NCBI GenBank assembly: GCA_913031435.1
Contig: CAJWFD010000016.1
Span: 1-45,087 of the forward strand
DNA from: an uncultured Cryomorphaceae bacterium
GTDB taxonomy: Bacteria; Bacteroidota; Bacteroidia; Flavobacteriales; Schleiferiaceae
Direction of reading: 5' to 3'
DNA: 45,087 nt
Below the pieces are notes generated by a model. The model worked only from the letters and a program-made list of their open reading frames with translations. It searched no databases and was not told where the DNA came from. Below are positions 1 through 45,087 of the stretch, piece after piece. The stretch's first letter is position 1. Each line of letters opens with the position of its first letter. A program made the position numbers and the translations under genes.

Positions 1-23
1 TTTGCTGAAAATTGTTCTTAATG

Positions 24-2294
24 CTAAGCTTCCTTTTGAGTTTTAATTAAATTCAATGCTGAACCCGCTCTGAACCAATCAATTTGTTGTGTATTATAGG
101 TATGGTTCAACGTGATCATATCCTCAGAACCGTTCCTATGGATCACCTGCAATGCCAGCTGCTTACCTGGAGCAAAACCATCGAGGTCAGTAAAGTGGAA
201 CGTATCATCCACTTGAATCAGATCGTAATCTGACTCATTAGCAAAGGTCAAACCTAACATTCCTTGCTTTTTTAAGTTCGTCTCGTGAATACGAGCGAAA
301 GACTTCACTATCACTGCGCATACCCCAAGATGACGGGGCTCCATAGCCGCATGTTCACGAGATGAACCTTCACCATAATTGTGATCACCTACCACAATGG
401 TAGGAACACCTGCAGCTTTATAAGAACGAGCAATATTTGGCACCTCGTTTACTTCTCCTGACAATTGACTTGTCACAGCATTCGTTTCTTTGGTGTAGGC
501 ATTGACTGCACCAATCAAACAATTATTCGAGATATTATCTAAATGACCGCGATAACGCAGCCAAGGACCAGCCATAGAAATATGATCCGTTGTACACTTT
601 CCGAAAGCCTTAATCAGCAACTTAGCATCAGTGATATTACGACCATCCCAAGGAGCAAATGGTGACAACAACTGTAGACGTTGAGAATCTGGACTCACCA
701 CTACATCTATAGAACCGCCGTCTTCCGCTGGTGCTTGATAACCATTGTCTTTAACCGCAAAACCTAAAGATGGTAACTCATGACCAGTTGGCTCAATAAG
801 TTTAACTTCCTGGCCATGTAAGTTTGTTAGGGTGTCTGTAATTGGGTTAAAATCCAATTTTCCTGAGATTGCTATCGCTGCTACCATTTCAGGAGAAGTG
901 ACGAAGGCATGTGTGTTTGGGTTCCCATCCGCACGCTTCGCAAAGTTTCTGTTGAAGGAATGAACGATAGAATTTTTTTCTTGTTTTTCAGAGCCTTCAC
1001 GCGCCCACTGACCAATACATGGTCCACAAGCGTTAGTGAAAATCCGAGTACCTGTCAATTTATTAAACGTATCCATAAGGCCATCGCGTTCCGCTGTAAA
1101 GCGTACTTGCTCAGAACCTGGATTAATACCTAAAATAGCTTTGGGCTGTAGTCCCTTCTCTACAGCATCAGCTACGATAGATGCAGCACGCGATAGATCC
1201 TCGTAAGATGAATTCGTACACGATCCTATCAGAGCCCACTCAATATCAGTTGGCCAATCATTTGCTGCCGCCTTCTCTTTCATTTCAGCCACCGGAGTCG
1301 CTAAATCAGGAGTGAAGGGCCCGTTAATATGGGGAGTCAACTCGTCTAAATTAATCTCAATAACTTGGTCAAAATAATGCTCAGGATTTGCATAAACTTC
1401 TGCATCACCCGTTAAATGATCCGCCACTTTATCTGCAGCATCTACAACATCTTGACGACCTGTAGCCGATAAATAACGACGCATTGAATCATCGTATCCG
1501 AAAGTTGAAGTCGTCGCTCCGATCTCAGCACCCATATTACAAATGGTTCCTTTACCCGTAGCGCTTAAACTTTGTGCACCCTCGCCAAAATATTCGACGA
1601 TGCAACCAGTACCGCCCTTTACCGTTAGAATACCAGCAACCTTTAAGATCACATCCTTTGCAGAGGTCCATCCGTTCAAGCGACCTGTCAATTTGATTCC
1701 AATAAGCTTAGGGAATTTTAATTCCCAAGCCATTCCTGCCATAACATCTACTGCATCAGCACCACCTACACCTATGGCAACCATTCCTAGACCACCAGCA
1801 TTTACAGTATGTGAATCCGTACCTATCATCATTCCGCCTGGAAATGCGTAATTCTCCAAGACTACTTGATGAATAATACCAGCGCCTGGCTTCCAAAAAC
1901 CGATACCATATTTTGTACAAACAGATGACAAGAAGTTGAACACTTCATTGTTCTTGTTAATGCCCTCTTGTAAGTCTTTATCTGCACCAATTCTGGCTTG
2001 AATCAAATGATCGGCATGTGCTGTTGATGGAACGGCAACCTTGTCCTTCCCAGCTTGCATAAATTGCAAAAGAGCCATTTGAGCTGTTGCATCCTGCATA
2101 GCAACTCTGTCTGGTGCAAAGTCAACATAGCTATTGCCACGTTCATGAGCTCCTTGAGCAGCTCCTTCCCATAGGTGGGCGTATAATATCTTCTCTGATA
2201 AGGTTAGTGGCTTGCCTATAGCATGACGCGCTGCCTCAATGCGTTCCGGAAAACGCTCATATAACTTACGGACCATCTCTATATCAAAGGTCAT
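24..2294 (-). CDS. acn: Aconitate hydratase
   Basis: This enzyme interconverts citrate and isocitrate through cis-aconitate in the cytoplasmic TCA cycle. The 756-residue protein has the length and order of the mitochondrial-type (single-chain aconitase A-like) family. The three cysteines that hold the [4Fe-4S] cluster are visible: C359 in [11 protein letters not shown], and C423 and C426 in [10 protein letters not shown]. The swivel domain near the end carries the family motif [15 protein letters not shown]. The ATG at 2292-2294 is preceded by a good Bacteroidota promoter but no Shine-Dalgarno sequence. The gene lies 169 bp beyond a T9SS-type gene on the same strand and has its own promoter, so it is probably transcribed alone. 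No terminator can be seen because the window ends 23 bases after the stop codon. Family assignment is secure. Confidence 0.97.
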
Positions 2295-2325
2295 AGTAGA
2301 AGAGTTTTTGTTTTTTAAAGTGATG

Positions 2326-2357
2326 CAAATTTACCACATAATCAGGCTTCACTCCAA
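2326..2357 (-). promoter_or_regulatory. Bacteroidota-type promoter of acn
   Basis: Read on the minus strand, TAAATTTG (2326-2333) is an exact match to the Bacteroidota -7 consensus TAnnTTTG. A TTG (2355-2357) lies 21 bases further upstream, where the -33 element is expected. The predicted transcript start is about 25 bases before the acn ATG. The rest of the 2295-2463 gap shows no gene or clear hairpin. Confidence 0.55.
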
Positions 2358-2463
2358 CTGGATTTAGTTGAAATGTAACATTAGAGCGCTTATACTAGCA
2401 CATTCGTAAAAAATGGCACTCAGATTTATTTATTCCTGAAAAATAAGGAGGTTAAATAGTGAA

Positions 2464-3291
2464 TTAGTCAATCCAGATTTTGACGTTATGGTACCAATTA
2501 GAACCTTCTATTCGGATAATGTACATACCTGAACTCCAACCAAGCGTAGAAACACGTTGCTCAAATTCTGGTGAGGTTTTGGTCATCAGTCTTCCTGCAG
2601 CATTATAAATACTCAGCGGAAGCTCCTGACCTAAGGAGACTTGGAGTAATCCATTAGATTGTGAAATTCTCAAGTCTTTCAAAACGGTCTCCATCACGTC
2701 GAGCAATTCGAATGCTACCGTATGTGAACTGTCCTTATTAGGGTTAAAACTCCAATCCTTAATGGTAAAGCTTTTAGCACTATCAGCGACGTCTAAACGC
2801 AACCAACCGAAACAAGCTGTATCGTCTTTCAGGATACGCAGTCCTAAATACCCATCAGTCACCGGACCAGCCCAATTAGAATTAGGATAAGCAACGCCAT
2901 CCACACGAAACGCTAAATATCCAATATCCGTATTGTTACTAATTCCAGTAAATGTTGCATTAGAATTAAGTGCGGTGCCTGGGACCACATTTTCTACGTA
3001 CGAAAAGCCATTTTGACCTGAACCAACCGCAAGGTTACCTCCAATACTATCTCCAGGGTGAAGAAGTATCGCGTTAACGTTTGACAATTGACCACCTTGA
3101 AGAATATGCTCAATGGTAAAATCTACAATAGTGTCACCATCTAAATCTAATTCAAAAACACCATCAACAACCGTGGTGTCATCGATGTCTGTATATAGAT
3201 ATTGAGTCTGGGCCTGAACTGCAGTTGCTCCTAATAGGGCAGCGGCCGTCGCCATGTATTGCTTGATCTTGTTCGATTGTGTTGTACTCAT
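2464..3291 (-). CDS. Secreted protein with T9SS type A sorting domain
   Basis: This is a 275-residue protein of unknown function that is exported and probably cell-surface attached. An alanine-rich hydrophobic stretch (about residues 12-28, ending AVQAQ) looks like a signal peptide. The middle (30-190) is rich in Asp, Gly, Asn and Val and resembles a beta-sandwich; aspartate runs such as DLDGDTIVDF could bind calcium. The last 75 residues have the por-secretion/T9SS type A pattern: LPLSIYNAAGRLM followed by GWSSGMYIIRIEG and a short basic tail. Known T9SS cargo crosses the outer membrane and loses this domain. The gene starts 15 bp after the phosphodiesterase-sulfotransferase gene ends, so readthrough is likely, but an exact -7 element also sits just before its ATG. 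The substrate or role cannot be told from sequence. Confidence 0.85.
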   Translation of the reverse strand: MSTTQSNKIKQYMATAAALLGATAVQAQTQYLYTDIDDTTVVDGVFELDLDGDTIVDFTIEHILQGGQLSNVNAILLHPGDSIGGNLAVGSGQNGFSYVENVVPGTALNSNATFTGISNNTDIGYLAFRVDGVAYPNSNWAGPVTDGYLGLRILKDDTACFGWLRLDVADSAKSFTIKDWSFNPNKDSSHTVAFELLDVMETVLKDLRISQSNGLLQVSLGQELPLSIYNAAGRLMTKTSPEFEQRVSTLGWSSGMYIIRIEGSNWYHNVKIWID

Positions 3292-3295
3292 AGCG

Positions 3296-3303
3296 CAAAT
3301 ATA
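3296..3303 (-). promoter_or_regulatory. -7 element, leaderless-type position
   Basis: Read on the minus strand this is TATATTTG, an exact TAnnTTTG match that ends four bases before the ATG at 3289-3291. If used, transcription would start at or next to the start codon. No TTG lies at the usual 19-21 base spacing; the nearest is at 26. The element overlaps the intergenic gap and the stop region of the upstream gene. Confidence 0.35.
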
Positions 3304-3306
3304 CTC

Positions 3307-5820
3307 CTAAAACCTACGCAGCTGGGGTTCAACAACGGCTTTCAATACAGAAATATCAACGGTCTTAGGAGTGTGTTTAGATAACGCTTTAAAAGCTGCT
3401 TGCAAGGATTGACTTAGTTCATTCGTTTCAACCGCATGAATGATGTCTTCGAAATTCAATTCTATCAATATAGCATGTGGATCCATTGAGATTTGTACCT
3501 CAGTTTTTTCTTGGTAATCAAGCCATAGTTGCTGCTCATCCCAACCCAGAGGTGCTGACTCTCTACCACTCATAGAACGCTGACTCTGTAGTAAGGAACC
3601 CAGAGACCTTCGCATGCAGACAATCACCTTTAACCCCCTAGGCAACGGTGCGCTGAGCAGCAATGGTTCGACTATTTTCAGTGCTTTACCTCGCTGTAAA
3701 GACAACCAATTTTCATCCAAGTCCCAGTCCTTCACTTTATTATGCTCAAAGTATCCACGGGCATTAAACTTGTCTTTTTGTCTAATATTATCTGTAACTA
3801 ATCCAACGCCAGCAGCCGCAAGTAGTTGCATTGCCATAGAAGTCCCGCTACGCGGAGGTCCAGAAACTATAAACAATGGAGCTTCACTACCCTGCATCCC
3901 CATCATTTTAAGTTGTAACACCCTTGCTGAATACGATTCACTTGGCATGTTCAGTTTTTTGAAAATCACCGCAAGAGCTCCATGAATATTTGGCTGATGA
4001 TAGCGCAAAGCTGTGCTCTCTAGCGCAGTTTCTAGGGCGTCTTCCCATCTATTTTGTGCCAACTCCAGTTTCAGTCTCAAATTTAAGGTATCTGGAATGT
4101 TGAGTGTTTTACCTGCTAAAAGTTTACCGAGGTCATTTAATCTATCTGCTTTGCTCAATAGCTTGCCCCACAAGACCAATTCATGGCTTTCTTCGGTTTC
4201 AAATAAGCCCTTTGGAATGGACAACGTTGAACCGCGATATATCTGAATAAGGGATTTATAATATTCCCAAATAAACACTTCCGGAAACTCCTGAATGCCG
4301 GACAATAATTTATCTAGCTCTTCATACTGGGCAGATTCCGCAAGTAAGGAAGCTGCCAACTGCTGGTAACGCATGGGAGATTTTTCATCAATATTTAATC
4401 CCGATAAAATCTGCCACGCTCGCTCCGACCTCCCCTCTGCTCTCAAACTTCTAGCGAGATAATAAATGTTTTCAAGTAATCGACCCTCCTTGTTAACCAG
4501 GTGTTTTTCTTCTAGATAACCCAATGCAACAAGTGACTCCAATAAAACAGAGTCACCTTCCACGGATTCATGGCGGTTAGGTGATGCTCCTGTTAACCTT
4601 TCTATCAGGCGATCAGGCTCTTCCATCATGCCAGGAGGAACCAGTCCTTGCATGGAGATAGGCTTGACTAAACCATACATTGCTAATACTACAGGTGCAA
4701 CGTCTAAAAGATTCATGCCGCTTGGTGGCACCTCGATTTTGACACGAGGACCTCTGGCAGCGAATATACCATAGTGCCTATGCTCCAAGGCAGGTGCACC
4801 CGCGTGATTAGGTAATACCGCAAGGCGATCCAATCCATTTTTAAAACCATGGTCACTCATCACAATAGCATGGCCATCTTTATGAAGCCCTTCTAGAAGC
4901 TTTCCTAGGAATAGATCGTGTAGACGGTATGCTGATTCAATTATGAACTTATAGCGATCAAAGTCCTGTGTATTTATACCCTTCAACCTTGGTGGCATGT
5001 ATTTCATACCAAGGTGTTTAAAGTGATCTAAGGCGTCATAGTAGACACTCACATGACCTCCCTTACAATGGTCTAAGGCATAAGTGGCCATGGTGTGCAC
5101 ATTTATGGCGTGCAATGTTATTTTAAGTACACTTCGTACAACATCGTCAGAACTATTTATATCTTGATTTGGAAAGAATGACGCTATTATACTTGGATTC
5201 AAATCTTCAGGCTGCAGAATCAAAGATGCCAGTATTTTTTGATGAGATTCGGGAGAAACACCGTCAGCAATCCACTTTAAATCTTCACTGGCCGCAAGGT
5301 TCGATATTCGTAAACCACCGTATCTACTGTACTCTGCAGGATGAGAAGGCCACCAACCAACTGTAGAAACGGGGACTCCGTTGTCTTCCAAGTATTCCCA
5401 AAAAGTAGGCTGCATTAAAGAACTGCCTCTAACCGCTCGCACCGTCCCATCGTTTATCTCTGTAAATCCATGGATACCATGAGCTGAAGGCCATGTACTT
5501 GTCGCAACAGAAGACCATAACATCGGAGAGATAGGTGGGTCTAATGTGGCTAAATTAGCTTGAACTGATCCATGATTAAATTCTGTAAAAACAGGCATCT
5601 TACCCTCTCTCATCAATGGTTTAATCACCTCCCAATCCGCCGCATCCCAACCCACAAGCAAGGAACTGGCTTTCTCGCCGCGTTCGGAATTCGATAGATC
5701 GGGAACAGGAACACCTTTGATTTGAGCTACATTTCTGTAACCTCCTGCTAAAAAGCCAATGGTATGTTTCGGATTCACTGCCATAGAGTAAAAGTAATTG
5801 CTAAATTTGGCTTTATCCAT
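3307..5820 (-). CDS. Phosphodiesterase/AlkP-superfamily, TPR and sulfotransferase fusion protein
   Basis: This is an 837-residue multidomain protein. Residues about 35-400 form a type I phosphodiesterase/nucleotide pyrophosphatase-like domain of the alkaline phosphatase superfamily. Visible metal and active-site motifs are GWDAADW, PPISPMLWSS with a candidate Ser nucleophile, HGIHGFTE and SDHGFKNG. Residues about 430-630 are helical and TPR-like. From about 645 to the end is a sulfotransferase fold: the PAPS 5'-phosphosulfate loop reads VSGPPRSGTSMAM and the 3'-phosphate element is in CMRRSLGSLLQSQRS. There is no signal peptide. I chose the ATG at 5820; the frame extends to a TTG at 5841, which would overlap the divergent gene, and an ATG at 5784 is also possible. 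Phosphohydrolases of this type can occur beside sulfotransferases, but their substrate is not known to me. A role in polysaccharide or lipid modification is inference. Confidence 0.8.
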   Translation of the reverse strand: MDKAKFSNYFYSMAVNPKHTIGFLAGGYRNVAQIKGVPVPDLSNSERGEKASSLLVGWDAADWEVIKPLMREGKMPVFTEFNHGSVQANLATLDPPISPMLWSSVATSTWPSAHGIHGFTEINDGTVRAVRGSSLMQPTFWEYLEDNGVPVSTVGWWPSHPAEYSRYGGLRISNLAASEDLKWIADGVSPESHQKILASLILQPEDLNPSIIASFFPNQDINSSDDVVRSVLKITLHAINVHTMATYALDHCKGGHVSVYYDALDHFKHLGMKYMPPRLKGINTQDFDRYKFIIESAYRLHDLFLGKLLEGLHKDGHAIVMSDHGFKNGLDRLAVLPNHAGAPALEHRHYGIFAARGPRVKIEVPPSGMNLLDVAPVVLAMYGLVKPISMQGLVPPGMMEEPDRLIERLTGASPNRHESVEGDSVLLESLVALGYLEEKHLVNKEGRLLENIYYLARSLRAEGRSERAWQILSGLNIDEKSPMRYQQLAASLLAESAQYEELDKLLSGIQEFPEVFIWEYYKSLIQIYRGSTLSIPKGLFETEESHELVLWGKLLSKADRLNDLGKLLAGKTLNIPDTLNLRLKLELAQNRWEDALETALESTALRYHQPNIHGALAVIFKKLNMPSESYSARVLQLKMMGMQGSEAPLFIVSGPPRSGTSMAMQLLAAAGVGLVTDNIRQKDKFNARGYFEHNKVKDWDLDENWLSLQRGKALKIVEPLLLSAPLPRGLKVIVCMRRSLGSLLQSQRSMSGRESAPLGWDEQQLWLDYQEKTEVQISMDPHAILIELNFEDIIHAVETNELSQSLQAAFKALSKHTPKTVDISVLKAVVEPQLRRF
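5802..5809 (+). promoter_or_regulatory. -7 element for the permease gene
   Basis: TAAATTTG is an exact match to TAnnTTTG, 23 bases before the permease ATG. It lies inside the 5' end of the divergent phosphodiesterase-sulfotransferase gene if that gene starts at 5820. I see no matching TTG at the -33 position. Confidence 0.35.
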
Positions 5821-5832
5821 AACTATCAATGA

Positions 5833-7071
5833 ATGAACCAACGCGCTTTTAAAGAAACGATATCCCTGTCATGGACGGCCATAAAGGCCTCTCCATTACG
5901 AACCGTGCTGACCTCGCTAATTATTTCTTTTGGCATAATGGCATTAGTAGGTATTTTGAGCGCTACAGACGCTCTTAAACAGAGTTTAGAGAGTAATTTT
6001 ACCTCACTTGGTGCAAACACCTTAACTATTCGCAATTCTCAAGGAGGCTTTTTCGTGAACAACGCGGATTATAGACAGAATCCGGAAATCACGTATCGAG
6101 AGGCTTTGGCATTTAAAAAGCGAATGGATTATCCTGGTTCAAAAACTAGCTTAACCTACATAGCCTCTCGTACTGCGAAATTGTCGAATGATAATGTATC
6201 TACGAATCCTAATACACAAATTGTTGCCACGGATGAAAATTACATGTATACCGGTGGTTTTGAATTAGCTGAGGGAAGAAACTTCAATCTAGATGATGTG
6301 TATTCTGGAAGAAATTACACCATTTTAGGGAGTGAAACGAAAACCACACTCTTCGATCAGGAAAGCGCTGTAGGTAAAAATATACGAATCAAAGGCAAGC
6401 CTTATTTAGTCGTTGGTGTGTTAGCAGAGAAAGGGTCTTCAGGAATGTTCTCAGGAGATCGAGGTGCTTGGGTAACCATGAATTATGCTCGGGCGAATTT
6501 TTCAGGAGGTCAACCAAATTATATTCTAAGTATCAATGCACCCAACGCAGAGACGCTAGAGGCTGTTCAGGGGCAAAGCTTTTCTTTGATGAGGAGTGTT
6601 CGGAAATTGGTACCAAAAGAACGAGATAATTTCAGTATCACACGAAGTGATAATGTCGCAAAAAGTCTAATCGAAAATTTAGACATGGTCACCTCAGGCG
6701 CATTTATCATTGGATCAATAACCCTTTTAGGCGCATCCATTGCATTAATGAATATCATGTTAGTCAGTGTGACGGAGCGTACCAAGGAAATAGGTACACG
6801 TAAAGCTATAGGTGCAACAAAAAGAGCCATCAGCGCACAATTCTTAGGTGAAGCGGTAATGATTACCCAACTAGGCGGATGGACCGGAATCATCTTTGGA
6901 ATAATTATAGGAAACGTAGTCGCTAATCAAATAGGCGGTAACTTTTTCATTCCTTGGACTTGGATTACCGTGGCGTTCTTTATCTCTGTAGGAGTGGGTA
7001 TTCTCGCAGGATGGTACCCGGCCAAGAAAGCCGCGGACCTAGATCCTGTCGAGGCACTTCGTTACGAATAA
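5833..7071 (+). CDS. ABC transporter permease, MacB/FtsX type
   Basis: This is a 412-residue inner-membrane protein with the MacB/FtsX layout. There is one membrane helix near residues 20-45 (TSLIISFGIMALVGIL), a long periplasmic MacB-PCD-like domain (50-280), and three C-terminal helices (290-400) that include the family stretch SVTERTKEIGTRKAIGA. Proteins of this type work with an ATPase in mechanotransmission, lipoprotein or peptide export rather than import. No ATPase partner gene is adjacent. The ATG at 5833 lies only 12 bp from the divergent start at 5820. The gene ends at a strong two-way terminator. The substrate is unknown. Confidence 0.9.
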   Translation: MNQRAFKETISLSWTAIKASPLRTVLTSLIISFGIMALVGILSATDALKQSLESNFTSLGANTLTIRNSQGGFFVNNADYRQNPEITYREALAFKKRMDYPGSKTSLTYIASRTAKLSNDNVSTNPNTQIVATDENYMYTGGFELAEGRNFNLDDVYSGRNYTILGSETKTTLFDQESAVGKNIRIKGKPYLVVGVLAEKGSSGMFSGDRGAWVTMNYARANFSGGQPNYILSINAPNAETLEAVQGQSFSLMRSVRKLVPKERDNFSITRSDNVAKSLIENLDMVTSGAFIIGSITLLGASIALMNIMLVSVTERTKEIGTRKAIGATKRAISAQFLGEAVMITQLGGWTGIIFGIIIGNVVANQIGGNFFIPWTWITVAFFISVGVGILAGWYPAKKAADLDPVEALRYE

Positions 7072-7124
7072 AGTACTACAACTAACACAACATCCAAATG
7101 ATGATAACGAAAATGCGGACCCAT

Positions 7125-7159
7125 AAAAAAAGCCATCCTAATTAGGATGGCTTTTTTTT
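7125..7159. terminator. Bidirectional rho-independent terminator
   Basis: A perfect 20-base palindrome at 7132-7151 (GCCATCCTAA and its complement) is flanked by seven A on the left and eight T on the right. It therefore works as an intrinsic terminator in both directions, serving the permease gene on the plus strand and the rpsF-rpsR-rplI operon on the minus strand. Confidence 0.9.
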
Positions 7160-7185
7160 GCATTCGTAAAACAATATGTTTCGTC

Positions 7186-7635
7186 TTAAGCTTCCGCTAC
7201 TACGTCAAACTCGATGTTAACAACAACGGTACGATGTAAGCGCACAGCAACAGTGTAATGACCTAATGCTTTAATAGAACCACCCGCGATCTGAATAAAC
7301 TTCTTCTCTAGAGTAACTCCACCTTTAGAAAGCTCATCTGCAACGTGCTGGTTGGTTATAGAACCAAACAATTTGTTGCCTTGACCAGTCTTGGCAGTCA
7401 TTTTTAATTCAATAGCAGACAGCTTTTCAGCCATCGCTTGTGCATCAGTAACAGCCTTAGCTTCTTTGTGCGCACGTTGACGCAAATTTTCAGCTAATAC
7501 TTTTTTAGCACTTTCAGTGGCTAGTGAACCTAAACCTTGAGGTATTAAGAAGTTACGACCGTAACCATCTTTTACAACTACCACGTCGTCCGTAAAACCT
7601 ACGTTTTCTACGTCTTTTCTTAGAATGATTTCCAT
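7186..7635 (-). CDS. rplI: 50S ribosomal protein L9
   Basis: This structural protein of the large ribosomal subunit binds 23S rRNA near the base of the L1 stalk. The 149 residues match the usual length. The N-terminal rRNA-binding domain begins MEIILRKDVENVG and includes the L9 signature VKDGYGRNFLIPQGL; a long helix (40-75) leads to the C-terminal domain. It is the last gene of the rpsF-rpsR-rplI operon, nine bases after rpsR, and is followed by the shared terminator at 7125-7159. Confidence 0.97.
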   Translation of the reverse strand: MEIILRKDVENVGFTDDVVVVKDGYGRNFLIPQGLGSLATESAKKVLAENLRQRAHKEAKAVTDAQAMAEKLSAIELKMTAKTGQGNKLFGSITNQHVADELSKGGVTLEKKFIQIAGGSIKALGHYTVAVRLHRTVVVNIEFDVVAEA

Positions 7636-7644
7636 GGTACTCTA

Positions 7645-7920
7645 TTATTTAAGGTTATCAGCTACGTAAGGCATCAACGCAATATGACGCGAACGCTTAA
7701 TAGCAGTAGACAATTTTCTCTGATATTTCAATGAAGTACCAGTTAGACGACGCGGTAAGATTTTACCCTGAGCGTTTATGAAACGCAACAAGTAATCTGG
7801 ATCCTTGTAGTCAATATATTTTATACCTGATTTTTTAAAACGACAGTACTTTTTCTGGTTGCCGCTTTCTACGTTGATGGGCGCGAGGTAACGTACATCG
7901 CCCTTTCCTTTAGTTGCCAT
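7645..7920 (-). CDS. rpsR: 30S ribosomal protein S18
   Basis: S18 forms a heterodimer with S6 on the 30S platform. The 91-residue protein shows the family core [35 protein letters not shown] and the helix [19 protein letters not shown]. It lies 11 bp after rpsF and 9 bp before rplI on the same strand, the usual order of this operon. Confidence 0.97.
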
Positions 7921-7931
7921 AGTCAGTCTAT

Positions 7932-8264
7932 TTAAGCGTTGTTTTTAGCACGACGCTTTGCAGCGTACTCAATTGCATATTTGTCCATTCTAACAGTCAG
8001 AAAGCGCATTATACGCTCATCTCGCTTAAATTCAACTTCTACAGGCGCAATTGCTTCACCAGGAGCTGTAAATTCTAAAAAATGGTAAAAACCACTTTTT
8101 TTCTTTTGGATTGGGTACGCCATCTTCTTGAGGCCCCAGTTTTCTTTGTTGATAATGTTCGCACCTCTGTCTTTCAACAGGGCAACGTACTTATCTACCG
8201 CTTCCTTTACCTGATCTTCAGATAAAACGGGATTCAAAATGAAAACGGTTTCGTATTGATTCAT
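7932..8264 (-). CDS. rpsF: 30S ribosomal protein S6
   Basis: S6 is the partner of S18 on the 30S platform. The 110-residue protein begins [12 protein letters not shown], the normal N-terminus for the family, and includes [22 protein letters not shown]. The frame is open to 8336, but residues added there do not resemble S6 and would cover the promoter, so I chose the ATG at 8262-8264. It is the first gene of rpsF-rpsR-rplI and has a clear promoter. The C-terminus ends in a lysine/arginine-rich tail ([10 protein letters not shown]). Confidence 0.96.
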
Positions 8265-8292
8265 AATTATTTGAACTAAAAATTTAGGAGTG

Positions 8293-8323
8293 CAAATGTA
8301 CAAGACTTTTTCCAACGAACCAA
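8293..8323 (-). promoter_or_regulatory. Bacteroidota-type promoter of rpsF-rpsR-rplI
   Basis: On the minus strand TACATTTG (8293-8300) is an exact -7 match. TTGG (8320-8323) lies 19 bases upstream as the -33 element. The leader would be about 20-25 bases. I did not see a convincing S6:S18-binding leader motif in such a short leader. Confidence 0.6.
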
Positions 8324-8387
8324 CTAATGTTAGCAACGTGTGGACAGCTCTTTTTTTATTTCACCCTTATAAGGTCTATTCCTAGCT

Positions 8388-8395
8388 TATATTTG
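8388..8395 (+). promoter_or_regulatory. -7 element of dnaX, leaderless-type position
   Basis: TATATTTG is an exact TAnnTTTG match that ends four bases before the dnaX ATG at 8400. Transcription from it would begin at or beside the start codon. No TTG is present at 19-21 bases, so the -33 half is weak or absent. Confidence 0.45.
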
Positions 8396-8399
8396 TGAA

Positions 8400-10259
8400 A
8401 TGGAGCAGTTCATTGTATCAGCACGCAAATATAGACCACAGACCTTTGAATCGGTGGTTGGACAGTCGCACATTACAGACACTTTATTAAAGAGTGTTCA
8501 AAACGACCATCTAGCTCAAGCTCTGTTGTTCTGTGGACCCAGAGGAGTTGGTAAGACCACCTGTGCACGGATTTTAGCGAAAGTAATTAATTCGGGTGTA
8601 GAACTCACTCACGATGAACTAGCGCTGAATATCTTTGAACTTGATGCTGCATCTAACAACTCCGTAGATGATATACGACGATTGATTGACCAGGTTCGGT
8701 TCGCACCGCAGACCGGAAAATTTAAAGTTTATATCATTGATGAGGTTCACATGTTGAGCCAGCAAGCCTTTAATGCGTTTTTAAAAACATTAGAAGAGCC
8801 TCCAGCACATGCTATCTTCATCTTAGCAACGACAGAAAAGCACAAGATCATACCCACCATTCTTTCCCGTTGTCAAATATTTGATTTCAAAAGGATTACA
8901 GTAGAAGACATTGCAAATCACTTGGCCCATGTCGCGAAACAGGAAGGGGTTCATGCAGAACCTGAAGCGCTTCACATGATTGCAGAGAAAGCGGATGGAG
9001 CATTGCGAGATGCACTTAGTCTATTCGATCGCATGGTCAGTTTTTCTGGAGACACCCTCACTTATGCTCAGGTAGTGGAAGTGCTTGATATTTTAGACTA
9101 CGACTACTTTTTCAGAACCATAGATCTTGCCCAAGGAGTTAATTACCCTGATTTATTATTGCTTTATAATGAAGTACTGGAAAAAGGATTTAATGGACAT
9201 GAATTTGTAGTAGGTATGTCCAAGCACTTTAGGGATTTATTGGTCGCTCGCGAGCCCAAAACCGTACAACTTCTAGAGGTAGGGCCTGCGATAAAGCAAC
9301 GCTACTTATCACAAAGCTCAGGGAGTGCAACTCGCTTTTTACTCCATGGTCTTAAGGTGTTTAACGATCTAGATAGTCAGTATAAGATGTCAAGTCAACC
9401 AAGAATATTGGTGGAATTAGGACTACTTAAATTGATTGAGTTCATCTCGCAAGAAAAAAAAAAATCTCAGCCGAACGCAATAATTAGCAGGGACAAATCA
9501 ACGGATGACTTCCTGCCGGACACGCTACCTCGAAGAGATCAGTCGTTGCCCGAACCACAAAGCCCTCAAAAATTAACAGTACGCGTAGTTTCTGACGAAA
9601 ACTTACCTGAAGAATCTGTAATAGATCGTTCTTCTGAAAAATCTAATACTCCCCGGGCGGACCTGGGAAGTGCTTTTGGCCAAGCACCGGTAGTCCCAAA
9701 TATTGAAGATCACAAAATCTTAAAACAAGAACCTTCCTCAACAAAGCCGCTGGCAGCTAGAAAAAGAAGAAAAGTTGGCTCCGGCGGCCTTTCTCTTATG
9801 GATGCCATGAAAGAGATGGGTGATTCTGATACGAAAATTGAACAAAGTCCAAGCGAAGGGAATAACGATAAGGCACCAGTAGCTCAAGAAGGACCACAAA
9901 GTGTCTTTAATGACCATGAGCTTAAACTAGCGATGGAAGTATACGCTAAGCAACGTCATGTCAAAACAGCGATGAGAAGCCTTTTCCTTGCTCAAACGCC
10001 TAAAATTATTGACAAAAACACCTTACAGATTGAACTGGACAATAACATTCAACTGGGCTATTTTAATGACGAGCAAAAACAATTAGTCCCCTATCTACGT
10101 GAAAAATTGAATAACTATTCATTAAGGTTCGAGATTAAAATAATCGAGAGTGAGCAAGTGAGAAAACTCTATTTACCTGAGGAGAAATTCAAACATATGG
10201 CCGAAAAGAATCCTCATTTAGTCTATTTAAGACAGAAAATAAATACAGATCTAGAATAA
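8400..10259 (+). CDS. dnaX: DNA polymerase III subunit gamma/tau
   Basis: This is the ATPase of the clamp loader; full-length tau also links loader, helicase and polymerase. The 619 residues carry Walker A GPRGVGKTT (46-54), DAASNN (82-87), the DEVH Walker B box (114-117), sensor 1 LATTEKH and the SRC motif in LSRCQIFDF. Domain III ends near residue 350. A low-complexity linker (about 355-500) and a C-terminal tau-specific domain (about 505-619) follow. The four-cysteine zinc module normally found between Walker A and DAASNN is missing: only 28 residues separate the two and none of the zinc cysteines remains. A run of 11 A at 9454-9464 (codons 352-355) marks the end of domain III and may cause slippage. 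The gene overlaps the next by one base (TAATG). Confidence 0.96.
   Translation: MEQFIVSARKYRPQTFESVVGQSHITDTLLKSVQNDHLAQALLFCGPRGVGKTTCARILAKVINSGVELTHDELALNIFELDAASNNSVDDIRRLIDQVRFAPQTGKFKVYIIDEVHMLSQQAFNAFLKTLEEPPAHAIFILATTEKHKIIPTILSRCQIFDFKRITVEDIANHLAHVAKQEGVHAEPEALHMIAEKADGALRDALSLFDRMVSFSGDTLTYAQVVEVLDILDYDYFFRTIDLAQGVNYPDLLLLYNEVLEKGFNGHEFVVGMSKHFRDLLVAREPKTVQLLEVGPAIKQRYLSQSSGSATRFLLHGLKVFNDLDSQYKMSSQPRILVELGLLKLIEFISQEKKKSQPNAIISRDKSTDDFLPDTLPRRDQSLPEPQSPQKLTVRVVSDENLPEESVIDRSSEKSNTPRADLGSAFGQAPVVPNIEDHKILKQEPSSTKPLAARKRRKVGSGGLSLMDAMKEMGDSDTKIEQSPSEGNNDKAPVAQEGPQSVFNDHELKLAMEVYAKQRHVKTAMRSLFLAQTPKIIDKNTLQIELDNNIQLGYFNDEQKQLVPYLREKLNNYSLRFEIKIIESEQVRKLYLPEEKFKHMAEKNPHLVYLRQKINTDLE
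9454..9464 (+). other. A11 slippery run in dnaX, candidate gamma-making frameshift site
   Basis: Eleven consecutive A residues span codons 352-355 (Glu-Lys-Lys-Lys). One added A, or a -1 ribosomal shift, leads to TAG after seven new codons for a product of about 362 residues. One lost A leads to TAA after about six new codons for a product of about 360 residues. Both products keep domains I-III and lose the tau tail. It is by far the longest homopolymer I noticed in coding sequence here. Confidence 0.55.
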
Positions 10260-11122
10260 TGAAGCGCGGCCTGATTGTCTTAGGACTCCTCTTTTTAAGC
10301 CTCAAAGGCCATGCTCAGTTCGCTTGGTGGAATAATCTGCACGGCTGGGACGGCACTACCCCTTGGACAGAGTACATGAACTATGCACATGCCTACTTAG
10401 GACCAAATGCACTGCCAATACCTACGTTCATAGATGAGGATAAAAGTTATTTCCAAAGCAACACACAATACAGTTTAAGAGGTGATGACCAGTTTCACAA
10501 TTGGCACAATGAGCTTTTCTGGAGACGAGGACATACGCGCTTTCAAATAAAACACCAGAGCCTAGAATATTTCAAAACAAGTAATGAGGTTAGAGATCTC
10601 AGAATCTCACGAGGTGAAACCGGAAAAGGTATTCAAGTAGGTGACTTCTTATTCAATGTCAGCACTCGACTCTTCGCTAATTCAACGATGGAGATACACT
10701 TAACCGCCCATACCAAAACAGCGGCTGGACCACTTTCCGATGCTCGGTTTACGGATGCTCCGGGATATGCCTATTTCTTTAGTGGAATTCATCATTTACA
10801 GAGCAACTGGGGAAATAGTGAACAAAAACACTCTTTTCAATGGGATGCGGGGTTTCAAGTATATCAAACCATGTGGATTGCCTATCCACAGAACGACGGG
10901 TTTCTAGGTAACATCAAGTGGTCTACAGAGGTTAAAGGATGGCAATATAGCGCTGCAATACGAAGCTTTACAGGATATTTCTTGGACGGAGATTGGCCAA
11001 GGATTTTAGACGTTAAGATCTCGAAGATCTGGAATAAACATCAAATACAACTTTACACCACTTTGGGCCTAAACGATTATCCTTTTGTCTTTTCAGGTAT
11101 TGGGTGGAAACGCTATTTTTAG
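10259..11122 (+). CDS. Secreted, barrel-like protein of unknown function
   Basis: This is a 287-residue protein that I do not recognise. It has a clear signal peptide (MKRGLIVLGLLFLSLKGHAQ, cleavage after HAQ). The mature part is rich in aromatic residues, with alternating polar and hydrophobic strands, and it ends in WKRYF; a terminal Phe is typical of outer-membrane beta-barrels. Conserved-looking patches are AWWNNLHGWDG and LRGDDQFHNWHNE. The start overlaps the dnaX stop by one base (TAATG), so translation is probably coupled to dnaX, although no functional link is evident. The 3' end overlaps the convergent glycosyltransferase gene by four bases. Confidence 0.75.
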   Translation: MKRGLIVLGLLFLSLKGHAQFAWWNNLHGWDGTTPWTEYMNYAHAYLGPNALPIPTFIDEDKSYFQSNTQYSLRGDDQFHNWHNELFWRRGHTRFQIKHQSLEYFKTSNEVRDLRISRGETGKGIQVGDFLFNVSTRLFANSTMEIHLTAHTKTAAGPLSDARFTDAPGYAYFFSGIHHLQSNWGNSEQKHSFQWDAGFQVYQTMWIAYPQNDGFLGNIKWSTEVKGWQYSAAIRSFTGYFLDGDWPRILDVKISKIWNKHQIQLYTTLGLNDYPFVFSGIGWKRYF

Positions 11123-11958
11123 GCCAGTAACCAGATTCTAAGCCTCAGTTTTAATGGAATATGGCATTTTTTCCCAGCCTCTTTTAACTTTGACTTCCAT
11201 ATATGCCTGCTATCTTGATCACCGCGTTTCCTGTATGTACGTGCTGCTTCATAGGCCTTTCTAACCTTGTATAAAGCAAATTGTGTCTCCGTCAAAAAAC
11301 CGTTTTTCAGCGCATCATCTACAGCCTTAAAAACCTTAAGATAATGGTCATCTAAATCTTGCGTCATGCCATAATCAACGCGATATAACGTCCCTATTTG
11401 CGGTATTTTCCTTGGATAAACACCTTTGGTAAACAGTTTTAAATACGCCCCTACATCCTCCTGCATGGATCTACGATGTTCCCATTGAAAAGCAAGAGTA
11501 TTCCTCATAACCACTGTGCTGGGCACGATAGGATTATACGCAAGAAAATCCTCAATAGAGTGGATTTTTGGGCAAGATCTTCTTCGCTTATTCTCTCCAT
11601 CCCATTCCAAGATTGGTGTATAGAACCAGTCCGTATTTTCATGTGCACGAAGCGCGTTAAATGCAACTTCTAGCTTGGTCGAAATCCAAAGATCATCCGC
11701 ATCTAAAAAGGCATAGGCTTCTCCAGTAGCAATTTCCATTCCGGCATTCCTAGCTGCGCCAAGTCCCTGATTAGACTGGGTAAGCACCTTGATAGGTAAG
11801 CCTGTAAACTCATGCACTACCACAGATGTCCTGTCCGTTGATCCATCATCTACCACAATAACCTCAAAAGGTACTGTGGTTTGATCTAAAACACTTTGCA
11901 GTGTTTGCTCAATGGTCGAGGCCGCATTAAAGGCAGGTATGATGACAGAAATACGCAT
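11119..11958 (-). CDS. Glycosyltransferase family 2
   Basis: This is a 279-residue GT-A fold enzyme that transfers a sugar from a nucleotide-sugar donor to a surface glycan or lipid acceptor. The N-terminus MRISVIIPAFNAASTIEQTL, then VVDDGSTDRT (about 36-45) and FLDADDLW (the DXD metal site, near residue 90) are typical GT2 motifs. There is no membrane segment, so it is probably cytoplasmic or peripheral. Its ATG directly abuts the TAA of the upstream sulfotransferase-GT2 gene (TAAATG), which indicates co-expression. The acceptor is unknown. Confidence 0.9.
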   Translation of the reverse strand: MRISVIIPAFNAASTIEQTLQSVLDQTTVPFEVIVVDDGSTDRTSVVVHEFTGLPIKVLTQSNQGLGAARNAGMEIATGEAYAFLDADDLWISTKLEVAFNALRAHENTDWFYTPILEWDGENKRRRSCPKIHSIEDFLAYNPIVPSTVVMRNTLAFQWEHRRSMQEDVGAYLKLFTKGVYPRKIPQIGTLYRVDYGMTQDLDDHYLKVFKAVDDALKNGFLTETQFALYKVRKAYEAARTYRKRGDQDSRHIWKSKLKEAGKKCHIPLKLRLRIWLLA

Positions 11959-13731
11959 TTAATGAGGGAAAAAAGTTTTAGGGAACAACCTGGCAGCTAA
12001 TTTCTTCACGGGCTTTTTAAGACCTAACATAATAAATAATTGACCCGTTATTTTTATCAGACCATTTTTAAAAATATAGGCCAATAAGCCTTTTCTATAC
12101 ACCCTAAAGGAATGGTATAACCTGATATTGTTCTGTAATACATCTGACGTACGCGCCATCGAGAATACATTTGCGGCCCACCACATAGCAACCTGAGCAC
12201 GTGCTCTTTGTAATGTTTCTAATGGAACCCAATGATTTAGCTCGAAAACGGCATACATGTTTAATATCTCATCAAACGCAGTGTAAGACGCAATCGCTCT
12301 ATTACGTTGTGTATGCTGATGAAATCTAAATTTATTTCGAGGTTGCGCATGAAAAACCACATCTCCTTCTTGCAATAATCTGGCATAAAACAACCAATCC
12401 CCATTGAGCTTCCATGTCACCTCAGGTGCTCCCACCCTATCAAACACAGCCTTTCTAAACAATGCGCCACTGGCATTAGGAATCGTATTGGAAAAAACCA
12501 TGGTAGACGCTACTTCGGAAGGACCATGGGCTGTAAAGTCATTAGACCAGCGCGAAGCATCTCCAAAAATGAAACTATAATCATCTTTAAAGTCCCTAAG
12601 GAATTGGCCCCGCTCATCTACGAGATGGCTATGACTGTAGGTGACGACAGCATCTTCATTTGACTCTAGTGCATGAACGTGTAAGGCCAGCATATCTAGC
12701 TCACAACAATCATCGCTCTCTGCAATCCAGAGGTATTTTCCTTTTGCCCATGCGGCACCTTTTTCCCACTGTGCAAAAGGACTTCCCGAATTATGTTTGT
12801 TAAATAAGTACGATACTCGGTCGTCGCTTTCTGCATAGTTAAGTAAAATTTCACAGCTGTTGTCAGGGGACTTGTCATCCATTAGAAGGACCTCTATATT
12901 TCGATAGGACTGTTTTAATATTGACTCAATACGCTGCGGTAAAAAAGGAGCGTGGTTATAGTTAGGCACGATCACACTGACCAATGGACCTTCTGTGGGT
13001 AAGTCCAATTTTTCAATAGGTGCTGGTGCTTTAATTGTTCGATTAGACTTTCTCTTAAAACCAGTCATTTGACCAGGACGGATATGAATAAATTGATAGA
13101 GCGAGAACCAGGTCTTGCGCTGTAGCATCTCATCTTCACTAACCAAGTCACTGTATTTTAAAACTTTATGATCCACGCCTGAATTTCGAATATTCACCGC
13201 CGCAGCTTCATTGTAGCTGCGCACTAATGCCAAGGCAGATGCCTCTGTTAAGCTACTCTGAGCTTCGTCTTTCTTGAACTGTCTGCGCATCAAACTCTGA
13301 ACCACTTCCTGTTCATCCCGCAATACCCATATGACCTTTGCTTCCGGGAATCGCTCAAGCCACCACGGCAACGTATAGCACAGACGAGGATCTTTTACTC
13401 CCCATTTACCACTATGACTTAGTTTTAATGTGGCTAAACGACCACTATAATGCTTTAAATGAGCGCCAAAAAGATCCTCGCGACTTAAGTCTTGCTCAAA
13501 TAACGGCATATTGCCTTTCAAATCTTCTTGGGTTGGTGGTTGCCACCAAGACGCCTCCGAGGTACTAAAAAGTCGTTCATTGAGATCTACAGCGTACAGT
13601 GCTTCAGCGTTGTGATCACGTATAGCCCCCATGTATACTCCTGCTTCGTTCAATGCACGAGCCACCATGGATGTACCAGAGCGGTGCATACCTAGGATGA
13701 AAACTGGGCGTTGATAATTGGGTTTATTCAT
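11959..13731 (-). CDS. Sulfotransferase-glycosyltransferase family 2 fusion
   Basis: This is a 590-residue two-domain protein. Residues about 8-215 are a sulfotransferase: the PAPS-binding loop is FILGMHRSGTSMVARAL (11-27) and the second element is WVLRDEQEVVQSLMRR. Residues about 245-470 are a GT2 domain with VSVIVPNYNH, DDKSPDNS and a DXD-like site in AESDD near residue 337. The C-terminal 120 residues are basic and helical and may bind membrane. Having both activities in one chain suggests that sugar addition and sulfation act on the same glycan; that is inference. I chose the ATG at 13731; the frame extends to a TTG at 13758, which would overlap the divergent gene. It is followed directly by another GT2 gene. 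Confidence 0.88.
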   Translation of the reverse strand: MNKPNYQRPVFILGMHRSGTSMVARALNEAGVYMGAIRDHNAEALYAVDLNERLFSTSEASWWQPPTQEDLKGNMPLFEQDLSREDLFGAHLKHYSGRLATLKLSHSGKWGVKDPRLCYTLPWWLERFPEAKVIWVLRDEQEVVQSLMRRQFKKDEAQSSLTEASALALVRSYNEAAAVNIRNSGVDHKVLKYSDLVSEDEMLQRKTWFSLYQFIHIRPGQMTGFKRKSNRTIKAPAPIEKLDLPTEGPLVSVIVPNYNHAPFLPQRIESILKQSYRNIEVLLMDDKSPDNSCEILLNYAESDDRVSYLFNKHNSGSPFAQWEKGAAWAKGKYLWIAESDDCCELDMLALHVHALESNEDAVVTYSHSHLVDERGQFLRDFKDDYSFIFGDASRWSNDFTAHGPSEVASTMVFSNTIPNASGALFRKAVFDRVGAPEVTWKLNGDWLFYARLLQEGDVVFHAQPRNKFRFHQHTQRNRAIASYTAFDEILNMYAVFELNHWVPLETLQRARAQVAMWWAANVFSMARTSDVLQNNIRLYHSFRVYRKGLLAYIFKNGLIKITGQLFIMLGLKKPVKKLAARLFPKTFFPH

Positions 13732-13740
13732 GTATTTTCG
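13711..13740 (+). promoter_or_regulatory. Promoter of the stand-alone sulfotransferase gene
   Basis: TTG (13711-13713), a 19-base spacer and TATTTTCG (13733-13740, one mismatch to TAnnTTTG) end five bases before the ATG at 13746. The spacing fits the Bacteroidota promoter, and the position implies a leaderless or near-leaderless message. The element overlaps the start of the divergent sulfotransferase-GT2 gene. Confidence 0.45.
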
Positions 13741-13745
13741 AGCCA

Positions 13746-14498
13746 ATGCGAAATTCAAAGAAACTCGTTTTTATTCACATCCCAAAAACTGCAGGGACAT
13801 CCTTGCGATTATTGCTGGAAAGTAATTATCCTGAGGACAAACGTTGTGCTATTTATTCACATGATAATCTAGATGAATCCTTAGTAAAAGCGTTAGAGGA
13901 TCCTAAAATTCTGTGTATTTATGGACATTTCCCGCTTAGACCTGTGATTGTAGCATCAAATGCCACTGTAGTCACCCTCTTTAGAGCTCCTGTTGCACGT
14001 TCTATTTCACATTACAATCACTATCAACAAAGAATGAATGAGAAGCACAAACAACTCATGCAAGGCATAGAAAGCCCTCAGGATTTTACACGATTGGTGC
14101 AAAGTAACAACCGACAAACTGCATTCTTAAGCGGATATTTGAATCAACAAGAGTTTTTACATGACAGCAGTGCCTTAGAAAAAGCACTTAAGAATTTAGA
14201 TCGATTAGATGCTGTGGGTTTTACCGAGCATTATGCGGCCTCGATAGCATACTTCGGTGAACTCTTTCATTGGAGTAATACTTTAGTAGAGCACCACAAC
14301 TCAGGCAGCAAGAAAAACGAAGGGGACCAAAGCGTGTGGGAAAGCATGAACGAACAAGATCTTCCTCTTTATCAATCGGCGATAGAAAGATTCTCTCCTC
14401 TATTAAATGATTACCAGGGACTTCCGGTTAGAACTCCTCAGAAAACACTTGCAGCAAAGGTCAAAGACTACCTCCGCGCTCTGAGTTCGAAATTCTGA
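13746..14498 (+). CDS. Sulfotransferase, Sulfotransfer_2-like
   Basis: This is a 250-residue PAPS-dependent sulfotransferase resembling the heparan-sulfate 2-O-sulfotransferase-like family. The N-terminus has the family signature [18 protein letters not shown] (8-25), in which the PKTAGTS loop binds the 5'-phosphosulfate. [17 protein letters not shown] (about 78-94) is the 3'-phosphate-binding element with Arg and Ser. There is no signal peptide or membrane span. It diverges from the sulfotransferase-GT2 fusion with start codons 14 bp apart, and its 3' end overlaps lptB by 31 bases. A sugar hydroxyl is the likely acceptor, given the neighbouring glycosyltransferases. Confidence 0.87.
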
Positions 14499-15199
14499 CC
14501 CAGATACACACGTCTTACCTGTTCGTCTGAAGCTAATTCCTCTGCAGTTCCACTCTTAAGTATTTTACCTTCAAACATTAAATAAGTGCGATCCGTAATA
14601 GCTAAAGTCTCCTGCACATTATGGTCCGTAATAAGTATTCCGATATTTTTCGCCTTGAGCCCAGCAACTATTTCTTGAATATCCTCGACGGCGATAGGAT
14701 CCACCCCGGCAAAAGGTTCATCCAACAAAATAAACTTAGGCTTGGTAGCTAATGCCCTGGCAATTTCAGTTCTGCGACGTTCACCACCACTGAGTAAATC
14801 GCCTCTGGTTTTACGAATGTGCTGCAATCCAAACTCTTCCAGTAACTCTTCTAGACGGTCTCTTTGATTGGATTTAGAAAGCTTGGTCATTTCCAGTACA
14901 CCTGTAATATTATCTTCCACACTGAGCTTTCTAAACACAGAAGCTTCCTGAGCGAGGTATCCAATGCCTAATTGGGCACGTTTATACATGGGTAGCTTTT
15001 CGATAGGCACACCATCTAATAACACATGACCGCTGAACGGTCTTATCAGCCCAACTACAGAGTAAAAGCTGGTTGTCTTACCTGCTCCATTAGGCCCTAG
15101 TAGACCTACAATTTCGCCCTGATTTACTTCAAAACTCACGTCATTAACCACGGTTCTTGAACGGTACTTCTTGACTATGTTTTTCGCTTCTAGTTTCAT
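14468..15199 (-). CDS. lptB: LPS export ABC transporter ATP-binding protein
   Basis: This is the ATPase that drives lipopolysaccharide extraction from the inner membrane with LptF/LptG. The 243-residue protein has Walker [10 protein letters not shown] (35-43), the signature [16 protein letters not shown] and Walker [14 protein letters not shown] followed by the H-loop ITDHNVQET. The combination of GERRR and the FAGVDPIAV stretch is characteristic of LptB rather than of amino-acid transporter ATPases. Its ATG overlaps the tatC stop by four bases (ATGA). The other Lpt genes are not in the window. Confidence 0.93.
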
Positions 15200-16011
15200 G
15201 AAGTTGCGGCCTTTTTATGCTTAACAATTCTTCTACTTACTGCAATACTGATTTGATACAAAAATAATACTGGTAAAGTCACAAGCACTTGTGATGCAAT
15301 GTCAGGTGGCGTGATAATAGCACTCAATAGTAATATTCCAATAATAGCATGTCTCCGGTAGGTCTTTAGTAATTCTGGTGTCACAACGCCAATTTTACTC
15401 AAAAAGTATATTGCAATAGGCAACTGAAACAATATTCCACTAGCCAAGGTGACTGAACTGACCATGGAGATGTATGACGTCAGATCAATCCTATTCACTA
15501 CCTCAGCACTCACCGCATACGTCCCTAGGAATTGAACACTTAATGGTACTATAATGTAGTAACCAAAGAGGACACCTAAGATGAATAGAATGGTTGTAAA
15601 CAGGATAACCCCTTTTGAGTTTTTCCGCTCGTTTGGATGTAGCCCTGGCAAAATAAAACGCCAGATTTCCCAAAAAACATATGGAAATGCGACAATCATA
15701 CCTGCCACTATGGACACCCATAAATGCATCTGAAATTGCCCACTCATTCTCATATTAAGCAACTCAAACGGCATTTCCGTAAAGCAAAACACATCACCAC
15801 CTATATAGCTAGACAGCTCACAAAAGAATACATAGGTCGGAAAACCGGGCTGCTTAGGTCCAAAAATAAGTACGTCAAAAACAATTGACTTTGAGAGAAA
15901 CGCGATCGTTGAAAAAACTACAATAGCAATAGACGAACGCACAAGGTGCCATCGGAGCTCACCTAAGTGGTCCAAAAAATTCATTGCCATTCTATTTGTC
16001 GTCTTGTTCAT
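15196..16011 (-). CDS. tatC: Sec-independent translocase subunit TatC
   Basis: TatC recognises twin-arginine signal peptides and forms the core of the Tat translocase in the inner membrane. The 271 residues contain the N-terminal family motif [15 protein letters not shown], six hydrophobic helices, and [21 protein letters not shown], whose residues are conserved in the first periplasmic/cytoplasmic region. The start at 16011 places MNKTTNRMA before the motif; an ATG eight codons downstream is a possible alternative. tatA is not adjacent. It is co-transcribed with lptB. Confidence 0.95.
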
Positions 16012-16112
16012 AAGTATGTCGGGATCAAAAATCCGAAAAACATTCTATAGTACCTTCACTAGCCTTGTAAAATTCCCTTATATTAAGAGAATAAAGTGCA
16101 AATCAAGTAAAT

Positions 16113-18284
16113 ATGTCTTCCGTGAATTGGGAACACCAGTTAAAGCAGTTTTTTGGTTTTACAGAGTTTAAAGGAAATCAACGTGCTATTATCGAAAGTA
16201 TTTCTTCCGGGAAAGATACGTTCGTTATCATGCCTACCGGTGGCGGAAAAAGTCTTTGTTATCAATTACCTGCACTAGCGGCAGAAGGGACCGCCATAAT
16301 CGTCAGTCCGTTAATCGCATTGATGAAAAATCAGGTAGATGCTATTCGCGGACATTCTGAAGTGGATGGAATAGCTCATGTACTCAACAGTTCTCTGAAT
16401 AAAGGACAACTAGAACAAGTTCATACGGACTTAAAGTCTGGATTAACCAAACTCTTGTTCGTAGCCCCGGAGTCTTTAAATAAACCGGCTAACATTGAGC
16501 TATTATCTCAACTAACCATCAGTTTTTTCGCCATAGACGAGGCGCATTGTATCTCAGAATGGGGACATGATTTTAGACCTGATTACCGAAGCATAAGACA
16601 GAGTATTAAAGCATTGGGTGAGCGTCCTGTTATCGCCTTAACGGCAACAGCGACACCTAAAGTCCAGCTAGATATCATGAAAACATTAGGAATGGAAGAC
16701 CCTCAAATCTTCCTTTCGAGCTTTAACCGGCCCAACCTTTATTATGAGGTACGTCCGAAGAGAGACATTGACCATGATATCATAAAGTTATTGAGCCAGC
16801 ACAAAGGCAAGACCTCCATTGTATATTGTCTTTCGAGGCAAAAAGTGGAGGACATTTCTAAGCAGCTTCAGATCAACGGGATTAATGCCCTTCCTTATCA
16901 TGCAGGACTAGATTCAGCAACAAGGGTGAGGCATCAAGATGCTTTCCTCAACGAAGACTGTGACGTTATTGTAGCTACCATTGCATTTGGGATGGGCATA
17001 GATAAGCCAGACGTTCGTTTTGTACTACATTATGACATGCCTAAATCTCTGGAGAGCTATTATCAGGAAACTGGACGTGCGGGAAGAGACGGTGGTGAAG
17101 GAACTTGTATCACTTATTTTGATATTAAAGATATTGAACGTCTTCAGAAATTTCTAACAAAAAAAACGGTAAGCGAGCAAGAAATTGGTCGTCAGCTACT
17201 CGAAGAAGCCACAGGATATGCAGAGGCAGCAACATGCAGAAGACGTGTTTTATTGCACTATTTCGGTGAAGTGTTTCATGAAGATGACTGCGATAAAATG
17301 TGCGATAACTGCAGGCATCCAAGGGAGAAAGTGGATGCTTCTGCAGAATTACTGGATGTTATTGCAGCCGTAAATGAAACCCATGGCAAATTCAAAACCT
17401 CTGAAGTCATCAACATCCTTCGAGGCAACATGACTGCCCTACTTTCTCAGCATAACGCAAACTCGTTAAAATCATGGGGAACACACAAAGATAAAAGTGA
17501 GAGTCACCTTCGTGCAGTAGTCCGCCAAGGAATCATCCGACTGTACCTCGCAAAAAACATTGACGCATACGGAACAGTACAGACCACTGAAAAGGGCAAC
17601 ACAGGGAAACTTCCAAAGGCCTTTAGAGTACGCAAGGAAATTGACTACAAAGAGCTCAATAACAGTGTTGAAATTAAAAAGGTAGTCGCTGTGGATGAAC
17701 AGTTATATGGTCACCTTAAAGACCTCAGAAAGAAAATCGCCAAAAGCAAAAGTGTTCCTCCATATGCTGTGTTTAGTGAGCATTCCCTAAGCGAAATGGC
17801 CACCATTTATCCATGTGACTTGGAAGAATTAAAAAATATTCAAGGAGTTGGCGAAGGAAAGGCAAAGAAATTTGGCGGTCCCATGGTAGCGTTGATAGAG
17901 TCTTATGTCAAAGAAAATGATATAGATCGTCCGCAAGACATGGTGTTTAAAACTATAGCGAATAAAAGTGCGCTGAAAGTTTATATCATTCAAAGTACCG
18001 ACCGTAAACTCCCTTTAGAAGATATTGCCAGCGCCAAAGGATTAAAAATGCCGCAACTTCTTGAGGAAATGGAGCGCATCGTAACCAGCGGAACTAAAAT
18101 AAACATCGACTATTACATCGATGATATTCTCGATGAAGAAAGCATTGAAGAGCTTTTTGAATATTTAACTGAAGAGGCTACGGCAGGTTCCCTTGAGGAA
18201 TTAACAACAGAGTTTGGTGAAGATTACGAGGAACAAGAATTGCAACTCATCAGGCTTAAGTTTTTCTCTGATATCGCTAACTAG
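16113..18284 (+). CDS. recQ: ATP-dependent DNA helicase RecQ
   Basis: This is a 3'-5' superfamily 2 DNA helicase for recombinational repair and stalled forks. In the 723 residues the helicase core shows TGGGKS (42-47), the DEAH box in AIDEAHCISEWGHDFRP, LTATATPKV and QETGRAGRDG. The zinc-binding cysteines of the RecQ-Ct region are in CRRRVLLHYFGE and CDKMCDNC. A winged-helix RQC domain follows, then an HRDC domain (about 540-610) and an extra C-terminal helix-turn-helix-like acidic segment (about 620-723), as in long Bacteroidota RecQ proteins. The TAG stop is the first element of a two-way terminator. Eight A residues at about 17159-17166 do not break the frame. Confidence 0.96.
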   Translation: MSSVNWEHQLKQFFGFTEFKGNQRAIIESISSGKDTFVIMPTGGGKSLCYQLPALAAEGTAIIVSPLIALMKNQVDAIRGHSEVDGIAHVLNSSLNKGQLEQVHTDLKSGLTKLLFVAPESLNKPANIELLSQLTISFFAIDEAHCISEWGHDFRPDYRSIRQSIKALGERPVIALTATATPKVQLDIMKTLGMEDPQIFLSSFNRPNLYYEVRPKRDIDHDIIKLLSQHKGKTSIVYCLSRQKVEDISKQLQINGINALPYHAGLDSATRVRHQDAFLNEDCDVIVATIAFGMGIDKPDVRFVLHYDMPKSLESYYQETGRAGRDGGEGTCITYFDIKDIERLQKFLTKKTVSEQEIGRQLLEEATGYAEAATCRRRVLLHYFGEVFHEDDCDKMCDNCRHPREKVDASAELLDVIAAVNETHGKFKTSEVINILRGNMTALLSQHNANSLKSWGTHKDKSESHLRAVVRQGIIRLYLAKNIDAYGTVQTTEKGNTGKLPKAFRVRKEIDYKELNNSVEIKKVVAVDEQLYGHLKDLRKKIAKSKSVPPYAVFSEHSLSEMATIYPCDLEELKNIQGVGEGKAKKFGGPMVALIESYVKENDIDRPQDMVFKTIANKSALKVYIIQSTDRKLPLEDIASAKGLKMPQLLEEMERIVTSGTKINIDYYIDDILDEESIEELFEYLTEEATAGSLEELTTEFGEDYEEQELQLIRLKFFSDIAN

Positions 18285-18313
18285 AAAAAAAGCCCGCAAT
18301 GCGGGCTTTTTTA
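18285..18313. terminator. Bidirectional terminator between recQ and a 47-codon gene
   Basis: Seven A (18285-18291), the stem GCCCGCA (18292-18298), its complement TGCGGGC (18300-18306) and six T (18307-18312) form an intrinsic terminator in both directions. The recQ stop codon lies just left. The TAA of the minus-strand 47-codon gene is read from 18313 to 18311, so it is part of the right arm. Confidence 0.88.
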
Positions 18314-18454
18314 GTTTTTGAAAATTTCTTCTAGTCCTTCGAGATCTTCTGACAACTGCATAGATATTGTTGAAGTACTGTAGTTTAATAAAAATTGGAT
18401 GGTTTTTTCAGACGCTCCCACGTCCAGGTTTTCGAAATGTAATGTTTTCGCCAT
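18311..18454 (-). CDS. Small conserved-looking protein downstream of the sigma factor, 47 residues
   Basis: This reading frame is not reported by ordinary length cut-offs. It begins at the ATG 18452-18454 with MAKTLHFENLDVGASEKTIQ and ends with DLEGLEEIFKN. The composition is that of a real folded mini-protein: a short strand, then an amphipathic helix around FLLNYS, then an acidic helix. Three facts support a gene: it lies on the same strand as the ECF sigma gene, 60 bp downstream; its TAA merges with a terminator; and it fills most of the recQ-sigma gap. The start is not preceded by a Shine-Dalgarno sequence. I do not know its function; being a sigma partner or a recQ neighbour is only positional inference. 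Confidence 0.65.
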   Translation of the reverse strand: MAKTLHFENLDVGASEKTIQFLLNYSTSTISMQLSEDLEGLEEIFKN

Positions 18455-18514
18455 GGCAATTTGTTTACGTTTCTTATATAACGCAAAATCAAATACGCTT
18501 CGTATAAATGGAGA

Positions 18515-19099
18515 TTACATTTCTAAACTTATATTGTGCTTAACCATTAATTTCTGCATGTTCGTTACCGCATATCGCATTCTACCTAGAGCAGTATTTA
18601 TGCTAACTCCTGTTTCTTCTGCAATATCTTTAAAGCTGTAATCACAGAACACCCTCAACTCTAAAACCTGACGTTGTTCCAGTGGCAGATATGAAATGAG
18701 TTTGTACAAGTCTTCGTTGATTTGTGACTCTATAAGCTCAGCCTCGTACGGTCGGTCTGATTGACCATATGAATCAAAAACAGTAAACTCTCCGCTTGGG
18801 CGAAACTCTTTCTTTCTAGACTCCTTTCTGAAGTAATCTAAGGTGGTATTGCTGGCTACGCGAAGCGCCCAAGGCAGGAATTTACCCTTTTCCTCATAAT
18901 TAGATTTACGTAAAGAGCGAATGATCTTTATAAACGACTCTTGAAAAAGATCGTCAGCAATTTGTGCGTCATGCACTTTAGAATAAATCTGGAGGAAAAT
19001 TCTTTTCTGGTGTCTTCGGATCAACACCTCAAAAGCTTGCTCGTTTCCACTACGGTACAGCGCCACTAAAACGTGGTCTTCCTGTGTTCCTAAGTTCAT
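18515..19099 (-). CDS. RNA polymerase ECF-type sigma factor
   Basis: This is a 194-residue sigma-70 family, extracytoplasmic-function type protein that directs RNA polymerase to a specific promoter set. Region 2 (about 10-90) includes ADDLFQESFIKIIRSL and WALRVASNTTLDYFRK. Region 4 (about 125-185) includes LPLEQRQVLELRVFCDYSF and the helix-turn-helix FKDIAEETGVSINTALGRM. No anti-sigma gene with a membrane helix follows; instead a 47-codon gene does. In this phylum such sigma factors are often free-standing. Target genes cannot be told from the window. Confidence 0.93.
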   Translation of the reverse strand: MNLGTQEDHVLVALYRSGNEQAFEVLIRRHQKRIFLQIYSKVHDAQIADDLFQESFIKIIRSLRKSNYEEKGKFLPWALRVASNTTLDYFRKESRKKEFRPSGEFTVFDSYGQSDRPYEAELIESQINEDLYKLISYLPLEQRQVLELRVFCDYSFKDIAEETGVSINTALGRMRYAVTNMQKLMVKHNISLEM

Positions 19100-19227
19100 A
19101 CAATAAGGATTTAGCGTAGCAGTTTTTCTATAAGCAAGTCATTTTATTTATGGTGAATATAAGAACTAGAATCAAATACTATTCCAATTTGATGCTTTTT
19201 GGCAGAACCATCCATCTATTTAAAGGT

Positions 19228-19235
19228 TACTTTTG
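19228..19235 (+). promoter_or_regulatory. -7 element of uvrA
   Basis: TACTTTTG is an exact TAnnTTTG match 21 bases before the uvrA ATG at 19257. The only nearby TTG on the upstream side is 26 bases away, longer than usual. No LexA-like palindrome is evident in 19100-19256, and that gap holds no gene. Confidence 0.4.
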
Positions 19236-19256
19236 TGTTTTAGCCCTTTTCTGAGC

Positions 19257-22028
19257 ATGACCCAATTCATAGAAATCAAACGCGCAGCTGTCCATAACCT
19301 TAAGGAAGTTAGTGTAAATATACCTCGAAACCAACTTGTGGTCATCACAGGAGTGAGCGGATCAGGAAAGAGCTCATTAGCTTTTGACACCTTATTCGCT
19401 GAAGGACAGCGTAGGTATGTCGAAAGTTTAAGCTCTTACGCACGACAGTTCTTAGGGAAATTAGACAAGCCAAAGGTGGAGTATATTAAGGGTATTCCTC
19501 CAGCAGTAGCTATTCAGCAAAAGGTCAGTAGTAAGAACCCCCGATCCACAGTAGGAACGACTACAGAGATTTATGATTACTTGAAGCTTCTATTTGCTAG
19601 AATTGGTAAAACATACAGTCCTGTTTCAGGAGAAGAGGTCAAGCGTCATCAAGTAGAAGACGTTATTGACAGTATAGATATACACCCAGAGGGCACTCGA
19701 TTTCTGATCGTCGCTCCGGTAACGTTTAAGGATAGAACTGCACTACAACATCTGACCATTTTAGCACAACAAGGCTTCGCTAGGATGATGAAGGATGGCG
19801 AGGTCATTCGTATAGACGACGCTATTAAAGAAGGCATCTTTGATGATCCCGTTATAAAATTAGTAGTAGACCGTGCTGTAGTTAGGGTTGGAGATCAGGA
19901 AAATATCCACCGCCTGCAAGATTCCATACAAACTGCCTTCTATGAGGGAAGAGGGACCTGCTTAATCGATTATTTAAACGGTGAGAAACCTTCGGAATTC
20001 AACAGTTTGTTCGAATTAGATGGAATGCAATTTATTGAACCTTCCACACATTTATTTAGCTTCAACAATCCCATAGGTGCCTGTCCTAAGTGCGAAGGAT
20101 TTGGGAGCATCATCGGGGTAGACGAAGACTTGGTTGTGCCTAATCAAACGCTCAGTGTATTCGAAGGATGTATTGCTCCGTGGAAAGGCGAAACAATGAG
20201 TAGGTGGAAAGATAAATTTATTTTGGGTGCTGCTGCAGTGGATTTCCCAGTACATCGGTCTTATATGGACCTTACTAGTGCGGAAAAAGAAGTGCTCTGG
20301 GAAGGTGGCAAAGGTTTTAAAGGAATCAATGCCTTTTTCAAACACTTAGAAAGTAAGAGTTATAAAATTCAATTTCGAGTAATGCTCAGTCGCTACCGTG
20401 GCAGAACGAGTTGCTCTTCATGTAAAGGCAAACGACTCAGGCCTGAAGCCTCTTACGTGAAAATAAACGGCACAGCACTGCACGAATTAGTAGAACTCCC
20501 CCTTCGCAAGCTCAAAATATTCTTTGCGGAGTTAACGATTAATGATCGTGATGCTGAAATTGCAAAACGTCTATTAACAGAAATAAGTACTCGTATTGAC
20601 TTTTTGGTAAATGTAGGTCTCTCTTATTTAAACCTCAACAGAGTAAGCGGTACCTTAAGTGGTGGGGAAAGCCAGCGTATTCAGCTCGCTACTTCACTGG
20701 GGTCAGCCCTGGTTGGATCCTTGTATATTTTAGACGAACCTAGTATTGGGCTTCATCCGCAGGATGCTTACCAACTCATTGAAATTATCCGGGCACTCCG
20801 CGATAAAGGGAATACCGTCATAGTGGTCGAGCATGAAGAAGCTTTTATGCGTGCTGCAAATTACTTGATTGATATAGGTCCTGCGGCAGGAAACCTTGGC
20901 GGTGAAATTGTTGCTTGTGGTCTACCAGAGGATGTTTTGTCTCATGAATCCTCACTTACCGCTGGGTACTTAACAGGTAGGCTTGGCATTCCTTTTCCTG
21001 AATCACTGCGAAAACCAAAGGGGAACATCACCTTAGAAGGAGTGCGTCAACATAATCTTAAAGGATTTGATGTATCTATACCATTAGGCGTATTTACTGT
21101 AGTTGCAGGAGTAAGTGGTTCAGGAAAGAGTACACTGGTCAAGAAAATTCTATATCCAGCACTTAAAAAACATTTAGAACAAGTAGGCGAACGTCCAGGA
21201 TTACACAAAGCAATGACTGGAGACATCGACTCCGTAGATCATGTTGAGATGGTGGATCAGAATCCAATTGGAAAATCATCCAGATCGAACCCGGTCACCT
21301 ACCTCAAAGTATACGACGATATCCGGAACCTCTACGCCAATACAGAGCTGTCAAAAGTGCGTGGATATAAAGCAAAGCATTTTAGCTTCAATACAGATGG
21401 CGGACGTTGCGATTCCTGTAAGGGTGAAGGCGAAGTAACTATTGAAATGCAGTTTATGGCAGATGTTCACCTGCCTTGCGAAGACTGTAATGGAAATAGA
21501 TTCAAGTCTGAGATATTAGAGATAAAAGTATCTGATAAAAGTATTTCAGATATCCTTCATTGCACGATTGATGAAGCCATTGAATTTTTCAAACAAATAA
21601 AACAGACTAAAATTGCTACCAAACTTCAGCCATTGCAGGACGTGGGATTGGGTTACGCACATGTTGGTCAGAGTTCTTCTACCTTATCAGGTGGCGAAGC
21701 GCAGCGCGTTAAACTGGCCTACTTCTTGTCTAAAGGAGAGAAGTCGGGAAAAACGCTATTTCTTTTTGATGAACCCACCACCGGCTTACATTTTGACGAC
21801 GTTAAAAAACTACTAAAAGCGCTTAACGCCTTAGTAAATATGGGGCACTCTGTTCTTGTGATTGAGCATGACCTTGATGTCATTCTACGTGCTGATTATT
21901 TGATTGAAATAGGACCTGAAGGAGGAGAACATGGCGGTCAACTCCTTTATACTGGAGCACCAGAAGGAATTACTGAAGTCTCTAAAAGTCCTACAGGCAT
22001 TGCGATTTTGAGAAAAAACAAAAAATAG
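19257..22028 (+). CDS. uvrA: Excinuclease ABC subunit A
   Basis: UvrA is the damage-sensing ATPase of nucleotide excision repair. The 923-residue protein has two ABC modules. The first Walker A is GVSGSGKSS (about 30), and its signature is GTLSGGESQRIQLATSLGS. The second Walker A is GVSGSGKST (about 625), with the signature STLSGGEAQRVKLAYFLS and Walker B LFLFDEPTTGLHFDD. Cysteine pairs of the zinc modules are visible in CPKCEGFG, CSSCKGKR, CDSCKGEGE and CEDCNGNR. The frame extends to a TTG at 19233, but MTQFIEIKRAAVHNLK at 19257 is the normal N-terminus. A hairpin terminator follows at 22094. Confidence 0.97.
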   Translation: MTQFIEIKRAAVHNLKEVSVNIPRNQLVVITGVSGSGKSSLAFDTLFAEGQRRYVESLSSYARQFLGKLDKPKVEYIKGIPPAVAIQQKVSSKNPRSTVGTTTEIYDYLKLLFARIGKTYSPVSGEEVKRHQVEDVIDSIDIHPEGTRFLIVAPVTFKDRTALQHLTILAQQGFARMMKDGEVIRIDDAIKEGIFDDPVIKLVVDRAVVRVGDQENIHRLQDSIQTAFYEGRGTCLIDYLNGEKPSEFNSLFELDGMQFIEPSTHLFSFNNPIGACPKCEGFGSIIGVDEDLVVPNQTLSVFEGCIAPWKGETMSRWKDKFILGAAAVDFPVHRSYMDLTSAEKEVLWEGGKGFKGINAFFKHLESKSYKIQFRVMLSRYRGRTSCSSCKGKRLRPEASYVKINGTALHELVELPLRKLKIFFAELTINDRDAEIAKRLLTEISTRIDFLVNVGLSYLNLNRVSGTLSGGESQRIQLATSLGSALVGSLYILDEPSIGLHPQDAYQLIEIIRALRDKGNTVIVVEHEEAFMRAANYLIDIGPAAGNLGGEIVACGLPEDVLSHESSLTAGYLTGRLGIPFPESLRKPKGNITLEGVRQHNLKGFDVSIPLGVFTVVAGVSGSGKSTLVKKILYPALKKHLEQVGERPGLHKAMTGDIDSVDHVEMVDQNPIGKSSRSNPVTYLKVYDDIRNLYANTELSKVRGYKAKHFSFNTDGGRCDSCKGEGEVTIEMQFMADVHLPCEDCNGNRFKSEILEIKVSDKSISDILHCTIDEAIEFFKQIKQTKIATKLQPLQDVGLGYAHVGQSSSTLSGGEAQRVKLAYFLSKGEKSGKTLFLFDEPTTGLHFDDVKKLLKALNALVNMGHSVLVIEHDLDVILRADYLIEIGPEGGEHGGQLLYTGAPEGITEVSKSPTGIAILRKNKK

Positions 22029-22093
22029 ACACGGTTTAAGGTTATGATTAATCTAAATACCTGTGAAGGTCGCTTAGGTTTATTGGTTTAGTT

Positions 22094-22126
22094 GTTAGGC
22101 TCGCTTTGCGGGCCTAACTTGTTTTT
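22094..22126 (+). terminator. Rho-independent terminator after uvrA
   Basis: GTTAGGC (22094-22100) pairs with GCCTAAC (22112-22118). The inner bases CGC and GCG extend the stem around a TTT loop. TTGTTTTTA follows. The opposite strand has no T run next to the stem, so it acts on the plus strand only. Confidence 0.8.
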
Positions 22127-22916
22127 ATACAAGCAGGCTTCCCTTCCACTGGTACATCAATACCGCAGCAGCTACACTCACATTGAGACTATCTATAGAG
22201 GTCCCTTCCATTGGAATAATGATGTTGTGGTATCCTTTTTCCGTCCATTCCATGGTCAGCCCCCTGCTTTCTTCACCTAATATTAAAGCGGTTTTTGAAG
22301 ACCACTTTATGTCGTACATAGAAGAGGACTCAGAGTGCATATGTGTAATGTAACTTTCAAATGAATGCATCTTGAGATGTCCTTGAATGGTCTTTGAATC
22401 GCCTACGAATAAAGGGATTTCAAATAACGCTCCAGTCGCATTTCTAATCACATTCGGTCCGAACGGATCTATCGCAGGATTTGCCAATAATACAGCATCT
22501 ATACCCACAGCAACAGCGCTTCGCAATACTGCACCTAAATTTCCTGGTTTTTCTATTCCTTCTAAAATTAAAACAGCCTTTGCTCTGTCTAGGACATCTT
22601 TGGAAGCCTCTAAAGAAACGTCAGGAGTATGAAACACCGCAATAGCCCATTCTGTTGTGCTCCGATAGGCGATCTTATCAAACACCTTTTGGCTTGCTAC
22701 ATAAACATCAGGAAAACAGCTCGAATCTATTGCAACTGAAGATCCATCGAGCATCCAAATTTCACTTGGTATCCATTTAGACGCAATTGCCCTTTGAATC
22801 TCACGCTCTCCCTCAATCACACACAAACCTTTTGATTTACGTACCCTACTTTTAGTGAGTAATTGGACAATGTCCTTTACTTTTGGATTGGAAGTACTCG
22901 AAATTAAAATGCTCAT
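22125..22916 (-). CDS. RNA 2'-O-methyltransferase, SpoU/TrmH (SPOUT) family
   Basis: This 263-residue enzyme probably methylates a ribose in rRNA or tRNA using S-adenosylmethionine. An N-terminal substrate-binding domain (1-100) begins MSILISSTSNPKVKDIVQL and contains VIEGEREIQRAI. The C-terminal SPOUT knot domain has motif 1 LEGIEKPGNLGAVLRSA, motif 2 LILGEESRGL and motif 3 IIPMEGTSIDSLNVSVAAAV. These place it in the family, but not firmly as RlmB, TrmH or another member. Its ATG is separated from the divergent SUI1 gene by only three bases. Confidence 0.9.
   Translation of the reverse strand: MSILISSTSNPKVKDIVQLLTKSRVRKSKGLCVIEGEREIQRAIASKWIPSEIWMLDGSSVAIDSSCFPDVYVASQKVFDKIAYRSTTEWAIAVFHTPDVSLEASKDVLDRAKAVLILEGIEKPGNLGAVLRSAVAVGIDAVLLANPAIDPFGPNVIRNATGALFEIPLFVGDSKTIQGHLKMHSFESYITHMHSESSSMYDIKWSSKTALILGEESRGLTMEWTEKGYHNIIIPMEGTSIDSLNVSVAAAVLMYQWKGSLLV
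22878..22885 (+). promoter_or_regulatory. -7 element upstream of the SUI1 gene
   Basis: TACTTTTG exactly matches TAnnTTTG and lies 34 bases before the SUI1 ATG, inside the first codons of the divergent methyltransferase gene. No TTG sits at 19-21 bases, so support is partial. Confidence 0.3.
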
Positions 22917-22919
22917 AGG

Positions 22920-23279
22920 ATGGCGAATAAGAATAAACCAAAGAAAATCAATTTAGAGGACTTAGGAGGATTTGTCTTCAGTACTAATCCGGAATTTGAT
23001 TATGACAACAATGAAGAGGTTCAAGACGTCTCTAACCACGAGCAAGTTTTAGAGCTGCATTTCGAAAAAAAAGGACGTGGCGGTAAGCAGGTAGTCGTTA
23101 TCAGAGGATTCAAAGGTCCAACCGAGCCACTAAATGCTTTAGCTAAGATACTCAAGCAACAATGCGGGGTTGGAGGAAGTGTCAAGGATGGTGAAATAAT
23201 TCTCCAAGGAAACGTACGAGATAAAGCGACAGATTACCTGAAAAAAGAAGGGTTCACCACAAAAAGAATCGGAGGCTAG
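22920..23279 (+). CDS. SUI1/eIF1-like translation factor (YciH type)
   Basis: This 119-residue protein has the SUI1 fold (about 45-119) after a variable acidic tail. It shows RGGKQVVVIRGFKG and the family stretch LAKILKQQCGVGGSVKDGEI, then ILQGNVRDKATDYLKKEGF. Eukaryotic and archaeal relatives (eIF1/aIF1) check start-codon selection; the bacterial protein is less well defined and is associated with initiation fidelity. Its ATG is three bases from the divergent methyltransferase start. Confidence 0.9.
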   Translation: MANKNKPKKINLEDLGGFVFSTNPEFDYDNNEEVQDVSNHEQVLELHFEKKGRGGKQVVVIRGFKGPTEPLNALAKILKQQCGVGGSVKDGEIILQGNVRDKATDYLKKEGFTTKRIGG

Positions 23280-23315
23280 AATTCTTAGTTAAACCTTAAC
23301 CTCCAGAAACATAGC

Positions 23316-24446
23316 CTATTTGCGAGATTGACGCAATGCCCGTTGATATACTTCCTCGTACATGGGTACAACTTTATCAAGCGAAAATTCAAGCGACCGT
23401 TGGTAAGCATTCTCTTTGAACTCAGATAACAACGCATCATCTTGAAGTAGTTTCAACCCATATTTGGCCATCGCATTAACATCTCCAACATCCACTAAAT
23501 AACCCGTTTTACCGTGAACATTTAATTCTGGTAATCCCCCTGCATTCGAGCTGATCACAGGAACTCTAGCAGCCATTGCTTCTAGTGCGACCAGTCCAAA
23601 ACTTTCCGTTTCAGAGGGCAACAAAAAGAGATCTGACATACATAAGAGTCGTTCTATTTCTGATGTTTTCCCCAGAAACTTCACTCGATGAAATATCCCT
23701 AAATCCTTGGCTTGCTGTTCCGCTAATTCACATTCAGGACCCTCACCTATCATCAGTAAAACAGCAGGGGTTGCTTCTTGAATTTTGTAGAATGCCTCGA
23801 TAATATTAGGAATACGTTTCACCTTGCGCATGTTGGAAATATGTGCAACTATCTTCTCGCCATTAGGTGCCATTTGTGTTCGATCGCAAAGCGGGTCTTT
23901 GTCGTACAGCTTGATATCAATAAAATTAGGAATGACTTCTATCTCCTTCTTTATAACAAATGAGCTGAGCGTGTCTTTTTTCAAGCTCTTACTAACCGTA
24001 GTGACGAAGTCACTTTGATTAATGGAAAACGTCACTGCTGGCTTATAGGAAGGATGTTTACCTACTAGAGTAATGTCTGTACCATGAAGCGTGGTTACAA
24101 TGGGTAGATAAACACCTTTTTCAAGAAGGATTTGCTTGGCCATGTAAGCTGCATACGCATGTGGAATAGCATAATGTACATGAAGAATGTCTATACCTTC
24201 TGTCAGAACAGTATCTACCATCTTAGAACTCAATGCCAGCTCGTAGGGCTGGTAGGTGAACAATGGATAATCATGAACATTAACCTCATGATAGAAAATA
24301 TTAGGCTCAAGAATATCGAGCCTAACAGGCTGGCTGTAGGTTATAAAGTGAATTTCATGACCATTCTTTGCCATTTGAATTCCCAATTCCGTAGCTACGA
24401 CTCCTGAACCACCAAAAGTGGGATAACACACAACTCCTATTTTCAT
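23316..24446 (-). CDS. bshA: N-acetyl-alpha-D-glucosaminyl L-malate synthase
   Basis: BshA is a GT4 glycosyltransferase that joins N-acetylglucosamine from UDP-GlcNAc to L-malate, the first step in making bacillithiol, the low-molecular-weight thiol of many Bacteroidota and Firmicutes. The 376 residues match the family. MKIGVVCYPTFGGSGVVATE and VHYAIPHAYAAYMAK are diagnostic, and the donor-site segment LLPSETESFGLVALEAMA is intact. It lies 19 bp after the GH3 fusion gene on the same strand and may share its transcript. No bshB or bshC is present here. Confidence 0.93.
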   Translation of the reverse strand: MKIGVVCYPTFGGSGVVATELGIQMAKNGHEIHFITYSQPVRLDILEPNIFYHEVNVHDYPLFTYQPYELALSSKMVDTVLTEGIDILHVHYAIPHAYAAYMAKQILLEKGVYLPIVTTLHGTDITLVGKHPSYKPAVTFSINQSDFVTTVSKSLKKDTLSSFVIKKEIEVIPNFIDIKLYDKDPLCDRTQMAPNGEKIVAHISNMRKVKRIPNIIEAFYKIQEATPAVLLMIGEGPECELAEQQAKDLGIFHRVKFLGKTSEIERLLCMSDLFLLPSETESFGLVALEAMAARVPVISSNAGGLPELNVHGKTGYLVDVGDVNAMAKYGLKLLQDDALLSEFKENAYQRSLEFSLDKVVPMYEEVYQRALRQSRK

Positions 24447-24465
24447 ACCCCTAAATTAACCCCAA

Positions 24466-27363
24466 TTAGTGCATTGCATCGTATATAAACTCCTGAATAT
24501 TTGTCCGGACGTCCAACTTACTCAGTTTCCAGTTCTCCATGTCGGGGAAAGTCCTGTTACTCAAGAATATATACAACAAATCTTCTTTTGGATCCATCCA
24601 AACCATGGTACCCGTAAAACCAGTATGTCCAAAACTGTTTTCCGAAGCACAACTACAGCTTGGACCTGATGTACCTGCTTCTTGAGGACGATCGAAACCT
24701 AGTCCACGTCTATTTTTATATTCACAGAATGCGCAGGAACTGAATTTATCGATGGTACTGGGCTGAAAAAATCGGACACCACCATAAATCCCTCGATTCA
24801 AATACATCTGCATCATTTTACCTAGGTCATTAGAATTAGCAAATAAACCAGCATGACCTGCAACGCCCCCTAACATAGCTGCGCCCATATCATGAACCGT
24901 ACCATGCACTGTAGAATTTCTCCAATAGGAGTCCTCTTCGGAAGGAACAATCTCATCTAATAAAAAGCCGTTTTTTAAAGGCGTATAAGTAAGTCTTTGA
25001 GCACCCAAAGGGGCGTAAATAGTGTTCGTTACCCATTGATCTAATGGCTCATTAAAACGTTCTTCTAACATCTCTTGAAACAGGTAGTACCCAAGGTCGG
25101 AATACCTGTAATCAGATCCCGATAGCTCGCTCTTAGCGAGCATAGAAAACATAGTATCTCGTACCTCCGTACGTATTGACATTTCTGGTCGAATACGAAC
25201 AAAACCCTCCACATCCAGATCTGTATACCAATAGTCCTTAATACTGTCTGTTTTTATAGTCTTTAAGTAAAAAGGGATCCATGCTGGTAGCCCACTTTGA
25301 TGTGCCAATACATCCTCTATGACCAGGTTTTCCTTATCAGATCCTGCCAGTCTATTGGTATGGTTACCTAAAGTTGTTTTTAACAGCAAGGGCTGCTTCT
25401 CGTACCAATGCATTATACCAGGTAAAGTCGCGGTGATTTTTGTGATTGAAGCCAAGTCGTACAGGTCCTTCCAACCGACATCCTTTCCACCATAGGTATG
25501 GGTGCCAAATGATTTCTGATAAACGACGTTTCCACGTCGAGCCACTAGGATTTGTCCACCAGGCGTCGCACCCACTTTAATAGCGTGACTCATCGTGCTG
25601 TCTATTCTATCAAGTGGGGCCTCACTGAGGCCCACTTCAAAAGGGCGCCCGTATTTTAAACGCTGAATACTTTGTGTCAAACGAGAATCTCCTGCCTTAC
25701 CCCATGTGCCCAAATCAACGGGAAGTATACCTTTCATTGCTCTTGCGCCAAAAAGGAACTGAGGTGCAAGAAGCTGAGCGACGTGATTGTTTTCATACAT
25801 CGAGATCACTTGCTGGTTACCCTTCAGCGATGGATAAGTTAAAATACCATAAGGATTGGCAAAATGAACCACGTACATCGACTTCCCCATGGAGGATAGC
25901 TCGGAAATCAACTTAAACTCGGAGGCGTTAAGCTTATAACGCTTCCAAGGATTCTTTGTGTTTTGATGAAATGAAACTATGATGACATCCGATGCCGTTG
26001 CAGCATCCAAAGGAGTATCACTTCCGGTAAAATGAGACATCTCTTTATACCTGTCCAAATAAGCCTCAAATATTGAATTATCAGTAAGATCACCAAGGCT
26101 AATGTGAATGAATTTTTGGTCTAATGCTTTAATAGGCATTGCGGCTGTCCCGTTCGGCAGGGCAGTTGCTGCAGCCGCTATTATCTTGAAGCTCACTTCT
26201 TCATTTAGAGACCTACGGCCTTGGTTAAGTGATGTGAGTGTGGTCTCTAAACTAAATTTTTTCGACAAATTCCAGTCTTCATATGACCGCGTAATGGACT
26301 TTGCGATCAATATTTTTTTTACTCGGCGATCCAATTCTTCTATGGATAATTCTCCTGATGTAAATGAGGTCATCAAACCTTTGGAAGCCGCCGGAACATT
26401 CATAGGAAATAGTAAAATATCGTTACCCGCCTTAAAGGCTTCTACTTCTAATTTACCCGGAGAAGCATACTCGCTTACTCCCTTCATATTCAATGCATCA
26501 GTGATTATTAAACCCTTAAAGTTCCATTGGTTTTTTAATACTTCGGTGATCACTTTTTTAGATAAACTAGTAGGTTTACCGCTGGGCTCTAAGGAAGGGA
26601 TATTTAAATGAGCGATCATGATTGAACCTACCCCATGATCCACAGCAGCCTTAAAGGGCACCCACTCCATTTGCTTCAGTTCAGCAAGAGATCTGTCTAC
26701 TTTTGGGAGGGTCTTATGGCTGTCTTGTTGTGTATCGCCATGGCCTGGAAAATGTTTACCACAAGCTAGAACTTCACTACCCTGTAAACCTTGGATTTGA
26801 GCAATACCGTGTGCTGACACTCCCTGAACCGTTGATCCAAAAGAACGAGCTCCAATGATAGGATTGGTAGGATTGGTATTTACATCTAATACGGGAGAAA
26901 AACTGATATGAACTCCTACCCGCTTGCATTCAAACGCTAACGCCTTTCCCAGGTCCTTCGTAAGGAGTATGTCGTTTGCCGCGCCTACGGTAAGCGACGT
27001 TGGGAATTTATACGTACTGTCTAACCTCATGGCTTGTCCCCACTCTGCATCCTGTCCAACGAGCAAGGGCAAAGAGGATGCATTATGAAGGCGCTGAAGA
27101 AAATGAAGCTGTCGCTTTGGTCCCCCTTGCATCATAATAACGCCACCGATATGGTAAGTACGTGCTAATGACTCCACTTCACGTTGATGCTCGATCCCCT
27201 GGTTACTGTAGGCAGCAACCATGAATAATTGTCCCACTTTCTGTTGAAGTGTCATTTTTGACAATACAGAATCCGCGTCAAAAGACTGTTTATCAGTGAG
27301 TTGACCAAAACAAAGCAACGGAAAAACAAGAACTGTTAAAACGACTCGGATCCTATACATCAT
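24466..27363 (-). CDS. GH3 beta-N-acetylhexosaminidase and beta-lactamase-fold serine hydrolase fusion
   Basis: This 965-residue secreted fusion has a signal peptide near residues 1-21 (ending CFGQ). The GH3 domain (about 25-360) has the NagZ-type catalytic His in KHFPGHGDT with following DSH, and the nucleophile Asp in IITDALNMKG (about 288). An interdomain stretch (370-590) follows. The serine-hydrolase domain (about 600-960) shows SITK (about 640), the YSD variant of the Tyr motif in YRYSDLGYY, and HTGFTGT. The pairing suggests cell-wall turnover, removing GlcNAc and acting on peptides or esters in the periplasm; fusions of this kind are recurrent in Bacteroidota. The start is ATGATG at 27358-27363. 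Cysteines in FSSCAFCEYK are unusual extras. Confidence 0.93.
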   Translation of the reverse strand: MMYRIRVVLTVLVFPLLCFGQLTDKQSFDADSVLSKMTLQQKVGQLFMVAAYSNQGIEHQREVESLARTYHIGGVIMMQGGPKRQLHFLQRLHNASSLPLLVGQDAEWGQAMRLDSTYKFPTSLTVGAANDILLTKDLGKALAFECKRVGVHISFSPVLDVNTNPTNPIIGARSFGSTVQGVSAHGIAQIQGLQGSEVLACGKHFPGHGDTQQDSHKTLPKVDRSLAELKQMEWVPFKAAVDHGVGSIMIAHLNIPSLEPSGKPTSLSKKVITEVLKNQWNFKGLIITDALNMKGVSEYASPGKLEVEAFKAGNDILLFPMNVPAASKGLMTSFTSGELSIEELDRRVKKILIAKSITRSYEDWNLSKKFSLETTLTSLNQGRRSLNEEVSFKIIAAAATALPNGTAAMPIKALDQKFIHISLGDLTDNSIFEAYLDRYKEMSHFTGSDTPLDAATASDVIIVSFHQNTKNPWKRYKLNASEFKLISELSSMGKSMYVVHFANPYGILTYPSLKGNQQVISMYENNHVAQLLAPQFLFGARAMKGILPVDLGTWGKAGDSRLTQSIQRLKYGRPFEVGLSEAPLDRIDSTMSHAIKVGATPGGQILVARRGNVVYQKSFGTHTYGGKDVGWKDLYDLASITKITATLPGIMHWYEKQPLLLKTTLGNHTNRLAGSDKENLVIEDVLAHQSGLPAWIPFYLKTIKTDSIKDYWYTDLDVEGFVRIRPEMSIRTEVRDTMFSMLAKSELSGSDYRYSDLGYYLFQEMLEERFNEPLDQWVTNTIYAPLGAQRLTYTPLKNGFLLDEIVPSEEDSYWRNSTVHGTVHDMGAAMLGGVAGHAGLFANSNDLGKMMQMYLNRGIYGGVRFFQPSTIDKFSSCAFCEYKNRRGLGFDRPQEAGTSGPSCSCASENSFGHTGFTGTMVWMDPKEDLLYIFLSNRTFPDMENWKLSKLDVRTNIQEFIYDAMH

Positions 27364-27389
27364 GGGGCTGAAAAGTGACTGTGGGTTGT

Positions 27390-27397
27390 TATCTTTG
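27390..27397 (+). promoter_or_regulatory. -7 element of the small protein-mutL-rhomboid operon
   Basis: TATCTTTG exactly matches TAnnTTTG, 21 bases before the ATG at 27419. AGGAGA follows at about 27401, too far from the ATG (13 bases) to be a strong Shine-Dalgarno site. No TTG at proper spacing. Confidence 0.4.
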
Positions 27398-27418
27398 AAA
27401 AGGAGAAGTTAAGATAAT

Positions 27419-27694
27419 ATGGGATTTTTTGTATCGAATAAGCCGCGTGGTTTTCAACATAAACCACGCTTTCATGATGAACGTAAAGAACGACTCAGAA
27501 TATTGGAGCGTCCTGAAGGCATTAGTGAAATTCCATTTGATGATAAAGAGAAGTACCGCGAGCGATTGAGAGAGAATTGGGAACTAAGAAGGACCCAAAG
27601 CTCTGGTAAAAGTGATGGCTATGCCAAACGGCTACTTTACAGCTTACTATTCCTAATTGCATTAGTGCTCATTGCTGCCAAATATTATTTATGA
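27419..27694 (+). CDS. Small single-span membrane protein upstream of mutL
   Basis: This 91-residue protein has a charged cytoplasmic part (1-68: KPRGFQHKPRFHDERKERL, many Arg, Lys and Glu) and one C-terminal helix, LLYSLLFLIALVLIAAKYYL (72-91). The topology looks tail-anchored. Similar small proteins occur before mutL in Bacteroidota, sometimes misnamed riboflavin synthase subunits; I infer no enzyme. Its stop overlaps the mutL ATG by four bases (ATGA), so expression is coupled. Confidence 0.82.
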   Translation: MGFFVSNKPRGFQHKPRFHDERKERLRILERPEGISEIPFDDKEKYRERLRENWELRRTQSSGKSDGYAKRLLYSLLFLIALVLIAAKYYL

Positions 27695-29529
27695 CTCCCC
27701 TTATAGCCGTTCTTCCTGATCACGTAGCCAATCAAATTGCTGCTGGCGAAGTCGTACAGCGACCTGCTTCCATAGTGAAAGAGTTGCTTGAAAACAGTAT
27801 TGATGCTGGTGCCACGAAAATCACCATTCATCTTTCAGGAGCAGGAAAAACGGGCATCGTCGTCACTGACAATGGCTCAGGAATGAACGAAAAAGATGCT
27901 GAATTATGTTTCAGGCGACATGCGACCTCCAAAATAAAAACTGCAGAAGATCTTTTTGCACTTACTACAAGAGGTTTTCGCGGAGAGGCTATGGCTTCGA
28001 TCGCCGCAGTTTCGCACGTGATCTTGCGTACAAATAATGAAGAAACATCCTTAGGCACCCAACTGAACTTGGAGGATGGAAAAGTGATCTCTAAAGCTGG
28101 TTTCCCTGGACCTAAGGGCAGTATAGTGGAGGTCAAAAACTTGTTTTACAACGTTCCTGCGAGAAGAAAATTTTTAAAAAATGATCGGATAGAACTTCGG
28201 CATTGTATTGATGAATTCCACAGAGTGGCATTGTTACATGCACAGATAGAATGGGTATTAAAAAGCGATGATAAGCTACTTTTTCACCTTCAAGCAGAGC
28301 CGTTGCGGAGAAGAATTAGTGCGATCTTCGGTCGCAAGTTTGATGAACGCCTGGTTCCTATTCAAGAAACTACTGAAGTTGTATCTGTGGGTGGTTTTAT
28401 ATTAAAACCAGAATATGCCAAGAAGAAACGCGGTGAGCAGTTTTTCTTTGTCAACGGACGTTATATTAAGTCTCCTTTTTTACATAATGCTCTACGTGAA
28501 GCATTTGAGGAAGTTCTCAGTGGAGATCATCATCCAGGATATTTTCTGTATTTAACAATTGACCCAGCAAGTTTGGACGTGAACATTCATCCAACAAAAA
28601 CAGAAGTTAAATTCGAGGATGAAAGATCCATATATGCTGTATTAAGAAGTGCTGGCAGACATGCAATTGGACAATTTAATGTCGGACCAGCTATCGATTT
28701 TAATGCTGAAGCCAGTTTTCAGATACCTCCGCTACCGAACGGACATTTTCCTAAGGTACCTGAGATCAGAGTAAATCCTAATTTCAACCCCTTCTTAAGT
28801 AATTCAGAGGATAGACCGCGTTTGAGAACTCCTGACCAGCAATATGAGAGCATGCAGTCTGAGAGAAATCTGAATACAAATCAAGAGTTCGCCGCGATGG
28901 AACGGCAAGAAGACCTCACTTCTTTTTGGAACCAGCGTAATGAGATTACTGAGACCCTCCCCCAAGTATTTAATGGACTTAAAATGCTTCCTTGGGGTAA
29001 ATATGCAGTAACCACGCTAGGAGATAAGTTGCTTTTAATCGACATAGCAGCAGCTCGATTTAGAATTTTATTTGATCAAATCTGGTTAAAACTTCAACAT
29101 ACCACCTTAGCCTCGCAACAAATTCTCTTCCCAATTGAAATGAATTTAAATGTTTCCGAATTTGAATTACTTCAGCTACATGCATCTCACTTTGCGGTAG
29201 TAGGATTTGATTGGAGCAATACTGGAAACTCAACATCTATCGAACTCACTGGAATTCCAATGGTTATTTCTATGGAGCAGGCCGTACCTGCCATGGAAAA
29301 ATTATTAGAAAACATGAGTGAATTGGAGAACCTTGCAGAAACTGAATTAATCAAAAATTTAGCCACGTCATTGTCCAAGCAAGCAGCCGGTTCTTTGATC
29401 CCAAGTAGCCCTGAAGAGTTAAATGCATTAAGAGAACAACTCCTCAGCAGTAGTAATCCTCAATATTCACCTAGCGGTAAAAAAATTATTGCTGAACTCT
29501 CTCAGGAAGATTTAGTTAAACTATTATGA
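27691..29529 (+). CDS. mutL: DNA mismatch repair protein MutL
   Basis: MutL couples mismatch recognition by MutS to downstream excision. The 612 residues open with the GHKL ATPase: VANQIAAGEVVQRPASIVKE, LLENSIDAGATKI, DNGSGM and GFRGEAMASIA. NIHPTKTEVKFEDE closes the N-terminal domain (about 330). After a linker (350-430) the C-terminal dimerisation domain lacks the metal-binding nuclease motif DQHA(x)2E(x)4E: the equivalent stretch, 451-462, reads DIAAARFRILFD. The usual cysteine-containing ACK/CH segment near the end is also absent. It is therefore probably a nuclease-deficient MutL. It overlaps neighbours on both sides by four bases. Confidence 0.95.
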   Translation: MTPLIAVLPDHVANQIAAGEVVQRPASIVKELLENSIDAGATKITIHLSGAGKTGIVVTDNGSGMNEKDAELCFRRHATSKIKTAEDLFALTTRGFRGEAMASIAAVSHVILRTNNEETSLGTQLNLEDGKVISKAGFPGPKGSIVEVKNLFYNVPARRKFLKNDRIELRHCIDEFHRVALLHAQIEWVLKSDDKLLFHLQAEPLRRRISAIFGRKFDERLVPIQETTEVVSVGGFILKPEYAKKKRGEQFFFVNGRYIKSPFLHNALREAFEEVLSGDHHPGYFLYLTIDPASLDVNIHPTKTEVKFEDERSIYAVLRSAGRHAIGQFNVGPAIDFNAEASFQIPPLPNGHFPKVPEIRVNPNFNPFLSNSEDRPRLRTPDQQYESMQSERNLNTNQEFAAMERQEDLTSFWNQRNEITETLPQVFNGLKMLPWGKYAVTTLGDKLLLIDIAAARFRILFDQIWLKLQHTTLASQQILFPIEMNLNVSEFELLQLHASHFAVVGFDWSNTGNSTSIELTGIPMVISMEQAVPAMEKLLENMSELENLAETELIKNLATSLSKQAAGSLIPSSPEELNALREQLLSSSNPQYSPSGKKIIAELSQEDLVKLL

Positions 29530-30257
29530 TTTCACAACAACGATTCAGTTTGATGCCCACCGTGGTAAAGAATTTGCTTATTATAAATGGGTTAGTTTTC
29601 CTTGGAATGGTAAGCATACGTTCAACTTTTGGAGTAGATATTACCCAATGGTTGGGACTTTATTTCCCGGCTTCAGAAAGCTTCAATCCGTTCCAGCTGA
29701 TATCTCACATGTTCATGCATGGAAACTTTCGTCATATCATTTCTAATATGATCATGCTGTGGTTTTTAGGAAGTGCTATGGAAAACCATTGGGGATCGCA
29801 AAGGTTTCTTATTTATTACATACTTACTGGCTTAGGAGCAAGTGCTCTCCAAATCGGAGTTAATGGCTATGAATACTATAACATTTTAGCGCAAGTAAGT
29901 GCTGATAACGCACAACTGGTACTTTCCGAAGGAGCAGACTTAATCCAACGAAACTATAATTATTCAGACCCGAGTATGGGGGCTCTAAACAGGTTACTAA
30001 ACACCCCAATGGTTGGAGCATCTGGTGCTGTTTTTGGGGTATTACTGGCGTTTGGAATGACCTTCCCCAACCAGGTTATATACCTTAACTTCTTCTTTCC
30101 TATCAAGGCTAAATACTTTGTGATCGGTTACGGATTATTTGAACTATACAATGGATTTAGTGTCAGTAATAGTGGTGTCGCTCACTTTGCGCATCTTGGG
30201 GGCATGTTGTTTGGTTATATTCTGATTCGACGTTGGAAAAAAAGTAGGTATTTATAA
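29526..30257 (+). CDS. Rhomboid family intramembrane serine protease
   Basis: This 243-residue polytopic membrane protease cleaves substrates within the bilayer. The catalytic Ser is in VGASGAVFG and the catalytic His in VAHFAHLGGMLFG, giving a complete GxSG/H dyad. HMFMHGNFRHIISNMIMLWF (about 60-79) is the family oxyanion-side helix. A 45-residue loop before the serine helix is long. The start overlaps mutL by ATGA. Substrate unknown. Confidence 0.92.
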   Translation: MISQQRFSLMPTVVKNLLIINGLVFLGMVSIRSTFGVDITQWLGLYFPASESFNPFQLISHMFMHGNFRHIISNMIMLWFLGSAMENHWGSQRFLIYYILTGLGASALQIGVNGYEYYNILAQVSADNAQLVLSEGADLIQRNYNYSDPSMGALNRLLNTPMVGASGAVFGVLLAFGMTFPNQVIYLNFFFPIKAKYFVIGYGLFELYNGFSVSNSGVAHFAHLGGMLFGYILIRRWKKSRYL

Positions 30258-30275
30258 CACCCATTAAAGACAATC

Positions 30276-31196
30276 ATGAGCGAGTTTTTTGATAAGGTTA
30301 AGCACGATGCATTTAAGGGCGATTATTTGACGCGACTCTTATACCTGAATATTAGTGTTTTCTTGTTATACACCTTAGTCAATGCATTTACCAGTCTGCT
30401 GACTGGTGATTTCAGTCTCGTTCCGAAATTAGCTGATCAGATTCTCGCGCTGCCTTCTGATCCTTTAAAGGCCATTCTAAAGCCTTGGACTTTTCTGACT
30501 TATATGTTTACGCATTTTTCGTTTCGACACCTTTTGTTCAATATGATCATCTTGTATTTTTCCGGTAAAATGCTCATGGAATACCTTGGAGAAAAACGAA
30601 TGCTCGCCCTTTATATCTATGGAGGACTGGCCGGTGGAATTCTTTATATCGTTTTATATAACCTCAGCCCTATACTAGTATCAGGATCTATGGTAGGCGC
30701 TAGCGCAGGCGTGATTGCGATCCTTGTAGCTGGTGCTTTGTACATGCCGCAAATGCCTGTAAAGCTTTGGGGTATTATTGAAATAAAATACTGGATGCTG
30801 GCCGCAGGGCTGGTGCTATTGGACATTCTTAGTCTAACCGGATCCAATGCAGGAGGGCACATTGCCCATCTCGGTGGTGCTGTGGTAGCGTACTTCTTCA
30901 TCCAAAGTATGAGAAAAGGCAACGAATGGAATGTCTACCTGTTCCAGGTAATTGATCATATCCGCGGTATAATTTATTCCTCAGGAAAGAAAAATAGAAA
31001 GCGAGGCTTCAGCTTCGGGGATCGTAGCTATGTTAAACACAAAGACGTGAAGAAAAAAAAGCACAGTTCAAGTGGACAACCAGCTCCTGAGGAATCCGCT
31101 CTTATGGATGAAATTCTAGAGAAGATCAAAAACAGTGGTTACGATAGCTTGAGCAAGGATGAGAAGGCTTTTTTATTTAAAATCTCCAAGGAGTAG
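30276..31196 (+). CDS. Rhomboid family intramembrane protease, second copy
   Basis: This 306-residue protein has six predicted membrane helices and a basic C-terminal cytoplasmic tail of about 90 residues. The serine motif reads VGASAGVIA, where the usual GxSG has Ala and then Gly; the His motif is GHIAHLGGA. The candidate catalytic Ser and His are thus kept, so it is probably active, but the altered glycine is notable. HFSFRHLLFNMIILYFSGK matches the conserved helix. It follows the first rhomboid by 18 bp. A poly-lysine stretch lies near residue 255. Confidence 0.88.
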   Translation: MSEFFDKVKHDAFKGDYLTRLLYLNISVFLLYTLVNAFTSLLTGDFSLVPKLADQILALPSDPLKAILKPWTFLTYMFTHFSFRHLLFNMIILYFSGKMLMEYLGEKRMLALYIYGGLAGGILYIVLYNLSPILVSGSMVGASAGVIAILVAGALYMPQMPVKLWGIIEIKYWMLAAGLVLLDILSLTGSNAGGHIAHLGGAVVAYFFIQSMRKGNEWNVYLFQVIDHIRGIIYSSGKKNRKRGFSFGDRSYVKHKDVKKKKHSSSGQPAPEESALMDEILEKIKNSGYDSLSKDEKAFLFKISKE

Positions 31197-32257
31197 TGAA
31201 AAAGAGACGTTTCCTAATACGGTGGGCCAATCGCGTAGTGTTTCTCACTACACTTCTTGTAGGGCTGGGGTCCTTAGTTTCTTCTAATTGGTTACCAGGC
31301 GCAAGTCTCTTGTCCCTGATATTTCCCCTTTTAATTTTACCTAATGTCGTTTTACTGCTTTTGTCTTTGCGATATATGGCTCGTAAATCACCAATAACTA
31401 TGATAGGAATTGGTTTAACTATAATACCTGTACTTGCGCAATTACCCTTCGCTACGGCCCCTGAGGAGCAATTAGACGATATTAAAATAGCGACCTATAA
31501 TGTAAGAGGCTTTTATCAAGAAGCCTCAGTCTCAGAACAAATAGCCAAATGGACGTCCGAACAAAATATAGATATTTTGTGCATGCAAGAAATTCGAAAA
31601 AGTGCAGCTTCTCCAATAGCAGAACGTTTTCCTTTCAGAACCCATGCTCCAAAATGGAGTGGCTACAGTGTAGGAATCTATTCTACCTATGCCATAATTA
31701 ACAGTGGTTCACTCGAGTTTGATCGGGTAGAAAAGCAATCGTACGCGAGGTTTAGTGCTGGATTTGCAGACATCATATTACCATTTGACACCGTGCGCGT
31801 ACTTAATGTTCACCTCAGCTCCACTGGGGTTCAAGATGGAGATATGACCGTTGAGCCTACAAGAGAAGACTTACTGGAGGCGAGCCAATTTGTAGCTAAG
31901 AAAATAGCCGCTTCGGATCTAAACAGAGGTTTGCAGGCAGAACACATCGTAGAATGGGTCGAAGACAGCCCACATCCTGTTATACTTTGTGGGGATTTCA
32001 ATGGAGTTCCAGGAGGTAATCTTTACGCTAGACTATTGACCAATCTTATAGATCCTTACATATTTAAAGGTCATGGGCCTATGGGTACTTTTGAACCTTT
32101 ACAAAGGCGGCACCTACCTATTCGTATCGATTGGACCTTGCATAGTAAAGAATTAATCGCCACTGGCCAATATGTAGATCATATCTACCTCAGTGACCAT
32201 TTTCCGCTGGTCACTACTATTTCAGGTTTATATCAAGTTGAACCTCCGTTAGAATAA
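31196..32257 (+). CDS. Membrane-anchored endonuclease/exonuclease/phosphatase-family protein
   Basis: This 353-residue protein has three N-terminal membrane helices (about 10-85) and a periplasmic EEP domain (92-345). Catalytic motifs are visible: ATYNVRGF, ILCMQEIRK, LNVHLSS, ILCGDFNGVPGG, RIDWTLHS and YLSDHFPLVT. Enzymes with this fold cut phosphodiesters in nucleic acids or lipids; which one here is unknown. It starts with GTG that overlaps the rhomboid stop by one base (TAGTG) and closes the five-gene operon. The 3' end overlaps the convergent binding-protein gene by 41 bases. Confidence 0.88.
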   Translation: MKKRRFLIRWANRVVFLTTLLVGLGSLVSSNWLPGASLLSLIFPLLILPNVVLLLLSLRYMARKSPITMIGIGLTIIPVLAQLPFATAPEEQLDDIKIATYNVRGFYQEASVSEQIAKWTSEQNIDILCMQEIRKSAASPIAERFPFRTHAPKWSGYSVGIYSTYAIINSGSLEFDRVEKQSYARFSAGFADIILPFDTVRVLNVHLSSTGVQDGDMTVEPTREDLLEASQFVAKKIAASDLNRGLQAEHIVEWVEDSPHPVILCGDFNGVPGGNLYARLLTNLIDPYIFKGHGPMGTFEPLQRRHLPIRIDWTLHSKELIATGQYVDHIYLSDHFPLVTTISGLYQVEPPLE

Positions 32258-33791
32258 GTGCATTTAGCGCATTCGTCTTTATTCCCGATACTCGGTTTGG
32301 GAGTACTCGTAAGACCTCATCGTAATACAATGGTACACAAGCAGCATCTTCCATAAGCAGCATATCCGCTTTTTTAGCCAAAGAAAGTCGCTCCATTTCT
32401 GAAGTACTTTTTGACAATGCCTGATATAATGAATCAAACAGTGGGTTGTCATAGCGACTGTAGTTAGGGCCATTTGGTGCTTTTAACCCTGAAAAAAAGA
32501 GCATTAAATAATTCTCAGCATCCGGGTAGTCTGCAATCCAAGATGCCCTAAAAAAACCAATATTTCCAGCACTCTTATCGCTTCTCAAAGTTGCCGATGG
32601 GACAACATTTATCTCAATATCCCAACCTACATCACTCAAGGCTCCCTGAACAAACTCGCATAGATCTCTATAGTTAGAAACCGTAACCAGTGTAAGGTCT
32701 GGAAGCGTATCATAACGAGATATGACTGACATTGCGCTATCTCTTTGGTAATCAACTCCAATATTGCTCTGGTGCTCCTTGAGACCGAATGGTATGATTC
32801 CACCCTTTGCGGGGATACCGATACCGCTCCTGAGGCTTTTTATCATGACCTCTCTATCAATAGCAGCGTGAATAGCCCACCTTAAATCTTTGGGCAGCTT
32901 CATATCAGCATTGAACACCAGATATTCCGTATTCAAAAAAGGACCACGTTCAAGTCTATGACCGCCTTCATACTTCGAGCGCAACAAACCATCGAGATTG
33001 AGTAAGTCATCTTTGAAGCTTGGATCAATATTTGGCACGATTTCTAGATTACCACTCAAGTACTCCAGAAAGGCACTTTGCTGATCGGGTAGAAAAGAAA
33101 TACTAATACCATCTAAGTAAGGAAGCGTTTGACCTATTGAATCCTTAGCCCAGTAATCTTCGTTGCGATGCAGAATAAGCTTCTCTCCAAAGTGCCAACG
33201 ATGAAATTTAAAAGGTCCACTGCCTCCACCATGAGTTGCTAGTCTTCCTGCCTCAGCCTGAGTCGTATCTACAACGCTGCAATAAGGCATGGTCAAAAGT
33301 GACAATAGGGATGAGTAAGGTCTGTCTAGTGTAATGGTGAGTACTCTTTCTCCATGCGCCTCAATACGTTTTACACGCTCTAAAACCCAACTACCGGGTG
33401 AAGCCACTTGAGGATCTTTTAATCTTTTAAGAGCGTAGCATACATCTTTAGCAGTCACCTTTCTACCAGAGTGAAATTGTGCTTCGCGTAATAAAAACGT
33501 ATATGATCTACCCGTAGAGTCGATGGTCCAACTTTCTGCTAAAGCAGGTACCACCTCATTTTCCTCGTTCAACATCACGAGACCTTCATAGAGCTGCTGA
33601 ACAGCCCATATTGTGCTCTTATCTCTAGCGAAGGCAGGATCTAGCGTAGGTATACCTGCAGGTTCATTATATCTAAACACCATCTTATCAGATGACGAAA
33701 CATTCGTACATGCTAATAAGACGGCACTACATGCTACAAAAAAGCCCCCAATTAAGGAGGCTTTCCAGTCGATATAGAGTTGCCTAAGCAT
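32217..33791 (-). CDS. Peptide ABC transporter substrate-binding lipoprotein (SBP family 5)
   Basis: This 524-residue solute-binding protein is probably anchored as a lipoprotein: the signal ends LLACTN, giving a lipobox Cys near residue 28. The SBP_bac_5 features are FRYNEPAGIPTLDPAFA, VPALAESWTIDSTGRSYTF and FHSGRKVTAKDVCYALKRL. It may bind oligopeptides. No permease or ATPase genes are adjacent, so it is an orphan. I chose the ATG at 33791, which overlaps the gyrB stop by eight bases (ATGCTTAG); longer reading in the same frame to 33896 lacks signal features. The gene is coupled to gyrB. Confidence 0.9.
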   Translation of the reverse strand: MLRQLYIDWKASLIGGFFVACSAVLLACTNVSSSDKMVFRYNEPAGIPTLDPAFARDKSTIWAVQQLYEGLVMLNEENEVVPALAESWTIDSTGRSYTFLLREAQFHSGRKVTAKDVCYALKRLKDPQVASPGSWVLERVKRIEAHGERVLTITLDRPYSSLLSLLTMPYCSVVDTTQAEAGRLATHGGGSGPFKFHRWHFGEKLILHRNEDYWAKDSIGQTLPYLDGISISFLPDQQSAFLEYLSGNLEIVPNIDPSFKDDLLNLDGLLRSKYEGGHRLERGPFLNTEYLVFNADMKLPKDLRWAIHAAIDREVMIKSLRSGIGIPAKGGIIPFGLKEHQSNIGVDYQRDSAMSVISRYDTLPDLTLVTVSNYRDLCEFVQGALSDVGWDIEINVVPSATLRSDKSAGNIGFFRASWIADYPDAENYLMLFFSGLKAPNGPNYSRYDNPLFDSLYQALSKSTSEMERLSLAKKADMLLMEDAACVPLYYDEVLRVLPNRVSGIKTNALNALILTEVQLDINLK

Positions 33792-35727
33792 CAATATTAG
33801 CGTATTTAGCATTTTTCTCGATGAACTCTCGACGCGGCGGAACTTCATCCCCCATGAGCATGGAGAAAATTCTATCCGCTTCTGCACTATCGTCAATGGT
33901 TACTTGCTTCAAGATTCGCTCATCCGGATTCATCGTTGTTTCCCACAGTTGATCCGCGTTCATTTCTCCAAGACCTTTATAGCGTTGAATCCCCACACCT
34001 TGGGCATTCTCACCACCAAATTCAAATTGAAGACCCTCACGCTGCTGATCAGACCAAGCATAGGCTGATTTAGCTCCTTTCTTGACTAAATAGAGCGGTG
34101 GATTTGCTATGTACACATAGCCTCTGTCCACTAGTTCTCTCATATAACGGAAGAAGAAGGTTAAAATAAGGGTTGAAATGTGACTACCATCAACATCTGC
34201 ATCGGTCATGATGACAATTTTGTGATAGCGTAATTTCTTAATATTTAAAGCTCTTGGATCTTCATCTGTTCCTACACTTACACCAAGTGCCGTGTACATA
34301 TTCTTAATTTCTTCGTTCTCAAAAACCTTGTGCGAAATAGCTTTCTCAACATTTAAAATTTTACCACGAAGAGGCAAGATCGCTTGGAAATTACGATCAC
34401 GGCCCTGTTTTGCTGTACCGCCTGCAGAATCTCCCTCGACAAGAAAGATTTCACATACTTCAGGATCAGTTTCGGAACAGTCACTAAGTTTTCCAGGTAA
34501 GCCCATAGAAGACATCGTTCCCTTGCGCTGGACCATTTCACGTGCTTTTTTAGCGGCAACGCGAGCGCGAGCTGCTAATAACACCTTCTCTACAATCATT
34601 CTGGCCTCAGCTGGATGCTCCTCTAAGAAATTAGTAAGCATTTCACCCACTAATTTATCCACTGCACCGGCAACTTCTCTGTTACCAAGTTTAGTTTTGG
34701 TCTGTCCCTCAAATTGAGGCTCCATTACTTTCACTGAAACAACGGCAGTCAAACCTTCGCGGAAATCATCACCGCTAACTTCCACTTTTTCTTTGGCAAG
34801 AAAACCACTTTCGTCAGCGTACTTTTTAAGCGTACGAGTTAGTGCCCGACGGAAACCAGCCAAGTGTGTTCCACCTTCGTGTGTATTGATATTATTCACG
34901 TAAGAGTGAATATTTTCCGTATAAGACGTGTTGTAGTGCATGGCTACTTCAACTGGAATACCATCACGCTCACCTTCCATACACATCACTTGAGGAATAA
35001 TCACCTCACGTGAAGCATCTATATATTTCACAAATCCAGCGAGACCATCTTGAGAATGGAAACGATGCCCTAGAAATTCGCCTTTTTCGTCTTTTTCGCG
35101 TTTATCTACAAGAGTGATACTGATTCCCTTATTTAGAAAAGCCAATTCACGCATGCGTTTTGCTAGAATCTCGTACTGGTATTCTAACACTTCAAAAATC
35201 TCGTGATCTGGCTTGAAGGTTACAATAGTACCGCGGTAATCTGTGGTACCAATTTCGCGAGTAGGATACTTCGCCGCACCACGACAAAATTCTACCTCAT
35301 GTACCTTACCATCTTTATGTACCTCAGCATGAAGCATGGAGGAGAGTGCATTCACACAACTCACACCTACACCGTGTAAACCACCAGAAACTTTGTAGGA
35401 ATCTTTATCAAATTTCCCACCCGCATGAAGTACAGTCATGACGACTTCTAGAGAAGATCTACCATCTTTCGGGTGAATGTCAATTGGAATACCACGTCCA
35501 TCATCTTTTACGGTGACACTATCGTCCTCGTTAATGGTTACATAGATGTCATTAGCATGTCCTGCTAATGCTTCATCAATAGAGTTATCTACGACCTCAT
35601 ACACCAGGTGATGGAGACCTTTAACGCCTATGTCGCCAATGTACATGGCAGGACGCTTTCGAACGGCTTCTAGTCCTTCAAGTATTTGAATCGACCCGCC
35701 GTCATAGTTCTTTTGCTCTTCGCTCAT
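33784..35727 (-). CDS. gyrB: DNA gyrase subunit B
   Basis: GyrB provides the ATPase and TOPRIM parts of gyrase, which introduces negative supercoils. The 647 residues include YIGDIGVKGLHHLVYEVVDN, the GHKL helix NSIDEALAGH, DDGRGIPID, the TOPRIM acid motif VEGDSAGGTAKQGRDR, TDADVDGSHI and the C-terminal RYKGLGEMNADQLWETTM. The gene has no inserted domain. The ATG lies just before an apparent promoter at 35764-35771. Downstream, the SBP gene overlaps by eight bases. Confidence 0.98.
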   Translation of the reverse strand: MSEEQKNYDGGSIQILEGLEAVRKRPAMYIGDIGVKGLHHLVYEVVDNSIDEALAGHANDIYVTINEDDSVTVKDDGRGIPIDIHPKDGRSSLEVVMTVLHAGGKFDKDSYKVSGGLHGVGVSCVNALSSMLHAEVHKDGKVHEVEFCRGAAKYPTREIGTTDYRGTIVTFKPDHEIFEVLEYQYEILAKRMRELAFLNKGISITLVDKREKDEKGEFLGHRFHSQDGLAGFVKYIDASREVIIPQVMCMEGERDGIPVEVAMHYNTSYTENIHSYVNNINTHEGGTHLAGFRRALTRTLKKYADESGFLAKEKVEVSGDDFREGLTAVVSVKVMEPQFEGQTKTKLGNREVAGAVDKLVGEMLTNFLEEHPAEARMIVEKVLLAARARVAAKKAREMVQRKGTMSSMGLPGKLSDCSETDPEVCEIFLVEGDSAGGTAKQGRDRNFQAILPLRGKILNVEKAISHKVFENEEIKNMYTALGVSVGTDEDPRALNIKKLRYHKIVIMTDADVDGSHISTLILTFFFRYMRELVDRGYVYIANPPLYLVKKGAKSAYAWSDQQREGLQFEFGGENAQGVGIQRYKGLGEMNADQLWETTMNPDERILKQVTIDDSAEADRIFSMLMGDEVPPRREFIEKNAKYANIDA

Positions 35728-35763
35728 ATTCGTGTTGAGTGTTGTGCTTTTATGCTATCCTAT

Positions 35764-35771
35764 CAAAGATA
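35764..35771 (-). promoter_or_regulatory. -7 element of gyrB
   Basis: Read on the minus strand, TATCTTTG exactly matches TAnnTTTG, 36 bases before the gyrB ATG. No TTG lies at the expected -33. The 35728-35871 interval otherwise shows only AT-rich sequence with a small AAGATCTT palindrome and no gene. Confidence 0.4.
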
Positions 35772-35871
35772 ACTTTTCGGGCTCCATAAAGCGACTAAAC
35801 AGGCCTAAAAGCGAGATCCACTTACCAACATGTTTATTAACATATTAAAGATCTTAAAGACCATGTTCCTA

Positions 35872-37548
35872 CTAAAATTGATAGTTTAAAATGAACAGTC
35901 CTCTAGCTCCACGAACGTAGTAACCTTCCCACATTTGATATCGTTGATTGAGTAGATTAAAACCTCTAAGACTAACACTAAGGTTTGGGTTTATTTCGTA
36001 ATGAATAGAGGCACTCCAATCCGTGTAATCCTCTAAAGAATATCCGCTTTCCATGTATCTGCCGCCAGCATATTTTAGATTCGAAGTAATACTTAGCTCA
36101 TTAATCCTATAGCTGATCATCGCTCCTAGGATTCGACCTTCTTTGCCTATGTAATCATCTCCAGAGAACGAGTTTAACTGGGCATATGTACTGGCGGTAA
36201 ATGACTTTAACGGAATACTTAATTCTCCCCTTACACTTGTCTGTACAACGTTATTCGCATATCCCACTTGTAAAGCAGCCAATTGAGCATCACCAACAGA
36301 GACTAATTCTTGAATGGAATCTCTTGTGAATACCACGGCATCATTAAGGAAGGTCATGGCACCTTCTACTCGGTATTGCAGCTTACCTATAAGTGCTCCT
36401 TGCATACCTACATAACCCTTATTCTGACCAGATAGACGCAGCTCTTGGTTCATGCTCAAGAAAGGTGATCTAGACACTAGTCCTTGAAGGGTATTTTGCT
36501 CTGTAAGTCCGTCCCAACCACCATAAATAGCTAACGTTCTGCGTAAGAGCTCTGCCTGTAAATTTATCCTTGGGAAAACATAAAACTCAAAAGAGTTCGT
36601 ACCTGTTACGTTACGCTGTGTACCAGAAAAATTCAAGCCAAATTCATAAGTAAGAATGCCGTTTTTACCTCTGGTAACAGGAGCTATGGTGAAATTGTGG
36701 TATTGTGAAGCTCCTGTGTCCTGCGCCCATCCGTTGTAGTCGGAGAATTGGTAACCAAGATCTAAGAACACTGTTTTATCATCTGCATACAGCTCAAATT
36801 GGTGGGCTGTTTTGGCTAAATGTTCAAACGTATTTAATCCAGCATGCGTAAAGTTATAAACTGCACCGCCGGATCTATACATCGCGGAGATCTTACTCGT
36901 TGGATTGCTCGTGCGCAACCATTGCTGGGAAAGACCATATTGTTGCTGCCAAACACCCGGCACAGAATCGAGTGGGTTAGTAGAGACTACATTAGCTCCG
37001 TAAAACGAAACATAATCGGCCTTAAGTAGCGACTGTGTTTTTAAATTCCAGTTTTTTGTAGCACGTTGGAAATCAGCAAGTACCTCATTATTATAACTTG
37101 GCTGTCTGGCATAATCTACCTCTTTAACCCCACTCAAAGCACCCTCATGTAAAGCTCGCACACCCCATACATTCTTTTTTGACCGGGGAGACGAAAGTAC
37201 GAAACTAGCATAGGTACCGGAATAATTACCACCACCTACACTGGCCTTTTGAGTAGGTAATTTAGGGAGTTTAACACGTCCCAAACGAATGGAGGGAATA
37301 GGTTCTGGTGTGAAATCTAAGATCATTGCCTTTGGCTGAATTCGAACATTCACCGACAATTTTGCCGAAGTAGTATCTTCAAACGAAGGTTGTTCAGAAA
37401 TCTTATGTGCACTGCGAACCTGAGCTTTGTAATCCTCTACAACGCGAATCTCTACACTTTTTACCTGGTCTCCGGTTTCTTCTTGCGCGGACAATGTTAA
37501 TTGGCCACCAAATAAAACAAGTAGGATCAATATATATTTAGTTCTCAT
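35872..37548 (-). CDS. Outer-membrane beta-barrel protein, TonB-receptor-like
   Basis: This 558-residue protein has a signal peptide MRTKYILILLVLFGGQ followed by LTLSAQ. Residues 25-110 include VEIRVVEDYKAQVRSAHKI, a segment seen at the start of Bacteroidota barrels of this type. The rest is amphipathic beta structure and ends with SVSLRGFNLLNQRYQ, typical of TonB-dependent receptor barrels, and LFILNYQF with terminal Phe. No plug domain is visible. I start at 37548, where the signal peptide begins; the frame is open to an ATG at 37581 that overlaps the TPR gene stop by eight bases. It pairs with the TPR gene, suggesting one transport or envelope complex. Confidence 0.82.
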   Translation of the reverse strand: MRTKYILILLVLFGGQLTLSAQEETGDQVKSVEIRVVEDYKAQVRSAHKISEQPSFEDTTSAKLSVNVRIQPKAMILDFTPEPIPSIRLGRVKLPKLPTQKASVGGGNYSGTYASFVLSSPRSKKNVWGVRALHEGALSGVKEVDYARQPSYNNEVLADFQRATKNWNLKTQSLLKADYVSFYGANVVSTNPLDSVPGVWQQQYGLSQQWLRTSNPTSKISAMYRSGGAVYNFTHAGLNTFEHLAKTAHQFELYADDKTVFLDLGYQFSDYNGWAQDTGASQYHNFTIAPVTRGKNGILTYEFGLNFSGTQRNVTGTNSFEFYVFPRINLQAELLRRTLAIYGGWDGLTEQNTLQGLVSRSPFLSMNQELRLSGQNKGYVGMQGALIGKLQYRVEGAMTFLNDAVVFTRDSIQELVSVGDAQLAALQVGYANNVVQTSVRGELSIPLKSFTASTYAQLNSFSGDDYIGKEGRILGAMISYRINELSITSNLKYAGGRYMESGYSLEDYTDWSASIHYEINPNLSVSLRGFNLLNQRYQMWEGYYVRGARGLFILNYQF

Positions 37549-37573
37549 ATCTTTTAATGCCATCATTAGAAAA

Positions 37574-40500
37574 TTAATCATCTAGTTCATCTCCTTCTTC
37601 TTGAAGGAACTCATCCATGCTCAAGCTGTCCACCCCAACAGTCTGCTGAGCCTCTCTTTCACGCTGTAGCGCTAATTCAGACTTATAATTTTGTGCTTCT
37701 GTGGAGTAATTTTCTATGTCCGCATTATCAATAACGAAGTCCAATGTATAATTGGCTTGGAAATCATCACCTAGTCCAGCGTAGTTTTTGGCCATTAGAA
37801 TCAAGGATTTCCAACGCCATTTGGGGTAAGAGGGTAGATTGTCTATCATCCAGAAAATCTCGTCGTTAGACGCCTGATACTTTCCTGTAACCCAATCAAA
37901 TTCAGAGAGTACATAGGAAGCTTCCGCCTGGGCCTCGCCCTTAACCTCGTTTTTCACCTGAGTAAAATACAGTTTAGCGTTTGCACTGTCACCCAATTCA
38001 AAGGCACTTCGCGCTGCATTGAGTAAGGCCTCTGTTCTCCAGTCACCTGGGAGCCCCTCATCCTGCAGCAAGCTTTCTGCATACTGCAGAATGACCGCTG
38101 TGTTTTGTATAGACTTTGCACAACGCATCAGACCAAGACGAGCCCTACGGCCCTCATCAGCATTACCTACTAACCCCAATACCTGCTGGTAGTAAAAGAA
38201 CGCCTTTTGAAAGTTTTGTTCTGCATAAAACAAACTAGCCAATCGTTCTACCGTTTGTTTTCGAAAACTCAATTCTCCAGAAGATGCAACAAATTCATAG
38301 GCTTCACGGGCAATACTATCTAGGCCATCATTGAAGGCACATTGCGCTAAATAATAATTTGCAGGCACCCTGAAAATCCCGTCTGGAAATTTAGATAGAT
38401 AATCCTGCATCCCCTTTAGAGCCGCGGGATAGTCACCAAAGCTATAACGGTCATAAGCGCCATTGTATAGCGTAGAATCCAACTGGCCTTGACCTATTTC
38501 CGTACCTGTAAGGTTTTGAATCCAATCCACATAATCCGTGAGCTGATCGAGCTCTGAGTATTGGATTTTGGCTAGCCCAAGAGCCTCTATACTTTCAGAA
38601 GTGTTGGGGTAATCTTCCACTACTTTTTTAAATGCAGTCAACGCATCCTGGCCATTACCTTGAATTCGATAAATCAATCCCAATGCAATGTGTGCATTCT
38701 TAATAAATCTAGATTTAGGGTAATCTGCAATAAACGAGGTGAAGATTTGACTCGCCTGTTTGTTTTGATCCATTTTCATGTAAGTCTCCCCTAATTCGAA
38801 ATAGGCATCTGTAGCATATACCGAATTTGGATAACGCTTTACCAATTGTTCTAAGGAACGTGCCTTTTTCTCCGACTCATCAACTAAACCAAAACACAAA
38901 CTTTGCTGGAAACTCGCATAATCCGCATCAGGTACATTCCGGCCCAAGTAGGTTTGGTAATAATTGATAGCATTACCATATTGCCCAGTCATGAAATACG
39001 AATCTGCCAGACGTAATTCCGCATCATTCGCCAGCTTTGTATTTGGTTTTTGCTGACCTAAAAAGAGGCGAAATGCCGTGGCGGATTTAGTGTAATCCTC
39101 TTTAGCAAAATGCGCATAAGCCTTGCTGTAAAGACTTCTTTTATATTGACTCAATGTAGCGGAGCCAGGGGTTGCTTGAAACTTAGACAACTCTACCAAT
39201 GTTCCCTCAAAGTCATCAGCACGAAAAGCGATTTCCGCTAACCAGTAATGGGCTAGAGCAGAATACACATTATTCATAGGATACTCCAGGGATTTCAAGA
39301 AGAGTTTTTTCGCGGCAGTATACTGAATGGCATTAAAGTGCTGAACTGCTCTAAAATAAGATACCTTTTGATAGGCACCTTGCATGGTTGGCTGCTCCAA
39401 ACCTGCCGCCGATATAGCCTTTAAGGCATTTTGATAGTCCTTAGAGTTTAAATATAAGTTCGCTAAAAACTCATTGGCCTCTTGGCGATGCTTGCTGTTT
39501 GGATACTTTTGAAGGAACTCCTTAAAGATATCCAGTGGCTGTTCAAAAGGAGTACTACTGTCATAGGCTAATTTCGCATAGTTAAAATATGCGTCTTCTC
39601 TCAATCGAATATCGTCTCCACTTTGACTCGCTTTAAAAAACGCTGTTTGTGCCTCCGTCTTTTTATCAACTTTTAAATAACAATCTGCCAAGTGATAGAA
39701 AGCACTTTGACCCAATGCGTCCCCACGGTTGTCAATTTTACTAAACTCCTGAATAGCCTCAGAATACCGGCGTGTTTTGTACAAAACAAACCCTAATTTA
39801 TAGTGGTCCTGAATAGCTAACCTTCCACCTAATTCCTTATGCTTCTCTAAATACAAGACTGCTTGCAGCCAATTCGACTTCTGGTAGTAACCCTCCCCTA
39901 TTAATTTGGCGACTTCAGCGGCGCGGCTTGGCACGGCTTGAGAAAGCAAGGATTCTCCTACACGAAGTAATTCCTCAATATCTCCGGTTTTATAGTAGAT
40001 CTGACTCAAGTAGTAAGGCACAACACCGCCAAACTTCTCGTCACCAATCAAAAGTTTAAACTGCGCCATTGCGGTAGAGTACTGCTCTGCCTGATAAGCA
40101 ATGTGCCCGTAATAATAACGATGATGGCTCTGGTATTCTCCTTTATATTCGGTTCCTTGAAAAAATAAGTTGCGTGCTTTTTCAACATCTTTAATCATCA
40201 GCTGGCTGTAGGCCAACTTGAAGTAATATTCACTACGGAATGCTTTTGTAACATCTGCTGCATCTATAGCACCAAGCCATTGCACCACCTTCTTGTACCG
40301 ACGGTTGTTGAAGTAATAATTCGCCGCCGTGACATGGGCTTCTTGCCAACGTGGACTCAATGGATAGGTCTGCGCAAAGTGGGTCAAGAAATACTCGCTG
40401 TTCTCATTCATGAGATACAATGCACACAAGGCTCTATAAAAGCTACCCTGCTCTTTCAAGAAGCTCTGCGTAGGTAAATCAGAAGACAACAACTCATCAA

Positions 40501-40651
40501 AGCCGACGCGCGCTGCGGCATACAATCCGTCATTAAAAAGATCCACACTGGTGTTATACGTGGCCTCTTCTCCTTGTTCTAAAGAAGTTTGCTGTGCAAA
40601 AACACTTAATGAGCATATGAAGACAAATGCCATCGAGAATACTTTTCTCAT
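37574..40651 (-). CDS. Large periplasmic/outer-membrane TPR protein
   Basis: This 1025-residue secreted protein begins with a signal peptide (MRKVFSMAFVFICSLSVFAQ) and contains many tetratricopeptide repeats from about residue 30 to 990. Examples are TDAYFELGETYMKMDQ, KNAHIALGLIYRIQGN and SAFYHLADCYLKVDK. The tail (995-1025) is acidic and ends GDELDD. TPR proteins serve as protein-protein scaffolds. The barrel gene begins within or just after its stop, a combination repeatedly seen in this phylum, so I infer a TPR lipoprotein-like partner for an outer-membrane channel, although there is no lipobox. Confidence 0.85.
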   Translation of the reverse strand: MRKVFSMAFVFICSLSVFAQQTSLEQGEEATYNTSVDLFNDGLYAAARVGFDELLSSDLPTQSFLKEQGSFYRALCALYLMNENSEYFLTHFAQTYPLSPRWQEAHVTAANYYFNNRRYKKVVQWLGAIDAADVTKAFRSEYYFKLAYSQLMIKDVEKARNLFFQGTEYKGEYQSHHRYYYGHIAYQAEQYSTAMAQFKLLIGDEKFGGVVPYYLSQIYYKTGDIEELLRVGESLLSQAVPSRAAEVAKLIGEGYYQKSNWLQAVLYLEKHKELGGRLAIQDHYKLGFVLYKTRRYSEAIQEFSKIDNRGDALGQSAFYHLADCYLKVDKKTEAQTAFFKASQSGDDIRLREDAYFNYAKLAYDSSTPFEQPLDIFKEFLQKYPNSKHRQEANEFLANLYLNSKDYQNALKAISAAGLEQPTMQGAYQKVSYFRAVQHFNAIQYTAAKKLFLKSLEYPMNNVYSALAHYWLAEIAFRADDFEGTLVELSKFQATPGSATLSQYKRSLYSKAYAHFAKEDYTKSATAFRLFLGQQKPNTKLANDAELRLADSYFMTGQYGNAINYYQTYLGRNVPDADYASFQQSLCFGLVDESEKKARSLEQLVKRYPNSVYATDAYFELGETYMKMDQNKQASQIFTSFIADYPKSRFIKNAHIALGLIYRIQGNGQDALTAFKKVVEDYPNTSESIEALGLAKIQYSELDQLTDYVDWIQNLTGTEIGQGQLDSTLYNGAYDRYSFGDYPAALKGMQDYLSKFPDGIFRVPANYYLAQCAFNDGLDSIAREAYEFVASSGELSFRKQTVERLASLFYAEQNFQKAFFYYQQVLGLVGNADEGRRARLGLMRCAKSIQNTAVILQYAESLLQDEGLPGDWRTEALLNAARSAFELGDSANAKLYFTQVKNEVKGEAQAEASYVLSEFDWVTGKYQASNDEIFWMIDNLPSYPKWRWKSLILMAKNYAGLGDDFQANYTLDFVIDNADIENYSTEAQNYKSELALQREREAQQTVGVDSLSMDEFLQEEGDELDD

Positions 40652-40774
40652 ATCGTTTTGGTTTATCCTTAAAAATAACCCTACCCAATGGGGCTTGTAT
40701 GCTTACAAAAGGTTAATTCAATGGAGTTATTCACATCTAAAAAACGCTCAATGGTGTTCGTTTGGTATTTCTTA

Positions 40775-40782
40775 TACCTTTG
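40775..40782 (+). promoter_or_regulatory. -7 element of ftsE
   Basis: TACCTTTG exactly matches TAnnTTTG, 39 bases before the ftsE ATG at 40822. The nearest TTTG upstream is only 10 bases away, so the -33 half is not confirmed. The 40652-40821 gap has no other feature. Confidence 0.4.
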
Positions 40783-40821
40783 AATCGCAGGTTCAACCTT
40801 CAATTTAGCTATACCAACGAC

Positions 40822-41499
40822 ATGTCATTGATTCAACTGAAAGACGCAAATATTTTCCAAGGAAAGCACCTGGTACTGAGTGATGTCAATTTTAATATTG
40901 ACGCGGGAGAATTTGTTTACCTGATTGGCCAAACAGGCTCTGGGAAAAGCTCCGTACTCAAAACTCTGTATGGTGACCTACCCCTTACCCAGGGTACAGG
41001 AATTGTTGGAGAGCATCATTTATCTACCCTGAAGGACAAAGATATCCCAGCGCTGAGAAGAGATTTAGGTATTGTCTTTCAAGACTTTCAACTCCTGAGT
41101 GACCGCAGCGTTGCTGACAACCTAGATTTCGTCCTTAGAGCAACCGGCTGGAAAGACAAAGACAAGCGTTCCGCGCGCATACTAGAGGTGCTTTCTATGG
41201 TAGGTATGCAGCACAAGAAGCATAAGAGTACCTTTGAAATCTCTGGTGGAGAGCAACAACGAGTCTCTATCGCAAGAGCATTATTAAATGACCCTAAGGT
41301 CATCTTAGCTGATGAACCTACTGGGAATTTAGATCCCCGAACTTCAGAGGAAATCATGTCATTACTGCTTGGTTTAGTAGACCAAAACAAAGCGGTTTTA
41401 ATGGCTACTCACGATTTTCAGTTGATTCATAAATATTCGAACAGAACGCTTAAAGTGGACCAAGGATCCGTGAATGATACTATAGTTCAAAATTTCTAA
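40822..41499 (+). CDS. ftsE: Cell division ATP-binding protein FtsE-like
   Basis: This 226-residue ABC ATPase normally pairs with the permease FtsX to control septal peptidoglycan hydrolases. Walker A is GQTGSGKSS (36-44), the signature is ISGGEQQRVSIARALL, Walker B is VILADEPTGNLDP, and the H-loop ATHDFQ. The frame reaches back to 40762, but MSLIQLKDANIFQGKHLVL at 40822 fits the family N-terminus. FtsX is not adjacent; a GT2 gene starts five bases after the stop. FtsE versus a related LolD-like ATPase is not fully decided. Confidence 0.86.
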   Translation: MSLIQLKDANIFQGKHLVLSDVNFNIDAGEFVYLIGQTGSGKSSVLKTLYGDLPLTQGTGIVGEHHLSTLKDKDIPALRRDLGIVFQDFQLLSDRSVADNLDFVLRATGWKDKDKRSARILEVLSMVGMQHKKHKSTFEISGGEQQRVSIARALLNDPKVILADEPTGNLDPRTSEEIMSLLLGLVDQNKAVLMATHDFQLIHKYSNRTLKVDQGSVNDTIVQNF

Positions 41500-41504
41500 T
41501 CAAT

Positions 41505-42422
41505 ATGGACAACTTCCCTCATCATTCATTGAGCATATGTATTGCCTCTTTCGGCGATGACGTGAGTGAATTATTAACTGAGTTGTCACGCTGTGTTCAC
41601 TTTGGACTACCTGCGGGTTGGTCTATAGAGATTTTAATCTCCGACCAATTTCCCGCTCCACATTCGAAGGCGACCGTATGGCAAGAACATGCAACGTGTC
41701 TTTATTTTCACAGCAGAACAAAAGGACGTTCGTTGAACAGAAACGAATTGGCTCAAAAATCAACAGGGAAATACTTGCTGTTTTTAGATGCCGACGCTCT
41801 ACCTAAAGCTACATCGTTCCTCTATAATTACTGCAAAGATGCAGCGCAAGCGAGCGTGATTGTGGGAGGCACTGCATACCGAAGAGACTTTAAGGCGAAT
41901 CACCTAAGGTCTAAAATAGGAATACTTAAGGAAGAGCGGACACCTAAATTCAGGTCTAAGAATACCTACGATAGTTTTTCTGCGTTTAACTTTCTTATTA
42001 CCCGAAGTCTGTTCCTGGAAATAGGTTTTGACGAGACAATTCAAGGTTATGGACACGAAGACACCATGTTCGGACAGCAATTGCGATACAGATGTGCCTC
42101 TATTCTGCATATCGACAATCCTGCGTACCATATTGGCATTGATGAAAACGATGTTTTTATGGACAAAACTGAGCAAGCCGTAGATGGATTAGCCCTACTA
42201 ATTAACGCAGGTAAAATTGATGAGAATGTTGCATTATTTAGAACCTACACTACCCTGAGAAAATTTAAGTTACAGCTGGTGATCAAAGCACTAAACACCT
42301 TGTTTGGAGCAAGCATAAAAAGAGCATTGTCCTCTAAGTATCCACCATTGTTTTTATATGATGTCTATAAAATTCTACGGTTGTCCAATCACCCTATAAA
42401 AATTGGGCGTAAAATGCCCTAA
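41505..42422 (+). CDS. Glycosyltransferase family 2
   Basis: This 305-residue GT2-like enzyme shows LSICIASFGDD at the N-terminus, TKGRSLNRNELAQKSTGKYL and the DXD site LFLDADALP (about 91-99). A second family signature, GYGHEDTMFGQQL (about residue 180), resembles the ED motif of chondroitin/GT2 synthases. There is no clear membrane helix. It follows ftsE by five bases, so it is co-transcribed. Its 3' end overlaps the convergent GT4 gene by 29 bases. Donor and acceptor are unknown. Confidence 0.88.
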   Translation: MDNFPHHSLSICIASFGDDVSELLTELSRCVHFGLPAGWSIEILISDQFPAPHSKATVWQEHATCLYFHSRTKGRSLNRNELAQKSTGKYLLFLDADALPKATSFLYNYCKDAAQASVIVGGTAYRRDFKANHLRSKIGILKEERTPKFRSKNTYDSFSAFNFLITRSLFLEIGFDETIQGYGHEDTMFGQQLRYRCASILHIDNPAYHIGIDENDVFMDKTEQAVDGLALLINAGKIDENVALFRTYTTLRKFKLQLVIKALNTLFGASIKRALSSKYPPLFLYDVYKILRLSNHPIKIGRKMP

Positions 42423-43494
42423 GTGGAACTTGCTCTGTCTCCCAAGTCAAAGATTTTTGAGCCTTTTTCATGGCTGCACAGTAAGACTTCCTTGACGCCA
42501 CCACCGATGTTATTGAATTTTTCAAAGCATCAATATCCTCAGGGTTAACCGTTAGTCCAATACCAAATTCTTCGACAATTTTAGCTACTTCTCTTACCTT
42601 GGACGTCACTACGGGCACGTCACAATGCAAGTAATCAAATAGTTTATTAGGCAAACTAAATCTATAGTTTATGTTCGTGTCCTTATCTAAACTTAAGCCA
42701 ACATCTGCGCATCTTGTGTACTGCAAAAGAGTTGCATACGGCACACGGCCAATAAATATGACTTTATCAGACCATCCTTTATCCTGCACCTTAAGTTTTA
42801 GGGCTGGAATAGCATCTCCGCTTCCTACCAGTAATAATCTCCAATCAGGCATACCAGAAATGGCTTCAAGCGCCTCTTCGAGACCTCGATCTACATTCAT
42901 TCCTGAACCTTGATTAATAGCGATGAAGCCTTGCTCAGGCAATCCTAATGATGTTCTACTTACTTTTTCAACAGTTGGGATTGGGGATATATTCCGGAAT
43001 ACACGAGGTCGCTTTCCGTAATCAGACTCATACAACTCGGCAATGCTTTCGTTAACCGTCCAAATGTGCTCAAGGCGGGGGAAAATAAATCGTTCTAGAG
43101 TTAACCATACTTTTTTTACCCAACGTCCTTGAATTTCCGGAACTCCACAGAAATACTCGTGAGAATCGTATACCAATGGTATTCGCAAGAGTCTAGCTAT
43201 CAAGAAATTAGGCAATAAGGTGTCTAAATCATTAGACAGCAAAATTCCAGGCCTGTGGATTAGTAATTTAAAAAACAACCTGACTTGAAACTCCGCATAA
43301 AACAGACCACCGCTTTTAAAAATTAATCGCATCCTTGTTGTCTTGTATGGGCGATTCAAAGGGGATGAACCCGGCAGAATTCTTCCGATCCAATGAACTT
43401 GATAGCCAAGACTGAGCAGCAGTAAAGCAACCTTATTTACCCTGTTGTCAGTGGTAATATCGTTCGTCGTGGAGATTATTATTCGCTTGCCCAT
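42394..43494 (-). CDS. Glycosyltransferase family 4
   Basis: This 366-residue GT-B fold enzyme begins MGKRIIISTTNDITTDNRVN. The acceptor-side domain contains VYDSHEYFCGVPE, and the donor-side domain contains AINQGSGMNVDRGLEEALEA, KVIFIGRVPYATLLQYTRCA and SLPNKLFDYLHCDVPVVTS, where the acidic EX7E-type site of GT4 appears modified. It probably builds a surface polysaccharide. The start codon lies 63 bp from that of the divergent queA-family gene. Confidence 0.88.
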   Translation of the reverse strand: MGKRIIISTTNDITTDNRVNKVALLLLSLGYQVHWIGRILPGSSPLNRPYKTTRMRLIFKSGGLFYAEFQVRLFFKLLIHRPGILLSNDLDTLLPNFLIARLLRIPLVYDSHEYFCGVPEIQGRWVKKVWLTLERFIFPRLEHIWTVNESIAELYESDYGKRPRVFRNISPIPTVEKVSRTSLGLPEQGFIAINQGSGMNVDRGLEEALEAISGMPDWRLLLVGSGDAIPALKLKVQDKGWSDKVIFIGRVPYATLLQYTRCADVGLSLDKDTNINYRFSLPNKLFDYLHCDVPVVTSKVREVAKIVEEFGIGLTVNPEDIDALKNSITSVVASRKSYCAAMKKAQKSLTWETEQVPLRAFYAQFL

Positions 43495-43509
43495 TCAAGA
43501 TTGTTTCGC

Positions 43510-43537
43510 TTTGCTAAAGTAGCGAACCTTAAATTTG
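43510..43537 (+). promoter_or_regulatory. Promoter of the queA-family gene
   Basis: TTTG (43510-43513) and TAAATTTG (43530-43537, exact TAnnTTTG) are separated by 16 bases, a little shorter than the usual 17-23. The ATG follows 20 bases later, after AAGGA (43546-43550), one of the few plausible Shine-Dalgarno sequences in the window. Confidence 0.45.
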
Positions 43538-43557
43538 TATTTGTTAAGGAAGATAAC

Positions 43558-44733
43558 ATGAGAAAATCTGATTTTGAATATGATTTGCCGGAGGAGCGCA
43601 TAGCCACCTATCCATTGACGCAGAGGGACGAAAGTAAGCTGCTTGTCTTTGACGGAAAGATAGAAGACAGGCTGTTTAAAGATTTGCCAGAACTCATTCC
43701 TAGCAAGAGTCAATTGATCTTTAACAATACACGTGTAATCAGAGCCCGATTACATTTTACAAAAACCCAGGGAGCCAAACCAATAGAAATTTTCTGCTTA
43801 ACACCACATGGACAAAGCGTGGAAGAAAGCATGAATGCTCAAGGTTCCGTACTTTTCGAATGCCTTATTGGCAATCTTAAAAAATGGAAAAACCATGCTT
43901 TAGAATTGATTCTTCCTGGCGGAATAGTTCTCAAAGCTCACAGAAAAGAGCGCCTTGGGGATGTCTTTGTGGTCCTTTTTGAATGGGACACCAACACTTC
44001 ATTTTCAGTCATTTTAGAACAAGCAGGTAAGATTCCCCTTCCACCCTATATGAACAGGGAAGCCGAAGCAAATGATATTGATCGCTACCAGACTGTTTAC
44101 GCCGAGAATAATGGATCAGTGGCCGCTCCCACCGCAGGATTACATTTTACTCAAGAAGTGTTTCAACGAATGAACATGCTTGGTCACGAGCGAATGGAAC
44201 TCACCTTACATGTGGGCGCCGGTACCTTCAAACCCCTCAGCGAGGGCGACATTAATATCCATGATATGCATGCGGAGGAGATTCTAATCACACAGACTTG
44301 GCTGCACCAATACTTGAACCACGAAGGCCCTAAGTTCGCTGTAGGCACGACAAGCCTGCGTACACTAGAAAGCTGTCATTGGATAGGTAATAATTTACTC
44401 AGTCATGGGCGGCTAGAACGCTTGGGCCAGTTCGACGCTTATGCATTACCACAGGAAAGAACTACAAGTGAATGTTTCAATGCATTACTGCATGAGTTAG
44501 AACAGCGCGACCTTCAGTCCATCTCCTTAAAAACACAGCTCATGATTCGTCCTGGTTATCAGATGAAATCAGTCCAAGGCATCATTACAAATTTTCACCA
44601 ACCAGGGTCTACCTTATTGTTATTAGTTAGTGCTGGAATAGGTGATTCGTGGAAAGCGATTTACCAGCATGGTCTTGACAACGAGTATAGATTCCTGAGC
44701 TACGGTGACTCTTCTCTTCTCTATTTTACTTAA
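43558..44733 (+). CDS. queA: QueA-family S-adenosylmethionine:tRNA ribosyltransferase-isomerase (long form)
   Basis: QueA transfers and isomerises the ribosyl part of SAM onto preQ1-tRNA in queuosine synthesis. The 391-residue protein has YDLPEERIATYPL, IFNNTRVIRARL, PPYMNRE, VAAPTAGLHFT, LHVGAGTFKP, VGTTSLRTLES and ITNFHQPGSTLLLL. It is about 40 residues longer than ordinary QueA, with the extra length around residues 70-150. I believe this is the longer Bacteroidota branch of the family, so the reaction is less certain than the fold. I chose the ATG at 43558, which follows an AAGGA site, not the upstream TTG at 43501. Confidence 0.85.
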   Translation: MRKSDFEYDLPEERIATYPLTQRDESKLLVFDGKIEDRLFKDLPELIPSKSQLIFNNTRVIRARLHFTKTQGAKPIEIFCLTPHGQSVEESMNAQGSVLFECLIGNLKKWKNHALELILPGGIVLKAHRKERLGDVFVVLFEWDTNTSFSVILEQAGKIPLPPYMNREAEANDIDRYQTVYAENNGSVAAPTAGLHFTQEVFQRMNMLGHERMELTLHVGAGTFKPLSEGDINIHDMHAEEILITQTWLHQYLNHEGPKFAVGTTSLRTLESCHWIGNNLLSHGRLERLGQFDAYALPQERTTSECFNALLHELEQRDLQSISLKTQLMIRPGYQMKSVQGIITNFHQPGSTLLLLVSAGIGDSWKAIYQHGLDNEYRFLSYGDSSLLYFT

Positions 44734-44894
44734 ACGCTTCATCATTGTTACTATGTTTTTCTTAACGACATACCTGTAAGACGATTCTTTAAAATACGTT
44801 AACACTTTTCGAGCCTATCTGGGCTGTCCAATGCAATTGGGCTACACCTAGCATTATGACTTATTCAGGCTCAGTTAACTTAAACGCCTTATAA
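44734..44894. other. Intergenic stretch after the queA-family gene
   Basis: This 161-base stretch separates the queA-family stop from the EEP gene. It holds no open frame of length and no T-tailed hairpin. A weak inverted repeat, CCAATGCAATTGG (44829-44841), is the only structure. No exact TAnnTTTG is seen. Confidence 0.3.
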
Positions 44895-45087
44895 ATGCAA
44901 TCAAAATATGCAGTCGGACTTCTATTTTACCTGCTAATATCAATTTCATTGTAAGCTCAATCTGTGCTATTCTACGACACAGAAAATTTATTTCACACTG
45001 TTGATGATGCGGGAGTGAATGACGAAGAATTCCTTCCAAAAGGGTGGACTATTAAACCTCCCGTTTTTAAGAGTACTAAAATCGGAG
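44895..45087 (+). pseudogene. EEP-family (endonuclease/exonuclease/phosphatase) gene, truncated by window edge and interrupted by an in-frame stop
   Basis: Reading from ATG 44895, codons 1-19 give a normal signal peptide (MQSKYAVGLLFYLLISISL). Codon 20 (44952-44954) is TAA. The same frame then continues AQSVLFYDTENLF, DDAGVNDEEFLPKG and on to the window end with no further stop. AQS is the natural cleavage site, and FYDTENLF with DEEFLP is the N-terminus of secreted EEP-fold hydrolases of this phylum. TTA (Leu) to TAA would restore LLAQ. Only 44 codons after the stop can be seen, so whether the gene is a pseudogene, read through, or mis-sequenced is open. It lies 161 bp after queA. Confidence 0.6.

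Follow-up and report, generated by a model that had tools for sequence, protein, structure and literature searches.

One of the closest described systems is that of RaxST and RaxX in Xanthomonas, where a secreted peptide is sulfated on tyrosine; in systems of this type, cleavage of the precursor's leader takes place at a double glycine, and an exporter like RaxAB is encoded next to it. To our knowledge, only a few cases of bacterial protein sulfation are known. The locus described here lies in a window of 45,087 nucleotides (the whole stretch of DNA that was analysed) from an uncultured Cryomorphaceae bacterium. The locus resembles that system in that a gene for a PAPS-type sulfotransferase lies beside the gene for a presumably secreted precursor. 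It differs in that the sulfotransferase is here fused to an AlkP-superfamily hydrolase and a TPR region, that the precursor, called the partner below, is larger, namely a surface protein that ends in a T9SS or PEP-CTERM tail, and that its sulfation is a proposal. The leaders of the aligned partners mostly end in AxAQ, AxGQ or AEA, with no double glycine at that point, and no exporter family recurs beside the 26 distant loci analysed, the neighbour clusters of which are partly annotated.

The individual parts also have well-described relatives. The hydrolase domain shares its fold and its two-metal ligand set with PF01663 enzymes such as Xac NPP and the ENPP proteins; unlike them, the enzyme of the window shows no signal or long hydrophobic segment, has a Ser at the position of the presumed nucleophile and continues into the TPR region and the sulfotransferase. 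In profile alignments, the latter has the 5'-phosphosulfate (5'-PSB) loop of SULT1A1 and TPST2 and the R-x7-S 3'-phosphate motif of SULT1A1, but it is compact (about 190 aa), and the catalytic His that SULTs use is not kept, the invariant residue being instead a glutamate in a GY[FY]E motif. The partner carries the sorting tail of PEP-CTERM or T9SS type A proteins, from which it differs by a core without a Pfam family and by a distinctive leader that goes with a single enzyme. All parts of the enzyme come from known families, and the fusion, though real and recurrent, is no astonishing domain combination; the main finding is its pairing with a leader-marked secreted protein. A literature search that covered few subscription journals or preprints returned no description of either the fusion or the enzyme–partner pair.

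The enzyme is encoded in an open reading frame that spans 3307–5841, with its first ATG at 5820 (Table 1). The gene lies on the minus strand, which the earlier note had left unstated. That note had read hydrolase, repeats and sulfotransferase as one chain, and this reading holds: the 837-residue gene is intact and free of frameshifts, and an assembly join is ruled out because 17 further genomes of the genus carry the entire chain within one open frame. In 5 of these 17 the open frame has 827 residues, and the match extends a few residues upstream of it, across a TAA; elsewhere in the genus, the gene is divided over two contigs in G010 and lies in two frames in G019. The nearest named relative, from uncultured Cryomorphaceae bacterium FRAM18_bin126, is 89% identical over residues 2–837. 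The genome of origin (assembly of 1.83 Mb, 90.6% complete) holds a single match to the enzyme, and NCBIfam has no family that matches it. The AlphaFold model of the enzyme has a mean pLDDT of 84 and a pTM of 0.74. The N-terminal extension is helical in the model (pLDDT of about 90 for residues 21–40); its mean identity is 52% among 18 aligned genus members, and none of six family members aligned over residues 15–48. On the Kyte–Doolittle scale the most hydrophobic 19-residue stretch of the enzyme averages only 1.5, so that no membrane segment is seen, nor is a signal or a long hydrophobic segment. Since many proteins of the family begin a few residues ahead of the first hydrolase strand, we take the enzyme to be presumably cytosolic.

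Table 1. Features of the enzyme–partner locus, in coordinates of the window
Feature	Position	Strand	Remarks and basis
AlkP–TPR–sulfotransferase fusion enzyme	3307..5820	minus	837 aa, stop 3307-3309; ORF, translation, same-order homologues
N-terminal helical extension, residues 15-48	5677..5778	minus	kept within genus
AlkP-superfamily hydrolase domain (putative), residues 50-410	4591..5673	minus	PF01663; fold matches; conserved residues
TPR-like helical repeats, residues 423-640	3901..4554	minus	weak TPR matches; L035; model
PAPS-type sulfotransferase domain, residues 646-837	3310..3885	minus	A10 profile vs PDB; Pfam on 25 members
5'-phosphosulfate loop GPPRSGTS, residues 654-661	3838..3861	minus	PRSGTS invariant in A10
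3'-phosphate motif R738-x7-S746	3583..3609	minus	invariant in A10; aligned with SULT1A1 R and S
Partner, small secreted surface protein (predicted), 275 aa	2464..3291	minus	15 bases downstream of enzyme, same strand
Partner leader, KIKQYMATAAALLGATAVQAQ type	3208..3291	minus	Tyr conserved; leader-only profile searches
Partner beta-rich core, GYLGLR..YGW.R.D..IKD motif	2731..3204	minus	alignments A1-A4
Partner type A T9SS sorting domain	2467..2679	minus	TIGR04183; CTD folds
MacB/FtsX permease	5833..7071	plus	PF12704 and PF02687; conserved family neighbour, not tied to enzyme

The hydrolase domain is clear in the window protein itself (PF01663, E 6e-18; score 66 bits, cut-off 23). Its model matches ENPP, Xac NPP, PafA and sulfatase folds at Z scores of 21–24, the closest being the nucleotide pyrophosphatases/phosphodiesterases (NPPs) ENPP1 and ENPP3 (about 24) and Xac NPP (23.3); ENPP7 and PafA lie at 23–24. 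The matches listed in these structure searches are taken up by the hydrolase domain and do not bear on the fold of the sulfotransferase. Seven residues, D59, S98, D265, H269, D323, H324 and H347, are identical in all but one of 50 aligned proteins, the exception being that of locus L051, which has an E at 265. By analogy within the superfamily, we take the three Asp and three His to be the ligands of two metals and S98 to be the nucleophile, and the metal motifs are as intact as had been claimed. The domain is a putative PF01663-type hydrolase with a complete ligand set.

The other two regions become clear once relatives are included, which bears out the original three-part identification. The TPR matches are sub-threshold in the window protein and above the Pfam cut-off in the relative with split genes at L035, and in the model this region is built of helix pairs; TPR-type repeats often bind peptides. 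Sulfotransfer_3 matches the sulfotransferase of the window protein taken alone only weakly, at E 0.013 (16.2 bits, below the cut-off of 27); all 25 members of the sulfotransferase alignment A10 match it at E <= 0.01 (best 9e-15), and the separate sulfotransferase of L054 exceeds the Pfam cut-off with 46.9 bits. When compared with the PDB, the A10 profile finds SULT1A1 at 4e-7 and TPST2 at 2e-5. Its 25 members share an invariant PRSGTS, R-x7-S, GY.E region and one Lys; PRSGTS is likewise unchanged in 19/19 aligned genus members. The PAPS-binding residues, which the earlier note had thought complete, are retained, in that both motifs are present in all aligned proteins that span the region. The invariant glutamate, E692 in the window protein, is no more than a candidate for the catalytic base.

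Within a sample of 100 related genomes, the genome of origin included, the enzyme was found in 51, namely in 24 of 25 members of the genus and 27 of 36 other members of the family, and in none of the 39 genomes from other families of the same order. Further afield, members of the Flavobacteriaceae, Verrucomicrobia, Phycisphaerae and Planctomycetaceae carry the fusion, and the search for the same architecture recovered the same domain order in Flavobacteriaceae, Verrucomicrobia and Planctomycetes. Two of the loci come from culturable relatives, L040 from Psychroserpens damuponensis JCM 17632 and L058 from Hanstruepera neustonica JCM 19743. The sulfotransferase extension had been called less usual: this is true of the phylum at large, where the whole chain was seen in 2/296 genomes (three candidates were scored per genome, so the count may be low), but not of the relatives above, nor of one verrucomicrobial order, where 20/97 genomes carry the whole chain (a count read from the list with nine candidates scored per genome, which may be low as well). 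In that order, the enzyme profile matched 26/97 genomes at E <= 1e-40, some of them with the sulfotransferase or AlkP part only. Some Verrucomicrobia and relatives (L035, L053, L054 and L055) have a split form, with an AlkP–TPR protein and a sulfotransferase of about 190–230 aa encoded by two adjacent genes. Since the fused order is kept across phyla and the separate genes are adjacent, hydrolase and sulfotransferase probably serve one process, much as the note had suggested. Among viruses, one pattern-based scan of IMG/VR showed no full-length enzyme; standalone sulfotransferases were found, and three sulfotransferases queried against PHROGs had no match there.

The partner is the usual neighbour of the enzyme gene. 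Clustering of neighbours by BLAST placed the partner family at 11/11 genus loci, 10/10 family loci and 20/26 far loci (L033–L058, a count that leaves out the short partial match L059, as well as L031 and L032, which are the genus members G020 and G023, both with a partner). A six-frame search added L048 and L054, giving 22/26 far loci; every other cluster of neighbours is limited to 4 of them at most. Of the four remaining far loci, L041 and L055 are limited by contig ends, L052 has no partner in the fetched stretch, and next to the enzyme of L053 lies a gene whose product has this type of leader and a body below the profile threshold. By a tally of coordinates in the sample of relatives, the partner adjoins the enzyme in 42/51 enzyme genomes; in G002, G003, G004, G007 and G039 the contig breaks off within the enzyme or on the side where the partner would lie, and the two genes are on different contigs in G028, G029, G044 and G060. 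At E <= 1e-3 the partner is present in 47/51 genomes with the enzyme versus 12/49 without it, a comparison not corrected for the tree. The pair occurs in three gene orders, with the enzyme ahead of the partner on one strand in the family of the window, the partner ahead of the enzyme, again on one strand, in most PVC members and divergent genes in Flavobacteriaceae, and L033, L035, L037 and L051 have two or three copies of the partner.

A later set of 22 verrucomicrobial loci (L212–L233) gave a looser picture, with a partner homologue within 3 kb at 13 of them, or at 11/20 if L213 and L232, which fall in the contigs of L048 and L049, are excluded. Nine of the 22 have no partner within 3 kb: L219 and L220 come with almost no upstream DNA and L222–L225 have divergent enzymes (602–638 bits), explanations that apply to neither L226, L229 nor L230. 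The MacB-type permease on the other side of the enzyme is found at 11/11 genus and 8/10 family loci; it was set aside as a component of the system, since G048, which has lost the enzyme from this place, still has a MacB-like gene (judged by eye) next to its partner. We consider a functional pairing of enzyme and partner highly probable. The earlier note had also offered a glycan as the substrate, and this fits poorly with the fact that the only neighbour family recurring across phyla is a secreted protein.

Three parts make up the partner, namely its leader, the beta-rich core and the sorting tail. With the tail and most of the leader removed, the cores of Bacteroidota (A3, n=20) and PVC partners (A4, n=14) match each other in hhalign at E 4e-23. 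No Pfam family matched the core in six partners scanned, and the structural matches from Foldseek and VIA-align fall mostly on the sorting tail rather than on the core. The tail of the window partner scores 32.3 bits with TIGR04183 (cut-off 23), and it folds like the T9SS CTDs 8gl8, 8gl6 and RgpB (Z about 9); by this sorting domain the protein is a predicted T9SS type A cargo. The partners at L035, L042 and L046 have a PEP-CTERM tail instead, and tails of three of the four partner-type proteins scanned pass the cut-off of TIGR02595 or TIGR04183.

It is the leader that ties the partner to the enzyme most specifically. It follows the pattern [RK][LW]xxYxxxAxA and is weakly hydrophobic, and its Tyr occupies the same position in 32/34 aligned partners, the exceptions being the L035 copy beside the split enzyme and L051. 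A profile of the leader only (28 positions) matched at E <= 1e-3 in 28/33 genomes with the enzyme versus 0/28 without it, and each match falls on the partner gene, that in G007 on what is left of it by the contig end. The leader profiles A7 and A8 include rows from some of the searched genomes, which are positive by construction; because there are many such rows, the absence from enzyme-less genomes is the informative half of this result. When the phylum was searched with the leader profile (E <= 1e-3), the genome of origin was the sole match; G177, the other enzyme genome of the phylum-wide scan, has an adjacent partner body with no Tyr leader and no match to the leader profile.

Seven members of the family (G025, G034, G037, G043, G048, G052 and G056) have a partner without the enzyme, the enzyme profile giving only matches to the TPR region and two short stray ones in them. 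In 6/7 of these partners an ordinary hydrophobic signal peptide stands at the position of the leader, and their best 12-residue Kyte–Doolittle means are 1.92–2.65 versus 1.06–1.85 for 41 partners from enzyme genomes; the seventh, in G052, keeps the leader (1.38) with no enzyme match. The enzyme-less set represents few lineages, and this comparison of leaders is not tree-corrected. In G034, G048 and G056 the partner sits between MacB-sized and aconitase-sized genes with the enzyme missing, which looks like loss of the enzyme in place. The Tyr by itself does not discriminate, as three partners that lack the enzyme and have an ordinary signal peptide also show it near the leader position, and a loose regular expression finds it in 4/7 of the enzyme-less set; the argument consequently rests on the leader profile and on hydrophobicity. 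Another Tyr, just past the cleavage site (the Y of YTDI), was considered as a sulfation site and rejected, as several partners have F, W, I or H in its place. For PVC members, a leader profile of their own (E <= 0.01) gave five matches in the 97 genomes of the verrucomicrobial order, all five with the enzyme adjoining; the profile contains rows from three of these, G443 (from which L048 comes) lies outside it, and only G417 was wholly unseen. With 26 genomes matched by the enzyme profile against five by that of the leader, the enzyme is more widespread than the PVC leader profile. Several partners among L212–L233 have RLxxY leaders too divergent for the profile; a regular expression for the leader occurs in 10/726 open reading frames of at least 120 aa at these loci, and nine of the ten are such partners.

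We propose, with a probability of about 0.5, that the enzyme is a cytosolic bifunctional maturation enzyme dedicated to a single co-encoded secreted surface protein or to a small number of them. The precursor of the partner, made with the special leader seen in the sequences, would be bound through this leader by the TPR region before export. The C-terminal sulfotransferase, whose family and motifs are evident, may then move a sulfuryl group from a 3'-phosphoadenosine donor onto the precursor, perhaps onto the near-invariant leader Tyr. In the same cycle the AlkP domain, to judge from its ligand set, would hydrolyse an ester, so as to clear the nucleotide product, remove a blocking group or reverse the modification. 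The leader would finally be cleaved and the protein brought to the surface via T9SS in Bacteroidota or via PEP-CTERM/exosortase in Verrucomicrobia and Planctomycetes, as suggested by the sorting signals of the members scanned. Sulfuryl transfer appears the likeliest, if unproven, chemistry for such a maturation enzyme, and yet sulfation as such is put forward only tentatively. A writer–eraser cycle, in which the AlkP domain would remove the sulfuryl group from the leader Tyr and the modification would time or license export, seems to us very unlikely.

Doubt about sulfation comes from the sulfate donor, and the sub-threshold Pfam score of the window sulfotransferase taken alone also counts against the proposal. 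An APS kinase (PF01583) is present in 6/25 genus genomes and was not found in the genome of origin and 18 others, among them G009 (100% complete) and G010 (99%); PF01507 is present in 17/25. Neither PF01583 nor PF01507 was found in the genome of origin, which at 90.6% completeness may lack a stretch. With APS kinase not found in 19/25 genomes the donor poses a problem, and PAPS may not be made there. These absences would suit a sulfotransferase domain that, in the genus, has ceased to transfer sulfate and acts as a regulatory module binding 3'-phosphoadenosine or a peptide, the AlkP domain being the sole source of chemistry. We regard this as unlikely: 15 of the 19 aligned genus members come from genomes without APS kinase, and 13 of these 15 keep all 22 sulfotransferase residues that are invariant in the family alignment (G011 and G012, also without the kinase, have 2–3 changes), and the separate sulfotransferase of L054 is above the Pfam cut-off. 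The ratio of sulfotransferase to AlkP divergence is 1.09 in the members without APS kinase and 1.29 in the four with it. A domain that keeps its residues and diverges about as fast as its AlkP neighbour is constrained for something; its ligand in the genus may be PAPS from elsewhere, another 3'-phosphoadenosine compound or a peptide.

The substrate and the role of the hydrolase could be read differently. The AlkP domain might be a nucleotide hydrolase that merely clears PAP or PAPS for the fused sulfotransferase, as its closest folds, the NPPs, might suggest. NPPs, however, act on phosphodiester or pyrophosphate bonds and not on 3'-monoesters, the fold scores of PafA and sulfatases are almost as high, and the domain is kept where PAPS synthesis was not found, all of which makes this role improbable. 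The resemblance to carbohydrate sulfatases, together with the classical tie of the PEP-CTERM route to exopolysaccharide, points in another direction, to a glycan on or displayed with the partner that is sulfated by one domain and trimmed of phosphate or sulfate esters by the other. We find this rather doubtful, given that the feature tracking the enzyme is a protein leader, that the enzyme lacks a long hydrophobic segment and that other neighbour families stay at four or fewer far loci, partly annotated as these clusters are. That enzyme and partner are plain operon neighbours with unrelated functions might be argued from the partners in enzyme-less relatives and from MacB, also a stable neighbour within the family, but such a coincidence is most improbable: the two stay adjacent across phyla and in each of three gene orders, with the genes around them changing, and the leader tracks the enzyme. 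The reading as a maturation enzyme is the one we prefer.

It remains a puzzle that genomes in which PAPS synthesis was not found keep the sulfotransferase domain intact. Were the writer–eraser variant true, secretion would be controlled by sulfation of a signal peptide. If the proposed maturation role is true, the locus provides concrete genes for bacterial protein sulfation and for the conservation of some export leaders, and it would represent an undescribed protein-maturation system that is common to several phyla, whichever surface-sorting route follows.

The enzyme, a fusion of AlkP, TPR and PAPS-type sulfotransferase domains, is absent from three genomes of the family (G034, G048 and G056; loci L095, L098 and L100) that retain its partner, the small secreted surface protein usually encoded next to it; there the partner bears an ordinary signal peptide, and its gene is flanked by MacB-sized and aconitase-sized genes. 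The divergent AlkP-TPR-sulfotransferase enzymes of four verrucomicrobial loci (L222-L225) have no recognisable partner inside 3 kb, and these enzymes may serve another target. Two further features are listed in the table.

Features of the enzyme and of a verrucomicrobial partner
Feature	Sequence	Position	Strand	Remark
Genus-specific helical N-terminal extension of the enzyme	window	5677-5778	minus	precedes hydrolase domain; conserved at ~52% identity
Verrucomicrobial partner	L214	8058-8861	minus	KNKNKNK stretch immediately after leader

Standalone sulfotransferases of the same subfamily as the sulfotransferase domain of the enzyme were seen in the IMG/VR viral contigs L084-L091, within the fetched stretches of which neither AlkP-TPR nor the partner gave a profile match; the one viral sulfotransferase scanned, that of L086, fell into no PHROGs family.

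Among the 25 genomes of the genus (G000-G024), APS kinase is patchy, being present in only six, five of which carry a PF01507 match within 1 kb of it. This patchiness, together with such close proximity, suggests that sulfate activation has been gained or lost as a block within the genus.
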